DNA of 62,640 nucleotides from Acidobacteriota bacterium (GTDB lineage: Bacteria; Acidobacteriota; Terriglobia; Terriglobales; Acidobacteriaceae), in assembly GCA_003225055.1 (NCBI GenBank), contig QIAU01000193.1, positions 1 through 62,640 of the forward strand. The letters run 5' to 3'. This document shows positions 1-62,640 of this stretch, piece by piece. A model generated the notes under the pieces. That model was not told the DNA's origin, made no database searches, and saw nothing but the letters and a program-made list of their open reading frames with translations. A program made the position numbers and the translations under genes. Position 1 is the stretch's first letter. Every line of letters starts with the position of its first letter.

Positions 1-2
1 AA

Positions 3-173
3 GTCATTCGGCAGAACCCTGCATTCCGGCGCCTGCCGATCGTTGCGCTTACCGCCAAGGCGATGAAAGGAGATCGTGAAAAATGCCTGGAGGCTGGCGC
101 CTCCGAGTACCTGGCCAAGCCGGTTAACACCGAGCAGTTGCTCTCGACACTGCGCATGTGGCTCCACCGATAA
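3..173 (+). CDS. response regulator receiver domain, C-terminal fragment
   Basis: This is the end of a gene that begins before the window; only the last 56 codons are visible. The residues match the second half of a two-component receiver domain: a hydrophobic strand ending in the conserved Thr/Ala (VALTAKAM), a helix, then the conserved Lys-Pro pair (YLAKPVN) and a final helix. The ALTA/LAKPV pattern with a helix running directly into the stop is typical of the terminal receiver of hybrid histidine kinases. The product probably takes part in the same phosphorelay as the kinase that starts 82 bases downstream. The upstream domains cannot be seen, so the choice between a hybrid kinase and a stand-alone regulator is inference. 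Confidence 0.8.
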
Positions 174-255
174 CAGAGTCTTGTGTGGCCAAGTGTTGTG
201 AAACTGGGTACGCAGTCCGGCCGTAGCAGGTGCGCAGTATAGAATACGAACCCCA

Positions 256-1794
256 ATGACTCCTCATGAACCGGTCAACATCCTGATGGTGGACGACCAG
301 ATTGGCAAGCTGCTCACCTATGAGACCATCCTCGCTCCGCTGGGGGAAAACCTCCTGCGGGCGAATTCCGGTCGCGAGGCTCTGGAGAGCCTGCTCAAGA
401 CCGATGTAGCAGTGGTCCTGATGGATGTCAGCATGCCGGACATTGACGGCTTCCAATTAGCCGACATGATCCGCGAGCACCCCCGGTTCGACACCACGGC
501 GATCATCTTTATCTCGGCTGTTCACCTGACGGACGTGGACCGTCTGAAGGGTTATGCCCGTGGCGCAGTTGACTACATTTCCGTTCCCATTATTCCGGAA
601 TTGTTGCGCGCCAAGGTTAGCGTCTTTGCCGAGCTGTACCGCAAAAACAAGCAGCTCGAGCGGCTCAACCTTGAGTTGGAGCATAGAGTCGCCGAACGAA
701 CACGGGAACTTCAGGACAGCGAGATCCAATTTCGCTCGCTGGCAAACTCCATACCGCAATTGGTCTGGATGGCTCATGCTGACGGTTCGGTGTTCTGGTA
801 TAACCAGCGCTGGTACGACTACACCGGCACCACCGTCGACCAGATGAAAGGCCTGGGGTGGAGCAGCCTTGTCGATCAGGACCACGTCGCGCGGGTTGCT
901 GAGGGTATCCAGCGCTCTTGGTCAACGGGTGAGCCGTGGGAAGACACCTTCCCTTTGCGTGGCAAAGATGGAACGTATCGCTGGTTTCTTTCCCGTGCCT
1001 TGCCCATTCGCGATGCGTCCGGTCACGTCGCGCGCTGGTTTGGCACAAACACGGATATTACCGAGCGCAAACAGGCGGAAGACGCTCTGGTGAAGTCGGA
1101 AAGGCTGGCCGCCATGGGGCGCCTCGCTGGGATCATTGCTCACGAGATCAACAACCCGCTGGAGGCCATCTCCAATGCCGTTTACCTGCTTCAGGACCAC
1201 TCGTCTCTGGATGAAGAAGCTCGGTTCTATACCCAGCTTGCCAACAAGGAAATAGCGCGTCTGGCACACATTACCAAGCAGACGCTCAGCTTTTACCGTG
1301 AATCCCATCGGCCTGTCACTTTGTCGCTACTCCAGTTGAACAGCATCACTGTGGACAAGCGATACCGGACATCAGGCACGATTCAGGGCTTCCCCGGCGA
1401 ACTCAAGCAGGTATTCCTGAACATTATTGGAAATGCCGTGCAGGCCATGCCGGAAGGCGGACGCTTGCGAATTCAATTGTTTCCCTCGAAGGAACGGCGG
1501 ACGGGACGCCAGGGGGTTCGTGTCTCAATCCACGACACCGGTATGGGTATTCCTGTGGAGCACGCCAGACAGATCTTTGAGCCATTCTTCACCACCAAAG
1601 AAACCAAGGGTACGGGCATTGGGCTTTGGATCAGTAAAGGCATCATCCAGAAATACGATGGCACCATTCGCTTTCGGAGCATGCGTCTCAAGCAAGGCTA
1701 TGGCACATGCTTCTCAGTATTCATACCGGCTGTTATGGCTACACAAAGCAACGAGTCCGCCGCCGAGATGATCGCGGGCGGCCGCACCCTCTAG
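256..1794 (+). CDS. REC-PAS sensor histidine kinase
   Basis: A 512-residue soluble signalling protein. The order is a receiver domain (about residues 8-125, phospho-acceptor Asp57 in VVLMDVSMPDIDG), a short coiled coil (about 130-155), a PAS domain (about 160-275, with the C-terminal TDITERKQAE linker), a HisKA segment with His296 in IIAHEINNP, and a HATPase domain with N box (NIIGNAVQAM), G1 (DTGMGIP), F box (FEPFFTTKETKGTGIGL) and G2. There is no membrane segment, so it should be cytoplasmic and take input through the receiver and PAS domains. It lies between a receiver fragment and a single-domain receiver four bases downstream, which suggests a multi-step phosphorelay. The ATG has no strong ribosome-binding site. 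Confidence 0.93.
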   Translation: MTPHEPVNILMVDDQIGKLLTYETILAPLGENLLRANSGREALESLLKTDVAVVLMDVSMPDIDGFQLADMIREHPRFDTTAIIFISAVHLTDVDRLKGYARGAVDYISVPIIPELLRAKVSVFAELYRKNKQLERLNLELEHRVAERTRELQDSEIQFRSLANSIPQLVWMAHADGSVFWYNQRWYDYTGTTVDQMKGLGWSSLVDQDHVARVAEGIQRSWSTGEPWEDTFPLRGKDGTYRWFLSRALPIRDASGHVARWFGTNTDITERKQAEDALVKSERLAAMGRLAGIIAHEINNPLEAISNAVYLLQDHSSLDEEARFYTQLANKEIARLAHITKQTLSFYRESHRPVTLSLLQLNSITVDKRYRTSGTIQGFPGELKQVFLNIIGNAVQAMPEGGRLRIQLFPSKERRTGRQGVRVSIHDTGMGIPVEHARQIFEPFFTTKETKGTGIGLWISKGIIQKYDGTIRFRSMRLKQGYGTCFSVFIPAVMATQSNESAAEMIAGGRTL

Positions 1795-1798
1795 CAAA

Positions 1799-2164
1799 AT
1801 GATCTTAGATCGAACAGCTGTCATCCTATGCGTCGACGATGAGGAGAATGCGCTCACGCTCAGGAAGCGTGTACTCCAAAAGGCCGGCTACGAAGTACTG
1901 ACAGCATTATCAGGAACAGAAGCATTAGAAATTTTGAGATCACGCAGAGTCGATCTTGTCCTAACCGACCATTTGATGCCTGGGATTACGGGAATAGAAC
2001 TGGCTCGTCAGGTTAAATCCCAACATTCCGAAATTCCCGTGGTTCTGTTGTCCGGCGTTAATGAAATTCCCATCGGCGCCGATGTTGCGGATGCCTTCTT
2101 GAGTAAAGTCGAAGGGCCAGACAGCCTCTGCGAGAAGGTCGCCGTCGTGTTGAACCGGTCCTAA
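1799..2164 (+). CDS. single-domain response regulator
   Basis: A 121-residue protein consisting only of a receiver domain. It has the acidic pair (CVDDEEN, residues 12-18), the phospho-acceptor Asp57 in LVLTDHLMPGITG, the hydroxyl residue in VVLLSG, and a Lys near the end (FLSKVEG). The Lys-Pro of ordinary receivers is replaced by Lys-Val, a small departure. There is no output domain, as in CheY/Spo0F-like phosphotransfer proteins. It begins four bases after the stop of the upstream kinase and is probably co-transcribed and phosphorylated by it. Confidence 0.9.
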   Translation: MILDRTAVILCVDDEENALTLRKRVLQKAGYEVLTALSGTEALEILRSRRVDLVLTDHLMPGITGIELARQVKSQHSEIPVVLLSGVNEIPIGADVADAFLSKVEGPDSLCEKVAVVLNRS

Positions 2165-2188
2165 GCAGGGTTTTGGTTTGGGAACTAA

Positions 2189-2311
2189 CCGCATCCACGG
2201 GAACTGTTGCCGCTTGATGGAATTTAGCTGGCGGCCGAGAGCGGCTTGGCTCGGTTTTTCGCAGGCTTGGCACTGCCGCTTCCACTCGGCCAACACCCTG
2301 TTATAAGCCAA
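2189..2311 (-). pseudogene. IS607-type tnpB, N-terminal remnant
   Basis: About 41 residues on the minus strand (AYNRVLAEWKRQ..., then GRQLNSIKRQQFPWM) read like the N-terminal helical region of the TnpB/OrfB proteins of IS605/IS607 elements, where a conserved AYN.AL.EWK block and a ..LNAIK...FPWM block occur close together. The similarity stops just before the end of the response regulator gene on the other strand; the remaining TnpB, including the RuvC-like nuclease and zinc finger, is missing. It lies directly downstream of the tnpA remnant, which is the normal IS607 gene order. The family call is from memory of the motif. Confidence 0.6.
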
Positions 2312-2319
2312 GCGGGGGC

Positions 2320-2791
2320 TCCCACCGCCTGGCGCACGGGGGAAACCATCCCTTCCTGCAGGTCACGCACAATGCACCGTCAACTACCACCACGCGACCG
2401 CCCTCAGCCGCCGGCGCAGCCTCGACATACTCAAACCCGAAGCGCATCCGCCTGGCGCGGTGCTCGACCACGATGACCTGCACTTTCCGATTCTGGAAGA
2501 TTCGGCAAACGGCCTTGCGGCGGTCCTTCCAGCCGGACCCCGTTGCCTGCACGGCTTCCACCTGAAAACCGCCCTTGGCTGAGAACCCCGCCAAACGCGA
2601 CAGTTACCCATCCCAGTCAGCCCGGGAGCAAACTCTGGCGTACACGGCCACACCGGGCGGCTCGTTCGCGCGGCATAGATAATCACCATGCCCTTGGCAA
2701 GCTGCTCGGCCGGCAGGCAGCTGGTCCGCCTTCAGGCGCCACGCCGTCTTGTAGGAAAGTCCCTGCTGCCTGGCCGGGTGCTCAATTTCAT
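2320..2791 (-). pseudogene. IS607-type tnpA serine recombinase, frameshifted
   Basis: The minus strand carries successive pieces of an IS607-family TnpA in different frames. From 2791 down: an MKLS start, a MerR-type helix-turn-helix (RQQGLSYKTAWR), the PGVAVYARV block of the serine-recombinase core, a KVQVIVVEHR block, and FGFEYVEAA...GGRVVVVD. At least two frameshifts separate these. The nucleophile normally lies in YARVS; here the block reads YARVCS, so the catalytic serine appears replaced by cysteine. The copy cannot be functional. TnpA of this family is a tetrameric serine recombinase that moves the element without target duplication. The GC content resembles the surroundings, so the insertion is probably old. 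Confidence 0.7.
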
Positions 2792-2812
2792 GTACCCCTA
2801 TACGAGTTATAT

Positions 2813-2824
2813 ATATGGCCATAT
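2813..2824. repeat. 12-bp perfect palindrome at the edge of the IS607 remnant
   Basis: ATATGGCCATAT is a perfect palindrome inside an AT-rich patch about 20 bases upstream of the tnpA remnant start. It may mark the old left end or promoter of the element, or be an unrelated operator-like site. IS607 elements lack long terminal inverted repeats, so the element boundary cannot be fixed from this. Confidence 0.3.
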
Positions 2825-3025
2825 TTGTAGAGTAGCTGCCAGCCCTACAACTCATTCCCGGACCAAGCGGTGAAAACCCGAATAGCCTGGAAGTGCTGTG
2901 CGAAGTGGCACACACAGGCCATTCACCACCCGTCCAAACGAGTCTAGGCTGACTTCGAGTAGTTCGAAGGATGCCGTCCGAATGGCGTCCCGCCGCCAGC
3001 CCTCCCGCGTGGGGAGACGCATTTC

Positions 3026-3247
3026 ATGCTGGGCCGGGCCTGGGTCAGCGTCCTATTAGTTGCCATCCTGACCGGCTGCGCGCCCGGTCCCCGATCTAGC
3101 CATTTTCGGCCGGTCGTTAACATTTCATTACAGTGCGCCACCGAAATTCATCTGGTCGACTGTGGCCTGACTTTTAACCCGCCGCGCTGCCGTGCCGCTA
3201 CCGTTACCTATCGCCTGGGCTGCGAACAACTCGTGGTGGCCAAATGA
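3026..3247 (+). CDS. small lipoprotein of unknown function
   Basis: A 73-residue protein with a short basic start, a hydrophobic stretch and a lipobox (LTGC) near residue 18, so it is probably exported and lipid-anchored. The mature part contains four further cysteines, which could form disulfides in the periplasm. No family was recognised. The stop overlaps the start of the next gene by four bases (ATGA), which argues that it is a real, translationally coupled gene. Confidence 0.55.
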   Translation: MLGRAWVSVLLVAILTGCAPGPRSSHFRPVVNISLQCATEIHLVDCGLTFNPPRCRAATVTYRLGCEQLVVAK

Positions 3248-3780
3248 GGTTCCTGGCGGGATTCCTCGCGGGGTTGGTATGGTCAAACTGGACCGAGTAC
3301 GCATATCACCGCTGGGCGATGCACTGGCCTAGCCTGTACCAGACTGCCGCGATACGTCACGCTTTGCATCATTCTGCGCCCTCCAACCGTCAACACATCA
3401 CCATGAAATTCGGCTTCTGGATTGCCATCTTCATCACCAATATTCTGTTCTTTGCTGTTTTCGACCGGTTGCTTCACCTCCGGATATTGACCGGGGTTTC
3501 TGCCGCCTTCCTGACCTATATCGTGGCGGGGATAGAGATCCACCTGCGCATACACGACGGAAGGTGGGTTCCGGCTGCATTTAGAGCCCATCACTTGTGC
3601 CACCATGTCAGGCCGCAAAAGAACTTCAACATTTTTCTGCCTATCTTCGACGGCCTGCTGGGATCGAGGAACATGAGTTTTCCCTCTGGCGCTGCCATAG
3701 CGCCGCGCAGAAACCGCAATACGGCAACTGGCGAAGCAAGCGCCCTGGTGGCGCCTGCAAGTACCGAAAAAGGCTCCTGA
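3244..3780 (+). CDS. fatty acid hydroxylase/sterol desaturase-like membrane protein
   Basis: A 178-residue membrane protein with the spaced histidine clusters of the fatty-acid-hydroxylase superfamily: YHRWAMH (about residue 22), RHALHH (about 38), HLRIHDG (about 99) and RAHHLCHH (about 115). These histidines bind a di-iron centre in the family. Hydrophobic segments around 55-75 and 80-97 separate the clusters. The substrate cannot be read from the sequence; carotenoid hydroxylases and sterol desaturases share the pattern. It is shorter than typical members (200-300 residues). It is coupled to the upstream lipoprotein gene by an ATGA overlap. Confidence 0.75.
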   Translation: MRFLAGFLAGLVWSNWTEYAYHRWAMHWPSLYQTAAIRHALHHSAPSNRQHITMKFGFWIAIFITNILFFAVFDRLLHLRILTGVSAAFLTYIVAGIEIHLRIHDGRWVPAAFRAHHLCHHVRPQKNFNIFLPIFDGLLGSRNMSFPSGAAIAPRRNRNTATGEASALVAPASTEKGS

Positions 3781-3920
3781 CACATCCTGGCGCGTACTGG
3801 CTTACATTCACTTTACGAACAAATTACATCGTCGTTGCGCTTCCACAACCCAATCGATTCAAAACCAAGTAGATTGTTTCTCCGCCTGACAGGCGTGATT
3901 GCGCCGAAATCACCGCTCTC

Positions 3921-3940
3921 GGGCACAGCAAACGGTGCCC
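3921..3940 (+). other. hairpin after the hydroxylase gene
   Basis: GGGCAC and GTGCCC form a 6-bp stem with an 8-base loop in the spacer between the hydroxylase gene and the small membrane protein gene. There is no U-run after it, so terminator function is doubtful; a processing or stability element is equally possible. Confidence 0.3.
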
Positions 3941-3989
3941 TCCCCCGACTTGCACCCCCTAATCTCTAACTCTATCTCGGAGGAACAAA

Positions 3990-4133
3990 ATGAAAAGCCT
4001 ACTTGACGCACAAGAATCTTCTCTCAGCACGCGGAGTAGAATCGCCCTTGCGCTTGCCCTTTTGACACTCTTCGGCCTCGCCCTTTGGGTGGGCCTTGAA
4101 ATGGCCCTGCGTCTCACGTCGGGCCACTCCTAG
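3990..4133 (+). CDS. 47-residue single-span membrane protein
   Basis: A short ORF supported by a very good ribosome-binding site (CGGAGGA, about 6 bases before the ATG). The product has a polar N terminus with a Ser/Thr-rich patch, one hydrophobic segment (about residues 19-39, ALALALLTLFGLALWVGL) and a short polar tail. No family was recognised. It is flanked by spacers and looks monocistronic. The strong Shine-Dalgarno and the clean membrane segment are the main arguments that it is expressed. Confidence 0.55.
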   Translation: MKSLLDAQESSLSTRSRIALALALLTLFGLALWVGLEMALRLTSGHS

Positions 4134-4236
4134 AGTTGACTGGTCAGGGACCACGGAAAAAGGTTAGGTTAGGATGGAAAAGTCTTGGTTTCAGGCAAAT
4201 CAGTTTCGCTGCTCGTCTGAATCCGCGGTTCGTAGC

Positions 4237-4548
4237 TTAGCTTCCAGACGTGCCCAACAAGGGCGCTGTAATGCGTCTGAGTTCCCGCGAAATCTTCCAG
4301 GCTTTGGCAAATTTAGCATCACTCGCATCCCGCCTTCCCTTGGCTGGTACTTTGGCGGCTTCCTGGGAAGGATTCCAATCCATTTCACTGGCCGCCTCTC
4401 CACTCACAACTGGCTGCAAGAAAAAGCTGCCGTTGCTGTCTCCCGCTTCGGTCAGCAAGGGGGCCACGAGGCGCAACGCTTCCACCTCTCGGCGAAGTTG
4501 TTCAACTGCACTGTTTTTCTCTCTTAGAACCTCATCGATATTTCGCAT
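4237..4548 (-). CDS. small coiled-coil protein
   Basis: A 103-residue protein whose first 35 residues form a heptad-like amphipathic helix (MRNIDEVLREKNSAVEQLRR), followed by a low-complexity, charged remainder. Small acidobacterial proteins beginning with VLREK...EQL..E.EALR..APLL are familiar, but no function is known to me. The start is supported by GGGAGAG upstream of the ATG. A structural or protein-protein interaction role is possible. Confidence 0.6.
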   Translation of the reverse strand: MRNIDEVLREKNSAVEQLRREVEALRLVAPLLTEAGDSNGSFFLQPVVSGEAASEMDWNPSQEAAKVPAKGRRDASDAKFAKAWKISRELRRITAPLLGTSGS

Positions 4549-4609
4549 TCTGCTCTCCCGAAAATTGGTAATTAATAAGCGGCCGCCTCCGGGCCTAGGA
4601 GGACGGCGA

Positions 4610-4849
4610 CTAATGGATCAGCTGGTATTGCTTGCTGCTTGTCTGACCCTCTCTGCGTTTCGTCCAGACGCGCCAAGACTCAAAAGTCAACATAGGTTTC
4701 TTCGACATGGTGGTTAGGGAATATTCGAACTCGGCGCCACAGTCACAACAAACCTGATAAGTTCTGTGCTGAATTGTAAATACCCGGCTGAGTGCGTGGT
4801 GGTGGCAGCCGAAGAGGTAAGCCGTGACAGCCTGAATCAAGGGAACCAT
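4610..4849 (-). CDS. small zinc-ribbon-like protein
   Basis: A 79-residue protein with a Cys/His set: GCHHHALSRVF near residue 15 and VCCDCGAEFEY near residue 33. The pattern CxxCG...FEY resembles one knuckle of a zinc ribbon, with the upstream Cys-His-His as possible second half. Similar short acidobacterial proteins with a CLDCG.EF.Y block exist, all uncharacterised to my knowledge. The ATG is preceded by GGGGCAGG. It lies on the same strand as, and upstream of, the coiled-coil gene at 4237-4548. Confidence 0.55.
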   Translation of the reverse strand: MVPLIQAVTAYLFGCHHHALSRVFTIQHRTYQVCCDCGAEFEYSLTTMSKKPMLTFESWRVWTKRREGQTSSKQYQLIH

Positions 4850-5666
4850 CCTGCCCCCTGGGTGATTACTACAGCGTAAGCATGCTGACTCTCTGGGTAA
4901 ATGGCACCGGCGTGTTACACAAACACCGACGCGCTAAGGTGAATCCCCTAGCGGAAAGGCGGTTCGCCTGGAGTGGTGCTTGTAGCTCGAATGCCAGAGT
5001 CACCGCTCGCCTTATTCCCAAAATGGAACCAAATGCCTCTCCTGTAACGCCCGTCACAGCACTATCCTCGACGATTCCTTAGCCGGACACGTAGGGTGCC
5101 AAGGCGTCTCCCGGTGGCCTGCTCGTCCGCGCGGAGCTGCTGCCCGGCCGGCAGCCGCGACCGTTTCCTACCGAGGGCGTGGCGCTTCGCTCGGCGGATG
5201 CGGCGGTCCCGCTTTATGGTTATTAAGGTTGGTTTGGATATCGGAGGCCTAACTAAGTTTCAAGCTCGCCGCCATTGGGGCGTCCGCAGGCCAGCCACTG
5301 GTCGACGCACTGACCCAGAAGAACTCGAACTTCTTCCCCCCACAGCCGCTGTCTTCCAGTCCGCTCGCCGGATATCTCGTGGGGTCGATGGAATCGCAGA
5401 CATCAGCCTGTTCACCTCAGGAACGGTATCGTGAGCGAAGCCAGCTATCCCCGCCTGAGCAGGGACCACGGCGATGTCCCGATCCGCAATTTCTACTTCG
5501 ATGGCCCTCAGTCCGACCTGTGGACCGCGATGTTGGCATCTGTCTTATCTGGAACTGACTCGCTCTCAGCGAAAATCCCCTGCGGGGCGCTACCCAAAGC
5601 GCTTTCGACCGGGCGCCGCGTAAGCTCAGCAGCGTGTCGCAGTCGCAGGAACGGGGGAGAGATCCC
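4850..5666. other. gap without a supported gene
   Basis: Some 800 bases separate the zinc-ribbon gene from the broken membrane-protein gene. Several frames are open for 60-110 codons, but none has a recognisable domain, a good ribosome-binding site and plausible residue composition together. The stretch from about 5260 to 5560 is open in more than one frame, as expected for GC-rich spacer. It may contain the remains of older genes. Confidence 0.5.
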
Positions 5667-6052
5667 ATGCAGGTTCTGAAAACCGGTGCCATCTATTTCG
5701 CCCTGGTATTCGCCACGGGATTCGTGCTGGGAACCATTCGTGTTCGGTTGATCGTGCCGTATTTCGGGACCAGAACATCTGAGTTGATGGAGACGCCCCA
5801 TCATGCTCGTGGCCACGATTGGGGGCCGCGCGCTGGGCCGTTCGTGGCATGGCTATGCCGTCAGTCCCTTCTTCGCGGTTGGCGATGGGTGGCATCGGAC
5901 TCGCTCTTTTGCTGGTAGCAGAATTCTCTTTCGTGCTTTGGGTGCGGGGCGTTTCCCTCCGCGAGTACTTCGCCACCCGAGATCCCGTCTTGGGAACGGT
6001 GTACTACATCATGCTCTTGGTGTTTGCCGTGATGCCGGTTTTCGTGGGGTGA
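5667..6052 (+). pseudogene. small multi-span membrane protein gene with two frameshifts
   Basis: Three consecutive frames together give one sensible membrane protein of about 128 residues. The first part (MQVLKTGAIYFALVFATGF, about 44 residues) is read from the ATG at 5667; near 5793 the reading must shift for IMLVATI, and near 5818 it must shift again for GAARWAVRGMAMP and the rest. The restored protein has four hydrophobic segments and ends at 6052. The residues join without loss, so both lesions are single-base changes or sequencing errors. It resembles uncharacterised small integral membrane proteins. No other gene occupies the region. Confidence 0.6.
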
Positions 6053-6087
6053 GATGGTAGATTGCAGACTTGATTGTGTCGTCTTTC

Positions 6088-6117
6088 AAAAAATAGGCAC
6101 GGAGAAGGCCCCGTGCC
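6088..6117 (-). terminator. intrinsic terminator of the duplicated-domain gene
   Basis: Read on the minus strand, GGCACGG and CCGTGCC form a 7-bp GC stem followed by a run of six U (TATTTTTTG). It lies 28 bases after the stop of the gene at 6145-6867, the position expected for its transcription terminator. Confidence 0.75.
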
Positions 6118-6144
6118 CGTCATCTCTGGCTTCTTGCCCCGCAA

Positions 6145-6867
6145 TTATCTTTCGCGGTCGTGATCTTCCCAACGGCCGTTCCAGCCTTCGTTGCCCCACT
6201 CGCCGGTCCCCCAGCCGCGGAACTGGGAACCGTCGACGGTGCTGCCCTCGCGATATTCAAACATGCGCTCACGGCCGTTCGGGCCGCGGGCAAAGATGCG
6301 GAGGGTCTTGATGTGCCCTGGATCTGGGTCCACACCGAACGTGCTGTTGCCCATGCGGAAAGGGCGATCCTCGCGCGCAAGTTCCTTCAGACGACCGGTG
6401 ACGTCCACGTGCCGCCGCCCCGTGCCGTATTGAGCGCTGAGAATAAAGTACTCGCCAGAATCTCGGTCGTAGCCGCGTCCGCCACCCTCCCAGTCGCCAC
6501 TCCAGGCATCGTGGCCCCAATCGCCTCGGCCCCAGCTGCGGAACTGGGAGCCGTCGACGGTGCTGCCTTCGCGAAATTCAAACATGCGCTCCCCACCGTT
6601 TGGACCGCGGGCATAGATGCGCAAGGCCTTAATGTGCCCCGGGTCGGGGTCCACGCCAAATGTGCTGTTCCCCATACGAAAGAGGCGATCCTGGCGGGCC
6701 AGTTCCCTCAGGCGGTCCGTGACGTCCACGTGCCGCCGCCCCGTGCCGTATTGAGCGCTCAGGATCACGTACTGACCCGAGTCGCGCTGCCAAGATTGGG
6801 CCGCCAACGTTCTTGGCAGAAGTGCGAGGGTTAATAGCAAAGGTAAGACGAGCCGAATCCGACGCAT
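6145..6867 (-). CDS. secreted protein with two tandem DUF3395-like domains
   Basis: A 240-residue protein with a signal peptide (cleavage after about residue 23, LAAQS) and two nearly identical domains of about 100 residues (about 27-118 and 135-225). Each contains ILSAQYGTGRRHVDVT, ELAR, FRMGNSTFGVDPDPGHIK and EGSTVDGSQFR. The pattern YG....DVT..L......MGN..FG.DP..G..K.L resembles the DUF3395 domain of DnaJ-C11-like proteins; that link is tentative. The two copies differ at few positions, which suggests a recent internal duplication. The start has an excellent ribosome-binding site (AGGAGGT) and the gene has its own terminator. Function is unknown. Confidence 0.8.
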   Translation of the reverse strand: MRRIRLVLPLLLTLALLPRTLAAQSWQRDSGQYVILSAQYGTGRRHVDVTDRLRELARQDRLFRMGNSTFGVDPDPGHIKALRIYARGPNGGERMFEFREGSTVDGSQFRSWGRGDWGHDAWSGDWEGGGRGYDRDSGEYFILSAQYGTGRRHVDVTGRLKELAREDRPFRMGNSTFGVDPDPGHIKTLRIFARGPNGRERMFEYREGSTVDGSQFRGWGTGEWGNEGWNGRWEDHDRER

Positions 6868-7129
6868 GAGGACCTCCTGGTCTGCATAAACCTAGTGTGC
6901 TGGGAAGGCGCAAATACCGCCCGCTGACGACAAATAGCCCGAATCAGTAGGACTTCAGGAACCTGCGCTTTCCGATATGTCCATGATAACCAGGATGGCG
7001 GAGAGATCAACTACTAGGTAGCCCTTCAGTAACCTTAAGTAACTGTTGTTCCAGCTACAGCCGCGCGTCCCTGGAATGTCGCGTCGGCGAGGAGCACAAA
7101 CGCTCCCAGCCCGGGGACAAAGACCGAGA

Positions 7130-7459
7130 CCAACCCAACCTGCCTTTACGTCGAGCCGCTTTCGCTCCTTCTTTTCACAGCGCGGTGCGGGTTTTCTTGG
7201 GAAGCCGTGCGATTGTTGTTTTCTTTCTTGCGCTGGCCGCAGCTTTGCTCACATTACGTCGCGCTGCCCTGCCCCAGTTTGCCTTGCGGTTGCCATGATT
7301 TCTTCTTCCCTTCTTGCGCCAGCGTCGGCGATTACGCTGCGCGTCGCGAACGATCATCGGGGTCCGATTCCTGCCATTGGGTTCGGGCCACTTCGACGTT
7401 CTCGCTGCCGCTCTCATCGAGCAATATGCGTACGGACCCGACTTGCCCCGGTTCATCAA
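7130..7459 (-). pseudogene. possible remnant of a small Lys/Arg/Ala-rich protein gene
   Basis: On the minus strand a strongly basic stretch reads through NVSKAAASARKKTTIARLPK and KTRTAL, is then interrupted by TGA near 7175, and resumes in frame with KEGAKAARRKG. Short basic proteins ending in a block of this kind occur in soil bacteria, so the stop may be a disabling mutation. Its beginning would overlap the gene at 7332-7901 in another frame, which weakens the case. Confidence 0.25.
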
Positions 7460-7901
7460 GAGTCACCAGCACCACCGAGCGGCCCTGCTTGAGCAGGTGA
7501 CGGTAGAAGAAGACGTCGTCTTTAGGAATGCCTTCGTCCATGGCGTCTTCCGTGGCGTGGCCCATAGTGGCGCCTGCCGTGGCTCCGCCGACGCCAAGCA
7601 CCGCAGCAGCTCCAATACCCGCGGCCATGATCGGACCTACGCCGGGAACGAACAGGCTGGCCACCGCGCTCCCCAGCGACAGGCCAGCGCTCGCTCCCAC
7701 CACACCGCCCAGGTACGCGCCCATCGCCTTGCCCATGCCTTCGGCTTCCCCATCCGTAGTCCGCATCGACGCAATCCTGGTCTCCGACTGGCCGGCGGCT
7801 AAGAAGATGATGGCTCGCTCCGCCACTCCACTCTCCAGAACCTTCCCGACAGCTCGTTCGGCCGCTGCTCGCGAAGCAACGATCTCCACTGCGGTATGCA
7901 T
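7332..7901 (-). CDS. glycine-zipper membrane protein of general-stress type
   Basis: A 189-residue protein. The first 45 residues (TAVEIVASRAAAERAVGKVL, then GVAERAIIFLAAG) look like the alpha/beta N-terminal domain of general stress protein 17M-like proteins. The middle (about 55-120) is very rich in Gly and Ala with GxxxG spacing, a glycine-zipper that may insert into a membrane. The last part (VFFYRHLLKQGRSVVLV) returns to a mixed alpha/beta pattern. A role in envelope or osmotic stress is inference. It is monocistronic. Confidence 0.65.
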   Translation of the reverse strand: MHTAVEIVASRAAAERAVGKVLESGVAERAIIFLAAGQSETRIASMRTTDGEAEGMGKAMGAYLGGVVGASAGLSLGSAVASLFVPGVGPIMAAGIGAAAVLGVGGATAGATMGHATEDAMDEGIPKDDVFFYRHLLKQGRSVVLVTLDEPGQVGSVRILLDESGSENVEVARTQWQESDPDDRSRRAA

Positions 7902-8047
7902 TCCTGGCCCCCTCCGCGCCTGATATGGGATGCCGCCACGCCCCCCGAGGTGCCCTGACCGAGCCCTGTCTGTCTCCTAGCATCTTGGGCGTTGAACAAG
8001 GCGGAGCAAGGCCAGCTCAGCCGCAAAGCAGCGCAAGAGTGGAGCCC

Positions 8048-8065
8048 ACGACTTAATTAAGTCGT
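8048..8065. repeat. 18-bp perfect palindrome between the stress protein gene and folD
   Basis: ACGACTTAATTAAGTCGT is its own reverse complement and lies in the 312-base spacer between two divergent genes. It could be an operator for a dimeric regulator of either gene or a REP-like hairpin. The rest of the spacer is GC-rich and shows no ORF with support. Confidence 0.5.
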
Positions 8066-8180
8066 AGGTAGCCCAAGCGAAACGGATTAGCCCGCGAAGG
8101 GGCGAAAGAACACCCACTCCACAGACTCCAAAAGTCCCGCCGCAAGTGAAGCTGGGCTGCGCTTTTTCGCTTGCGGTCAT

Positions 8181-8210
8181 TTATATTCGCTTATGTTCGC
8201 TTATATTCGC
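8181..8210 (+). repeat. three 10-bp tandem repeats just before folD
   Basis: TTATATTCGC, TTATGTTCGC and TTATATTCGC follow each other directly and end 3 bases before the preferred folD ATG. The 10-base period places each unit on the same face of the helix. The repeats occupy the place of the ribosome-binding site, and no Shine-Dalgarno sequence is seen. Confidence 0.7.
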
Positions 8211-8213
8211 TCT

Positions 8214-9140
8214 ATGGCAGAGATCATGTATGGCCAGCCGGTGGCGGAGGAAATCGAGCGCAAAGTTCAAATCGCGGTCCATTCCCTCAAAACGTCGCAC
8301 CAGGTGGTGCCCCGGCTGGATGTCATCCTGGTGGGGAAGAGTCCGGCGTCAGAGCGTTATGTGAAAAGGAAGCTGGATACCTGCCAGGGTCTCGGTATGA
8401 GAGCCGAGCTCCATACTTTCAACCACGATGTGACCGCCCGCGAGCTCAGAGATCACGTCTTGAGTCTTAGCGCTGACCCCAGCGTTCACGGCATACTGGT
8501 GCAGTTGCCGTTGCCGCGGCCCATTGAGGAACCCGCTGATGACACCACTCTGGATAAGTTCGACATCTTCGATGCTATTGCCGCCGAGAAAGACGTGGAT
8601 GGAGTCTCGCGCTATTCGATCGCCGAGCTGTACCGCGCCCAGCAGAACCGGTTGCGGTTTTTGCCCGCAACCGCGGTCGCCATTCGCCGGATGTTGGCCT
8701 ACTATCACATCGAAACCGAAGGACGGAAGGCAGTAGTTGTCGGCAGGAATGACATCACCGCCAAGCCCGTGCATCACATGCTGGGGGGCCGGATGTGCAA
8801 CGCCACCGCCATCTGGTGTCACCGCCACACGCGCCAACAAGACCACGACGCCTTCATGCGCGAGGCCGACATCATTGTGACCTCCGTCGGCAGTGAGCGC
8901 TACAAATTGACGGGAAACATTGTCAAACCCGGCGCGGTCGTCATTGATGTGGGAACGAGGGTGGGAGCAGACGGGCGGCTACACGGTGACGTGGACTTCG
9001 AGAGTGTCGCTCCCGTGGCTTCCCAGATTACGCCGGTTCCGAAAGGTGTAGGCCCGGTGACGGTGGCCGCCCTGACAGAAAACGTGGTCAGAGCCGCCCA
9101 ATTCGCGGTGGGTATTCGCAAGTCCGGGTACATTTTTTAG
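8214..9140 (+). CDS. folD: bifunctional methylenetetrahydrofolate dehydrogenase/cyclohydrolase
   Basis: FolD interconverts 5,10-methylene-, 5,10-methenyl- and 10-formyl-tetrahydrofolate with NADP(H), supplying one-carbon units for purine and formyl-Met synthesis. The 308-residue product has the catalytic Tyr49/Lys53 pair in the RYVKRK motif, ILVQLPLP, EKDVDGVS, the dinucleotide-binding stretch around VVVGRND, and PVPKGVGPVTVAAL near the end. An in-frame ATG seven codons upstream exists, but starting at 8214 places the Tyr/Lys pair close to its usual position and avoids translating the repeats. The IVGRS signature reads VVGRND, a modest variation. It is a cytosolic dimer in the family. Confidence 0.95.
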   Translation: MAEIMYGQPVAEEIERKVQIAVHSLKTSHQVVPRLDVILVGKSPASERYVKRKLDTCQGLGMRAELHTFNHDVTARELRDHVLSLSADPSVHGILVQLPLPRPIEEPADDTTLDKFDIFDAIAAEKDVDGVSRYSIAELYRAQQNRLRFLPATAVAIRRMLAYYHIETEGRKAVVVGRNDITAKPVHHMLGGRMCNATAIWCHRHTRQQDHDAFMREADIIVTSVGSERYKLTGNIVKPGAVVIDVGTRVGADGRLHGDVDFESVAPVASQITPVPKGVGPVTVAALTENVVRAAQFAVGIRKSGYIF

Positions 9141-9212
9141 ATCTGGTTTATTCCTGAGGGAGGCGCGTCTCCGACCGAGCGCACCGGTCAGTGAGCCGCG
9201 CCCACAAGCCTG

Positions 9213-10541
9213 TCACGCAATTCCCATCTTCTTCTGCATAGCTTCCAACGTCACCCCCTTGGTTTCCGGATAAACCAACAGAACCACGAAGAACTGCACC
9301 CCCATCATCAACGCAAAAAAGATAAACGGGTAAGCGCCGGAAGAGGCGGCCATCAAGGGAAACGTTCCCGAGATGAGAGCGTTCATAAACCAGTGCGAGA
9401 AACTCCCCAGGCTTTGTCCTTTGGCTCGCACGCTGTTGGGAAATACTTCTGCCAGATAAACCCAGATCACCGCCCCTTGGGAGAAAGCGAAGAACGCGAT
9501 GTACCCGATCAGCAGCCAGAGCAGAAGGTTCTCATGCCGGCCGGTGAAGAAGATTCTCGAAACTCCCGCCAGACACGCCGCAGTCCCGACCGAGCCCACC
9601 AGGAGCAGCGTTTTGCGGCCGATCCGGTCGATGACCAACATTGCAATCATCGTGAATAAGAGGTTCGTGGCGCCTACCGCCACCGCCTGGATGTTGCCGG
9701 AGACTTTGCTGAAGCCGGCGTGCGCAAAAATGTCGTTCAGATAATACAGAATTGCATTGATCCCCGAGAGCTGGTTGAACATGCCGATACTGACGGCCAG
9801 GAAGATCGGCAGCCCATGTTTCTTAGAAAAGAGTCTTTCCGCGGTCTGCCGCCGCTCCAGCTCGATCGATTCAACAATTTCCTGCAACTGCTGCGGAGGG
9901 TTCATTTCTCCAGTCCGCTCCAGCACGGAGCGCGCTTCGTGCAGGCGTCCTTTCTTGACCAGCCAGCGCGGGCTTCTTGGAATAGAAAACAACATCACAA
10001 AGAACAGCACCGCAGGAATGGCCGCAACCCCGAGTTCCGACCGCCATTCCCAAGTTCCCAGATGGGCCAGCGTGATCGAGTAGTTCGAAAAGTAAGCGAG
10101 CAGGATGCCAAAGACGACGTTGAATTGGAAAAAACCAACCAGGCGTCCCCGCACTTTGGCAGGCGCGATCTCGGCGATGTACATCGGCCCCAGCACGGAT
10201 GATCCGCCAATCCCCAGTCCGCCGACAAAGCGAAACAGGACCAGAGAGTACCAGTTCCAGGCAAGGGCGCAGCCCACCGACGAGATTACGTACAACACCG
10301 CCATGACCCGTAAGCTGTCGCGCCGACCGTATCGCTCACCGGGAAACCCGGCCAGTATCGCACCCAAAATCGTGCCCCACAGGGCGCTGGCCACTGTCAC
10401 GCCCAGCAGAGCGGGCGAGAGTTGGTAAGTCTCAGTTAGCGCGGCCGTCGTTCCGGAAATCACGGCCGTATCGAATCCAAACAAAAGACCGCCCAAGGCC
10501 GCGATAACAGTGCTTTTGACCAACGTGGCATTCAGGCTCAT
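9213..10541 (-). CDS. sugar porter family MFS transporter
   Basis: A 442-residue, 12-span transporter of the MFS sugar porter group. It has GGLLFGFDTAVISG in the first span, GERYGRR in loop 2-3, the RFVGGLGIGG span 4 motif, PRSPRWLVKKGR before the central loop, the NQLSGINAILYY motif in span 7, DRIGRKTLLLVG in loop 8-9, and PETKGVTLE at the end. These features match proton-sugar symporters or facilitators of the XylE/GLUT type. The start at 10541 overlaps the sugar kinase stop by four bases (ATGA), so the two genes are translationally coupled: sugar uptake followed by phosphorylation. Location is the inner membrane. Confidence 0.93.
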   Translation of the reverse strand: MSLNATLVKSTVIAALGGLLFGFDTAVISGTTAALTETYQLSPALLGVTVASALWGTILGAILAGFPGERYGRRDSLRVMAVLYVISSVGCALAWNWYSLVLFRFVGGLGIGGSSVLGPMYIAEIAPAKVRGRLVGFFQFNVVFGILLAYFSNYSITLAHLGTWEWRSELGVAAIPAVLFFVMLFSIPRSPRWLVKKGRLHEARSVLERTGEMNPPQQLQEIVESIELERRQTAERLFSKKHGLPIFLAVSIGMFNQLSGINAILYYLNDIFAHAGFSKVSGNIQAVAVGATNLLFTMIAMLVIDRIGRKTLLLVGSVGTAACLAGVSRIFFTGRHENLLLWLLIGYIAFFAFSQGAVIWVYLAEVFPNSVRAKGQSLGSFSHWFMNALISGTFPLMAASSGAYPFIFFALMMGVQFFVVLLVYPETKGVTLEAMQKKMGIA

Positions 10542-11449
10542 TTCTGCTCCCGGACCTGGATCTGACGCTGCAAACACCGCACCTCCTCCAGGGACCACTT
10601 CGGAATCGCGCCCGGACGGCTGGCCACGATTGCCCCCACCCGGTTCGCGAAATCCGCAATTTCAGAGGCAGGCCATCCCGCAGCGAAACCATGCACAAAA
10701 GCGGCAGCAAATGCGTCGCCTGCCCCCACCGTGTCCACTACTTCCACCGGATAGCCTTTTGCGGTGACGTACTCATCACCAATCAGCAGCTCGCAACCGT
10801 CCGCACCACAGGTCACGCAGACCGCCTCCCATCCGAACCGCTGCGAATAAGATCGGCAGAATTCCTCCAGCGAGCTTGCCTCCCCACCCAGTAGCCGCGC
10901 AATTTCAGCCACCTCGTGCTCGTTCAGCTTGACTACGCTGGCTTGCGACATTAGATCTCGCACCAGCGAGGCTTGGTAGCAATTGACCCGAAGATTTACA
11001 TCGTAAAACCGCCGCGCCTGGGGGGCGACATCCAGTATTTTGCTCGTCAACTGGCGTGCCTGAGGACTCATCTGCAGCAGTGTCCCAAAATAAACCCATT
11101 CCGGTGAGCAGGAAACGAGCTCTTTCCATTCGGGGTCGGTCAGCTCGGGGAAATCATAGGCCGCCGGGCGATGAATCACGAATTGAGGCTGGCCTTGCCC
11201 GTCCAGGGTGACAGTCGCAACCCCGGTCGGATACCGCTTCAGGTGGCGAACGTAACGGCTGGAAAGGCTCATTTCCGACATGCGCTCTAGCACCTGTTGC
11301 CCACGCTCGTCCGCCCCCACGGCGCTGATAAATAAGACGTTATGGCCCAGCGCCGCCACGTGCGCCGCAAAATTGAAGGGCGCCCCACCCAGGTGCTCGG
11401 CGCCCCCTACCACGTCCCAAAGCACTTCCCCGATGCTGATTATTTTCAC
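10538..11449 (-). CDS. PfkB-family sugar kinase, fructokinase-like
   Basis: A 303-residue ribokinase-fold kinase that phosphorylates a sugar with ATP; fructose is the likely substrate because of its coupling to a sugar porter and its fructokinase-like N terminus (IGEVLWDVVG, GGAPFNFAAHVAALG). The C-terminal PfkB signature DTVGAGDAFAAAFVHG holds the catalytic Asp. The frame is open for 63 codons upstream, but the GTG at 11449 has a fitting AGGGAG ribosome-binding site and puts the first strand at the terminus, as in the family. The gene lies first in a two-gene operon with the transporter. Confidence 0.9.
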   Translation of the reverse strand: MKIISIGEVLWDVVGGAEHLGGAPFNFAAHVAALGHNVLFISAVGADERGQQVLERMSEMSLSSRYVRHLKRYPTGVATVTLDGQGQPQFVIHRPAAYDFPELTDPEWKELVSCSPEWVYFGTLLQMSPQARQLTSKILDVAPQARRFYDVNLRVNCYQASLVRDLMSQASVVKLNEHEVAEIARLLGGEASSLEEFCRSYSQRFGWEAVCVTCGADGCELLIGDEYVTAKGYPVEVVDTVGAGDAFAAAFVHGFAAGWPASEIADFANRVGAIVASRPGAIPKWSLEEVRCLQRQIQVREQK

Positions 11450-11596
11450 TGGAACTCCCTGGGCTCGGCGAACCACCGCCCCAGTGTTGCAAAACTGTAC
11501 GACTTTTTGTTCTGAAAATGGAACAAAAGACCGAATTCTGTGCGGATTCATACAAACGATGATAGGAAAAAATGCGGGCTTCCCCAGGGAGAGATC

Positions 11597-11848
11597 TTGG
11601 ATATCCAGAGGATTCTGGCCGAGCTGAGGAAAGAGCAAAGAAACCTGAACCGAGCCATTGCGGCTCTTGAAAAGCTTCCACGGCGACAGAAAGCGGAAAA
11701 ACTTGAGCCAGTGCGCTTGTCGAAAAAACGAAGCCAGGCGATTAGGCCAGCCGACAAACGTCGCACGCAGGCAGAGATCATCGCATTTCCCCAGCGGGCT
11801 CGTCGCGCATCCTCGAGAATGCCGCTCATCGTGGATTCTCGTCGTTAG
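11597..11848 (+). CDS. short coiled-coil basic protein
   Basis: An 83-residue protein beginning with an amphipathic helix (DIQRILAELRKEQRNLNRAI, then AALEKL) and continuing with a Lys/Arg-rich tail. The TTG at 11597 is preceded by GGGAGAG and gives the usual short N terminus; an upstream in-frame ATG at 11540 lacks such support. It resembles the protein encoded convergently at 11877-12113 in plan: a coil of the type L..LR.E....... L..AIAA followed by a basic region. DNA or RNA binding is possible for the basic tail. Function is unknown. Confidence 0.55.
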   Translation: MDIQRILAELRKEQRNLNRAIAALEKLPRRQKAEKLEPVRLSKKRSQAIRPADKRRTQAEIIAFPQRARRASSRMPLIVDSRR

Positions 11849-11876
11849 CGATATTCTCGGGCCCCGCTAGGCGGAA

Positions 11877-12113
11877 CTAGGCCGCGCGCTTGTTCCGCTT
11901 CGCTCTCCACTTCGCCCAGCGTGCTTTTTGCGCTTGCGCAATTCGCCTGCGTGCCGCAGCCGAAAGTCTCCGGCGGGTGCGAGTGGCGCTACGTCCGCGG
12001 CCACCGTGCAAGCTCCCAATCGCCGCGATCGCTCCCTCCAGTTGCTTCAGCTGGTTCCGAATCCGATTTCGCTCCCTGCGCAAATCGCTGAGTGCCTTCC
12101 CTAAACTTGCCAT
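11877..12113 (-). CDS. short coiled-coil protein with Arg/Ala-rich C terminus
   Basis: A 78-residue protein: an N-terminal coiled coil (LGKALSDLRRERNRIRNQLK, then EGAIAAI), a Gly/Arg linker, and a C terminus rich in Ala, Arg and Lys (RRRLSAAARRRIAQAQKARW). The C-terminal block RLSAAARRRIA.AQ.ARWAK recurs in small acidobacterial proteins. The ATG at 12113 is preceded by a purine-rich stretch that can serve as ribosome-binding site. It faces the similar gene at 11597-11848 with 28 bases between stops. Nucleic-acid binding is inferred from charge only. Confidence 0.6.
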   Translation of the reverse strand: MASLGKALSDLRRERNRIRNQLKQLEGAIAAIGSLHGGRGRSATRTRRRLSAAARRRIAQAQKARWAKWRAKRNKRAA

Positions 12114-12123
12114 TGGTGTCCGT

Positions 12124-12143
12124 TCTCTCTCTCTCTCTCCCTC
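12124..12143. repeat. pyrimidine/purine simple repeat
   Basis: A run of CT dinucleotides (GA on the minus strand) of about 18 bases lies directly upstream of the small basic protein gene on the minus strand. It acts as the purine-rich ribosome-binding area there and is prone to slippage, so the spacing to the start codon could vary among strains. Confidence 0.5.
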
Positions 12144-12193
12144 CCTGGATATCCTGGGATGCCGCGTGCGCATTATAAGCGCCTGCCAAGTGA

Positions 12194-12448
12194 TCATGTT
12201 CTAATTTTCTTGCAGAGCGTTCCAGTAACTCGGACGATCATCCTGAAGTGGATGTCGTTTCCGGCACCGAGGTTCTGCAAAGCCGCGCGAATTGCCGCCA
12301 GCACTTCCTCATTGTCCACCGGCTTCTGAAAGAAAGCCCTGGCGCCCGCTCGCAACGCTCTGTCCCGGTTGGCCGAACCAGGCCATGGCAACACGCCCGC
12401 CAGCAGAACCACACCAACGACTCCCGATTTCGCCCGAGATCTCTTCAT
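12194..12448 (-). pseudogene. receiver-domain fragment
   Basis: The minus-strand frame contains VVLLAG followed by RDRALRAGARAFFQKPVDNE and EVLAAIRAAL, which is the second half of a response-regulator receiver domain with the conserved Lys-Pro. The N-terminal half with the acidic pocket and phospho-acceptor Asp is absent; upstream sequence in any frame does not supply it. The piece therefore looks like a truncated remnant. An ATG at 12448 could still give an 84-residue product, but it would not fold as a receiver. Confidence 0.5.
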
Positions 12449-12559
12449 GCTGCCCTTACCCGACAGACCCGCCGGACGCGGCCGCCTTTCCGCAACCGGA
12501 ACTACGATCGGGGTGGAACAGCTGAGAAGGGAGTTGGAGGATTCGCCGTTTATGGCACC

Positions 12560-13399
12560 TTACTGAAGGGAGCGCTTCCCTCGCTTCCACGAGAAACGTC
12601 GCCCCAGAATTCCTTTGATGATGAGGTGATCGGTCGGGCCTGTCATCCCGATGCCCACGCCAAAGTTGATTTCCCACACCGGCGAGACATCCAAATCAAT
12701 GGTCGGAAAAATCTGGTGTTGCTGATCGTGCAGAGGACGGAACCCGGTAATGGGTCCGGTTGACCCGTAATACTCCAACCCTCCGGCGACGTGCCTGGTG
12801 AAGTCGTAGCTGACCTTGGCGGCGGGAGCAAACTCCACACCTTCGTTCACCCCCGGTCCATGCCACGAGCGTTCCAGGGCGGGATTGAATGCCAGATACC
12901 ACGGTCCCACCTTCTTATCGACAATCGGCCGAATCTCCCAGGTCCAGGTATCGGCCGAAAATTTCGGGCGCACGTAGCCCAACTCCGTCGACAGGCTGAC
13001 TCCCACCGGCCAGCGCCACGACTCGGGAACGCGCACCCGCGGCCTAATATGGTCACCTACCCACTCCCAGCCGCCCTTCGGCTGGATGCTGGTGAATAGG
13101 TAGAAACCGGTCTCAAACCAGTCGGTGAACCCTTGCGTGATCTCGAGCGTCTCGTGCACGGCGTGATTGCTCGGTGCGACTCGGTCGACGACCGTTTTCT
13201 TTCCTTGGGCCGTGAAATTGCTGTGCAGTTCGACCATGGTAGAGCCCGGCGCGACGGTTTCATAGGGGTAGACCTGGATTTCGTAGTTATCTTGAGCAAG
13301 GATCGGCAAGGCCCCAAGGGTCACGATCAGGGCGACGAAAAATGAACGTAAGCCCGCGGGGGCTCGAGGGCATCGCAGAAATTTCAGGGGCACACACAT
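12560..13399 (-). CDS. outer-membrane beta-barrel protein of unknown function
   Basis: A 279-residue protein with a signal peptide (hydrophobic residues about 19-34, ending ILAQD). The rest is built of alternating hydrophobic strands with Tyr/Trp/Phe belts (TDWFETGFYLFTSI, PWYLAFNPALERSW, GGLEYYGSTGP, WEINFGVGIGMTG), ending in short basic residues rather than the classical terminal Phe. This is the composition of a small outer-membrane barrel. Its strand pattern resembles proteins annotated as MetA-pathway phenol degradation or transporter-like OMPs, but this is weak. It is monocistronic. Confidence 0.65.
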   Translation of the reverse strand: MCVPLKFLRCPRAPAGLRSFFVALIVTLGALPILAQDNYEIQVYPYETVAPGSTMVELHSNFTAQGKKTVVDRVAPSNHAVHETLEITQGFTDWFETGFYLFTSIQPKGGWEWVGDHIRPRVRVPESWRWPVGVSLSTELGYVRPKFSADTWTWEIRPIVDKKVGPWYLAFNPALERSWHGPGVNEGVEFAPAAKVSYDFTRHVAGGLEYYGSTGPITGFRPLHDQQHQIFPTIDLDVSPVWEINFGVGIGMTGPTDHLIIKGILGRRFSWKRGKRSLQ

Positions 13400-13466
13400 T
13401 TAGACCAAGTTATCACGTGTACTTCTTTATCGACTCGTCGAGTCGGCCGAACAAAACCGAATTGTC

Positions 13467-14454
13467 CTAGCGCGGACAACGTTCGAAGTATTCCCGGTAC
13501 AGATCGAGATTAAACAGAAAGGATTCGATTCTTTCTTTGGTCAACTTGTCCCAGTAAGTGCCGTAGCCCATCTTGCCCACATAATAAGCGTTTATCACCT
13601 GCTCGAATTGATGCCGCACCGGGATAGCAAGATACGGTTTGCCAAGGTAAAGCTAAAGCGCCTCAGAGATCAGTGAGAACCCGGAGTTCGCAATCACCGC
13701 CTGACACCCGGCCAGATCCTCCAGGAAGGCAGTCAGGCTGGGTTTTTTGAACACCAGATTCGCGTCCTGCCCTGGCGGCCGAATCCGTAGCACACGAAAG
13801 ACTGCCGGATGCGCTTCATTAAGCCCACCAGCTCTTCTGAAGGAGAAGTAACATACACGAGCGCATAACCGCCTTCTCGGTCTCCTGCCGTTAGAACTTC
13901 CTTCCGCAAGATCGGCGACACAACAGAGGCATGCTTTCGTCTCAACTGAGCGGGAAAGAATGCTGTGATGAGGTACTCGCTGGCGTGGAGAATCATCAAC
14001 CGGGTGACCAGCTTTGCCGTTAACGCTTCGCCCCGGTGCTGCTTGGGATAGTGAAGCCGGGCGCGCGTCAGCGCATGCTGGTTATCGATGGATATGACCG
14101 GCAGGCCCCGGTGATGCCCCACGTGGTAGGACAACGACTCGAAGTCCGTACAAACCAGTTCGATCTTCCATTGCTCGCCGAGCCGCAAAGCTTCTTGAAA
14201 CTGCGGGCCGCCCTCGGAACCGTAACCAGATTCTTGATCACGGTCTTGCGATATCGAACCTGATTTCTCACATACGCGAAGCGCAGCCCGTAAATCTCGG
14301 TGACTTCGAAATCCGTGCTCAGGTTCCGCAGGCCGCGGTCGAATGACGCCACGTGCACCCTGTGTCCCTGCTGCTGTAAGTGCTGGATGACTTCTTTTGA
14401 CCGAGTGGAGTGTCCGGAACCTTCGCCATCAACTGGGTGAAGGATATTCGCCAT
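13467..14454 (-). pseudogene. glycosyltransferase gene, MJ1255/TIGR00661-like, broken
   Basis: From 14454 downward the frame starts MANILHPVDGEGSGHSTRSK, the nucleotide-sugar glycosyltransferase N terminus (G.GHS.R) of the MJ1255-like family, and continues to FKKLC. Near 14170 it must shift for FESLSYHVGHHRGLPVISID and the following 120 residues, and near 13750 again for VFKKPSLTAFLEDLAGCQAV and IANSGFSLISEAL. That last block is followed by an in-frame TAG at about 13652, after which LYLGKPYLAIP and a plausible C terminus continue to the stop at 13467. Two frameshifts and one nonsense codon make it non-functional as written. Intact members transfer sugars to lipids or glycans. Confidence 0.8.
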
Positions 14455-14469
14455 GCGCTGGATTGAAAG

Positions 14470-17400
14470 CTACCGCCCGACTCTTACCCCTCGCCGCTGG
14501 CGGAATTCTTCAGTGACCAAATAGAGCACCGGAATAAAGAACAGATTGAGGATGGTGGACATGATCATGCCACCGAAAACCGTTGTCCCCACCGAATGCC
14601 GCCCTGCTTCGCCGGCGCCACTGGCCACAACCAGCGGCACTACGCCGAGAATGAATGCGAAAGAGGTCATCAGGATCGGCCGGAGCCGGATGCGTGCCGC
14701 TCGAACCGCCGCATCCCCTATTGACATTCCGCGCTCGCGCAATTGCTCGGCGAATTCTACGATCAGGATGGCGTTCTTGCTCGACAACCCTACCAGCATC
14801 ACCAGTCCGATCTGGCAATAAACGTCGTTCTGCAGCCCGCGCAGCCATTGCGCCGCCAGCGCTCCTAACATCGCCATGGGTACCGCCAGCAGCACGATGA
14901 AGGGCAAAACGAAGCTCTCGTACTGTGCCGAAAGGGTCAGATACACCACCAACGTTCCCAACCCGAATAGGATGAGCGAGGTACTGCCGGAAGCCAATTC
15001 TTCCAGCGACAAGCCTGTCCACTCGTAACTGAATCCCTGCGGCAGAACTCTTTTGCTCAAGTCCTCCATCGTTGTGATCGCCTGCCCGGAACTGAAGCCA
15101 GGCGCCGCTGCTCCATCAATCTCCGCCGACCGGAACAGGTTGTAGTGACTGATCACCTGGGGCGTAATGGTTTGCGTGATCTTGACCAGGTTATCCAGCG
15201 GGATCATGGCTCCCGTGTCGGAGCGCACGTAGAACTGCGCGATGTCCTGAGCCCGGGAGCGGAACTGCTTGTCGGCCTGGATGTAGACGCGATAGGAACG
15301 ATTGTTGAAATCGAAATCATTCACGTAGGCCGAGCCCATGTACACGCTCAGCGTGTCGGTAATCTGCTGCAAAGGCACGTGGAGGCTCTTCGCCTTCTCA
15401 CGATCAATCGTCACCAGGAACTGAGGATCATTTGCCGTGTAGCCGGTGAACATTCCCTGCAAACCCTTTCGCCCGTTGCCCTGCCGCACGACGTCGCCAG
15501 TGACATTGGCCAGTTCCTGCAAAGTGTGTCCACCCTGATCCTGCACTTCAAACTGGAAGCCGCCGAATTCCCCCAAGCCTTGGACCGCGGGCGGGAGGAA
15601 CGGAATCACGAATGCTCCATTCACCCCGAACAGCGGGCCGCGCAGCCGGTTCACCACCGCTTCCGCAGCGTGTTGCTCGCCTCGCCGCTCCGAATACGGC
15701 TTCAAAGATGCAAACACGATCCCGCGATTGGGCGCGTTCCCGCTGAAGCTGAAGCCCGTCACCGCAAACACGCTTTCCACCTCAGGGGTCTTCTCGAGGA
15801 TGGCGGTAACCTGCTCGCCGATCTTCTTCGTGTACTCGATGGAGGCCCCGGAAGGAGATTGCACCGCGATGATGAACCACCCCTGGTCTTCGTTGGGGAC
15901 AAACCCTTTGGGAACCCGGACAAACACGAAATAGGTGAGCCCCAGCCCAGTCAAGAAAAGCAAGATGGCCAGAGCCGGATATTCCAGGAATCTGCGCAGC
16001 GACGCCTGGTAGCCCTGCGTCACGCCCGTTACCGCCCGGTCCACGCCGCGGAAGAACACGTTCTTGCTGCCGAAACCGCGCCCCAGCAGCAGGGCGGACA
16101 GCGCCGGGGACAGCGTCAAGGCGTTGAACGCAGAAATAGAGATGGAGAATGCAATTGTGAGGGCGAATTGCCGGAACAGGATTCCGGTTGTCCCCGGGAA
16201 GAACGCGACGGGAACAAACACGGCCACCAGAACCAGCGACGTAGCAATCACCGCGCCCGTCACTTCTTTCATGGCTGCCGACGCGGCTCTGCTCGGGTCC
16301 CCTTCCCCTTCGCTGAGATGCCGCTCGATGTTCTCGATGACCACGATGGCATCGTCCACGACCAATCCCGTGGCCAGCGTGATACCGAACAGTGTCAACG
16401 TATTGATCGAGAATCCCAGCAGCTTTACGAAAGCGAAGGTCCCAATCAGCGAAACCGGAATGGTTACCGACGGAATGATCGTGCTCCGCCAATCTTCCAG
16501 GAAAATGAAGATCACGAGGATCACCAGGGCAATGGCCTCGATTAGGGTGGTGAGCACGTCTCTGATGGATTCGCCCACGGCATCGGTCGTGTCAAACGCG
16601 AGCTCATATTTCATCCCGGGTGGGAAGCGCTTGCTCAGCCGCTCCAGCTCCGCGATGGCGCGGCTGTCCACCTCCAAAGCATTTGCGGTCGAAAGTTGGG
16701 TGATGCCAATCCCGACCGACTCGTGGCCGTTGTACTCAAGATCGGAACCGTAATCTTCCGCTCCCAGTTCGGCGTGCCCAACATCCTTCAGCCGGACGAT
16801 CGTGCCGTCTTTATTGGTCTTGAGAATGATGTCATCGAATTGCGCCGGCTCGGTAAGCCGCCCCACCGCCCGCACGCTGATTTGAAATTGCTGTCCCGCC
16901 TGGATCGGCGGCTGCCCGACCGACCCGGCGGCCACTTCAACGTTCTGCTCTTCGAGCGCATTAACCGCATCATCCGCCGTGAGTCCGCGGCCGGCCATGC
17001 GCACCGGATCGAGCCACAGGCGCATGGAGTACCGGCGCTCGCCAAAAATAAAAACTTCGGCCACGCCGGGCACGCGCTTCAGGCTGTCCCGTACGTAAAC
17101 GTCGAGATAGTTGCTCATGAATAGAGGATCGTAGCGGCCGTCCGGCGAATACACCGCCGCACCAAACACGAAGTTGTTCGATGACTTGGTCACGATGACG
17201 CCGGTCGCCTTGACTGCGTTGGGCAACCGCCCCTGCGCCGTGTTGACGCGATTTTGAATGTCCACCGCGGCCAGATCGGGATCTCGGTTCAGATCAAACG
17301 TCGCCGTGATCTGGCTGAACCCGTCATTGCTGCTGCTCGAGGTGATGTACTTCATCCCCTCCGCGCCATTGATTTGCTGTTCGAGAGGTTGGGTGACGGC

Positions 17401-17580
17401 GGTCTCGACGGTCTGAGCGCTAGCCCCGATGTAGGCGCTGGTCACTGACACTTGCGGAGGCGCCAGATTGGGGAATTGAGAGACGGGAAGCGTGGGAATG
17501 ACGACCGCGCCGGCCAGAATGATCATCAGCGCGCAGACCGTAGAAAAAACAGGACGCCGTATGAAAAAGTCGACGAACAT
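14470..17580 (-). CDS. RND efflux pump, inner-membrane permease (HAE1 family)
   Basis: A 1036-residue AcrB-like transporter that exports drugs or other amphiphiles by proton antiport. It begins with FIRRPVFSTVCALMIILAG, has the tandem Asp of span 4 in GLVVDDAIVVIENIERHL, two large periplasmic loops, the span-6 FFPGTTGILFRQFALTIA block, and in the second half the SKNAILIVEFA and LRPILMTSF motifs. The length and motif order match a complete HAE1 subunit. The membrane-fusion adaptor gene lies 194 bases upstream on the same strand. No outer-membrane TolC-like gene is next to them, so the pump must use one encoded elsewhere. Confidence 0.96.
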   Translation of the reverse strand: MFVDFFIRRPVFSTVCALMIILAGAVVIPTLPVSQFPNLAPPQVSVTSAYIGASAQTVETAVTQPLEQQINGAEGMKYITSSSSNDGFSQITATFDLNRDPDLAAVDIQNRVNTAQGRLPNAVKATGVIVTKSSNNFVFGAAVYSPDGRYDPLFMSNYLDVYVRDSLKRVPGVAEVFIFGERRYSMRLWLDPVRMAGRGLTADDAVNALEEQNVEVAAGSVGQPPIQAGQQFQISVRAVGRLTEPAQFDDIILKTNKDGTIVRLKDVGHAELGAEDYGSDLEYNGHESVGIGITQLSTANALEVDSRAIAELERLSKRFPPGMKYELAFDTTDAVGESIRDVLTTLIEAIALVILVIFIFLEDWRSTIIPSVTIPVSLIGTFAFVKLLGFSINTLTLFGITLATGLVVDDAIVVIENIERHLSEGEGDPSRAASAAMKEVTGAVIATSLVLVAVFVPVAFFPGTTGILFRQFALTIAFSISISAFNALTLSPALSALLLGRGFGSKNVFFRGVDRAVTGVTQGYQASLRRFLEYPALAILLFLTGLGLTYFVFVRVPKGFVPNEDQGWFIIAVQSPSGASIEYTKKIGEQVTAILEKTPEVESVFAVTGFSFSGNAPNRGIVFASLKPYSERRGEQHAAEAVVNRLRGPLFGVNGAFVIPFLPPAVQGLGEFGGFQFEVQDQGGHTLQELANVTGDVVRQGNGRKGLQGMFTGYTANDPQFLVTIDREKAKSLHVPLQQITDTLSVYMGSAYVNDFDFNNRSYRVYIQADKQFRSRAQDIAQFYVRSDTGAMIPLDNLVKITQTITPQVISHYNLFRSAEIDGAAAPGFSSGQAITTMEDLSKRVLPQGFSYEWTGLSLEELASGSTSLILFGLGTLVVYLTLSAQYESFVLPFIVLLAVPMAMLGALAAQWLRGLQNDVYCQIGLVMLVGLSSKNAILIVEFAEQLRERGMSIGDAAVRAARIRLRPILMTSFAFILGVVPLVVASGAGEAGRHSVGTTVFGGMIMSTILNLFFIPVLYLVTEEFRQRRGVRVGR

Positions 17581-17774
17581 GAATGTTTCAGGCTCTGCGC
17601 GTTAGGCTCTCGGCTTCAGGCTCTCGGCTCTTGGTCGCTCGCGGGCGACGCAGTCGACCATGAGCCGGAGAGCCCAGAACGAATCTTGGAACGGAGAGCC
17701 GATAAGGCAATAACCTAAAGATAACCGAAATCGGAGAGCCGAATTCCAAGAACCTAAAACCCAGAGCCTGGAGC
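17581..17774. repeat. low-complexity spacer built of repeated short words
   Basis: The spacer between adaptor and permease genes is made of repeats such as GGCTCTCGGC and their complements (GGAGAGCCG, CCGAGAGCC). Related words occur in several other spacers of the window, including 21515-21555, 28055-28090, 48252-48300 and 49796-49845. They can fold into weak hairpins within the operon mRNA. Confidence 0.5.
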
Positions 17775-18899
17775 CTAACTTTGCGGCGTTACCGGCATCC
17801 CGTCCACCAGGAACTGCGTGCCGGAAACAATAATTCGCTCTCCCGGCTTAATCCCCTCCAGCACGGGGTAGTCGTTGCCCACCATCGGTCCCACCCGCAG
17901 TGGCCGTTGTCGAGCTCTATAAGACCCGTCCTTGCCCGGCTCGGCCACAAACGCGAAGTACTGATCGCCAATCCGCGACACGGCCAGCACCGGCACCACT
18001 GGGGTTTGGCGCCGTCCCCAGATAATGCGCGCACGAATGAACTGCGCCGTCCGCAGCCGCTCGTTATTATTTCCAATCAGCGATTTCACCAGCACGGTCT
18101 GCGTGGTGTTATCCACCTGGGGAGAAATGAAGCTGATCCGGCTGCCGGTGATCACTTTGCCGTCGCTGTCCACAATCTGCACCGGCAATTTCACCTTCAA
18201 CTGCCCCGAGCGCTCTACCGGCACATAGACGTAAGCCTCAAGTGTGCCTGGCTTGTCGACGGTAGTCAGCATGGTAGTGGTGGTCACGCGATCGCCAACC
18301 CGCACCGGGATGTCGCCGACAATCCCGCCCCGCGGCGCATCGACTTTGTAATACTTCAACTGGACTTGCTGCTCGTGTACCTGCGCCTCGAGCGACTCCA
18401 CCTGAGCGTGGGCAGCTTCCAGAGCCGTTTTCGCCTGATCGAGTTCCTGCTTGCTGACAACCCCCGCCGCATACAACCCGCTGACCCGATCGTATTGCTG
18501 CTGCGCATACTTGAGGTTGGCTTCCTGCGCCGCCCGCGCATCCTGCTGGCTCTTAACGGTAGCTTGTTGCTTGGAAGGATCGATCTGCATCAACGGAGTA
18601 CCGGTCGCCACCTGCTCGCCGGAATGAACGTAGATGTCCGTGATCACGCCTTCCACCTGGGGCATGATTACGGCCGAGTCGCGCGATTTCAGCGTGGCTA
18701 CGTATTCGGTCGTGTCATCCACCGGGACATCCTCGGCGACTGCAACCTTCACCGCAATCGCCATGGGTCCCTGGGCGTGCGGATCGGACCCTTTGTTACA
18801 ACCTGGCGCGATTGAAATCAGGAGCAGGAAGAGAGGCCCTACCAGACGCGATTCACCCCAGATGCTTCGATGAATGACGTTTTGGCCAGCTTTCCGCAT
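17775..18899 (-). CDS. RND efflux pump periplasmic adaptor (membrane fusion protein)
   Basis: A 374-residue adaptor that links the RND permease to an outer-membrane channel. A hydrophobic N terminus ends in a lipobox-like APGC, so it is probably a lipoprotein. It has the split biotinyl-lipoyl domain (VEGVITDIYVHSGEQVATGT and, after the hairpin, VDAPRGGIVGDIPVRVGDRV), a long alpha-helical hairpin rich in Gln, Ala and Glu between them (about 105-175), and the beta-barrel and membrane-proximal domains (LRVGPMVGNDYPVLEGIKPG, then ERIIVSGTQFL). A GTG eight codons upstream could also serve as start. It is the first gene of the pump operon. Confidence 0.92.
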   Translation of the reverse strand: MRKAGQNVIHRSIWGESRLVGPLFLLLISIAPGCNKGSDPHAQGPMAIAVKVAVAEDVPVDDTTEYVATLKSRDSAVIMPQVEGVITDIYVHSGEQVATGTPLMQIDPSKQQATVKSQQDARAAQEANLKYAQQQYDRVSGLYAAGVVSKQELDQAKTALEAAHAQVESLEAQVHEQQVQLKYYKVDAPRGGIVGDIPVRVGDRVTTTTMLTTVDKPGTLEAYVYVPVERSGQLKVKLPVQIVDSDGKVITGSRISFISPQVDNTTQTVLVKSLIGNNNERLRTAQFIRARIIWGRRQTPVVPVLAVSRIGDQYFAFVAEPGKDGSYRARQRPLRVGPMVGNDYPVLEGIKPGERIIVSGTQFLVDGMPVTPQS

Positions 18900-18969
18900 T
18901 CTCGGTAAGCTATCACGCACCACCGGTCAGGTGCGAGAGAAAGGATGTGGACGGAACTGGGCAAGTACA

Positions 18970-19010
18970 AGTAAAGGAGAGTAAAGGAAGAGTAAAGGAA
19001 GAGTAAAGGA
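18970..19010 (+). repeat. four AGTAAAGGA direct repeats upstream of the efflux operon
   Basis: AGTAAAGGA occurs at 18970, 18980, 18991 and 19002, that is with a 10-11 base period. The array lies 70-110 bases before the adaptor start, where an activator or repressor of the pump might bind. Helical phasing of short direct repeats is typical of cooperative regulator sites such as Pho-box-like arrays. Which regulator would bind is unknown. Confidence 0.6.
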
Positions 19011-19041
19011 CGAGTGTGGGGAAGGTCTCTGACCCGTCTGT

Positions 19042-19058
19042 GCGGGTCGAAGACCCGC
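19042..19058. repeat. short REP-like hairpin GCGGGTC-GACCCGC
   Basis: A 7-bp perfect stem with a 3-base loop, followed by CTCTCACC. Related hairpins with a GACCCG(C/T)CTC.AC end occur at 28114-28142 and 62106-62125, all in spacers, which suggests a dispersed repeat family. Confidence 0.55.
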
Positions 19059-19080
19059 CTCTCACCGAAGAATAAGCCGG

Positions 19081-19188
19081 TTAACGCTTGCGGGGCTTGG
19101 TTGCGGCTGCGAGCCGGCGTTCTTCCCGCGCCACCCAGAGGTACAGGAAAACTGCGGCCAGAATCACTCCACCGATTACGAGCGCCAT
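19081..19188 (-). CDS. 35-residue single-span membrane protein
   Basis: A short ORF with a ribosome-binding site (GGAG, 5 bases before the ATG). The product is one hydrophobic helix (about residues 2-20, MALVIGGVILAAVFLYLWVA) followed by a basic tail rich in Arg and Lys, which would remain in the cytoplasm. It is upstream of the efflux operon on the same strand and could be a small regulatory subunit, but there is no direct evidence for that. Confidence 0.5.
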   Translation of the reverse strand: MALVIGGVILAAVFLYLWVAREERRLAAATKPRKR

Positions 19189-19347
19189 ACTAACTCCGAT
19201 GGAGCCTACTTTAGGATCGTTGCCTGACCATCTCAAGTAACCTAGGTACCGCCCCGTAATGCACTTTAGTGGTCCCGCGTGACCATCCGTGCCGATGGCC
19301 GACCTCTTCGGTGACCGTAGCTGACCAAACTGTTACATTGTCACGCT

Positions 19348-20379
19348 ATGAAGCCCGCACGCAGCTTTGCCAGCGACAACAATGCCGGAGTTCACCCTGC
19401 CGTCCTGCAAGCCATAGCGGCTGCCAACCAGGGCCACGTGGTCGGCTATGGCGACGATCCTTACACCGCCTCGGCGGTCGCTAAATTTCAGGAACATTTC
19501 GGTCCTGATACGGAGGTCTTCTTCGTCTTCAACGGCACCGCTGCCAACGTGCTCAGCCTCAGGGCGCTGACCGAGTCCTATCACGCAGTGATCTGCACCG
19601 AAGCCGCCCACATCTACAGCGATGAGTGTGGCGCTCCGGAGAAATTCACTGGCTGCAAGCTCATCCCCATCGCCGCCCCGGATGGCAAGTTAACAATCGA
19701 TGCCGTGGAGTCGGCGTATCACGGAATTGGAGATCAGCATCACGTCCAACCCAGAGTGATAGCCATCACCCAGGCGACCGAGATGGGCACCCTTTATAAA
19801 TCGGAAGAAATCAAGGCCCTGACACGCTTTGCCCACGATCATGACATGTTCGTGCACATGGACGGCGCACGCATCGCCAATGCTGCGGCCAGCCTCGGCC
19901 AGACGCTCAAGCAGGCCACCGGCGACCTCGGCATTGATGTGTTGTCCTTCGGAGGAACCAAGAACGGCCTGATGGCAGGCGAGGCCGTGATCTTCTTTAA
20001 TAAGAGCCTGGCTGAGGATTTCCTCTATATCCGCAAACAGGGCATGCAACTGGCCTCCAAAATGCGCTTCATCGCCACTCAACTCGAGACCTTGCTCGCC
20101 GGCGATCTCTGGCTGAAGAACGCGCGCCACGCCAATCAGATGGCAAAGCTCCTGGAAAAAGAAATCAGCCAGATTCCAGCAATTGAGATCGTCTATCCGG
20201 TCGAGGCAAACGGAGTTTTCGCCCGCATCCCGCAAGCGGCCATCGCCAAAATCCAGAAGTGCTATTTCTTTTACGTGTGGAACGAGGAACAATCCGTTGT
20301 GCGCTGGATGTGCTCGTTCGATACGACGGAAGAGGACGTGAGTCAGTTTGCAGCCTTTGTTGCTAAGAGCGTAACTTGA
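19348..20379 (+). CDS. ltaE: low-specificity threonine aldolase (beta-eliminating lyase family)
   Basis: A 343-residue PLP enzyme that cleaves L-threonine or allo-threonine to glycine and acetaldehyde. It starts with FASDNNAGVHPAVLQAI, has the GYGDDPYTASAV region, FNGTAANVLSLRAL for cofactor phosphate binding, the cofactor-pairing Asp in VHMDGARIANAAASLG, and the Schiff-base Lys205 in SFGGTKNGLM. Length and motif order match the family. Close homologues include tyrosine/phenylserine aldolases, so the exact substrate is open. The gene is monocistronic and divergent from the small membrane gene and efflux operon. Confidence 0.9.
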   Translation: MKPARSFASDNNAGVHPAVLQAIAAANQGHVVGYGDDPYTASAVAKFQEHFGPDTEVFFVFNGTAANVLSLRALTESYHAVICTEAAHIYSDECGAPEKFTGCKLIPIAAPDGKLTIDAVESAYHGIGDQHHVQPRVIAITQATEMGTLYKSEEIKALTRFAHDHDMFVHMDGARIANAAASLGQTLKQATGDLGIDVLSFGGTKNGLMAGEAVIFFNKSLAEDFLYIRKQGMQLASKMRFIATQLETLLAGDLWLKNARHANQMAKLLEKEISQIPAIEIVYPVEANGVFARIPQAAIAKIQKCYFFYVWNEEQSVVRWMCSFDTTEEDVSQFAAFVAKSVT

Positions 20380-20545
20380 GTGCGGCGAAGACCGTCGGTC
20401 CGGCAGGGCACAACTCCCCGCCTCGAACCAACTCTGACCGCGCCATTGCGTTTTGTGTTTTGTTCTGCTACTTTCTCGGCATTCGCACCACCATCACCAG
20501 GTCTGCTCGGTTTGATGCGCGAGGTTGCGTGTCCGGGAGAAGCTG

Positions 20546-21211
20546 ATGAAGCGTAAGTGGCTCAAGCTCGCCTTAGTGTCTGCAATAGGGCTCTGCCTTA
20601 TACGCCTTGCTGGTTGTGCGCGCGACCAGCAGTTGGTATCGATTACCGTAATCCCCAACACTGAAACTTTTGGTGCCGCAAACATCCCGGTGGCGGCGGA
20701 TGCGGGCCTGAGCGTCCAACTCAGGGCACTGGGTAACTACATTCATCCGCCAGTCACCAAGGACATCACGAACGCGGTTACGTGGGCATCCAACGATGCC
20801 CAGATGGTCACCGTCACGCCGGGGGGCCTTCTCGCCGCTGCGGGGAATGCTTGCGGATCAAGTATCGTTTCAGCGACCGTCACAACCAGTACGTCAGGCG
20901 CCATCGTGACCGGCTCCATGACAGCCAACGTCGTGTGTTTCACTGGGACAGGCGGAGGTGGCGGAGGTCCGATACTCACAGTAGTTTTTCAGGGCGTTGG
21001 GTCAGGAACCGTAATCAGCACACCTCCAGGGATTAACTGCACGTCGACCTGCAGCGCAACTTTTACCAGTGGCACCGCTGTCAACGTTACGGCGGCGCCC
21101 AACACAGGGTCGACCTTTGGAAGCTGGACAGGCTGCGACTCCTTCAGTGGGCAGACCTGTATGATCAACAGCTTGACCGCTGATCATACGGTGACGGTCG
21201 CGTTTAACTAG
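20546..21211 (+). CDS. lipoprotein with Ig-like and glycine-linker domains
   Basis: A 221-residue exported protein. Residues 1-24 form a lipoprotein signal with lipobox LAGC. The next part (about 30-135) reads as a bacterial Ig-like BIG2 domain (ITVIPN..., NAVTWASNDAQMVTVTPGGL). A run of glycines follows, and then an InlB B-repeat-like domain (GSGTVISTPPGINCTSTCSA ... GSTFGSWTGCDSFSGQTC ... TVAFN), where the paired Cys may form disulfides. Such proteins are surface-exposed; a role in adhesion or wall binding is inference. The ATG at 20546 is preceded by GGGAGAAG. Confidence 0.75.
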   Translation: MKRKWLKLALVSAIGLCLIRLAGCARDQQLVSITVIPNTETFGAANIPVAADAGLSVQLRALGNYIHPPVTKDITNAVTWASNDAQMVTVTPGGLLAAAGNACGSSIVSATVTTSTSGAIVTGSMTANVVCFTGTGGGGGGPILTVVFQGVGSGTVISTPPGINCTSTCSATFTSGTAVNVTAAPNTGSTFGSWTGCDSFSGQTCMINSLTADHTVTVAFN

Positions 21212-21558
21212 GGGTGTAGCTCTCCGAGAGCGGGCGGAGTGCGCCCGGCGTGTTGTCCGCCCTAGCCTTCTTCTAACAGCTTCCCCAGAGTGGGCTTGTG
21301 CTTTTCCCGCCTAGCTTTCTTTTTCCTGTTCGGAACCGCGCGAGTCGGGGGAGGACTTCCCACCTGCTCCCGCGCCGCTGCCTTCACGGCCTTCACCGCC
21401 CGAAACGCGTTTGACTTCTTTCGCTTTGGCAAGGGTTTGTACTCACTGTTCGGGACAAACCAAACAGCAACGCCGGACTGAGCTCGTCAATTATGCAATA
21501 ATCGGCTCTGTACAGCTTGAAGGCTAAGAGCTAAAGGCCAGTAGCTAAAAGCTGCCTT

Positions 21559-21834
21559 ATGGAAGAGCGCGATTTCTTCGACGAGCGCCAGGAAAAGAAG
21601 ACAGCCACCCTGAGCTGTCCTCACTGCCAGCAATCTGCCGAATACGAGCTGCTTTGGCTGGTGCGTACCAAGAAAAAGCAGCTGCTCGGCCGCGCCGACG
21701 AGCGTGACCGCGCCCGTTTCGCCAAAGCCCGTTCCTACATGCTCCGCAAAGACGACATGATGATGTGCAAGAACCTGCGTTGCCGCAAGCGCTTCGAAGT
21801 CTCCGGCGTGCAGTCGGTAGCCTTTCTCGACTAG
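21559..21834 (+). CDS. small zinc-ribbon protein
   Basis: A 91-residue protein with CPHCQQSAEYE near residue 20 and MCKNLRCRKRFEV near residue 70, two CxxC-like pairs separated by a charged helix. Together they can bind one zinc ion. The type is familiar from Acidobacteria but uncharacterised. It lies upstream of etfB with a 95-base spacer and on the same strand. A role in nucleic-acid or protein binding is possible. Confidence 0.6.
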   Translation: MEERDFFDERQEKKTATLSCPHCQQSAEYELLWLVRTKKKQLLGRADERDRARFAKARSYMLRKDDMMMCKNLRCRKRFEVSGVQSVAFLD

Positions 21835-21929
21835 CGAGGGTTCCCTCTAATCCGGTTACTCATTTATACTGATTTGTTTATCCCACAACTGCCGAACCAA
21901 TCCGTAGGTCTGGGCCAAGGAGTGTCCCG

Positions 21930-22700
21930 GTGAAAATCCTAGTCTGCATGAAGCAAGTCCCGCAGAAGGACGCGCCCCTCGAGCTCAATGAAACCGGCAC
22001 CTGGATTCGGGAAGACGTCTCCTACGAGGTCAATGAGCCCGACGCCTACGCCCTTGAGGAGGCCCTGCGGCAGAAAGAAAAACACGGCGGAGAAGTGGTT
22101 GTGATCACCGCTGGCCCGGCCCGGGCCGCCCAAGTTTTGCGTGAGGCCCTCGCCAAGGGCGCCGATCGCGCGATCCACCTGGAAGACCATGCTTTCGTCG
22201 GGTTGGACCCATTCAACACCGCGCAAGCCTTCTTTGCGGCCATTAAAGATGAGAAGTTTGACCTGATTTTCACCGGCCTGCAGTCGGACGACTACGGGTA
22301 CGCCCAGACCGGCGTGATTCTGGCCGAACTGCTGGGCTGGCCGCATGCGACCATCATCATGCAGATCGAGAAGAGCGACTCCGGCATTCGCGTCAAGCGC
22401 GAGCTGGAAGCCGGCTACTTCCAGTTTGTAGATATTCCGCTCCCGGCCGTTTTAACTATCCAGTCCGGCATCAACAAGCTGCGCTACGCAACCCTGATCG
22501 GCATCAAGCAAGCCAAGAACAAGCCACTGCGCAAAGTGATCATGCCGGAAGTGCAGTCCGCGATAGGGGGGAACCTGCAAAAAATCGAGCGCCTCTACGT
22601 TCCGCAAAAAGCCAAGAACACGGAAATCATTGAAGGTCCACCCGGAGAAGTAGCTAAGAAATTGGTCGACAAGCTGCGCAATGAGGTCAGAGTTCTGTAG
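21930..22700 (+). CDS. etfB: electron transfer flavoprotein beta subunit
   Basis: The 256-residue small subunit of the heterodimeric flavoprotein that carries electrons from acyl-CoA and other dehydrogenases to the ETF-quinone oxidoreductase. It starts MKILVCMKQVPQKDAPLELN, has the AMP-binding part (GLQSDDYGYAQTGVILAELL) and the signature VKRELEAGYFQFVDIPLPAV. Translation starts at GTG 21930, supported by AAGGAG seven bases before. EtfA is encoded 0.84 kb downstream, separated by two small membrane-protein genes, an unusual arrangement. Confidence 0.95.
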   Translation: MKILVCMKQVPQKDAPLELNETGTWIREDVSYEVNEPDAYALEEALRQKEKHGGEVVVITAGPARAAQVLREALAKGADRAIHLEDHAFVGLDPFNTAQAFFAAIKDEKFDLIFTGLQSDDYGYAQTGVILAELLGWPHATIIMQIEKSDSGIRVKRELEAGYFQFVDIPLPAVLTIQSGINKLRYATLIGIKQAKNKPLRKVIMPEVQSAIGGNLQKIERLYVPQKAKNTEIIEGPPGEVAKKLVDKLRNEVRVL

Positions 22701-22841
22701 CTCGGGCTCATGAGTCGGATTCGTATCCGGGCGTGACTTTAGTCGCGCCGTCATTTCGCTTAATTATGAACGGCTTCAGGCGCTGAGTTCGTTAGCCAAG
22801 ACGGTGTACCCGGACTGTCTGCCAGGCATCTCAAGAAGGCT

Positions 22842-23162
22842 ATGCCAGACATTCCGCAGCCACGAATTCAGCAGGAAACCGCGCTCCTGGAGCGGCAGCG
22901 CCAGGCCGGGGTCATAATCACAGTCGGCAAGGTGCTGCTCTGGATGGACCTGATTCTGGCCTGTTTCGTTTATGTGGGGCTGAAGTCCGGCTCTCACTTT
23001 TTCTTGTGGTGGGTGATAGCCGAGGGCGTTCTGGGGTTTGCTCTGTTAGGAGCCGGCTCGCAGAAAAGGTCGGAGGCCAACCGCAGATTGGCAGAACTCT
23101 CGCCCACGGTTGGGGACCAGGACCTGCCCGACGAAGCCGAGCAGCAGCGCCGGGCCAGCTGA
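22842..23162 (+). CDS. small two-span membrane protein between etfB and etfA
   Basis: A 106-residue protein with a charged N terminus (about 1-22), two hydrophobic helices (about 24-48 and 53-72) joined by a short polar turn, and an acidic-basic tail. No family was recognised. Its position inside the etf cluster, on the same strand, suggests a link to electron transfer at the membrane, but this is inference from location only. The following gene is also a small membrane protein and is broken. Confidence 0.6.
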   Translation: MPDIPQPRIQQETALLERQRQAGVIITVGKVLLWMDLILACFVYVGLKSGSHFFLWWVIAEGVLGFALLGAGSQKRSEANRRLAELSPTVGDQDLPDEAEQQRRAS

Positions 23163-23242
23163 TGGTTATTCGTCACTGAAACAGGCGGTTCCGCCATTCA
23201 TACGGTATGCCAAAGGGGCTGTGCGCGCCCCGGGAGGCAGGT

Positions 23243-23457
23243 ATGGCGGAGATGGAAAAGTCCGAGACCAGCTTCAGCCGGCTTTTTATCGGGCCGGCGG
23301 TGCTGGTGGCAGATTTGCCGGTGGTCTTTTTTTGCCATCGGCGTTTAAAGTCGGGCGGCACGGGCTGTTTATTTCCATCATCGGCGAGCTCGCGCTGCTC
23401 GGGCTGGTATTGATGATCACCGGCTTCAGCATGCGCCGGAACCGGACCGAAGAATGA
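23243..23457 (+). pseudogene. small membrane protein gene with frameshifts at a T7 tract
   Basis: An excellent ribosome-binding site (GGGAGGCAG) precedes MAEMEKSETSFSRLFIGPAV and LVADLPVVFF. At a run of seven T (about 23326-23332) the frame must change to read FFAIGV, and some 15 bases later again for KVGRHGLFISIIGELALLGL and VLMITGFSMRRNR, which ends at 23457. The restored protein has about 70 residues and two spans. Either the gene is disabled, or the T-tract is a sequencing error or slippage site. It precedes etfA by 80 bases. Confidence 0.6.
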
Positions 23458-23537
23458 TTTTTTAGGTTGAGCGTCACGTCTTCAGAGAACCGAGAACTTA
23501 TCCTGAGACCTGAGACCGGACACCTGAGACCCAAATC

Positions 23538-24533
23538 ATGGCAGACACAATCCTGGTAGTCGTCGAGCAACGCGAGGGCAAATTCAACCGCGTCTCCTGG
23601 GAGACGCTTACCGCCGGCCAAGCGCTGGCGGCCGACACCGGCTGGGCTCTCGAAGCCGCAGTTGTCGGCGGCAGAGTGGAAAGTTTTGCCGGCGAAGTCG
23701 CGGGCAAGAAGGTTTCCAAGGTGTACGCGATCGAGTCAGCCAACCTCGAACCTTACACGCCTGACGCCTTCGTCGCCGCGCTCAAGCAGTTCCTCTCATC
23801 CCGTCTACCGAAGCTGGTGCTGATGCCCCACACTTACCAGGTGCGCGATTTCGTTCCCAAGCTGGCCACGGCCATGGGACGCACGGCCATCAGCGACTGC
23901 ATCGGATATAAAAAGGACGGGGGAAAGCTCGTATTCACCCGCCAGATGTTCCAGGGCAAGCTGGCCGCCGACGTGAGCTTTACCTGCGACGCCCCCTGGT
24001 TCGTCACCGTCCAGAACGGCGCGTTTCGCGGCGACAAGGTTGAAGCCGGTGCCAGTGCCGCTCCCGTGGAGATGGTCAAGTCCGAAATTCCCGACGGGAT
24101 CATCCGCAACAAGCCACAGGAAGTCTTCAAAGAAGCCAAGCAAGCGGTTGACCTGACACAAGCCGAAATTATCGTCGCCGTGGGCCGCGGCATTAAAGAG
24201 CAGAAGAACATTGATCTCGCCAAGCAGCTTGCCGATGCCATCGGCGGAGAAATTGCCGCGTCGCGTCCGATCTGCGATTCAGGCTGGTTGCCTATGGACC
24301 GCCAGATTGGGTCCTCAGGCCAAACAGTGGCTCCCAAGCTGTATCTGGCGCTGGGAATCAGCGGTGCCATTCAACATATCGTCGGCATGAAGGGCTCGCG
24401 CACCATCGTGGCGGTCAACAAAGACTCTGCAGCACCCATCTTCGAAATAGCCGATTACGCGGTCGTGGGCAATTTGTTCGACATCGTGCCGCCACTCATT
24501 GAGGAAGTGAAGAAGGCGAAAGCGGGCGCGTAA
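23538..24533 (+). CDS. etfA: electron transfer flavoprotein alpha subunit
   Basis: The 331-residue FAD-carrying large subunit of ETF. The N-terminal domain (ILVVVEQREGKFNRVSWETL) resembles the beta subunit fold. The C-terminal FAD domain has VAVGRGIKEQKN, GGEIAASRPICDSGWLPMDR, QIGSSGQTVAPKLYLALGIS, and GAIQHIVGMKGS...VAVNKD, the classic alpha-subunit signature with the Arg and Ser/Thr that hold FAD. Together with EtfB and the quinone oxidoreductase encoded downstream it completes the route from beta-oxidation to the quinone pool. Confidence 0.95.
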   Translation: MADTILVVVEQREGKFNRVSWETLTAGQALAADTGWALEAAVVGGRVESFAGEVAGKKVSKVYAIESANLEPYTPDAFVAALKQFLSSRLPKLVLMPHTYQVRDFVPKLATAMGRTAISDCIGYKKDGGKLVFTRQMFQGKLAADVSFTCDAPWFVTVQNGAFRGDKVEAGASAAPVEMVKSEIPDGIIRNKPQEVFKEAKQAVDLTQAEIIVAVGRGIKEQKNIDLAKQLADAIGGEIAASRPICDSGWLPMDRQIGSSGQTVAPKLYLALGISGAIQHIVGMKGSRTIVAVNKDSAAPIFEIADYAVVGNLFDIVPPLIEEVKKAKAGA

Positions 24534-24813
24534 CTTCCCGAGCGCTTTTACGAGTGTCCTGATGCTCGCAAAACAGCCCAGCCGACGGAGGGCGGAACGC
24601 CGTACAATGAGTGCTGCAGGAGCCGAGCCGCCAAGAAAGTTTTGAATAAGAATGCAAAAAAACGACGCGGCGCTCCAGAATCGGGTACTCTTGCCGGCCT
24701 TCGCTCTCGGGTGAAGCGAATCCGCAGGTAAGCGGCGGGAGCGGATCCACAAGAGGGTTGGCGTATTGCCGGCCGAGCGCCGACCTCATTCGTGAAGACA
24801 GAGAACGCTGACC

Positions 24814-24979
24814 TTGCCCCATGTCATCGACGCCAGTGTCATAGTGAAGTGGTTTCTACCTGAACCCGATAGCGATCGTGGTGACGGGCTGCCATTTCGT
24901 GACAGCCGATCAAGTCCTGGTAACCAAGCTGAGCATTGCAATGCCCTTTATCAGGCATGTCTCGAGCATTGACCTGTGA
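24814..24979 (+). pseudogene. vapC-like PIN-domain toxin gene with internal deletion
   Basis: Two ends of a PIN-domain protein sit next to each other. The first part reads VIDASVIVKWFLPEPDSDR, the N terminus of VapC with its first metal-binding Asp. About ten codons later, in a frame one base off, the sequence reads FVTADQVLVTKLSIAMPFIR, the C terminus with the last conserved Asp. The central 80-90 residues are missing, so this is a deletion remnant. No vapB antitoxin is recognisable upstream. The remnant ends a few bases into the start of the next gene. Confidence 0.65.
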
Positions 24980-26694
24980 CCCTTGTTTTCCGTAAACCCC
25001 TCGAAGGGATCGACCGTCCGCAAATGGAAGCGGACGTTGTCATTGTGGGTGGCGGTCCCGCAGGCATGGCCTGCGCCCTGCGCTTGTCGCAGCTCATCGA
25101 CGCGCACAACGCCAAACATCCCGACGCACAGCTAAGCAAAGAAAACATCTACGTATTGGAAAAGGCGCGTGAAATAGGCCAGCACTGTCTTTCTGGTGCA
25201 CTGCTCGACCCGCGCTCCATGCGCGAACTGCTGCCCGGTTTTGAAAAGGAAGCTCCCATCGATGCCGCAGTTAGCAAAGAAGGCGTTTATTTCCTCACCG
25301 AAAAAAGCAAGTTCAAGTTGCCTGTCACCCCGCCTACCCTGCGCGATCACGGTAACTATGTCATCTCGCTCAATAGATTCGTGAAATGGCTCGGTGGCAA
25401 GGTCGAAGAGACCGGCATCACGGTCTTTACCGGATTCGCAGGCTCAGAATTGCTCTTCGACGGCAATCGCGTCGCCGGCGTTCGCACCGACGACAAAGGC
25501 GTAGATAAGCGGAATCAGCAGAAATCGAATTTCGAGCCCGGCTACGACCTGAAAGCCAAGATCACAATCCTTGCCGAAGGCCCCTGCGGCTCGCTGACCA
25601 AACAACTCGTCGCCCGTTTCAATCTGGATATGGATCGCAATCCCCAGACTTACGGCGTAGGCGTCAAGGAGCTATGGGAAGTTCCGTCGGGCCGGATTGC
25701 CCAAGGCGAAGTGATCTACACCATGGGCTGGCCGCTGACCTCGAAAGAGTACGGCGGCGCCTGGATTTACGGCGGTAAGGACAACATTGCTTCTCTCGGT
25801 TTCGTGACCGGGCTCGACTATTCCGACCCTCGGGTCGACCCGCAGCGCGTCTTGCAGGTATTCAAGAAGCATCCTTTTGTGGCGCATTTGCTCGAGGGTG
25901 GCAAGATGATCCGCTACGGCGCAAAGTCGTTGCCGTATGGGGGCTGGTGGGCGATTCCCCCGGTATCAGGCGACGGCTGGATGATTCTCGGCGACTCGGC
26001 CGGTTTCCTGAACTCCGCCCGCCTGAAGGGAATCCACCTGGCAATCAAGAGCGGCATGCTCGCTGCGGAAACCGCCTGCGAAGCTTTCAAGAAGGGCGAC
26101 GTGTCAGCAGGGACTCTCAGTGATTTCCAGCGTCGCGTCGAGGCGAGCTGGATCAAGGAAGAGCTGTGGAAGGTTCGCAACTTCCATCAGGGCTTCGAGC
26201 GCGGCCTCTGGGCAGGCATGTTCCACGTCGGCTTGCAGCAGATCACGGGCGGACGCGGCCTATACAACCGCTATCCGGCCAAGCCCGGCTACCAGCACAT
26301 GCATAACCTGAGCGACTTGCCCAGAACCGGCGACGGCGAGGCTCATCTGCTCGGTCCCTACAAAGGCGATGGCAAGCTGACATTCGACAAGCTCACCGAC
26401 CTCTACCATTCCGGCACCAAGCACGAAGAAGATCAGCCCGCCCATCTGGTCATTCACGACACCAACATCTGCGAGCAACGCTGCATCAAGGAATTTGGCA
26501 GCCCCTGCCAGAACTTCTGCCCCGCCAACGTCTACGAGATGGTGGACGACAGCTCCGCCCCGAATGGCAAGCGCATCAGCCTGAACCCCTCCAACTGCGT
26601 GCACTGTAAGACTTGCGACATTCAGGATCCCTATCAGATCATTACCTGGGTTCCGCCCGAAGGTGGCGGCGGGCCGAATTACGACGGCATGTAG
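24976..26694 (+). CDS. electron transfer flavoprotein-ubiquinone oxidoreductase
   Basis: A 572-residue iron-sulfur flavoprotein that passes electrons from reduced ETF to the quinone pool at the membrane. It has the Rossmann FAD motif VVIVGGGPAGMACALRL (about residue 17), the mid-domain GAKSLPYGGWWAIPPVSGDG, a second FAD contact ILGDSAGFLNSARLKGIHLA, and at the C terminus the ferredoxin-like 4Fe-4S cysteines (CEQRCIKEFGSPCQNFCPAN and NCVHCKTCDIQDPYQIITW). The GTG start is not well supported; the ATG at 25024 lies directly before the FAD motif and is an alternative. It belongs functionally to the etf genes upstream. Confidence 0.95.
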   Translation: MTLVFRKPLEGIDRPQMEADVVIVGGGPAGMACALRLSQLIDAHNAKHPDAQLSKENIYVLEKAREIGQHCLSGALLDPRSMRELLPGFEKEAPIDAAVSKEGVYFLTEKSKFKLPVTPPTLRDHGNYVISLNRFVKWLGGKVEETGITVFTGFAGSELLFDGNRVAGVRTDDKGVDKRNQQKSNFEPGYDLKAKITILAEGPCGSLTKQLVARFNLDMDRNPQTYGVGVKELWEVPSGRIAQGEVIYTMGWPLTSKEYGGAWIYGGKDNIASLGFVTGLDYSDPRVDPQRVLQVFKKHPFVAHLLEGGKMIRYGAKSLPYGGWWAIPPVSGDGWMILGDSAGFLNSARLKGIHLAIKSGMLAAETACEAFKKGDVSAGTLSDFQRRVEASWIKEELWKVRNFHQGFERGLWAGMFHVGLQQITGGRGLYNRYPAKPGYQHMHNLSDLPRTGDGEAHLLGPYKGDGKLTFDKLTDLYHSGTKHEEDQPAHLVIHDTNICEQRCIKEFGSPCQNFCPANVYEMVDDSSAPNGKRISLNPSNCVHCKTCDIQDPYQIITWVPPEGGGGPNYDGM

Positions 26695-26808
26695 GCCTGG
26701 GACAGGCGAGGGCGGCTGAGCGGCTGTCCCACGTATTCCTCTGCTTGCCCTCAAGCGTATAATTCAGGTTCGGTTTCCGACCGCCGGAGCCTGTGGGCAT
26801 ACCCTGGT

Positions 26809-26932
26809 CACGGCGGCGAGGGTGAGCAACTGACAGATCAAGCTGCCGCCCGAGGGTACAGGTGGAAACGCCTGCGCCTCCCGTGCTTGGCGAGGAGCAC
26901 TTGGAAAGGAGACATCCGCACGCCCTGCCGTG
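26809..26932 (+). ncRNA. structured leader RNA upstream of moaA, possible Moco-type riboswitch
   Basis: The region folds by eye into a closed domain. CACGGC (26809-26814) pairs with GCCGTG (26927-26932), and AGGGTG (26819-26824) pairs with CGCCCT (26921-26926), giving a 12-bp closing helix with a 4-base bulge. Inside are CAGGTG-GAAA-CGCCTG (26859-26874), a stem with a GNRA tetraloop, and GTGCT/AGCAC (26883-26900). The domain ends 110 bases before moaA. Moco-responsive RNAs are known in front of moaA in other bacteria; this is the best hypothesis, but I could not match the family consensus. The region is also open in one minus frame, which looks accidental. Confidence 0.5.
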
Positions 26933-27042
26933 TCGCCTTCCCCTTCTCGCGAATTAGCACTTAGGAATTGATACGGGGCATTTAGCCGCCAGAGTTCGTG
27001 ATGACCTGGCATCGCTTTTCAGGGGCTAACTGCTAACTGCCA

Positions 27043-28035
27043 ATGGCTGCCCTCATTGACAAACACGGCCGCCCGATCACCGATCTCCGGATCGCCATTA
27101 CCGACCATTGCAATTACAAGTGTGTCTACTGCCGCACGGGCAATGACGGGGCCATGTACGCCGACCTGCCCTTTTCCGACTACCTGCGCATGGCGCGCCT
27201 GTTCGCAGGCCTGGGAATCAAGAAAATTCGCATTACAGGAGGAGAACCGCTTCTCCGCCGCGGTGTCGTTGAGTTTGTCCGCGAGCTATCGAAGTTGCAC
27301 ACTGTGGACGGCGAGCCTCTGGACCTGGCCATAACGACCAACGGCCATCTTTTGGCCGAAATGGCGCAGCCACTGAAAGATGCCGGCTTACGCCGCATCA
27401 CCGTCAGCATGGATGCCGTCGATCCTGATCGCTTTCGACGCATCACGCGCGTACCTAACGGATTCGCCTGTGTGCTGGCGGGGATTCGCGCCGCCAAGCG
27501 CGCCGCCCTGGCTCCAGTGAAGGTCAACTGCGTCCTGATGCGCGGCTTCAACGAAGATCAGATCATCCCCTTCGGCAGGTTTGCCCGGGAAGAAGGCGTA
27601 GTGCTGCGCTTCATCGAATTCATGCCCTTGGAAGAAGACCGGGTCTGGTCCCCCAACATAGTGGTCACGCTCGATGAAATTCTGCGCCGCATGGCCGAGT
27701 ACCGGCCGCTGGTGGAAATTCCGCATGATCGTAGCGAAACCGCGCGCCGCTACAGGTTTGACGACGGCATCGGCGAGATTGGCATCATCGCCCCAGTATC
27801 CCACCCCTTCTGCAGCCACTGCAGCCGCCTTCGCATCACTTCCGACGGCAAGATCCGTACCTGCCTGTTTTCTGTTTGGGACCACGATCTGCACGAACTG
27901 ATGCGCCGCGGAGCCTCGGACGAGGAACTCGTTGCCTTCATATACAGCGTAGTAGATCGCAAAGAAGCTCGCCACCACATCGGAGAGCCCGATTTCGTAC
28001 CACCTTCCCGCACCATGGTCCACATTGGTGGATAG
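27043..28035 (+). CDS. moaA: GTP 3',8-cyclase (molybdenum cofactor biosynthesis protein A)
   Basis: A 330-residue radical-SAM enzyme for the first step of molybdenum cofactor synthesis, turning GTP into 3',8-cyclo-7,8-dihydro-GTP. The N-terminal cluster is Cys23-x3-Cys27-x2-Cys30 (CNYKCVYC), followed by the SAM-binding ITGGEPLLRRGVVEF. The C-terminal cluster lies in PFCSHCSRLRITSDGKIRTC. The C terminus ends IGG rather than the usual GG tail followed by a stop in some homologues, which agrees with the family's conserved C-terminal Gly-Gly. It is preceded by a structured leader and stands alone; no moaC or moeA is in the window. Confidence 0.95.
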   Translation: MAALIDKHGRPITDLRIAITDHCNYKCVYCRTGNDGAMYADLPFSDYLRMARLFAGLGIKKIRITGGEPLLRRGVVEFVRELSKLHTVDGEPLDLAITTNGHLLAEMAQPLKDAGLRRITVSMDAVDPDRFRRITRVPNGFACVLAGIRAAKRAALAPVKVNCVLMRGFNEDQIIPFGRFAREEGVVLRFIEFMPLEEDRVWSPNIVVTLDEILRRMAEYRPLVEIPHDRSETARRYRFDDGIGEIGIIAPVSHPFCSHCSRLRITSDGKIRTCLFSVWDHDLHELMRRGASDEELVAFIYSVVDRKEARHHIGEPDFVPPSRTMVHIGG

Positions 28036-28113
28036 GGCCGTGTGAGGACGGCGAGAGCCTGAAGTTCCTAACGCCTAACGCCGGGAGCCCTTCACTGCCG
28101 CAACTGTGCGTAT

Positions 28114-28142
28114 GTGGAGACGGGTCTCGGACCCGCCTCCAC
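28114..28142. repeat. GC-rich hairpin after moaA (REP-like)
   Basis: GTGGAGACGGGTC and GACCCGCCTCCAC form a 13-position stem with one A-C mismatch and a 3-base loop. It lies 78 bases after the moaA stop and has no U-run, so it may serve as an mRNA 3' end barrier. It belongs to the same repeat family as the hairpins at 19042 and 62106. Confidence 0.6.
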
Positions 28143-28273
28143 GCTTGCACCGGCGTCCAGCCGCGTGCACAATATACGGGTGCTCCAGTCACAAGCGGCT
28201 TGCGATGGTACGGACAAGAAATTCCGGCCAGCGGGCATCCTGGTGCATCTAAGGTAAGGAAAGAAACAGCTGT

Positions 28274-28376
28274 CAGCTTCAACATCCCCGTAGGTTGGGC
28301 GCACAAAGCGCGGTGAACCTACTGGAGCCGGCAGGGCTTTCAACAACCCCGTTCCGGGCGGCCGAGAAAATGGGCC
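28274..28376 (+). promoter_or_regulatory. tandem NAD+-I riboswitch (nadA motif)
   Basis: Two copies of the nadA-motif aptamer stand in series before nadA. Domain I (28274-28330) shows GCTTCAACATCCCCGTAGG, the helix GTAGGTT (28290-28296)/AACCTAC (28316-28322), an inner GCGC-acaaa-GCGC hairpin, and the closing CTGGAGCC. Domain II (28334-28376) repeats it as GGCTTTCAACAACCCCGTT and closes with GGGCC, which directly follows the ATG at 28370. This matches the published nadA motif, an Acidobacteria-restricted RNA that binds NAD+ or its ADP part. Because the start codon lies in the 3' strand of domain II, ligand binding should block translation of the NAD+ biosynthesis gene. Confidence 0.93.
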
Positions 28377-29524
28377 ATACCGCCGCGGAACTGAAAGCGA
28401 GATACAGCTTGGCTACTCGACCAACCATCTGCTCTCTGGACAATTATCTTGTCCTGCCTGATCACTCGCTGGACGACCGCATCCTTGCTGCCAGAGAAGC
28501 CCTGGGCCGCGATGCCGTAATCCTCGGTCATCACTATCAACGCGATGAAGTGATTCGTTTCGCCGATTTTCGTGGCGATTCTTACCGGCTTTCGCAAGAG
28601 GCTGCCCGCGCCGCAGGCAAGTACATCATCTTCTGCGGCGTGTATTTCATGGCGGAAAGCGCCGACATCCTCAGCCGTCCCGGCCAGGTGACCATTCTCC
28701 CCGACCTGAACGCCGGCTGCTCAATGGCCGACATGGCCGAAATCACCCAGGTAGAAGACTGCTGGGAGCAACTGATCGCCGCCGGCTTAACCAGCGACAA
28801 AGGCGAGGGCATTACTCCGATCACCTACATGAATTCCAGCGCCGCCATTAAAGCATTTTGTGGCGAGCGCGGCGGCCTGGTCTGTACCTCCTCCAATTGC
28901 GCAGGCGCATTTAAGTGGGCATTTGCCAAGGCTCCCAAAGTCCTTTTCCTGCCCGACCAGCACCTCGGCCGCAACACTGCCTGCAACATGGGAATTCCGC
29001 TGAACGAGATGGCCGTATGGGATCCGTACATGCGCCACGGGGGTGTCACGCCGGAGCGACTGCGTGCCGCGCGCGTCGTCCTCTGGAAAGGCCACTGCTC
29101 GGTGCACCAGCGATTTTTGCCCGAACATGTGGATGCGGTCCGCGGGAAGTATCCTGGAGTCCGCGTGATCGTTCATCCGGAATGCCGCTGGGAAGTCTGC
29201 CGGAAGGCCGACGGCATCGGCTCGACCGACAAGCTGATCCAGATGATTCGCGAGGCTCCGTCAGGCACGAGCTTTGCCGTGGGAACTGAAATTCACCTGG
29301 TGAACCGCATGGGCAAGGAGTTCGCAGCGGACGGCAAGAAAGTCATTACCCTGGATGACTCCGGCTGCCTCTGCACCACCATGTTCCGCATTTCCCCCCA
29401 GCACTTGTGCTGGGCGCTGGAAAACCTGGTGGAGGGCAATATCGTCAATCAGATCAAGGTCAGAGACGACGTGAAGTTTTGGGCTCGCGCGGCGTTGGAT
29501 CGGATGCTGGAAATTCAGCGCTGA
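28370..29524 (+). CDS. nadA: quinolinate synthase
   Basis: A 384-residue 4Fe-4S enzyme that condenses iminoaspartate with dihydroxyacetone phosphate to quinolinate in de novo NAD+ synthesis. It shows ILGHHYQRDEVIRFADFRGD, the first cluster cysteine in IIFCGVYFMAESADIL, the second in VCTSSNCAGAF, and the third near DDSGCLCTTMFR, together with HPECRWEV. The frame extends upstream to 28295, but that part belongs to the riboswitch; the ATG at 28370 lies at the end of its second domain and is the start expected for translational control. nadB and nadC are not in the window. Confidence 0.95.
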   Translation: MGHTAAELKARYSLATRPTICSLDNYLVLPDHSLDDRILAAREALGRDAVILGHHYQRDEVIRFADFRGDSYRLSQEAARAAGKYIIFCGVYFMAESADILSRPGQVTILPDLNAGCSMADMAEITQVEDCWEQLIAAGLTSDKGEGITPITYMNSSAAIKAFCGERGGLVCTSSNCAGAFKWAFAKAPKVLFLPDQHLGRNTACNMGIPLNEMAVWDPYMRHGGVTPERLRAARVVLWKGHCSVHQRFLPEHVDAVRGKYPGVRVIVHPECRWEVCRKADGIGSTDKLIQMIREAPSGTSFAVGTEIHLVNRMGKEFAADGKKVITLDDSGCLCTTMFRISPQHLCWALENLVEGNIVNQIKVRDDVKFWARAALDRMLEIQR

Positions 29525-29680
29525 ATTCCCAATTGATTGCCAATTTCCGATCTGAGTCTCCGAAATCGACACTCGGCAATTGAAAATTGGCGATTTTAGA
29601 AAGTGAGGTAACCGGCCCCCTGGTTCCTTTCGGCACCTCACGGTTAGTCGGGAATGATTTAGAATGCTTCTATATCCAAT

Positions 29681-30118
29681 ATGTCCACTCGAACTTTTAC
29701 CCTGGAAGAAGCTCAGGCCCTTCTGCCTGTACTGGAATCCCTGTTACGCACCGCCATTAAAGGCAAGAAACTGATCGAGCAGGTCGACGCCGAGATGCAG
29801 GAGACCGCCCACAAGGTATTTCTCAAGGGCGGAATGTTGCTCGATGTGGTGCATCTGGCCCGACGCAAAGCGGAACGAGAAAAGGCCCTGCAGCGCGTCA
29901 AAGACGCTCTCGCCGAGATTGATGCCACCGGAGTCCAGGTGAAAGACCTCGACATGGGCCTGCTGGATTTCCCCTGCCGCGTCGAGGGCGAGATAGTCCT
30001 GCTCTGCTGGAGGCTGGGAGAAAAGGGCATCGGCCATTGGCACGGTACCGAAGAAGGTTACGCCGGCCGTAAGCCGATTGATGAGCGAATTGTGAAAGCC
30101 GGGAAGAAGAAGAATTAG
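29681..30118 (+). CDS. DUF2203 family protein
   Basis: A 145-residue protein of the DUF2203 family. It starts with RTFTLEEAQALLPVLESLL, continues with a long helical region (about 20-75), and ends with the family's conserved block GEIVLLCWRLGEKGIGHWHG followed by GYAGRKPI. No function is established for the family. It is on the same strand as nadA but 156 bases away with a separate spacer, so co-transcription is uncertain. Confidence 0.85.
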   Translation: MSTRTFTLEEAQALLPVLESLLRTAIKGKKLIEQVDAEMQETAHKVFLKGGMLLDVVHLARRKAEREKALQRVKDALAEIDATGVQVKDLDMGLLDFPCRVEGEIVLLCWRLGEKGIGHWHGTEEGYAGRKPIDERIVKAGKKKN

Positions 30119-30267
30119 TTGTCAAGTTCCCGGTTTTCACTTCCTATTACAGTTCTCGCTTCTCGCTTTCCAGTTTCCCGTTCCGAGTCTCAGCAGCTTT
30201 CTCGACATCTACCCTTTAGTCCGGAGTTCTGGAACTTCGCTTTAGTCAAGCTGCAACGAGAACTAAC

Positions 30268-31728
30268 CTAGGGCTGTCCCCCCCGATTCCAATGCGGAGC
30301 AAACGCCGAATTCACCAGCCACAAAACCGGCTTCAGCATGGAGTGGATAGCCTCATTCATGTGCTTGAAGTCAATGTGCGCCAGGTCATCGCTGGGCTGG
30401 TGGTAATCGCCGTGCAGTCCGTAGCTTGACACCGTTTGCGCCACCACGCCCTTCTTTGCGAACACGTAGTTATCAGATCGCCGGAAAAAGCCCTGGTCCG
30501 GGTGCGGATCAGCTACCAGGTGAGCCCCATGCCGTGCAAGCTCCGGCCCCAGGTTGGAGCGCTCCCATCCGGTTAGCCACAACGTATCTTCCGCTACCGC
30601 AGGGTCGGCCCGCCCAATCATCTCGAACTCCAGGCAGGCCGAAATATCGTGCAATGGCACCGGCAGATGTTCCCGGAAATAAGTAGACCCCAGCCCTCCG
30701 GTTTCCTCACTGCCAAAAAGCGCGAAGATCACCGTACGCCGCGGTTTCGGTTGCGACGCCAGCACCCGTGCCAATTCCAGTACAGCGGTCGCACCGGAGG
30801 CATCATCATCGGCGCCGTTGTAGATGTCATCGCCATTCACCGGCGCTCCGACCCCGAGGTGATCGAGATGCGCTGTCAGCAACACCACAGCATGCTGCTG
30901 CGAGGAATCCGTCCCGCTGATCTCACCCACTGCATTCCACGTATGGCTCTTCTCCACCGGGCCTGCTGTGGCTTTCATCTCAATGGTCGTCCCATCCGGC
31001 AAGTCACTCAGCACAGCCCCCGCCTCGCGGCTTACCGCGAAAGCGCTAAATTGCGGGCCCATGTCGGATCTGTCGGCGCCCTCAATTTGGACGGGCAACT
31101 CGGGCAACCTACTTCCCATCGGCTCCCAACGCAGGCGCAGCCGGGAGGATTCCGGGACAAGGACGGCCAAGGCTCCCTGGGAACCAATGCGGAGCTGCTC
31201 CCGGCGTATCTTGTCTTCGTGGGGCGCGGTGAGGAACACCACGCCCCCGGACTGGACGCGTTGATTTTCTCCCTTCGCCAGGTCGATCTTCTGTAGCGGA
31301 CCGGAAAAGCTGGGATTTGCCAAGTAGAGCGCGAGGATCTCTTTGCCGTGAGTCCACGCGACTTCTCGCTCAGCAGGTCCAGAAGTGTGAAACTTCAATT
31401 GCGGAGCGCTCGTCAATTTCTGACGAAGCAAGGTCGCGCGTTGGAGGTAAGTACCATCATCCCCCGCCGGAGCCACTCCATACTGCTCCAATTCCGAAGC
31501 GATATAGGTGGCCGCCACCAATTCGTCCGGAGTCCCGCTGCCGCGCCCGCGCAGAGCGTCCGATGCCAGAAAGTCCATGTGCGCGTGGACACAGGGTGCG
31601 CACATCTGCAGGCCCGTCAACGTGCTCTGCGCCCGCGTAGTCTTTGCGGCCTGCCCATCTGCGATTACGACCAAGGCGCAGACCAGGGCGCCTAGCCGAA
31701 TGTAATTAGCGACCGATGCCCGAATCAT
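30268..31728 (-). CDS. M28-family metallopeptidase, secreted
   Basis: A 486-residue aminopeptidase-type zinc protease. A signal sequence is seen at residues 1-30 (IRLGALVCALVVIADGQA), followed by MDFLASDALRGRGSGTPDE, a PA-like insert (about 120-260), and the M28 catalytic core with metal ligands in TAHLDHLGVG, NGADDDASGATAVLELAR, FGSEETGGLGS, FEMIGRAD and YGLHGDYHQPSDD. All the expected ligands appear present. The frame is open upstream to 32145, but the ATG at 31728 directly precedes the signal peptide. It probably digests peptides in the periplasm or outside the cell. The upstream spacer also carries the divergent lipoprotein gene. Confidence 0.9.
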   Translation of the reverse strand: MIRASVANYIRLGALVCALVVIADGQAAKTTRAQSTLTGLQMCAPCVHAHMDFLASDALRGRGSGTPDELVAATYIASELEQYGVAPAGDDGTYLQRATLLRQKLTSAPQLKFHTSGPAEREVAWTHGKEILALYLANPSFSGPLQKIDLAKGENQRVQSGGVVFLTAPHEDKIRREQLRIGSQGALAVLVPESSRLRLRWEPMGSRLPELPVQIEGADRSDMGPQFSAFAVSREAGAVLSDLPDGTTIEMKATAGPVEKSHTWNAVGEISGTDSSQQHAVVLLTAHLDHLGVGAPVNGDDIYNGADDDASGATAVLELARVLASQPKPRRTVIFALFGSEETGGLGSTYFREHLPVPLHDISACLEFEMIGRADPAVAEDTLWLTGWERSNLGPELARHGAHLVADPHPDQGFFRRSDNYVFAKKGVVAQTVSSYGLHGDYHQPSDDLAHIDFKHMNEAIHSMLKPVLWLVNSAFAPHWNRGGQP

Positions 31729-31944
31729 GAAATATACGATGCGGGAATTATAGGTGCCCGAGAGACACGTGGTTGCCGCATTCCCAAAGAAACGCGCAAG
31801 TTCGCCCCGGGTCAGCGTTCGAGTAAGGAGGACCTGGAAAGGACTCTGGACCGCAAAGAGCCACTCACCTTCTGCTACAATCGGCACTATGCCGGTAGTG
31901 GATCGCCTTGTGCAAGTGTGGGTTCCCTGAGGCCTCCTAAAATC

Positions 31945-32604
31945 ATGTTGACTGCCAAGCGGAAGTTGTTGCTGCTGACTAGTTTCACGCTCCTCATGAG
32001 TCTGGGGTGGGCGGGCTGCCACGGTTTCTTTGTGAAACCGACGCTCACCGGCATTACCGTGACCACTCTGCAGGCCACTAACCTGCCGACCCAGGGCAGC
32101 ACCATCCAACTCATGGCGACCGGGGCCTATGATGACGGCAGCCACAAAAACCTCTCAGGCGTCGCCACCTGGAGTAAGACCGATCCGCAAAATCTAGTGA
32201 CGCTGAGCACCTCGTCACCGGGACTGGTGACCGCCAACGCTGCTCCCAACCCCGGTGTGCAGGTCACGATTCAAGCCGCGGCCCAGTCGTCAAACGGCAG
32301 CGTAGTATCCGGAACCATCACGCTTACAGTTGGGCAGTCTTCAACTCTTACGATTAGTTCCAGCCGGGGATCGACAATCAGCTTGTCCGGAGCCGGAGGA
32401 GCTGGGGCAACAGTGACTTTCAGCGCTACTCTGAACGGCACCGATGTCACGAATTCGACGACGTTTACTTCCAGCAGCCCTTCGGTCATCGCGATTACCA
32501 CCGGCAGTACCGGCACTCTACAAGCGACGGGTACGACGACCATTACCGGCTCGGATTCTAGCAACGGGGCCAGCGGGACACTGCAGATCACCGTCAATCC
32601 TTAA
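31945..32604 (+). CDS. Ig-like domain lipoprotein
   Basis: A 219-residue exported protein with lipoprotein signal (lipobox WAGC near residue 25) and two BIG2/Ig-like repeats (LTGITVTTLQATNLPTQGST ... ATWSKTDPQN..., then LTISSSRGSTISLSGAGGAG ... STTFTSSSPSVIAITTGST). The composition is rich in Ser, Thr and Gly, as in surface proteins. It resembles the lipoprotein at 20546-21211 in plan but lacks the C-terminal Cys-containing repeat. It is divergent from the M28 peptidase. Role unknown. Confidence 0.75.
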   Translation: MLTAKRKLLLLTSFTLLMSLGWAGCHGFFVKPTLTGITVTTLQATNLPTQGSTIQLMATGAYDDGSHKNLSGVATWSKTDPQNLVTLSTSSPGLVTANAAPNPGVQVTIQAAAQSSNGSVVSGTITLTVGQSSTLTISSSRGSTISLSGAGGAGATVTFSATLNGTDVTNSTTFTSSSPSVIAITTGSTGTLQATGTTTITGSDSSNGASGTLQITVNP

Positions 32605-32761
32605 GGCTCGCTCTTCTTCGATGAGGGCATCTTCCAAGACAGGAAGGTGCCTGTCTCCACTTAGGAGACTGTCCAGTTCGTTCCAGGTCGTTTTCGCTTC
32701 CTCTAATCCAAACGGTATCATCTGAGGTTGACCTCTTCGTTCGTGATCCGGTGAACTGGCA

Positions 32762-33735
32762 ATGACTGAGATTCGCTGCATTGGCATCTGCCCCCGCGGG
32801 GGCGACGCTTCTGGCCTCAACGCCGTCATTCGGGCTGCGGTCAAATCCGCCATTCTCAAATATCACTGGAAAGCCATCGGCATCCCCGACGGCTTCGACG
32901 GACTGATCTGGCCCGAGCGTTCCCACGAACTTACTCTCAAGGATGTCAGCGCATTTGGCCCCGGGGCGGAACCATCATGGGCACGACGAATCCCGGCAAT
33001 CCCTTCAAGTACAAGACCGTCGAGAACGGCCGCGAATTCGTAAAACGTTTCCGATCAGATGATCGCCAACACGCGCAATCTCGGCATTGACGCCATCATC
33101 ACCATTGGCGGTGACGGCTCGCAAAAAATCGCCCTCGAGCTCCCGCGCGGAAAGGCATGAAGCTGGTGGGAGTTCCTAAGACCATCGCCAACGATCTGTC
33201 CGCCACCGACGTGACCTTTGGCTTCGATACCGCCGTGCACACCGCCAGCGACGCGATCGACAAAATCCACACCAGCCGCCGAATCGCACCGCCGCGTGAT
33301 GGCTATCGAGGTATGGGACGAGACGCCGGCTGGTCGCTCTTGAGGCCGGTATTGCTGGCGGCGCGCACGTCATCCTGATCCCCAAGATTCCCTTCACCAT
33401 TCAAAAGGTTTGCGACTACGCGGCCGCCCGCGAACAATATGGCAAGCGCTTCACCATCGTAGTGGTAGCGGAAGGACCCAAACTGCCGCCCGAGCGCACG
33501 CCGCATCCAGCGCGCCGGCTCACCGTCGCCCTATGACCGTGTTCTCGCCACCCGCTTTGGCGTGAAGGCTCTCGGTCTGATTGCCCAAAACGCATTCGGC
33601 GAAATGATATGCCTCCGCGGAGAAACTGTTTGCACGGTGGACATCGCCGGCGCTGTCGGCCGCCTGAAAACCGGCGACCCTAACGGCGAGCTGGTGCGCA
33701 CAGCGCGAACGGTTGGCATCTGCTTCGGAGACTGA
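32762..33735 (+). pseudogene. pfkA: 6-phosphofructokinase gene, multiply frameshifted
   Basis: The N terminus MTEIRCIGICPRGGDASGLN followed by AVIRAAVKSAIL is that of ATP-dependent 6-phosphofructokinase, with the P-loop-like GICTGGGD changed to GICPRGGD. About 60 codons later the frame is lost, and the remaining conserved blocks occur in other frames: NTRNLGIDAIITIGGDGSQK, GMKLVGVPKTIANDLSATDV with TFGFDTAVHTASDAIDKIHT, HVILIPKIPFTIQKVCDYAA, FTIVVVAEGPKLPP, and a C-terminal GVKALGLIAQNAFGEM. At least five frame changes are needed up to the stop at 33735. The gene is beyond repair by one or two corrections, so it is a true pseudogene unless the assembly is locally poor. Confidence 0.85.
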
Positions 33736-33876
33736 AGTGGTCAGTGGCCCGTGGTCAGCGGTCAGTGGGAGAAACAAGTCCTCCGGAGACGGATCTTATT
33801 TCTGATTTGACCTCTGATCTCACATTGTTCGGTTCCTAAAGGCAGAACCCGGCATCCTCACTGCTGACCACTGACT

Positions 33877-34923
33877 TTGTCCCTGCGTTATATTGTTCTA
33901 TTGATCCTCCCCCCCAACCCAAAGCGATGCCTGTTCTTGCTGGTGCTGGCAGGCGGTTTGCTGCTATCCGCGTGCGGCCGCGGACGCCGCGTGCTCGAGG
34001 TGGTCTACATCACGGCGCCGCAAGTTGTCCTGCGGGATCGCGTCGCTCCTGTGTACAACAAAGTTGGCCTGGCTAGGAACGGGGAACGAGTCGAAGTCCT
34101 GGACCGCGAACGTCGTTTCGTGAAAGTGCGCACTTCAAGCGGAGCGGAAGGCTGGATCGAGCAGCGTTACACAATTACCCAGCAAGTCTTCGACCAGCTC
34201 CAGAAACTCGCGGGGGACAATCGCAATGATCCGGTACAGGCCCCAGGAATCACCCGCAACGAAACCAACCTCCACCTCGAACCTGTGCGCGATTCCGAGC
34301 ACCTTTATCAACTAAATCAAGGCGCCAAGCTTTTTATACTGAAGCGTGCGACTACCGAGAAAGAGCCCGCGGCGCCGCCCGGTACGCAATCGAATAAAGA
34401 AGCCCCTCAACCCGTGATGGAAGACTGGTGGCTCGTTCGCGACGCCGAGGGCCACACCGGCTGGGTTCTGGCCCGCATGATGGACTTGGATGTTCCGCTT
34501 GATGTCGCCCAGTACGCCGAAGGGCGGCGCATCCAGGCATTCTTCGTACTCGACGAAGTTCGGGACGGCGACCAGAAAATTCCCGAATACCTGGTTCTGC
34601 TCAGCGAACCTAAGGACGGCATGCCCTTCGATTACAACCAAGTTCGGGTGTTCACCTGGAACCTGAGGCGGCATCGTTACGAAACCGCCTACCGCGAGCG
34701 CAAGCTGAAAGGATCTTTTCCGGTTACGGTTAGCCACGAGAGCTTCGACAAGGAAGGAACCCTGCCAATCTTCGTCCTGAAAGTTCGCGACGCCAGCGGC
34801 AACCTGGTTGACAGAAAGTACAAACTGAACACTCCGATAGTTCGCCGAGTCCTGATGCCAGGGGAAGAACCGCCAAAGCCAGTCGCGCCTCGGCGTGCCA
34901 GGCGGCGCCGGCGCCGGCGTTAG
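33877..34923 (+). CDS. lipoprotein with two bacterial SH3-like domains
   Basis: A 348-residue exported protein. A hydrophobic leader ends in a lipobox (LLSAC near residue 33). Two SH3b-like segments follow (about 42-100, VLRDRVAPVYNKVGLARNGE ... GAEGWIEQ; and about 130-200, NLHLEPVRDSEHLYQLNQGA ... HTGWVL), then a domain of about 100 residues unknown to me and a very basic Arg-rich C terminus. SH3b domains commonly bind peptidoglycan, so the protein may sit at the wall. The TTG start is uncertain; no better start is in frame before the signal. Confidence 0.7.
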   Translation: MSLRYIVLLILPPNPKRCLFLLVLAGGLLLSACGRGRRVLEVVYITAPQVVLRDRVAPVYNKVGLARNGERVEVLDRERRFVKVRTSSGAEGWIEQRYTITQQVFDQLQKLAGDNRNDPVQAPGITRNETNLHLEPVRDSEHLYQLNQGAKLFILKRATTEKEPAAPPGTQSNKEAPQPVMEDWWLVRDAEGHTGWVLARMMDLDVPLDVAQYAEGRRIQAFFVLDEVRDGDQKIPEYLVLLSEPKDGMPFDYNQVRVFTWNLRRHRYETAYRERKLKGSFPVTVSHESFDKEGTLPIFVLKVRDASGNLVDRKYKLNTPIVRRVLMPGEEPPKPVAPRRARRRRRRR

Positions 34924-35013
34924 TAGTTGTGAACTCTACATCGTGGCGTCATACTGGGCCGACGAAGTCGGCGAACCATCTCGCGTGCAGAACCGAAGCA
35001 TTACGGCCGGCTA

Positions 35014-36204
35014 TTAATAGAAATCCGCAATGCTCTCCGCCACCCAGCCCTGCTCGTCCTCAGTCAACTCAGGAAACATCGGCAGCGCCAGCACTTCCCT
35101 TGCCGCCAGCTCCGCCTCGGGCAAATCCCGTTCCCGGTACCCCAGATAAGCGAAACAGTCCTGCAAGTGCAACGGCACCGGGTAATAAATTTCCGTCCCA
35201 ATCTTCCGCTCAGTAAGAAATGCACGGAGCTCATCGCGTCGCGTCGCGCGGATCACGTATTGATGAAAGACGTGGCGCGCATGCGGAGAAACGTGCAGCA
35301 GCCGAATCGGAGACGAGCCCTTCGCGTCAACAAGTCCCGATTCCCTGAAAAGCCGCTCGTAGATGGCCGCCCGCGCTTGCCTCTGTGAATTCCATTCGTC
35401 GAGATGTGGCAACTTCACCCGCAGAATCGCCGCCTGAATAGCATCCAGCCGGCTGTTTGCCCCGAATTCATCGTGGTAATAACGCTTCGCGCTGCCGTGA
35501 TTTCGCAGATGCCGCATGTGCTCGGCATACTCGACATTGCTGGTTGTGACCAGCCCGGCATCGCCGTAAGCGCTCAGGTTCTTGGTAGGATAAAAACTGA
35601 AAGCTGCAGCGAGGCCCAACGATCCGGCCCGCCGCCCGCGCCAAGCCGCTCCAATCGCCTGTGCCGCATCCTCAATGATGGGAACCTTGAACTCCTCAGC
35701 AAGCTTCTGAAGTGCATCCATGTCGGCACATTGCCCGTACAAGTGAACCGGCAGTAAGGCCCGAATGTCGGGCCTGCTGGTCTCCAGCTTTGCCCTGGCA
35801 CGGCCGGCATCGAGATTCAGGGTGTCCGGATCCACGTCAGCAAACACGGGTCGCGCGCCCGCCCGGGCAATGGCGCTTGCTGAAGCAAAGAAGCTGAAAG
35901 CGCTCGTCAGAACCGCATCTCCGGGCTGAATGCCAACTGCTATCAAAGCCAGCCACAGCGCATCGGTCCCGGAAGCACACGCGACTGCGGAAGTAGCTCC
36001 AGTGACTGAGGCAACCTCTTGCTCGAAGGCAGCTACCTCTTCCCCGAGAATGAAGTGTTGCGACGCACAAACCCGCTCGATTGCCACCAGCACGTCCTGA
36101 CGGATTGCAAGGTACTGGCGGGACAGATCCAGCAGGGGGACGGCTTCGGGCCGCTTAGCACGAAAGCCAGCAGCACTTTGCTTTTGCCTGGAGGGATGCT
36201 TCAC
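35014..36204 (-). CDS. DegT/DnrJ/EryC1-family PLP aminotransferase
   Basis: A 396-residue sugar aminotransferase-type enzyme. It starts with VPLLDLSRQYLAIRQDVLVA, has the cofactor-binding VACASGTDALWLALIAVGIQ, PVHLYGQCADMDAL, IEDAAQAIGA, the Schiff-base Lys in FSFYPTKNLSAYGDAGLVTT, and HVFHQYVIRA near the C-terminal part. Members transfer amino groups to nucleotide-bound keto-sugars for lipopolysaccharide or glycan synthesis. The start is uncertain: the frame is open to 36288 inside the DUF309 gene; GTG 36204, 15 bases after that gene's stop, gives the usual length. The broken glycosyltransferase elsewhere in the window may once have belonged to a related pathway. Confidence 0.9.
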   Translation of the reverse strand: MKHPSRQKQSAAGFRAKRPEAVPLLDLSRQYLAIRQDVLVAIERVCASQHFILGEEVAAFEQEVASVTGATSAVACASGTDALWLALIAVGIQPGDAVLTSAFSFFASASAIARAGARPVFADVDPDTLNLDAGRARAKLETSRPDIRALLPVHLYGQCADMDALQKLAEEFKVPIIEDAAQAIGAAWRGRRAGSLGLAAAFSFYPTKNLSAYGDAGLVTTSNVEYAEHMRHLRNHGSAKRYYHDEFGANSRLDAIQAAILRVKLPHLDEWNSQRQARAAIYERLFRESGLVDAKGSSPIRLLHVSPHARHVFHQYVIRATRRDELRAFLTERKIGTEIYYPVPLHLQDCFAYLGYRERDLPEAELAAREVLALPMFPELTEDEQGWVAESIADFY

Positions 36205-36218
36205 GAGAGCAAGTGATT

Positions 36219-36566
36219 CTAACACTCTGTTCTTTCGAGTCGCGGCAACGGGGGCGGCGGAACCCCATGTTCCAAGGCCGTTTGCCACCCGAAGACGGCT
36301 CGACGCAGGATGTCCAAGCGAATCTCGGCGAAGTCGGCCGGATACCCGGAAAGGTTCCGTGCGGCGCGTGCGAGCAACGATTGGGCACCGACTACGTTGC
36401 CGGTCGAATAATGGTGCAACCCAACCGCCAGCTGAATTAGCCCCTGCAGGAATTTCCTCTCGGCGGCGGGAGCAACTCGCCAGACGTCCTCCAATACCTC
36501 ATGCGCCTCAAAGAATTGCGAGCCATTGAACAGTTTGATGCCCTTGTACAAAGCTTCCCGATCCAT
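36219..36566 (-). CDS. DUF309 family protein
   Basis: A 115-residue all-helical protein with the DUF309 signature LYKGIKLFNGSQFFEAHEVL, then WRVAPAAERKFLQGLIQLAV and GLHHYSTGN. The conserved His and Glu in FEAHE...E may bind a metal, and the fold is thought to be a four-helix bundle; function is not known. An in-frame ATG 34 codons upstream exists, but the start at 36566 matches the family length. It stands upstream of the aminotransferase gene on the same strand, close enough for an operon. Confidence 0.85.
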   Translation of the reverse strand: MDREALYKGIKLFNGSQFFEAHEVLEDVWRVAPAAERKFLQGLIQLAVGLHHYSTGNVVGAQSLLARAARNLSGYPADFAEIRLDILRRAVFGWQTALEHGVPPPPLPRLERTEC

Positions 36567-36841
36567 TCTCGTATTGTTACAGATGCTGCCAGCTGCACTG
36601 CCCCCTACCAAAAACCATAGAACCTCGGCCAAACTATCCATATTCTCGTATCTGTTGTGACCTAGCAATCGGAATCAACTGTAAACAATGAGGTTTAGTG
36701 TCTATCGCTTTGGAACCTAACTTGCCGCTACCCGCACATCGTTCCCATGGGTGTGGGCGTGCTTCGGTCGGACCGCGGAGTAACCGCGTCGGTTCACGTT
36801 CACTTCTTGGAATCAGGAACTTTTCGACAGAGGAGATTTCG

Positions 36842-39800
36842 ATGGAATACAGCTTTCGTCTAAAGGTTGGTCTGTCTATGGCCTTCCTAGCAGTGCTGTT
36901 CTGTGGCACATTTGCGGCTGCCCAGGGAATTGTGACGGGATCGATATCCGGCACGGTTGAGGACCCTTCCGGCGCCGTGGTTTCGGGAGCCAAGGTTAGC
37001 GCCAGACATTTGGCTACAAACAGGGAATACACAACTGAAACCACTGCGAGCGGCCTGGTCTCGCTACGGACGCTGCCGCCCGGCGAATACAGCCTGAGAA
37101 TCGAAGCCAAGAACTTCCGGTCCTTCGAATCGAAAGGGCTAGTCGTGCAGGTCGGTGCCGACACTGCGTTGGGCAGTGTCAGACTCGAACTAGGGGCACC
37201 TACGGAAACGGTCACGGTCGAGAGTGGCGCTCCCTTGGTGGAAGCTACCACCAGCCAGATTTCAGACAGCTTCGACACACAGAAGACAGCCAGCCTGCCC
37301 ATCGGCAACAACTTTGACACGCTTACGCTTTTCCTTCCTGGATTTGCCCCCACCGGCGATTCTGGTTTTAGCAACACCAATGGCGAGGGCTTTTCAGCCA
37401 ACGGGCAGCGCGGACGGGCGAACAACTTTCAAATAGACGGTCAGGCCAACAATGATAATTCCATCGCCGGTCCCTCGATCTTCTTCGGCAATCAGGACGC
37501 CCTTCAAGAGATACAGGTCGTCACGAATTACAGCGCCGAGTACGGCCACAACTCTGGTTCAGTCGTAAACTACATAACGAAGGCGGGCACCAATCAGTTC
37601 CACGGCACAGGTTATGAGTTCTGGCAGGGAAACACCTTCGGTTCCATGACCAATGAGGAGAAGTCGCCTCTGTTCGGCTTCTGCCCGAGCGGGATTGCCC
37701 CCACTGCTAGCAACGGCTGTACCAAGGCCGTGATTCCACAATACGTGAACAATCGCTTCGGCGGTACGGTCGGTGGCCCGATCATGAAGGATAAGATGTG
37801 GTTCTTTGGTTCGACCAATTTCGAGCGGCTGCGCACCGGGGGATCGCCGAGTACCTCGGGCGGCATTACACCCACCTCCAATGGCGTACAGGAGTTGCTC
37901 GCAGCTTTCCCCAACAGTCCCGCGGGTCCTCTGTTGGCCAAGATTGGTCCGGCCGCGATCACCACTCAGGGCAATCCAAAATTCACCAACATTCAAAATG
38001 TCACAGTCTCTGATGGAGTGACATCGGCTCCCATCGAGTTTGGCAACATCACCCGTTTTGTGCCCAGTCCATTCAACGACTACGAAGGGACAGGCCGCAT
38101 AGATCTGAAAGTAACTTCCAAGGATAACTTCTTCGGACGTTACGTATTTCAGCAGAGCCTCAGCGAAGGAGTCAACTTCGGCAATGGGGTTGACGTCGGT
38201 GACTGGCAGACAGTGCCGGCGCGCGATCAGCAGATCGGCCTAGATTGGGTCCGCAATATGAGGAACAGCTTGGTCAATCAGGTACGCTTCAGCTACTCTC
38301 GCGCCCGGTTCTTCTTTGAGGAGGGTTCTGTTGCGAGTTGTAACGACAAAACTCCTCTGGGTTGTCCGGCGGACATCGTCATGCGGGGGAGCAATCCCGA
38401 GGACAGTGGAAGCTTCGGGGTGGCGTCCGGTTTCCCTCAGGGGCGAATCATCAACGTTTACCAAGTCCAGGACAATCTCTCGCTGCAAAAAGCACGGCAC
38501 ACGCTGAAATTCGGCGGCGAATATGACAAGCAACGCTCCCCAAACGTTTTTCTGCCCAACAATAACTCCATCTACTTCTTCCGCTCGTTTGATGCCCTTG
38601 TAGCCAACAACCCGGTGCAAACGCGAATCACAGTCGGAGATCCCAGGCTGCCCTTCAGCGAAAAAGACGTGGCGGCCTATTTCCAGGACGATTGGCGAAT
38701 TAAGGATAATCTGACTCTGAATCTCGGCTTGCGCTGGGAGTGGAATCAGCAAGCTGTCAATCTGCTGCACGACCGCACAGTCGCGGTTCAGGCCGGTGCC
38801 AATCCTCTCTGGGATAACACCTTCCCGGCCAGCGAGACTACCGTTCCCAGCGTTCCGCAAGACTTCAACAACTTCAGTCCCGTAGTTGGGTTCGCGTGGA
38901 CGCCACGTATGGGGAAAGGATTGTTCGGAGAGGACAAAACGGTGCTGCGCGGCGGTTTTCGTATCAGCTATGACCCCACGTTTTATAACATGTTCTTGAA
39001 TGTTGCGACCAGTTCACCGTCTGTGAACGCAGTGACCACCGTCGCTCCCCTGCCGAGCAGTGGAAACTTCACGGGCGCCGACATATTACCGTTTCTGCAA
39101 TCTGGCGGATTCGTCGGTACGGCCGGAATCAATCCCGGAATCCGCAACCACACCACCGTAGCACCCAACTTCCGCAATCCGTACTCGGAGCAGTGGAACT
39201 TCGGAGTGCAACGCGAATTCAGCAGCAAGATAGTCGGTGAAGTGCGCTATGTTGGTAATCACGGCGTTGGGAACTTTCAGACCGTCAATGGAAACCCGGC
39301 GCTGAATAGTCTAATTGCCAATGGGTTCGGGAACCTCATTCCTCCCGGTCTTACGCCCTGCACAACTGCCGGGACCCCGGGGTTCAGTTCGGGTTATGCT
39401 AATTGCAATTTCAGAAGAGTCGGGGAGCGCCGTAATACTGCCTGGTCTAAGTACAACGGACTGCAGTCGGAGTTGCGGATCGGCAACTGGCACGGCGTTT
39501 CTGCTACTGCTTCCTATACCTACAGCCACACCATGGACAATGCCAGCGAGGTGTATAGCAGCGTTTCGGGCGGCAACACCTTGTCCTTTGCTCAGGATCC
39601 CTTCAACACAGACCGCGGTGAAAGGGCGAATTCCGGAATTGATTTCCCGCACCTGTTCGGCCTGACCATGGTGTACGAACTCCCCTTCCACAGGTCGCAG
39701 ACGGGGTTCCTCGGCCATCTGATGGGTGGCTGGCAGTTGAACACCGCCTACAGGTATGCCTCGGGGCAGCCCTACACGACCATACAATTCCGCCACAGTA

Positions 39801-40345
39801 CCTTGTGCGACCCGACAGCCACGATGAGCGGCACCTATGACGCTTGTCGGCCGATCGTAGCGAATGCTGCCGCCCCGTTGGGCACTGCAGGGTTGTGCAC
39901 GGACTCGACGTTGCCCGACTGCGGAATCACCGACTTTGTCACCGGAAATCCGACCACGATGAGTGCGGTTCATTGGATCGTGAACGACAACACGGCAGCG
40001 GCCTTCTTCGGTTCTCCGTTCAAAGGTGCTGGAAGCAACGCGTTGCGCGGGCAACCGATTAACACCGCTAACCTCAGCATCTACAAGAACACGAAAATCG
40101 GGGAGAAGCTAACCCTGCAGTTCCAGGCAACCGCTTTCAACATCACGAACACGCAGTTCCGAGGCGTTCCCGATCCCGTGCTGGACGACTCGGGCGCCGC
40201 TACTCCCTCTCCGTTCCAGAGCACGGCATATAACTTCAACGGTGGCGGAAACAACTTCCAGGGAGGGGGAACCTTTTCCTCCAACCTAACCTACGACGGT
40301 ATTGGTCGGCGCCGCCTTTTGTTCGGCCTAAAGCTGATCTTCTAG
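36842..40345 (+). CDS. Oar-like TonB-dependent receptor with carboxypeptidase regulatory-like domain
   Basis: An 1167-residue outer-membrane protein. It has a signal peptide (about 1-28, ending AAAQG), a carboxypeptidase-regulatory-like domain (VTGSISGTVEDPSGAVVSGA), a plug region (SLPIGNNFDTLTLFLPGFAP ... GQRGRANNFQIDGQANND ... EYGHNSGSVVNYITKAGTNQ), and a long beta-barrel (about 330-1160) ending in LLFGLKLIF with terminal Phe. This is the Oar/TonB-dependent transporter type that is expanded in Acidobacteria. Import of large oligosaccharides or peptides is usual but the ligand is unknown. The ATG at 36842 follows GAGGAG; upstream codons in frame are not part of the gene. A terminator follows. 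Confidence 0.93.
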   Translation: MEYSFRLKVGLSMAFLAVLFCGTFAAAQGIVTGSISGTVEDPSGAVVSGAKVSARHLATNREYTTETTASGLVSLRTLPPGEYSLRIEAKNFRSFESKGLVVQVGADTALGSVRLELGAPTETVTVESGAPLVEATTSQISDSFDTQKTASLPIGNNFDTLTLFLPGFAPTGDSGFSNTNGEGFSANGQRGRANNFQIDGQANNDNSIAGPSIFFGNQDALQEIQVVTNYSAEYGHNSGSVVNYITKAGTNQFHGTGYEFWQGNTFGSMTNEEKSPLFGFCPSGIAPTASNGCTKAVIPQYVNNRFGGTVGGPIMKDKMWFFGSTNFERLRTGGSPSTSGGITPTSNGVQELLAAFPNSPAGPLLAKIGPAAITTQGNPKFTNIQNVTVSDGVTSAPIEFGNITRFVPSPFNDYEGTGRIDLKVTSKDNFFGRYVFQQSLSEGVNFGNGVDVGDWQTVPARDQQIGLDWVRNMRNSLVNQVRFSYSRARFFFEEGSVASCNDKTPLGCPADIVMRGSNPEDSGSFGVASGFPQGRIINVYQVQDNLSLQKARHTLKFGGEYDKQRSPNVFLPNNNSIYFFRSFDALVANNPVQTRITVGDPRLPFSEKDVAAYFQDDWRIKDNLTLNLGLRWEWNQQAVNLLHDRTVAVQAGANPLWDNTFPASETTVPSVPQDFNNFSPVVGFAWTPRMGKGLFGEDKTVLRGGFRISYDPTFYNMFLNVATSSPSVNAVTTVAPLPSSGNFTGADILPFLQSGGFVGTAGINPGIRNHTTVAPNFRNPYSEQWNFGVQREFSSKIVGEVRYVGNHGVGNFQTVNGNPALNSLIANGFGNLIPPGLTPCTTAGTPGFSSGYANCNFRRVGERRNTAWSKYNGLQSELRIGNWHGVSATASYTYSHTMDNASEVYSSVSGGNTLSFAQDPFNTDRGERANSGIDFPHLFGLTMVYELPFHRSQTGFLGHLMGGWQLNTAYRYASGQPYTTIQFRHSTLCDPTATMSGTYDACRPIVANAAAPLGTAGLCTDSTLPDCGITDFVTGNPTTMSAVHWIVNDNTAAAFFGSPFKGAGSNALRGQPINTANLSIYKNTKIGEKLTLQFQATAFNITNTQFRGVPDPVLDDSGAATPSPFQSTAYNFNGGGNNFQGGGTFSSNLTYDGIGRRRLLFGLKLIF

Positions 40346-40372
40346 CTGCGGAGGAATCGTTAAGGGGACTCT

Positions 40373-40404
40373 AGGCCGACCCCAATGGGTCGGCCTTATT
40401 TTTG
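40373..40404 (+). terminator. intrinsic terminator after the Oar-like receptor gene
   Basis: AGGCCGACCC and GGGTCGGCCT form a perfect 10-bp stem with a 4-base loop (CAAT), followed by TATTTTTG and then more U. It starts 28 bases after the stop codon. This is the clearest terminator in the window. Confidence 0.95.
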
Positions 40405-40447
40405 CGTTTTTTGGGCGGGAGGCGTAAGAGGACTAAGTGTTCTGAGG

Positions 40448-41221
40448 CTATCTCCCCAGCATCGGGTAGTGGCTTGCTGCCCCCATAAAGAACAGCATGA
40501 AAATCGAGAGCCAGGCATTCGCGCGCGAGGCCAGGAAGCCCATGCGTCCCATCGCTGCAGCCTGAGGCGGGATCGGCGTGCCGTTATTCGCGAAGTCTTT
40601 ATTCCAGGCGATGATCTTTTTGTTCATCCTCCAGATGATGCCCCACACGTTAAGCATCATGACCCAACCCATGCCGCCGCCCACGCCGATCGACAGCAGC
40701 CGATTACTCTCCCATCCGTGATTATTGAAATCGAGAAACAGGTAAGCTCCCGCGGCTACGACGATGGCCACAATTACTCCCAGGACGGGCCCTTTGTTGA
40801 TCTTCACCACCATGATCGCCGCATACATCACCGCGAACACGATCGTCCAGATCAAGAAGAACGTGCCCATCACGTGTCCGGCAGAGGCGCCAGCGTATCC
40901 CGCGCCTCGGCCATTGCTCGCGTCAATCCCGACTATCCCATTGCCCCAATACGCCAGCCCTACCAGCACGGTAACCACGGCTCCCCAGCGAAACCACCAC
41001 AGCGCCCGCGACATCATGCTGGGGATAATCTTGGCCTTACTCGCCGAATCCATTTCCTTCATGAACGGAACGTTGACCAGGTTGAAAAAATAAAGCAGCC
41101 CGATCCAGGTGATGCCCGCCAGAAAATGAATCCAGCGAAGAATCATGAGGTTGGTGGCGTCTCCGCCCGGGAATGTAATGCTGGGCCCGGAAAACATGGC
41201 AAGAAAGTTGGGAACTACCAT
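40448..41221 (-). CDS. urate oxidase N-terminal-domain-like membrane protein
   Basis: A 257-residue protein with about seven hydrophobic segments. The pattern LMILRWIHFLAGITWIGLLY, then FFNLVNVPFMKEM and SRALWWFRWGAVVTV, resembles the Urate_ox_N domain found in PuuD-type membrane-bound urate hydroxylases. PuuD proteins carry a C-terminal cytochrome c domain, which is absent here; no CxxCH is seen. Thus only the membrane part is present, and urate oxidation is not shown. The ATG at 41221 has GGAGGAATTGC before it. It faces the receptor gene across the terminator. Confidence 0.7.
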   Translation of the reverse strand: MVVPNFLAMFSGPSITFPGGDATNLMILRWIHFLAGITWIGLLYFFNLVNVPFMKEMDSASKAKIIPSMMSRALWWFRWGAVVTVLVGLAYWGNGIVGIDASNGRGAGYAGASAGHVMGTFFLIWTIVFAVMYAAIMVVKINKGPVLGVIVAIVVAAGAYLFLDFNNHGWESNRLLSIGVGGGMGWVMMLNVWGIIWRMNKKIIAWNKDFANNGTPIPPQAAAMGRMGFLASRANAWLSIFMLFFMGAASHYPMLGR

Positions 41222-41497
41222 GCAATTCCTCCACGAAGCGGTGTTATGAGCGCTGGCGATAATGGCCCAAAAACCGAAAGAAACCTGAGCGAGCGGATTG
41301 TACACTAAGGTCCAAACGACTCCTTATTGGGTTGAAAAGTGTTCGTACTACGCTTATCGTACAGAGATTGTCAGGGCCCGCTCCCCCCGCAGTTCCTGAC
41401 TGCGCAGGCGAACGCGCCCAGTTGTCCCTCCCGGTTCTCGAGCTGCTTCCATGCGGCGCGGGAACTGCTGGTATAGCGGCTCGAAAAGGAGATCGGC

Positions 41498-41809
41498 ATG
41501 GATGCAAAGCCGGCACAGAACATTCAGGATTCTTTCCTCAACACTGCTCGTAAGGAGAAGAACCCCATCACCATTTACCTGCTCAGCGGGGTAAAGCTGA
41601 CGGGCCGGATCCGCTCCTTCGACAAATACTCGGTCGTTCTGGACTCCAACAACCAGGAGCAGTTGATCTTCAAGCATGCCATCTCTACTGTGGTGATGGG
41701 CAGGTCGGCGCACCCGCTTTCTCACGAGGGGAAACCAACAGCCACTTCGTCCCCGGCGCATCAGCCGGAAATCGTTCCTGCCGTGACCCCTTCGGGCACG
41801 GAAGGCTAA
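41498..41809 (+). CDS. hfq: RNA chaperone Hfq
   Basis: A 103-residue Sm-like protein that forms a hexameric ring and helps small RNAs pair with mRNAs. Residues 8-68 hold the Sm1 motif ([20 protein letters not shown], then [20 protein letters not shown]) and the Sm2 motif ([14 protein letters not shown], where most Hfq proteins have YKHAIST). The C-terminal 35 residues are Pro/Ser/Thr-rich and probably disordered. hflX follows after 12 bases, the same order as in proteobacteria. The preceding AGGAG at about 41486 supports the start. Confidence 0.95.
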
Positions 41810-41821
41810 GGCAGTTCCCGT

Positions 41822-43252
41822 TTGCGAAGTTCTCGCTCCACAGAATTGGGGAAGCGTCTGCGGGGTTCGTCCATCGAGTCAAGAACTGGTGCTCTGCCCC
41901 GCGAGCGCGCCTTTCTGGTCGGGCTCGAGTACCGAACGCGGCGGGCGCCTGCTGGAACAACGAAGACCCCGAAAGCCGCACCCACGGCCGCTTCGCAGGC
42001 TGCGCGCGACGCTGCAACCAGCCTTTCTGCGGGCGCAAGAGCTCCGCGGGCTCCGGAATTCAGCGCCCAAGAATCGCTCGAGGAATTACGTGCGCTGGCC
42101 GGCAGCGCAGGAGCTGAAATCGCCGGCGAATTCCTGCAGCACCGCGACAAACCCGATCCTGCCACTCTGATCGGCAAAGGAAAACTGCAGGAAATCAAAG
42201 GCGCTGCCGCCTCGGTTTCCGCCGATCTCATCCTCTTCGATCACGATCTGTCTCCGTCCCAACAGCGCAATATCGAACGGGAAGTGGACAGACGCGTAAT
42301 CGACCGGACTCAGCTTATTCTCGACATTTTTGCCCGCCACGCCCGAACCCGTGAAGGTCAACTCCAGGTCGAGCTCGCGCAACTAGAGTACCTGCTGCCC
42401 CGGCTGACCGGACGTGGTATTGAGATGTCGCAGCTCGCCGGCGGAATCGGCACTCGGGGCCCGGGTGAAACCCAGCTTGAGACCGATCGCCGCAAAATCT
42501 ATCGCCGCATCCGCCACGTAAAATCGCAACTGGAAAACGTGCGCCGCATCCGCGCTCAACAGCGCCAGCGCCGGGAATCGGTGCCAGTAGCTACCCTCGC
42601 ACTAGTCGGATACACCAATGCCGGTAAGTCGACCTTGTTTAATGCTCTGACCCGGGCCGAAGTTCTGGCCTCGTCCAAAATGTTCGCCACCCTCGATCCC
42701 ACGATCCGCTCGGTCAAGCTGCCGTCCAAGCGCAAGGTGCTGCTCTCCGATACCGTCGGCTTCATCCGAAACCTGCCCCACACACTGGTATCCGCGTTCC
42801 GCGCCACCTTGGAAGAAGTCGAGCGGGCCGCACTGATTCTCGAAATCTCAGATGCCAGCAGCCCGCTTTCAGCCGAGCAGGATGCGCAAGTCGAACTGGT
42901 GCTGAAAGAACTGGAAGCCGACCAGAAGCCACGCCTGCACGTGATGAATAAAGTTGATCTCCTGTCTGCGGCCCGGCGCGACGCTTTGCGCGACGATTAC
43001 CGAACCGTCCACGTCTCGGCTCTCAAGTCTATCGGCCTGAGCACGCTGCTGGACCGCATCGACCAGGCACTCGGAGAAGACCCGCTCTCCCGCATCCATT
43101 TGCGGGTGCCCCAAAAGGAGGGCAAGACTCTGGCGCTGCTGGAAGCGCGTTCCCGCATCTATGCCCGGCACTACAAAGACGGTTTAGTGGAACTCGAAGC
43201 CGAAGCTCCGCAGTCGCTCGTCCGCCAAGTAAGAGAGTTTGTCGTCGAGTAG
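41822..43252 (+). CDS. hflX: ribosome-associated GTPase HflX
   Basis: A 476-residue GTPase that rescues stalled ribosomes under stress. It has the N-terminal HflX domain ([13 protein letters not shown]...), the linker with the family's conserved [20 protein letters not shown], and the G domain with G1 [15 protein letters not shown]3 [12 protein letters not shown]4 NKVDLL and a C-terminal extension. TTG 41822, close behind hfq, is the likely start although no strong Shine-Dalgarno is visible; the N-terminal about 60 residues are low in complexity and longer than in E. coli. It forms an operon with hfq. Confidence 0.93.
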
Positions 43253-43298
43253 TAGGCGCCGTCTTTCCTAGAGCCGAGAACCTAGGGCCAAAATTAAA

Positions 43299-43378
43299 AT
43301 GGGCCGACAACCAAGAAGCGGTGACATTCCTTGGCTATCGGCCCATTCGATCCTGAATTGGATCGGAGGTGATACCTC
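43299..43378 (+). other. array of three hairpins between hflX and the ATP synthase genes
   Basis: Hairpin 1 (43299-43346): ATGGGCCGA pairs with TCGGCCCAT, with an inner CCAAG/CTTGG stem and a 14-base loop. Hairpin 2 (43348-43365): CGATCC/GGATCG with loop TGAATT. Hairpin 3 (43366-43378): GAGGT-GAT-ACCTC, which contains the Shine-Dalgarno GGAGGT of the 20-codon ORF that follows. The set is too regular to be chance. It could be a cis-regulatory RNA, or part of a small RNA; no family was recognised. Confidence 0.65.
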
Positions 43379-43379
43379 T

Positions 43380-43442
43380 ATGCTAGACCCCTTCAGCCGA
43401 AAGTCAAGGTTTTTCCGGAGCATTGTCGGAGCATTGTACTAG
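43380..43442 (+). CDS. 20-residue ORF, possible leader peptide
   Basis: The ATG at 43380 follows the Shine-Dalgarno-containing hairpin at 43366-43378 at close distance. The product would be 20 residues, basic in the middle (FSRKSRFFRS) and hydrophobic at the end. The ORF ends 44 bases before the putative promoter of the ATP synthase operon, so it may be the 3' part of the hflX transcript or an independent small gene. Existence as a peptide is uncertain. Confidence 0.4.
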   Translation: MLDPFSRKSRFFRSIVGALY

Positions 43443-43485
43443 CGGTCCAAAGGGCCCAATATAGAACGCTGGGAACCTCCGCGCG

Positions 43486-43514
43486 TTGACACTATGCCCG
43501 TAGAATGTTAATTT
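43486..43514 (+). promoter_or_regulatory. sigma-70-type promoter of the ATP synthase operon
   Basis: A perfect -35 box TTGACA (43486-43491) and an AT-rich -10 region (TAATTT, 43509-43514) with a spacing of 17 bases. It ends 52 bases before the first ATP synthase gene. Confidence 0.6.
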
Positions 43515-43565
43515 TATTGGTTTTATAGCCTTCTTTTCTCTCGAGAGTTCTAATCAACTCTGGAC

Positions 43566-44036
43566 ATGGACGAGACGCTCAGACAATTAGGCGGATTACT
43601 GCTCGGGTCCATCCCCACCGTCATCGTCATGGTGCTGGTGTATGGCACCTATACCTTTCTCGTCCATAGGCCCTTGGTTCGAGTTCTCGGCCAGCGCCGC
43701 AGCAAAACCGAAGGCGCCATGGAGAAAGCCCGTGCCGACATTGCTGCCGCCGAGGCCCGCACTGCCGAATACGAACAGCACGTACGCGAAGCCCGGCTCG
43801 CCATTTTCAAGGCCCAGGAAAGCCGGCGTCAGCAGGCTTTGCAGGCGCGTTCTGCCGCGGTTGCCGAAGCTCGCTCCCGCGCCCACCAGCAGGTCGAAGC
43901 AGCTCGTGCCGCGATAGGAAAAGACAAACAGCTTGCACAAGCAGGCCTGCAGCAGGAAGCCGGGGCTCTCGCGATTGAGATTATTCGGGCCGTGCTGGAG
44001 CCCGCAATCGCCGGATCGCGCGCAGGTGGCCGATGA
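43566..44036 (+). CDS. atpF: ATP synthase F0 subunit b'
   Basis: A 156-residue stator subunit: one N-terminal membrane span (about residues 12-35, SIPTVIVMVLVYGTYTFL) with HRPLVRVLGQRRSKTEGAM, followed by a long, Ala/Glu/Arg-rich coiled coil. It pairs with the second b-type subunit encoded next to form a heterodimeric peripheral stalk, as in cyanobacteria and other groups with b/b'. It opens the operon under the TTGACA promoter and overlaps the next gene by four bases (ATGA). Confidence 0.88.
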   Translation: MDETLRQLGGLLLGSIPTVIVMVLVYGTYTFLVHRPLVRVLGQRRSKTEGAMEKARADIAAAEARTAEYEQHVREARLAIFKAQESRRQQALQARSAAVAEARSRAHQQVEAARAAIGKDKQLAQAGLQQEAGALAIEIIRAVLEPAIAGSRAGGR

Positions 44037-44830
44037 TCAGGCTTTCTGGTGTTCGCCCGGCGTTTCTCGCGCTGACGTTGACATTGTTGTTCCCGGTTGC
44101 TTTTGTGGGGATGGGCGCCCTACCCGTCCGGGCGGAGCGACGCTTCGCAGCCGACCAGCAACCCCATTCTGCCCCGCAGGAACCGAGCCCTGGCCAGGCC
44201 AGCGGCCGCGGGTCAGAATCGGCGAGACGATCTCCTGAGGCTGCGGGCAAAGAGAAGAATCAAACCGAGCAATTCAAGAGATCTTCCTCGGTGATGTTGC
44301 TGGCCCGTCTTACCGGTCTCAGCCCGGAGCATGCCTACTGGCTGGCCGTACTGATTAATTTCGGGGTCATCGCCGCCGCCGTCATCTGGCTCTCCCGTTC
44401 TCGCTTGCCGGGCGTATTCCGCAACCGCACCATTTCCATCCAGAAGGCAATGGCGGAGGCGCAAAAGGCCAGCCAGGAAGCCAAGCAGCGGTTGGCCGAG
44501 ATTGAGGCTCGACTGTCCAAGCTGGACGTGGAAATCGGAGAGATGCGAGCCGCTGCCGAGAAAGACGCCGCCGCGGAAGAAGCCCGCATTAAAGTTGCTT
44601 CCGAAGAAGATGCGCGCAAGATCATCGAATCGGCGGAACAGGAGATCGCCACTGCCGCCAAAGTGGCACGTCGCGAGCTGAAAGCTTACGCCGCCGACCT
44701 GGCGGTTGCGCTGGCGCAAAGGCAGATCCGCGTAGACCCGGACACCGATCAGGCGCTGGTACGAACCTTCGCTGGCCAACTGAGCAGCACGAGTTCCAAT
44801 GGCGGGCCGCGAAAGGACAGGGGGGAATAA
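44033..44830 (+). CDS. atpF: ATP synthase F0 subunit b with N-terminal signal-like extension
   Basis: A 265-residue protein, about 100 residues longer than usual. Residues 1-33 look like a signal peptide (FLALTLTLLFPVAFVGMGAL ... VRAE), followed by a Pro/Ser/Gly-rich, polar linker (about 35-85), then the canonical b-subunit span (LSPEHAYWLAVLINFGVIAA) and a long coiled coil (about 130-255). If the extension is processed, the linker would lie in the periplasm. The start overlaps the b' stop and the next gene begins at once after its own stop, which supports the long form. Confidence 0.85.
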   Translation: MIRLSGVRPAFLALTLTLLFPVAFVGMGALPVRAERRFAADQQPHSAPQEPSPGQASGRGSESARRSPEAAGKEKNQTEQFKRSSSVMLLARLTGLSPEHAYWLAVLINFGVIAAAVIWLSRSRLPGVFRNRTISIQKAMAEAQKASQEAKQRLAEIEARLSKLDVEIGEMRAAAEKDAAAEEARIKVASEEDARKIIESAEQEIATAAKVARRELKAYAADLAVALAQRQIRVDPDTDQALVRTFAGQLSSTSSNGGPRKDRGE

Positions 44831-45370
44831 ATGTCAGCCCTCACCAGTCGCTACGCCCGGGCGTTCGTGGATGTTGTACTGGGCGAGCGCTTGGACGTCA
44901 ACAAAACGGTCGAGGAGCTTCACGCGATGGCCGCAACCGCTCAGAGCAGCCTGGAACTGCGTCGTGTCTGGGAGAGCCCCGCCATTTCAGCCGAGCAGAA
45001 ACGCGCCTTGCTGGACGCAATCGTCAAGCGAGAAGGAACCTCTCGCCCAGTCCGGAATTTCATTGCCGTCCTGATCGACCATCGCCGCATCAACTTGCTG
45101 GATCAAGTCATCAAAGATTTCGAGCAGGAACTGAATCAGCGCCTGGGTTTCACCGAGGCGGACATTACCAGCGCCCGCGATTTAAGTGATTCGGAACGCC
45201 GGGCGATCGAGAGTCAGATAAAAAGTTTGACCGGAAAGAAAGTGCGCGCCCGCTATGCGCGTGACACTTCGATTCTAGGTGGTGCAATCGTAAAGCTCGG
45301 CAGCACGATTTACGACGGTTCGATCAAAGGACAACTCGAGAGAATTCGAGCGCAGTTGAGCAGCACTTAG
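44831..45370 (+). CDS. atpH: ATP synthase F1 subunit delta
   Basis: The 179-residue subunit that ties the F1 head to the peripheral stalk. It starts LTSRYARAFVDVVLGERLDV, has the helical N domain (about 1-105, with RPVRNFIAVLIDHRRINLL) and the C-terminal GKKVRARYARDTSILGGAIV with KLGSTIYDGSIKGQLERIR. The start directly follows the upstream stop codon. Expression is thus coupled with the b subunits. Confidence 0.93.
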   Translation: MSALTSRYARAFVDVVLGERLDVNKTVEELHAMAATAQSSLELRRVWESPAISAEQKRALLDAIVKREGTSRPVRNFIAVLIDHRRINLLDQVIKDFEQELNQRLGFTEADITSARDLSDSERRAIESQIKSLTGKKVRARYARDTSILGGAIVKLGSTIYDGSIKGQLERIRAQLSST

Positions 45371-45476
45371 CAATTAGCACTTGGCATTTAGCTATTCGAG
45401 GTCCCGACTGAATTCGGGATTGCTGTCGAGGGGCGAAATGTAATTGCCAAGGGCTGATTGCGGTTCTTGAAACTAG

Positions 45477-47039
<1,563 letters not shown>

Positions 47040-47192
47040 GAGGAATACGGGAAGGGAATCGAACTGGTTTCACAATCGATAGGGCTGAGGGCACGGCTTG
47101 AAGCCCGCTGAAGAGTCTGGTTTGGGGTGTTGCTTTGGCTCTGCAATAAGCACTTTGTTTTCTGCTCCCGATCGGCAAACGACTTCTAAATC

Positions 47193-48251
47193 ATGGCCAA
47201 CATTCTCGACATTCGGCGCCGTATCCGCAGCGTGACCAACACGCGGCAGATTACCAAGGCCATGAAGGTGGTTTCGGCGGCCAAGTTGCGGCGCGCCCAG
47301 GATCGGGCTCTGGCTGCGCGCCCCTACGCCGAGATGCTGACCAACGTGCTCAAGTCGCTGGTCTCGCGCGCCGAGATTCTTGACCCGGAAACCGGTGAGC
47401 CGCGCCACCCCTTGGTGGCTCAACGGGAGGAACGACGGGTCCTGCTGATCATTGTTACCGGCGACAAGGGGCTGGCGGGCGCCTTCAATACCAACATCCT
47501 GAAGGCCGCTATGCACTTTCTGGAATCAAAGGCCGGCCAAAACGTCGAGATTGAGGCCATCGGCCGCAAGGGCCGGGATTTTATGCGGCGCCGTTTTCCG
47601 AAAGCCCAGGCCAGAGTACGCACCGGAGAGCGGGAAGCCAGTTCGGCTTCCTCTGTGACGATCGTCGGCGAGCAAGTTGGAGTTTTGAACAAGCTGGATT
47701 ATTCCGTGGCCGCAGAAATTGCCGAACGCGTCATCGAGCGTTATAGAAATGGCGACATCGATTCCGTATATCTCCTGTTCAACGAGTTCAAGTCGGTAAT
47801 GGTGCAGCGGCTGGTGGTTGAGCAGATATTGCCGGTCGAGCACATCGGCTGGACCGTGGTCAGCCAAGCCGCGGAAATGACCAAAGAGGAGAAGGCCAAA
47901 GCGCGGAAGGCCGCGGTAGCGGCCGGAGTCGGCCTGCGTGCGGCAGACACCAGCCAGATTGATGCGGAAGCCGCCAAGTTTGCCACTGCCAAGGTGGACT
48001 ACATCTATGAGCAGTCCCCGACGGAACTCTTCAACAGCCTGCTGCCCAAGTATGTAGGCGTACAGATTTTTCGCGCGCTGCTGGAGTCGATTGCCGCCGA
48101 ACACGCGGCCCGCATGACCGCCATGGACGCAGCCACCAACAACGCCAGCGAGATGATCGACTCGCTGACCCTGGCCATGAACCGCGCCCGGCAGGCCAAG
48201 ATCACGAAGGAGATCATAGAAATCGTCGGCGGCGCAGCCGCCGCCGTGTAG
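47193..48251 (+). CDS. atpG: ATP synthase F1 subunit gamma, with insertion
   Basis: The 352-residue rotor shaft. N-terminal (ILDIRRRIRSVTNTRQITKA, then MKVVSAAKLRRAQD) and C-terminal (AAEHAARMTAMDAATNNASE, then MIDSLTLAMNRARQAKITKE) helices are canonical. Gamma usually has about 290-300 residues; the extra length lies around residues 225-275 (AEMTKEEKAKARKAAVAAG and following), a charged, Ala-rich insertion in the Rossmann-like domain before YIYEQSPTELFNSLLPKYV. Such insertions may affect rotation control, but no evidence is available. Confidence 0.95.
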   Translation: MANILDIRRRIRSVTNTRQITKAMKVVSAAKLRRAQDRALAARPYAEMLTNVLKSLVSRAEILDPETGEPRHPLVAQREERRVLLIIVTGDKGLAGAFNTNILKAAMHFLESKAGQNVEIEAIGRKGRDFMRRRFPKAQARVRTGEREASSASSVTIVGEQVGVLNKLDYSVAAEIAERVIERYRNGDIDSVYLLFNEFKSVMVQRLVVEQILPVEHIGWTVVSQAAEMTKEEKAKARKAAVAAGVGLRAADTSQIDAEAAKFATAKVDYIYEQSPTELFNSLLPKYVGVQIFRALLESIAAEHAARMTAMDAATNNASEMIDSLTLAMNRARQAKITKEIIEIVGGAAAAV

Positions 48252-48331
48252 AGCTCTTAGCCGTTAGCTAAAGGCTAAAAGCTAAGAGCCAAAAGCCAAT
48301 TGACAAGGGAGAACTAACAACTGGGAACTGA

Positions 48332-49789
<1,458 letters not shown>

Positions 49790-49849
49790 GAAAGGCTCAC
49801 GGCTTTAGGCTCTGGGCGTTAGGCAAAACCCGAGAACCTGGAGCCTTCT

Positions 49850-50257
49850 ATGGCGGACACGTTCCAAGTCGAAATCGTCACTCCCGAGAAACTCGTAGTC
49901 CGCGACGTCGCCGAGGAGATCGAAATCCCCGCCAAGAACGGCTACATCGGAGTACTCCCCGGTCACGCGCCGCTGATCACCGAACTGGCCGTAGGTGAAA
50001 TCACCTATCGCAACCACGGCTATGCGCACCATATTGCGCTTGCGTGGGGTTTCGCCGAAGTTCTGCCCGACAAAGTGACGATCTTGGCCGAAAACGCCGA
50101 GCGTGCCGGCGAGATCGACGTGAAGCGCGCTCAGGAAGCCAAAGAACGCGCCGAGCAGCGCCTGAAGAGCGGCAACACGGAGACCGACTACGAACGCGCC
50201 CAGAACGCCCTCGAACGCGCCGAAACCCGCCTGCGAGTCGCCAGCAAGGGATCGTAA
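49850..50257 (+). CDS. atpC: ATP synthase F1 subunit epsilon
   Basis: The 135-residue central-stalk subunit that inhibits ATP hydrolysis. The N-terminal beta-sandwich (TFQVEIVTPEKLVVRDVAEE, NGYIGVLPGHAPLITELAVG) and the C-terminal helical hairpin (ENAERAGEIDVKRAQEAKER and following) are both present. It ends the operon. The a and c subunit genes (atpB, atpE) are not in the window and must be elsewhere, so the ATP synthase locus is split. Confidence 0.93.
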   Translation: MADTFQVEIVTPEKLVVRDVAEEIEIPAKNGYIGVLPGHAPLITELAVGEITYRNHGYAHHIALAWGFAEVLPDKVTILAENAERAGEIDVKRAQEAKERAEQRLKSGNTETDYERAQNALERAETRLRVASKGS

Positions 50258-50432
50258 AGAAGTATCAGGGTACGCCTTCCGTATGCGGGTGAGAACCAAC
50301 TTCCGCGCTGGACGGTGGCACAGGAATGCCCAGAAACAAGCCCGCAGGGGTGCCGGAAAAATAGTCCCGCGCTTGGGCGCTGGGAAAATGGGTAAGTTCA
50401 GTTGGAGCGGTGTGTTGGAACAGTCCCGTACG

Positions 50433-50456
50433 AAGCCGCCGGATTCGCGGCGGCTT
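50433..50456. terminator. GC-rich hairpin between convergent genes
   Basis: AAGCCGCCG and CGGCGGCTT form a 9-bp stem with a 6-base loop, located between the ends of atpC and the Gly/Tyr-repeat protein gene. A short T-rich stretch (TTGGTTGTG) follows on the plus strand. It may terminate the ATP synthase transcript, possibly both directions. Confidence 0.4.
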
Positions 50457-50481
50457 GGTTGTGCCGGCCCGAGTGAGCTGA

Positions 50482-51120
50482 CTAGTAACCCGAGTACCCT
50501 CGGTTGTATTTCGCCTCGTATCCTGCGCGATAACCATTCGTGTACTGCGCCTTGTACGCGTTCTTGTCCCCGTAATCGCTGCGATACCCGTGGTCCTTAT
50601 CGTCATAAGGTCCGCGCGGGTTCGGATTGAACCGCTTTCCGCGCTCCCTATCCTGGCGAGCGACCGTCGAGCCGTCCTGGTAGCCGGTGTTATAAGCTGG
50701 ACTGCCGTAACCGCCGCCATACCATCCGTAGTTGCCGCCCCGATAGCGGTCATCACCGTCGCCATCGCCGTCACCACGACGCCGGTTCATGCTCTGGTAG
50801 CCGCTTTCGAACCCGCTGCGATACCCTTCCTGATATCCTTGCCGGAACCAGTTTCGAGGTCCCATCCATGACTGGTAGCCGCGCGTAGCCTGCCGCCAGT
50901 CGGGAGTGCGATCGTCGAAAGGATCATTTTCGCGCCCTTCCTCGCGCCCTTTGCGTACGCCATCCCGGTAGCCGCTCTGATATCCATACTGCCGAGCCTG
51001 CGCCCCGCCACCGCGCGAATAGCCATCATCATCGTCGTAATCGCGCTGCGCCAATGCCAGCCCGCCGAACAGGAGCATCACCGCCGTTGCCAGCGCTGCC
51101 ATCCTCGTTGCTCGCGCCAT
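50482..51120 (-). CDS. secreted Gly/Tyr/Arg-rich repeat protein
   Basis: A 212-residue protein with a signal peptide (about 1-24, LLFGGLALAQR). The mature part consists of repeated GY-type units: GYQSGYRDGVRKGREEGREN, GYQEGYRSGFESGYQSMNRR, NTGYQDGSTVARQDRERG, NGYRAGYEAKYNRGY. They have a spacing of about 4-8 residues between Tyr and alternate Gly-Tyr with charged residues, like small proteins of the surface or matrix. It is rich in Asp/Gly in the centre. The start has GTAGGAGG upstream, and a strong hairpin lies in the 5' region. No family was recognised. Confidence 0.75.
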   Translation of the reverse strand: MARATRMAALATAVMLLFGGLALAQRDYDDDDGYSRGGGAQARQYGYQSGYRDGVRKGREEGRENDPFDDRTPDWRQATRGYQSWMGPRNWFRQGYQEGYRSGFESGYQSMNRRRGDGDGDGDDRYRGGNYGWYGGGYGSPAYNTGYQDGSTVARQDRERGKRFNPNPRGPYDDKDHGYRSDYGDKNAYKAQYTNGYRAGYEAKYNRGYSGY

Positions 51121-51133
51121 AAATGTCCTCCTA

Positions 51134-51170
51134 CCGGGCGCCTCCGATCCAACTTCGGAAGGCGGCCCGG
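51134..51170 (-). promoter_or_regulatory. 5'-leader hairpin of the Gly/Tyr-repeat gene
   Basis: CCGGGC/GCCCGG (51134-51139, 51165-51170), GCCT/AGGC and CCG/CGG make an interrupted 13-bp stem with a 9-base loop. It ends directly upstream of the Shine-Dalgarno sequence of the gene at 50482-51120 and could control its mRNA stability or translation. Confidence 0.5.
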
Positions 51171-51406
51171 TTGGCCTTTCGGGGCCGCCCTCCTGTTGTT
51201 ACCCGGTTATGCTAGGTCTGATGCGCGGGCAACGCGAGTTTGCTGCTCGCTGTTCACGAAAATCGAGAGTTCGTTTCACACAACGATCGTTAACCAATTG
51301 CGAAACTTTTTTCCCGGCGGTGGGTTGCGCGAGTCCTAGGATCACCGCAGTCTCTTTATGCTTTCTGCTAGACTTCTCCGTTTTCCTACGGTGAGGAGAG
51401 GCAATC

Positions 51407-52255
51407 ATGGATATTCGTCAAGTAGGCGTGCTGGGCGCGGGAACCATGGGCCATGGCATCGCCCACGTGTTTGCCCGCTCCGGCTACCAGGTAGTGCTTT
51501 GCGATATCGAACAGCGCTTTCTCGAACGCGCTCTTGAAGCCATCACGAAGAATCTTGATCGCGAGCTGGCCAAAAACAAAATCACTACCGACGACAAATC
51601 TGCCGCGCTGAGGCGAATCACTGCCGTGCTGGATCGCGGCAAGCTCGCAAATTGTGATTTCGCAATTGAAGCCGCGACCGAGAAGTTCGAAATCAAGGCC
51701 GAACTCTTCCGCGATCTTGACCGAATCTGCCGCCCGGAAATCATCCTGGCTTCCAACACATCTTCCCTCTCGATCACTAAGCTGGCTGCGTTGACCAAGC
51801 GCGCGGAAAAAGTGATTGGCATGCACTTCTTCAATCCGGTGCCGGTGATGAAACTGGTGGAAGTGATCCGCGGCCTCGCCACCTCGAAGGAGACCTTGCA
51901 GACCGTGTGCGATCTCGCGGCGAGGCTCGACAAGACCCCGGTTGAGGTGAACGACGCCCCCGGCTTCGTTTCCAATCGGGTTCTGATGCCCTTGCTGAAC
52001 GAAGCCATGTACGCGGTCATGGAAGGCGTGGCCGCGCCCGAAGCGGTAGACGAAGTCTTCAAACTAGGGATGGCGCATCCGATGGGCCCATTGACCCTGG
52101 CTGATTTCATTGGCCTCGACGTCTGCCTCGACATCATGCGCGTGCTGCACCAAGGCCTGGGCGATCCTAAGTACCGCCCTTGCCCACTGCTCATCAAGAT
52201 GGTGGATGCCGGCTGGCTGGGCCGCAAGAGCGGCCGAGGATTTTATAAATATTGA
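51407..52255 (+). CDS. hbd: 3-hydroxybutyryl-CoA dehydrogenase
   Basis: A 282-residue NAD(P)-dependent dehydrogenase of beta-oxidation or butanoate metabolism. It shows the Rossmann motif [20 protein letters not shown], the catalytic region [13 protein letters not shown] and [20 protein letters not shown] (catalytic His), then [20 protein letters not shown] and the C-terminal [20 protein letters not shown]. Length is typical. The start has GAGGAGAGG. Together with the etf cluster it indicates acyl-CoA oxidation capacity. It is monocistronic. Confidence 0.95.
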
Positions 52256-52261
52256 ACTTTC

Positions 52262-52284
52262 GTCCCTCTGGAAGGTCGAGGGAC
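52262..52284 (+). other. hairpin after hbd
   Basis: GTCCCTC and GAGGGAC form a 7-bp stem with a 9-base loop seven bases after the hbd stop. There is no U-run, so it may be a weak terminator or a stability element. Confidence 0.35.
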
Positions 52285-52399
52285 AGGTCGGCCGCGGGGA
52301 AAACCGGGTGGGACAGCGTCCTAGATCATTGTCTCAGAATGGACACGACCCTAGCCCTGACTCATCCCTGACGCTCAAGAGCGACGACTCGAGGATGCC

Positions 52400-53242
52400 T
52401 CAGTGCTCGTTTATTCTCAAGATCATGTCAGTCCCTCTGCTCAGGCGAAGTCGGGTGTACTTTGCGTTCAAAACGGGTGTATTCGTTTTGCCAGACACCT
52501 CAGCAGACAGATACAGCTCCGGCAGTGCAACCACTCCCTCGTTTCCCGAAGTCAAGAATTTGGCTGCTCCCATTCTCTGCCCAGGATCTCCGCTCGCATC
52601 CATTAGGCTCATTCCATCTCGAAGCATGCCGCCGCCCATGGAAGCTGGGCTGGCCAAGGCTCGCATGGCCTCCGCCGTGCGGGCTTGCTGATCGATGGGC
52701 GATTCATTGGATTTAGTCGGCTGCGAACGGCCGATAAGCTGGAGCGCATGCGCCAGTGAACTCTTACTCCCATCGGTCAGCAAGACATGATCGACGGCGA
52801 TTTCGATATTAGCTTCCTGTCCATCTGGGGAACGCAGCGTTACCTGCCTGATGAGACCGACAATCGTCGCTCCGGCAGGGACGACTACTCGTCCGTCCTC
52901 CGACTTGAGTTCCTGAGAAGTCTTCGCGATCAGTTCGGCGCTGGGCTGATTCTTACGCGCGTCAACCGGCTCCACTAGTGAGACGTGTACCGGGGTTCGC
53001 GCCTTCAGCACATCAGCCAGGATCGCCCGTGTTCGAGCTTGCTGGTCCGAGATATCCTGGGGCTGAGATGAGGTAGGTGGTGGAGCAGATCCACGCGTAT
53101 CTAAGAGATTGGCGACACCGGGCTTGGTCTGAGATTCGTTTCCCCGCGCCTGGACCGAGTCCTGGGCCAGCGCAATGCCAGTCATCGGAATTCCGATGAG
53201 GACGCAGACAAGAATTCCCTTGAATCGAGACAGCTCCGTCAT
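52400..53242 (-). CDS. secreted hypothetical protein
   Basis: A 280-residue protein with a signal peptide (about residues 8-27, ILVCVLIGIPMTGIALAQ) and a largely polar mature part. A central block (LIAKTSQELKSEDGRVVVPA, then GATIVGLIRQV) resembles segments in TrbI/VirB10-like or uncharacterised acidobacterial secreted proteins, without clear relation. The start at 53242 follows AGG and gives the best signal peptide; ATG codons 33 and 57 bases upstream in the same frame are alternatives. The function is unknown. Confidence 0.6.
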   Translation of the reverse strand: MTELSRFKGILVCVLIGIPMTGIALAQDSVQARGNESQTKPGVANLLDTRGSAPPPTSSQPQDISDQQARTRAILADVLKARTPVHVSLVEPVDARKNQPSAELIAKTSQELKSEDGRVVVPAGATIVGLIRQVTLRSPDGQEANIEIAVDHVLLTDGSKSSLAHALQLIGRSQPTKSNESPIDQQARTAEAMRALASPASMGGGMLRDGMSLMDASGDPGQRMGAAKFLTSGNEGVVALPELYLSAEVSGKTNTPVLNAKYTRLRLSRGTDMILRINEH

Positions 53243-54019
53243 GAAACCTGACAGCACAACATTCATTTTGATGCTAAGCCGCCCAACTGCGTTTGCCATT
53301 GTTAGTTTTTTACTTTCACCCCGCGCAAAGGGTAATGGGCCAAAAGTGCCATGCGTTTACTCTTTGGGAGCGGCCATGTTTCAATTTCTTACGCCATGCC
53401 TTCTCGCTAGAAAGGGCACCTAAAGAGGCGCAAAAATGTAGGGGGAACAAAATAAATTACAGGTTTTGAACGAGAATTGGCTTATGCGCTGGCCGTACCG
53501 GCCACTGAATACAGGGTTATACGCAGTTTCCTACAGGAATAACCTGACGTAGGAGGGACAGACAGGCGCAGCTAGCTTAAGCTCTCCTGAAACGGATCTA
53601 GACTAGGTCGCTGCCTAGACCTAGACGTTTCCATATGCGTTGTGCCCGAAGGGCATGAAAAACCAAGCTAGTTCCGCCCGAGTCGCTGACCAGCATCGCG
53701 TTCCAGGCGCGAGATGGGCAGGAAATGTGTACGGGGAGGATGTGGGCGAGCATCGATCCTTGCTTGGCCGTACACGGGGCGCGGCACGAGGAGGGGCCCC
53801 ATGCCTCACCCCGGAAAGGTCTAAGGTCGCAGGCGTAAGGTCGCGGGTCCAGAACCTGACACACGGGTAGCGGAGACCTCCTACTATACTACCGTTGCCT
53901 TGGGAACCAGGTGCACTCTAGGGGAGCATCCAGAAACAGGGGTTTCGGCGAATTCTCGGGCCATAAGTCGTTTGTTTCCGTCGCACGAATTTCACAGATG
54001 GGCCTTTCTGGATGGGCCT
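53243..54019. other. long spacer with structured region, no supported gene
   Basis: The 777-base spacer shows no frame with a recognisable protein. It holds a long inverted repeat, GTGTACGG (53727-53734) with CCGTACAC (53768-53775), and an inner AGGAT/ATCCT, as well as a cluster of CTAGAC/CTAGG words near 53595-53625. These may be a small RNA or a decayed repeat. The upstream part contains probable promoters for the secreted protein gene. Confidence 0.4.
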
Positions 54020-55054
54020 TTAGGTGGACACAGCTGTCCGCTTGCGACGTTCCTTCACTGTAACAGGATCGAGGAAGCTCATCATGCCGCGCAGGCGGGC
54101 GCCCACCTGCTCGATCGGGTGTTCCTGCTCGCGCTCGCGGGTCGCTTCAAACCACTCGCGTCCCGATTCGTTCTCTTTGATCCAGTTGCGGGCGTAGGTT
54201 CCGTTCTGAATCTCCTTCAGCATCTGGCGCATGGTCTGACGCGTCTCGTCGGTGACGATGCGCGGACCACCAGTGTAATCCCCGTGCTCGGCCGTGTCGC
54301 TGACCGAGTAGCGCATGTAGTTGAGGCCACCGCGATACATCAGATCCACAATCAGCTTTAACTCGTGCAGGCACTCGAAGTAGGCGATTTCCGGTTGGTA
54401 GCCGGCCTCGACCAAGGTTTCGAACCCTGCTTTCACAAGCGCGCTTACCCCACCACACAGAACCGTCTGTTCCCCGAACAAGTCGGTCTCGGTCTCCTCG
54501 GCAAAGGTGGTTTCAATAACGCCGGCTCGGGTCGTGCCGAGAGCCTTGGCGTAGGACAGGGCCAACTGCCTGGCGGTTCCGCTGGCATCCTGGTGAATCG
54601 CGAGCAGCGCGGGAGTTCCGCCGCCTTCGAGAAATACCTCGCGCACGCGGTGGCCTGGAGCTTTGGGCGCAATCATCGAGACGTCAAGGTTCGAGGGAGG
54701 GGTGATGGTTTTGAAACGGATGTTAAACCCGTGGGCGAACATCAGCGTCTTGGCCGGCAAAAGGTGCGGCGCGATGTCGTACTTATAGACCGAAGGCTGC
54801 GCCGTGTCGGGCACCAGGATCATGATCAGGTCGGCCCAGGCGGCCGCATCGGAAATGGACAACACGGTCAAACCGGCTGCCTGCGCCTTCGCGCGCGATT
54901 CGCTGGCCGAGGGCAGGCCGACGCGCACATCGACTCCACTATCTTTCAGGTTAAGCGCGTGGGCGTGGCCCTGAGAACCGTAGCCGATGATGCCCACCTT
55001 CTTCGCGCGAATCAACGCCAGATCAGCAGAGTTATCGTGATACATCTTTGCCAT
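54020..55054 (-). CDS. ilvC: ketol-acid reductoisomerase (NADP+)
   Basis: A 344-residue class I enzyme that turns acetolactate into dihydroxyisovalerate in valine/isoleucine synthesis. It shows [20 protein letters not shown], the cofactor-binding [37 protein letters not shown], the metal-binding [17 protein letters not shown], and a C-terminal knotted domain ending near [20 protein letters not shown]. The ATG at 55054 follows AGGAAGG and gives the usual length. It ends the leuA-ilvB-ilvN-ilvC operon. Confidence 0.97.
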
Positions 55055-55085
55055 AGCTGTACCTTCCTCAGGAAATCTGTTTTCG

Positions 55086-55643
55086 TTAAACCGAACAGGA
55101 AACATCTTCGTCGCCTGCCGCCGCGGCTTGCGCGAGGCCATTGACCGGCGCTAAGGGAACCGAGGACTTGCTGCCGCGGCGCATAGCCACAATGCCGGTG
55201 CGCACCATTTCCAATACGCCATAGGGACGAAGCACGTCGAGCAGGCCGTCAATCTTGTCTTCGGCGCCGGTGATTTCGATGGTCAGCGATTCCGGAGAGA
55301 CATCGACCACGCGCGCGCGGAAAACGCTGGCCAGTTCGAGCACGTGTGAGCGTGCTTCGTGCGTAGCCGCCACCTTGATCATGGCCAGGTCGCGCACGAT
55401 CGCGGCTTCCTGGGTGATGTTCTCCACCAGCAGCACGTTGACGAGCTTGTAAAGGTTAGCCTCGATGCGGCGGGCCTGGTCGTAGTCGGCGTCCACCGTA
55501 ATCGTCATGCGTGAGACTTCAGGCTTCTCCGTGCGTCCCACCGTCAGCGAATCAATATTGAAGGCGCGGCGGCGAAATAGAGAGGCCACACGGGTCAGCA
55601 CGCCCGGCTTGTTTTCGACGTATACAACGAATGTGTTCAGCAT
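55086..55643 (-). CDS. ilvN: acetolactate synthase small (regulatory) subunit
   Basis: A 185-residue ACT-domain protein that confers valine feedback inhibition on the large subunit. It starts [20 protein letters not shown] with [17 protein letters not shown], the valine-binding part, and a C-terminal domain ([20 protein letters not shown]). Length is normal. The gene lies six bases after ilvB and 31 bases before ilvC, on the same strand. Confidence 0.93.
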
Positions 55644-55649
55644 TATGTT

Positions 55650-57362
55650 TTACTCGTCAGCAGCAGTTTCTACGATTGAGCTGGGCCGTCGGATCATTTC
55701 GTGCAAAGACGCTCCGGCTGCAACCATCGGATAAACCGTGTCTTCCTGCTCGACCTGGAAATTAATCAAAACCGGGCCCTCGTGCCGGCGCGCCGATTGG
55801 ACCGCGGGCACGACCTCGGAACGTTGCTTCACGTTCATGCTCCGGATGCCGTAAGCCTCCGCCAGTTTGGCGAAATCCGGATTCAGCAGCGGTGTCGCCT
55901 GGTAATTGCGCTCGTAGAAGAATTCCTGCCACTGGCGCACCATACCCAGGTAACCGTTGTTGATGATGGCGATGTGGACTTTCAGGTTTTCCTGAACGAT
56001 GGTGGCCATCTCCGACATCGTCATCTGAAAACCGCCGTCGCCGACTATGGCCCACACTTCGGCTGCGGGACGCGCGACCTTGGCTCCGATTGCCGCCGGC
56101 AAGGCAAATCCCATCGTGCCCAAGCCTCCGGAGGTGATCAGGGAGCGCGGCTGCTCATGTTTGTAGTACTGCGCTTCCCACATCTGGTGCTGGCCGACAT
56201 CGGTGACGACCACAGTGTTGCCATCGCGGGTCTCGCGCCACAGGTCATTAATGACGTGAGCGGCGTAGAGGTGCCCGCTGTCGGGCAGGTTCTGGATGTC
56301 GCGCACCGCGGAATCGCCTTTTAGGCGGTCGATGTAGTCCAGCCATTCGCCGCGGTCGACGGTTTCAACCTTGGGCAGGAGTTCATGCAAGACTTCGCGC
56401 AGATCGCCCACCAGCGCCACATCCACCTTGACGTTCTTATTGATCTCGGCAGGATCGATTTCGACGTGGATCTTCTTGGCGTTGGAGGCGTAGGTTTTGA
56501 GGTTGCCGGTCACGCGATCGTCGAAGCGCATGCCAAGCGCGATTAACAGGTCAGCGTCCTGGATGGTGTGATTCACCCAGGCTTCGCCGTGCATGCCCAT
56601 CATGCCCAGATTCAATGGATGAGAGGCGGGAAACGCTCCCAGACCCAGCAGAGTGAGCGCAACTGGAATCCCGGCGCGCTCCGCCAGATCGCGGACTTCC
56701 CGCTCCGCGCCGGAGACGAGAATGCCGTGACCAGCAAGGATTACGGGCCGTTTGGAGTTGCGAATGAGTTCCCATGCCTGGGCGTACTCCTCGGGCGCGG
56801 GCGAGAGGTCAGGGCGATAGCCGGGCAACTGCGGCTTGGCCGCGTCCCAATCAAATTCACAGCAAGACTGCTGAGCATCCTTGGTGATGTCTATTAGGAC
56901 CGGACCTGGTCGGCCCGAACGGGCCACGTAAAAGGCTTCGCGCACCGTGCGAGCCACTTCGTCGGCATGCGTTACCAGGTAGTTGTGCTTGGTGATGGGT
57001 AGAGTGACACCCGTGATGTCAGTTTCCTGGAAAGCGTCGGAGCCGATCAGCTTGCTGCCCACCTGGCCGGTGATGCAGACGATCGGCGAGGAATCCATCA
57101 TGGCTGTGGCAATGCCGGTCACCATGTTTGTGGCGCCGGGACCTGAAGTGGCTACCGCTATTCCTACACCGCCAGTCGCGCGGGCGTAGCCGTCAGCCAT
57201 GTGCGTGGCGCCCTGCTCATGGCGCACCAATACGTGATGAATGCTGCTGTGCTTCAGTGCATCGTAGGCGGGCAGAATTGCGCCGCCGGGATAGCCGAAG
57301 ACGTGCTTTACGCCCTCGCGCTCCAGGCATTCCCAGAGAATTTGTGCTCCGGTCTTCTTCAT
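55650..57362 (-). CDS. ilvB: acetolactate synthase large (catalytic) subunit
   Basis: A 570-residue thiamine diphosphate enzyme that makes acetolactate from two pyruvates, or acetohydroxybutyrate from pyruvate and ketobutyrate. It has GVKHVFGYPGGAILPAYDAL, the catalytic Glu in HEQGATHMADGYARATGGVG, ATSGPGATNMVTGIATA, the FAD-binding middle domain, and the TPP motif GDGGFQMTMSEMATIVQENL with NNGYLGMVRQWQEFFYERNY. Length is normal. It follows leuA by 35 bases in the operon. Confidence 0.97.
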   Translation of the reverse strand: MKKTGAQILWECLEREGVKHVFGYPGGAILPAYDALKHSSIHHVLVRHEQGATHMADGYARATGGVGIAVATSGPGATNMVTGIATAMMDSSPIVCITGQVGSKLIGSDAFQETDITGVTLPITKHNYLVTHADEVARTVREAFYVARSGRPGPVLIDITKDAQQSCCEFDWDAAKPQLPGYRPDLSPAPEEYAQAWELIRNSKRPVILAGHGILVSGAEREVRDLAERAGIPVALTLLGLGAFPASHPLNLGMMGMHGEAWVNHTIQDADLLIALGMRFDDRVTGNLKTYASNAKKIHVEIDPAEINKNVKVDVALVGDLREVLHELLPKVETVDRGEWLDYIDRLKGDSAVRDIQNLPDSGHLYAAHVINDLWRETRDGNTVVVTDVGQHQMWEAQYYKHEQPRSLITSGGLGTMGFALPAAIGAKVARPAAEVWAIVGDGGFQMTMSEMATIVQENLKVHIAIINNGYLGMVRQWQEFFYERNYQATPLLNPDFAKLAEAYGIRSMNVKQRSEVVPAVQSARRHEGPVLINFQVEQEDTVYPMVAAGASLHEMIRRPSSIVETAADE

Positions 57363-57397
57363 GTTTCTTGCTTCCTAATTTTAGTGCCAGGTTGAAT

Positions 57398-58735
<1,338 letters not shown>

Positions 58736-58775
58736 GTCTGTCCTCCCGGCCCAATCAGGGCCAATTTTCGATCTA

Positions 58776-58817
58776 ATAACAAAAGGGCCATCATCGTTTG
58801 GTGGATGATGGCCCTTT
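58776..58817 (-). terminator. attenuator terminator before leuA
   Basis: On the minus strand, AAAGGGCCATCATC pairs with GATGATGGCCCTTT, a perfect 14-bp stem with an 8-base loop, followed by TGTTATTAG. It lies between the stop of the leader peptide (58840) and the leuA start (58735), so transcription would normally end here unless the stem is prevented from forming. Confidence 0.88.
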
Positions 58818-58839
58818 CAGAAACTTGATTTTGGCTACC

Positions 58840-58959
58840 TCATCCGCCGGATCCTCTGGGTGCAAGCACCAGGCCAAGAATGGCCACGCTAAGGAGGAGC
58901 TCCAGCGCAGGTAAGCCTAGCCCGCCGATAATTCGATTCGAATTAGTCAGAATGGCCAT
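58840..58959 (-). CDS. leu-ilv operon leader peptide
   Basis: A 39-codon ORF that starts at ATG 58959 with AGGTAGG as ribosome-binding site and ends 23 bases before the terminator stem. More than a third of its residues are branched-chain: AIL near the start, II at about 10, a LLL run at 21-23, and VAILGLVL at about 25-32. This is the layout of leader peptides that sense Leu/Ile/Val-tRNA in attenuation. A stalled ribosome in this stretch would allow an alternative fold and read-through into leuA. No such leader in this phylum is known to me. Confidence 0.8.
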   Translation of the reverse strand: MAILTNSNRIIGGLGLPALELLLSVAILGLVLAPRGSGG

Positions 58960-58979
58960 CGCCTACCTGTCACAGACCT

Positions 58980-59007
58980 CATTTACTAGCCTATGTACTC
59001 TAGACAA
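58980..59007 (-). promoter_or_regulatory. possible promoter of the leu-ilv operon
   Basis: On the minus strand a -35-like TTGTCT (59002-59007) and a -10-like TAAATG (58980-58985) are 16 bases apart and end about 20 bases before the leader-peptide start. The match is moderate. Confidence 0.35.
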
Positions 59008-59338
59008 GCGGACAGGGGCGCGTCAATCGTCAGAGCGCCGGGTTAGAAGCAAATAACGGTATTGGAGTATCAGTTTTTTCGATAGAGCTTGGAAGCGGGC
59101 AGACGCTTCAATAAGGCCTCCCCGGCAGGCTGGCGCAGCGCCTTGGGCCCTGCATAACTCATCTCTTACGAAGGAACCAGCCAAAGGAACCAGCCTTAGC
59201 CGCTGAGATGCCAGCGACATTTGGACCCTGTATTCCCAGGGGCTAAAGCCTGTTCCAACTGATGGTTTTCCGAATTCAGAGCGGAGGGTCCTGCGCCATC
59301 CTTCTCGAGCGGAGGGGTGCGCTCACCTGAACACTGGC
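59008..59338. other. spacer between leu-ilv operon and histidine kinase gene
   Basis: About 330 bases with no recognisable gene on either strand. It should hold the promoters of both divergent transcription units. Nothing else stands out. Confidence 0.5.
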
Positions 59339-60700
59339 TTGAGCATTGGAGCCTCACGTTCCGGCTGGCGCGATAGACTGGAACGGCTAGGCGGGATTCG
59401 AGGTGACGGGGCGTTGAGCAAAGGCGACCACAGGAGGATCAATTGGCTGGATGTGGTCTGGCTTCTCTTTCTGGGTGGCCTGGCCGTCCTGCCGCCGCTT
59501 TGGAACATTCGCAAAGAACTGACGCTGCTTGCCATCGGCATCGTGCAAGTGGTTGAGGGCAGATTGGTTGAGCGGTTCCCGCGATGGGGACGCTCCTACG
59601 CCGTTCTGCTCAAGCTGATTTTCTCCACACTGCTGATTGCCAGCACCGGCGGGCCCGGCATCAACAGCAGCTACTATCCTATTTATTACCTGCCGGTAGT
59701 CACGGCAGCCGTCTATTTCGGCCTGCGCATGACCCTCTTGTGGACGCTTCTGGCTTCCGGGCTGTACTGTTCCTTCCTTTATCCTGCACTTCAGGAATAT
59801 GAACTGACCGCCGATGCCATCACCGAACTCGTCCTACGCGTTCTGTTCTTTTTTGTAGCCGCGCTCGTCGTGAACCGATTTGCGGTCGAGAATCGGCGCC
59901 AGACCAAGCGTTATCAGCAACTGGCAGAACAGCTCGCGGAAACCAATCGCCAGTTACAAACCGCTCAGGCCGAGGCGCGACGATCGGAACGGCTGGCTGC
60001 GCTGGGGCAACTGTCGGCAGGATTGGCTCACGAGATTCGCAATCCCCTGGGCGTGATCCGGGGTTCGGCGGAAATGCTGAATCGGAAGCTGGAAGCGTCC
60101 AATCCGCTCGCCAGCGAACTGGCCGGCTACATTTCCGGCGAGGTCGACCGGGTCAGCGTGATGGTTGGCCGCTTCCTTGATTTTGCCCGGCCGTTGCACC
60201 CCGAAACCAGCCCCCGGCCAGTAACCGAACTGCTCGACCGCGCGCTGAAGTCGGTGGCGGAGCAGTGGCACGGCGGGAAAATTGAAGTGGCGCGTGAGTA
60301 CCAGAATGACTTGCCGCTCGCGCCGCTCGATGAAAATCTCTGTGAACAGGCGTTTGTGAACCTGATCCAGAATGCCTATGAAGCCATGGGGAACGAAGGT
60401 GGGATGCTTCGCGTGCAGGTTTCCAAGGTCATCCGGAATGATCGCCCGGGAATAGAGATCCGGCTGGAGGATACCGGGCCTGGCGTATCGGCCGACCTTC
60501 GCGAACAGATCTTCAATCCGTTTGTCACCACCAAGAAAACCGGGACCGGACTCGGGCTCTCGATTGTCTCGAAAATTCTGGACGAGCACCACGGCTCGAT
60601 CCGCGTTGAGAGCGCGCCGAATCAAGGCGCGTGTTTCGTGGTCTTTTTTCCCGCGGAAGAGCAGGCGGTACGGAAGGAAGGGGCGCTGGCCTCGGGATGA
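59339..60700 (+). CDS. membrane sensor histidine kinase, NtrB-like
   Basis: A 453-residue kinase. The N-terminal part has about six hydrophobic spans (about 38-165) as sensor, a coiled coil (about 170-215), a HisKA domain with His231 in GLAHEIRNPLG, and a HATPase domain with NLIQNAYEAMGNEGG, DTGPGVS and the FNPFVTTKKTGTGLGLSIV block. The H box and FNPFVTTK are NtrB/AtoS-type. The stop overlaps the start of the sigma-54 activator by four bases (ATGA), so the two form a cognate pair. The TTG start is uncertain. The signal sensed is unknown. Confidence 0.93.
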   Translation: MSIGASRSGWRDRLERLGGIRGDGALSKGDHRRINWLDVVWLLFLGGLAVLPPLWNIRKELTLLAIGIVQVVEGRLVERFPRWGRSYAVLLKLIFSTLLIASTGGPGINSSYYPIYYLPVVTAAVYFGLRMTLLWTLLASGLYCSFLYPALQEYELTADAITELVLRVLFFFVAALVVNRFAVENRRQTKRYQQLAEQLAETNRQLQTAQAEARRSERLAALGQLSAGLAHEIRNPLGVIRGSAEMLNRKLEASNPLASELAGYISGEVDRVSVMVGRFLDFARPLHPETSPRPVTELLDRALKSVAEQWHGGKIEVAREYQNDLPLAPLDENLCEQAFVNLIQNAYEAMGNEGGMLRVQVSKVIRNDRPGIEIRLEDTGPGVSADLREQIFNPFVTTKKTGTGLGLSIVSKILDEHHGSIRVESAPNQGACFVVFFPAEEQAVRKEGALASG

Positions 60701-62073
60701 CAGCCAAAGGCAACATTTTGATTGTCGAGGATGAGGCCAAGATGCGGCGCATCCTGGAGCTCAGCCTCGGCGAAGATGGTTTCACAATGCTCTCCGCCGA
60801 AGACGCTGAGTCAGGTTTGAAGTTGTTGCAGAACGGGTCCGTGGACCTGGTGGTCACCGACTTGAAGCTTCCCGGCATGAACGGGCTGGAATTTCTACAG
60901 GCTGTTAAGCGATTCAATGCCGCGCTGCCTGTGGTGGTGATGACTGCGTTTGGCACCGTCGAAACCGCCGTCGAAGCAATGAAGGCGGGCGCCAGCGACT
61001 ACGTACTGAAACCCTTCTCGCTCGACGAAATGCGGATGGTCATCCACAAGGAGCTGGATGTTCGCCGTCTGCGCGAAGAGAATCGATCGCTTCGGGAAGC
61101 GCTGCAGCAGCGCTATCAGCACCCAAACCTCGTGGCGCGCAGCCCGAAGATGCAGAAAGTGCTGGCCACCGTGGAACGAGTGGCGGCCACGAATTCCACC
61201 GTGCTGCTCGGCGGAGAAAGCGGCGTCGGAAAGGACCTGATCGCCCGCGCCATTCACGAAACCTCGCGGCGCGCATCCGGACCGTTCATCAAGATCAACA
61301 GCACGGCCATTCCAGAGAACCTGCTGGAGAGCGAACTGTTCGGCTACGAGAAAGGAGCGTTCACGGGCGCCACGACCAGTAAGCCCGGAAAATTCGAGCT
61401 CGCTGACAAGGGAACTTTGTTTCTTGACGAGATCGGCGACGTGCCTCCCGCCACCCAGGTAAAACTTCTCCGCGTCTTGCAGGAACGCGAGTTTGAGCGC
61501 TTGGGCGGCACGCGAACCTTGAAAGTGGATGTGCGCCTGATCGCGGCAACCAACCGCGATTTGCGCGAGGCACTCGAGCAGGGCACTTTTCGCGAAGACC
61601 TCTACTACCGGCTGAATGTCGTGCCTGTCGATATCCCGCCCCTCCGTGAACACAAAGAAGATATTCCGGAACTGGTGAACCTCTTCCTGGCTCGCTCCTC
61701 GGGCGAATCCGCCAAGGAAATCACCACTGTGAGTCCGGAGGCGATGAGAATGCTGATGGACTATTACTGGCCGGGGAATGTCCGCGAGCTTCAGAACATT
61801 GTTGAGCGCGCCTTCGCCTTGGCCAAGGGGCCTGTGCTAGGGGCGTCCGACATTCACTTTGATCCTCCTCGCGCGCGGCCTCAGAATGCCGGCACCTCTC
61901 TTCTGCCCGAAGGCATGACGCTCGAGCAGTGGGAAGACGAGATGATCCGCGAGGCTGTGCGCAGAGCCAATGGCAACAAAAGCCAGGCCGCGCGGATGCT
62001 GGGTCTGTCGCGGAACGCGTTGCGTTATCGGCTCTCGAAAATGGGAATTGCCGACGAAGGAGAGGGGACATAA
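60697..62073 (+). CDS. sigma-54-dependent response regulator (NtrC family)
   Basis: A 458-residue transcription activator. It has a receiver domain (Asp55 in LVVTDLKLPGMNG, Lys in YVLKPFS), an AAA+ domain with the P-loop GESGVGKD (usually GESGTGKE), the sigma-54 contact loop ELFGYEKGAFTGA, Walker B GTLFLDEIGDVP, arginine-rich sensor II region, and a Fis-type helix-turn-helix (ANGNKSQAARMLGLSRNALR). The ATG at 60697 overlaps the kinase stop. It would activate sigma-54 promoters when phosphorylated by the upstream kinase. Targets cannot be read here. Confidence 0.96.
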   Translation: MTAKGNILIVEDEAKMRRILELSLGEDGFTMLSAEDAESGLKLLQNGSVDLVVTDLKLPGMNGLEFLQAVKRFNAALPVVVMTAFGTVETAVEAMKAGASDYVLKPFSLDEMRMVIHKELDVRRLREENRSLREALQQRYQHPNLVARSPKMQKVLATVERVAATNSTVLLGGESGVGKDLIARAIHETSRRASGPFIKINSTAIPENLLESELFGYEKGAFTGATTSKPGKFELADKGTLFLDEIGDVPPATQVKLLRVLQEREFERLGGTRTLKVDVRLIAATNRDLREALEQGTFREDLYYRLNVVPVDIPPLREHKEDIPELVNLFLARSSGESAKEITTVSPEAMRMLMDYYWPGNVRELQNIVERAFALAKGPVLGASDIHFDPPRARPQNAGTSLLPEGMTLEQWEDEMIREAVRRANGNKSQAARMLGLSRNALRYRLSKMGIADEGEGT

Positions 62074-62105
62074 TACGTTGTGGGTGCGGTCGGCGACCCG
62101 CGCCG

Positions 62106-62125
62106 GGCGGGTGAAAGGACCCGTC
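62106..62125. repeat. REP-like hairpin after the NtrC-type gene
   Basis: GGCGGGT and ACCCGTC pair with one G-U, with a 6-base loop, followed by TCCACC. It belongs to the same hairpin type as those at 19042 and 28114 and lies 33 bases after the regulator gene stop. Confidence 0.5.
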
Positions 62126-62344
62126 TCCACCGGATTCACGCGGGTGGCCGAAATCCACCACCTTGGCCGAAGGCGGCCACCAATTCGCCAGAATTCCTGA
62201 ATCCGCCCCGATCGCCATCCCCGTAAGCCACTGAACAGCAATAGGTTACGACCGGCAGCCAGCGCCATCGTCTGGCACAGCACCTGCATCTCGAACAGCG
62301 CGCGACACCCGTTTGCGAGCGGTGTTCACGCCGTGAGGTGGGCC

Positions 62345-62640
62345 ATGAAAACGAGACTGCTGGCTGCATTCTCGATTCTGTTGATGACACTGTTCAGCGC
62401 GTCATATTCCAGTGCGCAGGTCGACCTCTCGCCAGGTATCGGACGCGTCAGCCTGATTCACGGCGACGTTTCGACGCAGCGCGGCGACTCCGGAGAATGG
62501 GCAGCCGCGGCGCTGAATCAGCCCCTGGTCAGCGGCGACAAGGTTTCTACGGGAGAACGCTCCCGCGCCGAGGTGCAACTCGACTACGGCAACATTCTCC
62601 GCCTGAGTGACCATTCGCAGGCAACCATCGCAACCCTTGA
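62345..62640 (+). CDS. FecR-domain secreted protein, partial
   Basis: The first 98 codons of a gene that leaves the window. A signal peptide is seen at residues 1-22 (TRLLAAFSILLMTLFSASYS, then SAQ), followed by GIGRVSLIHGDVSTQRGDSG, the start of a FecR-like domain (WAAAALNQPLVSGDKVSTGE, RSRAEVQLDYGNILRLSDHS). FecR domains occur in anti-sigma factors and in large acidobacterial secreted proteins; the signal peptide and lack of an N-terminal ZAS domain point to the latter. The start has GAGGTG. Total length cannot be seen. Confidence 0.8.
   Translation, partial: MKTRLLAAFSILLMTLFSASYSSAQVDLSPGIGRVSLIHGDVSTQRGDSGEWAAAALNQPLVSGDKVSTGERSRAEVQLDYGNILRLSDHSQATIATL

Follow-up and report, generated by a model that had tools for sequence, protein, structure and literature searches.

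A probable ribosome-mediated attenuator upstream of the leuA-ilvBHC operon of an acidobacterium, and a related sequence core in other amino-acid operons of the phylum

What controls a leucine and branched-chain amino acid (BCAA) operon that is preceded by a short, Leu/Ile/Val-rich reading frame and a hairpin? The enteric trp, leu, ilv, thr, his and phe operons have ribosome-mediated attenuators, and a preliminary description of the window analysed here (the whole 62,640-nucleotide stretch of contig QIAU01000193.1 from an Acidobacteriota bacterium) proposed the same type of control for its leuA. On the basis of its parts, their conservation and covariation, and the match between leader codons and downstream gene, all read from sequence, we consider it very probable that the leuA-ilvBHC operon is controlled at this element by ribosome-mediated transcription attenuation; stalling, termination and regulation are predicted from these features.

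The leader, the hairpin and the leuA-ilvB-ilvH-ilvC operon all lie on the minus strand of the window, from 58959 to 54020 (Table 1), in agreement with the earlier account of a 39-codon Leu/Ile/Val-rich leader ORF, a terminator hairpin and then leuA. Some of its details required correction: the stem, given as 14 bp with a U-containing tail, is indeed a hairpin with a U-rich end but has 15 pairs (14 Watson-Crick plus a G-U; 58818-58804/58795-58781, -25.6 kcal/mol); leuA starts (TTG, 58735) 45 nt 3' of the stem rather than 40 bases on; and the claimed Shine-Dalgarno sequence is weakly borne out, AGGTAGG being present but 2 nt from the ATG. The leader stop is 104 nt 5' of leuA, and the candidate promoter, if used, would leave about 30 nt of RNA 5' of the leader ATG. 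The leader contains 10 Leu, 4 Ile and 2 Val among the 38 residues after Met (16/38), an enrichment that is modest alone (one-tailed binomial P 0.004, with an assumed background of 22%), and the dominance of Leu (10/16) suits leuA as the first gene. The 256-nt leader region folds with z = -5.8 relative to 200 dinucleotide shuffles, and the window's own predicted fold contains local hairpins inside the leader. A simple terminator scan did not flag the hairpin, probably because fewer than five T occur in the 8 bases scanned after the full stem. The true start of ilvC is probably near 55054, since its best family match begins at residue 30.

Table 1. Predicted features of the leader region and operon in the window
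Feature	Position	Strand	Basis or remark
Sigma-70-like promoter TTGACG-18-TAGAGT	58997..59026	-	Weak: 1 found vs 0.5 expected in shuffles
Shine-Dalgarno-like AGGTAGG, 2 nt from leader ATG	58962..58968	-	Weak, direct reading
Leader peptide ORF, ATG start, 39 codons, peptide MAILTNSNRIIGGLGLPALELLLSVAILGLVLAPRGSGG	58840..58959	-	ORF reading
Control-codon zone, codons -19 to -8 from stop	58864..58899	-	LLL 58899-58891, VAILGLVL 58887-58864
Segment 2 (antiterminator 5' half) CGGCGGATGAGGTAGCC, includes leader stop TGA	58833..58849	-	Cognate vs swapped pairing
Micro-ORF ATG-AGG-TAG overlapping leader stop (ATGA)	58835..58843	-	Frame-specific stop statistics; predicted
Segment 3, terminator 5' arm GAAAGGGCCATCATC	58804..58818	-	Pairing and covariation
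Segment 4, terminator 3' arm GATGATGGCCCTTTT, partial repeat of segment 2	58781..58795	-	Pairing and covariation
U-rich end UUUUGUUAUU	58775..58784	-	Read at hairpin end
leuA, 2-isopropylmalate synthase, 445 aa	57398..58735	-	NCBIfam NF002086 above cut-off
ilvB, acetolactate synthase large subunit	55650..57362	-	NCBIfam
ilvH/ilvN, acetolactate synthase small subunit	55086..55643	-	NCBIfam
ilvC, ketol-acid reductoisomerase	54020..55141	-	NCBIfam

A search of its own genome with the element returned one full copy; the next-best hit (E 0.22) was its palindrome read on the opposite strand, and all further ones had E >= 0.9. A dispersed palindromic repeat was thus rejected, there being a single full copy in 7.4 Mb. 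A second leuA in the same genome (contig C64, 72% identical) has no such leader; upstream of it, judged by eye, are a divergent LysR-type gene and, in place of the leader, a box resembling ATTATAAGCTTGATTTA.

Among near relatives, a leuA match was obtained in 59 of 61 genomes and an ilvB match in 88 of 100. Among named organisms, IlvB has its relatives in Acidobacteria, the closest of them being 80% identical. Many of the readable leuA upstream regions (judged by eye, and part of those found) contain a divergent LysR-type gene, not a leader. Leaders occur before ilvB in G437, G335, G025 and G440, the first two in the window's layout of leader and hairpin, the last two with other core sequences and kept out of the covariance model described below, and before ilvD-ilvB in G027, G016, G022, G094, G428, G384, G055, G070 and G124. 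The window's order of leader, terminator, leuA and ilvB recurs in a genome of another genus (G010, locus L032), with the leader peptide MDRVAIVASRAAREVRLVLLALSVAIPGLVLAPQNSGG. The motif SVAIxGLVLAP is found in the counterpart peptides of G335 (L130, before ilvB) and of G010 (before leuA-ilvB), and the DNA stretch AGYGTGGCCATTCnTGGCCTGGTGCTTGCACC is, by eye, near letter-identical in G000, G010 and G335, which hints at an extra RNA constraint in the leader of this sub-clade. Leaders were seen in 9 of the 26 ilvD upstream regions viewed in relatives; 7 have a LysR-type box without a leader (one of these, L119 of G004, yet with a similar hairpin), and in the remaining 10 the nearby upstream DNA contains other reading frames. 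In the sole same-genus genome compared (G001), this type of ilvB is missing (best match 46%). In G029 (L112), ilvB is preceded by a hairpin and U-tract but no convincing leader, and no leader was found in the 417 nt before ilvB in G432 (L114). The element stands up to the conservation test that the preliminary description set for it: leader codons are kept in related genomes, as is the stem with compensatory changes, though some relatives retain the operon without them.

Boxes like ATTATAAGCTTGACTAAT were noticed by eye in leaderless relatives upstream of leuA (with a divergent LysR-type gene) or of ilvD (L115, L117, L121, L123, L031 and other leuA/ilvD upstream regions), and in some loci (L121, L123) the box co-occurs with a leader. 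Its position alongside or instead of the leader suggests a second control layer or a replacement.

The wider distribution was assessed with a covariance model (R1) trained on 12 leader-stop-to-terminator segments. In the class, 90 of 399 genomes had an R1 match at E <= 0.1 and 54 had one at E <= 0.001; in the phylum, 52 of 396 had one at E <= 0.01. The two samples overlap and include several training genomes, and the E-values are rough. By comparison, a similarity search of the class with the leader DNA gave matches in 52 of 399 genomes at E <= 0.1, mostly short and probably due to chance; those in G335, G124, G016, G194, G319, G364 and G301 coincide with elements found by the model. From 130 R1 matches examined (67 + 63), 125 elements were kept, 12 of them training elements, and 87 are non-redundant; the five dropped were L303, in which the element start was cut off, and L285, L286, L289 and L291, which were weak and had no amino-acid gene. 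Weaker R1 matches and matches to the palindrome on the opposite strand are mostly outside this set. In 45 genomes not labelled Acidobacteria, R1 gave a match at E <= 0.05 in 4, the best being in a Cyclobacteriaceae bin (4.2e-5; L360), the viewed part of which is a hairpin with no visible leader; the 5 Acidobacteria-labelled genomes in the same scan yielded 2 weak matches (E 0.005 and 0.04).

Amino-acid biosynthesis genes, which are invisible to R1, follow 107 of the 125 elements (95 of 113 without the training elements), the downstream gene being the nearest query-set match within 1.8 kb or, for 16 loci, set by hand. The classes are ilvD (46), ilvB (22), ilvA (9), hom (8), the leuA/cimA group (7), ilvN/H-ilvB order (7, counted as ilvH), lysC (6), cysG-like (1) and pheA-like (1), and the other 18 elements precede a 90-aa protein beside a convergent ilvC (4), LysR (3), cupin-like (2), gltB-like (2), MFS-like (2), murJ (2) and rubrerythrin-like (1) genes, one unknown and one unassigned gene; these names rest on one NCBIfam-checked member each for ilvD, one ilvB, gltB, MurJ and MFS (gltB and MFS below cut-offs), on one member each for ilvA and aspartokinase, on Pfam for one cysG-like, one pheA-like, one LysR and two hom members, and on BLAST to a checked member or inspection by eye for all others, rubrerythrin and cupin-like being named by eye only and neither the cupin-like nor the 90-aa protein having a Pfam match. 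The leuA group consists of the window, five genes at 32-34% identity (L301, the sole one checked among them, is a citramalate synthase, TIGR00977) and a distant relative, L292 (26%). The elements before the murJ, rubrerythrin and MFS genes, which lack a convincing leader, are probably false matches. Same-core Leu-rich leaders were also observed about 300-480 nt before a convergent ilvC (L295, L297, L323, L328), with a protein of about 90 aa between leader and ilvC in L295, L297 and L323; the one tried has no Pfam match.

Cores of different operons within one genome are slightly more alike (0.579, 27 pairs) than those of different operons in different genomes (0.547, 820 pairs), an excess reached in 0 of 2000 permutations (44 listed elements, 20 genomes), and the same operon compared between genomes is more similar still (0.600, 98 pairs). 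This likeness allows for old duplication with leader recoding, for shared constraint or for likeness in base composition.

The codon content of the leaders was compared with the downstream genes, the frame being fixed by the position of the stop in R1 irrespective of content; a stop codon is present there in 113 of the 125 elements. In the 58 non-redundant elements before BCAA genes, Ile/Leu/Val are frequent between about codons -7 and -18, and codons -6 to -18 comprise 367/729 Ile/Leu/Val (about 50%) in the leader frame, compared with 94/469 (20%) and 59/535 (11%) in the other two frames. In the same zone before lysC/hom (12 elements), Thr accounts for 38/156 codons (24%) and Ile/Leu/Val for 31/156, as opposed to 31/729 for Thr before BCAA genes. 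Single loci include ...CPICSCCC... ahead of a cysG-like gene (L296), ...FTFTS... ahead of a prephenate dehydratase (L344), ...TMETMTTTTTTIG... ahead of an aspartokinase-like gene (L337) and ...LAIIIRLIILP... ahead of the citramalate synthase (L301). Some elements (e.g., L267 and L332) count against the codon match, since they have a plausible leader in another frame.

The pairing between segments was assessed by comparing cognate with swapped partners. For the terminator, the 5' and 3' arms give z = -23.6 over the non-redundant elements, although kinship among the sequences inflates this and all other permutation figures. In the 12-sequence alignment, 92.3% of cells are paired, compared with at most 54% when slid; changes on both sides occur in 4 of 13 pairs (reached by 44 of 500 shuffles), the 13 cells with both-side changes and the score of 0.272 vs 0.157 are each reached by 0 of 500 shuffles, and further pair types (9) are not above shuffles. 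The 12 nt around the end of the 3' arm contain a mean of 7.3 T (87 elements). Segment 3 has a second partner: with segment 2 (GGATGA..GCC), cognate pairing averages -17.99 and swapped pairing -14.86 kcal/mol (z = -12.0, 0 of 3000 permutations, 87 non-redundant elements), and this assignment follows from the fact that the cognate signal appears only around the leader stop, 19-nt stretches further up the leader showing no preference for their own terminator arm (|z| <= 2.6, 86-87 elements). The earlier suggestion that ATGGCC words in the leader form the antiterminator did not hold, as pairing with the own arm there goes no further than z = -2.6, against -12.0 at the leader stop; a mid-leader ATGGCC antiterminator was rejected as a family-wide feature. 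Covariation and pairing energy thus point to an alternative antiterminator that would exclude the terminator, and together with the leader codons that match the gene they support the attenuator reading of the preliminary description. A conserved protector hairpin 1:2 gave no family-wide signal (best z = -2.4).

In the window itself, the duplex of segments 2 and 3 has -14.3 kcal/mol. With an assumed footprint of 12 nt, a ribosome stalled at codon -8 on RNA reaching just past segment 3 leaves the antiterminator as the predicted fold (-17.3), whereas with the ribosome at the leader stop only the terminator (-25.6) remains. Profile and folds agree on the placement of the control codons, from which a stalled ribosome would free segment 2 and a ribosome at the stop would cover it. 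As soon as segment 4 has been made, every stall position tried gives the terminator as the predicted fold; since it then beats the antiterminator, the ON state must be kinetic, as antitermination is in known attenuators.

We propose that, when charged tRNA-Leu/Ile/Val is ample, the ribosome would cross the Leu/Ile/Val zone to the leader stop and sit on segment 2, leaving segments 3 and 4 to fold into the terminator (OFF). A shortage of charged Leu-, Ile- or Val-tRNA would instead stall the ribosome at codons -8 to -19 with its footprint short of segment 2, which would be free to pair with segment 3 as the antiterminator, and RNA polymerase would read on (ON). The micro-ORF ATG-AGG-TAG, if read by reinitiating ribosomes, might lengthen the occupancy of segment 2 or keep the terminator ribosome-free.

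Two other explanations were weighed against ribosome-mediated attenuation. The hairpin could be an ordinary constitutive terminator, or that of an upstream gene, and the ORF a chance Leu/Ile/Val-rich frame: ORFs of 30-60 codons are common, the enrichment in the window reaches only P 0.004, and L360, the sole R1 match viewed outside the phylum, is a hairpin without a visible leader. There is, however, no long co-directional gene upstream to terminate, because the nearest long upstream ORF (59339-60700) is on the other strand, and the position of the stop, the leader codons and segment 2 are all kept in register with the amino acid of the gene, which leaves this explanation scarcely credible. 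Alternatively, the leader could affect leuA through translational coupling or reinitiation, or the RNA could bind a small molecule or protein (a riboswitch or LEU-like pseudoknot), in either case independently of ribosome position. According to PMC1262725, actinobacterial leuA/ilvB leaders are attenuator-like, with codon mutations of no or inconsistent effect. In view of the AUGA micro-ORF, reinitiation may matter in the present element. Coupling would nonetheless have to span the distance from leader stop to leuA across a strong hairpin; in the leader region of the window, gathering scores are not reached by any Rfam leader, T-box or riboswitch family (best sub-threshold E 0.65), and none of the 20 loci of the element tested has an Rfam match; and codon content tracks the amino acid of the downstream gene. 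We regard explanations of this second kind as improbable.

Ribosome-mediated attenuation would acquire a further step if the micro-ORF that overlaps the leader stop were translated. A start codon overlaps this stop in 68 of the 87 non-redundant elements (ATG 51, GTG 16, TTG 1), and in 50 of these 68 its frame closes after no more than five sense codons (shuffles: mean 10.9, maximum 19, 300 shuffles), a count that is weakened by kinship and by the GTAGCC in the model consensus. Within the same distance, a stop occurs in 3/68 in the third frame and in 5/68 in the leader frame past its own stop. TAG, TGA and TAA each serve as the stop; the micro-ORF measures 2 codons in 25 elements, 3 in 7 and 4 in 17, a length of 5 also occurs, and 18 of the 68 elements have no micro-ORF. 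Without the training elements the count is 41/58, and among 15 leaders identified independently of the model, 12 of which form its training set, 11 have a micro-ORF (P 7e-6 at 19% expectation) and 1 a third-frame stop. These frame-specific stops suggest a translated micro-ORF of two to five codons, and the pattern may reflect selection on reinitiating ribosomes that would keep segment 2 occupied or shield the terminator. A simple parking model is counted against by the gap to the terminator, which is no more constant from the micro-ORF stop (sd 4.7) than from the leader stop (sd 4.3).

The micro-ORF could instead be untranslated, with the TAG, TGA or TAA after GGATGA being an artefact of RNA structure or composition favoured by the covariance model. 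The consensus does contain GTAGCC, and 13 of the 17 four-codon micro-ORFs belong to ilvD leaders, 12 of them in a single family (f7). Such an artefact sits poorly with the use of three stop codons and of lengths from 2 to 5, with the scarcity of third-frame stops, with the 25 elements, out of 43 without a stop at the consensus place, that stop at one of the next three codons, and with the presence of micro-ORFs in non-training elements and in leaders found without the model; we take it as a real possibility, though clearly short of an even chance. A joint reading, which we hold tentatively and place just below an even chance, is that one modular Acidobacteriota core, recoded by its leader and carrying a translated AUGA micro-ORF inside the antiterminator, forms a two-step ribosome-parking attenuator. 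The modular core would thereby serve Leu/Ile/Val, Ile (ilvA, cimA) and Thr (lysC, hom) genes, one Cys-type and one Phe-type element, and the terminating ribosome would reinitiate and then either stay on the switch or be held off. We know of no other system with a two-step ribosome-parking attenuator, nor of an attenuator with an AUGA micro-ORF.

Like the enteric attenuators, the element combines an amino-acid-rich leader, predicted mutually exclusive antiterminator and terminator, and a biosynthetic operon downstream. It differs from them in that the leader stop is inside segment 2, one sequence core is found across operons of different amino acids, a micro-ORF overlaps the stop, and no conserved protector hairpin 1:2 was detected in the elements compared; this protector/pause hairpin is present in classical attenuators and was not treated as defining. 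The lambda bar minigenes are examples of two-codon minigenes. Another, axe-txe mg2, is described in PMC8708949; the micro-ORFs share with such minigenes the form ATG-NNN-stop, cis effects being known for the latter, but here the frame overlaps a leader-peptide stop inside an antiterminator. The actinobacterial trp attenuators, according to PMC1262725, have conserved gGCC-rGCy-GGCC triples, and are similar in that a three-segment complementary core is kept over wide distances; that core was described for trp operons, whereas the present one (GGATGA..GCC / GGCCATCATCC / GGATGATGGCC) is associated with BCAA and Thr genes and one Cys- and one Phe-type gene. The Corynebacterium ilvB-II, ilvB-OMG and Leptospira ilvB motifs, as presented in PMC10272879, likewise have a BCAA-rich uORF upstream of ilvB, with attenuation proposed, and the uORFs of ilvB-OMG and the Leptospira ilvB motif have Thr codons too; the comparison with the present element is by description, there being no Rfam match in the window leader or the 20 loci. 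Leader genes at short distances, Acidobacteria included, are the subject of PMC4833913, in the available text of which the term ilv is absent. The earlier statement that no such attenuator is described for this phylum agrees with searches of open-licence papers, in which none was found; subscription papers are mostly outside that body, and a 2010 comparative paper may cover the phylum.

The class of mechanism is old, and the phylum, the shared core and the micro-ORF look new. In many families, the searchable core links predicted attenuators to BCAA and Thr genes (and to one Cys-type and one Phe-type gene), and the leader peptide may serve as a read-out of the amino acid sensed by each operon. 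The AUGA micro-ORF, if translated, would add an extra step to the textbook mechanism, testable by single-codon changes.

In the LeuA protein of the window, the NF002086 profile is matched from 2 to 387 of 516, the usual C-terminal region being absent, and in Pfam only the HMGL-like and post-HMGL domains are matched. With the C-terminal part unmatched, the enzyme may lack feedback inhibition by leucine, which would leave control to attenuation.

A C-terminal LWGV tag (often YLWGV) ends this short LeuA (57398-57418, minus strand), the LeuA of several family relatives and that of two Gemmatimonadetes. The same tag ends small proteins, cupin-like by eye, that are encoded near leuA, beside ilvB and behind Leu-rich attenuators (tag loci: L002, L004-L008, L031, L032, L222, L244, L322, L327, L019, L022, L025, L026, L028, L035, L047 and L265). 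The tag is common to otherwise unrelated Leu-pathway proteins, and a literature search for LWGV found nothing. Elsewhere in the window, Rfam gathering scores are exceeded by two tandem nadA motif RNAs and by a molybdenum/tungsten (Moco) riboswitch motif (28275-28398 and 26763-26914).
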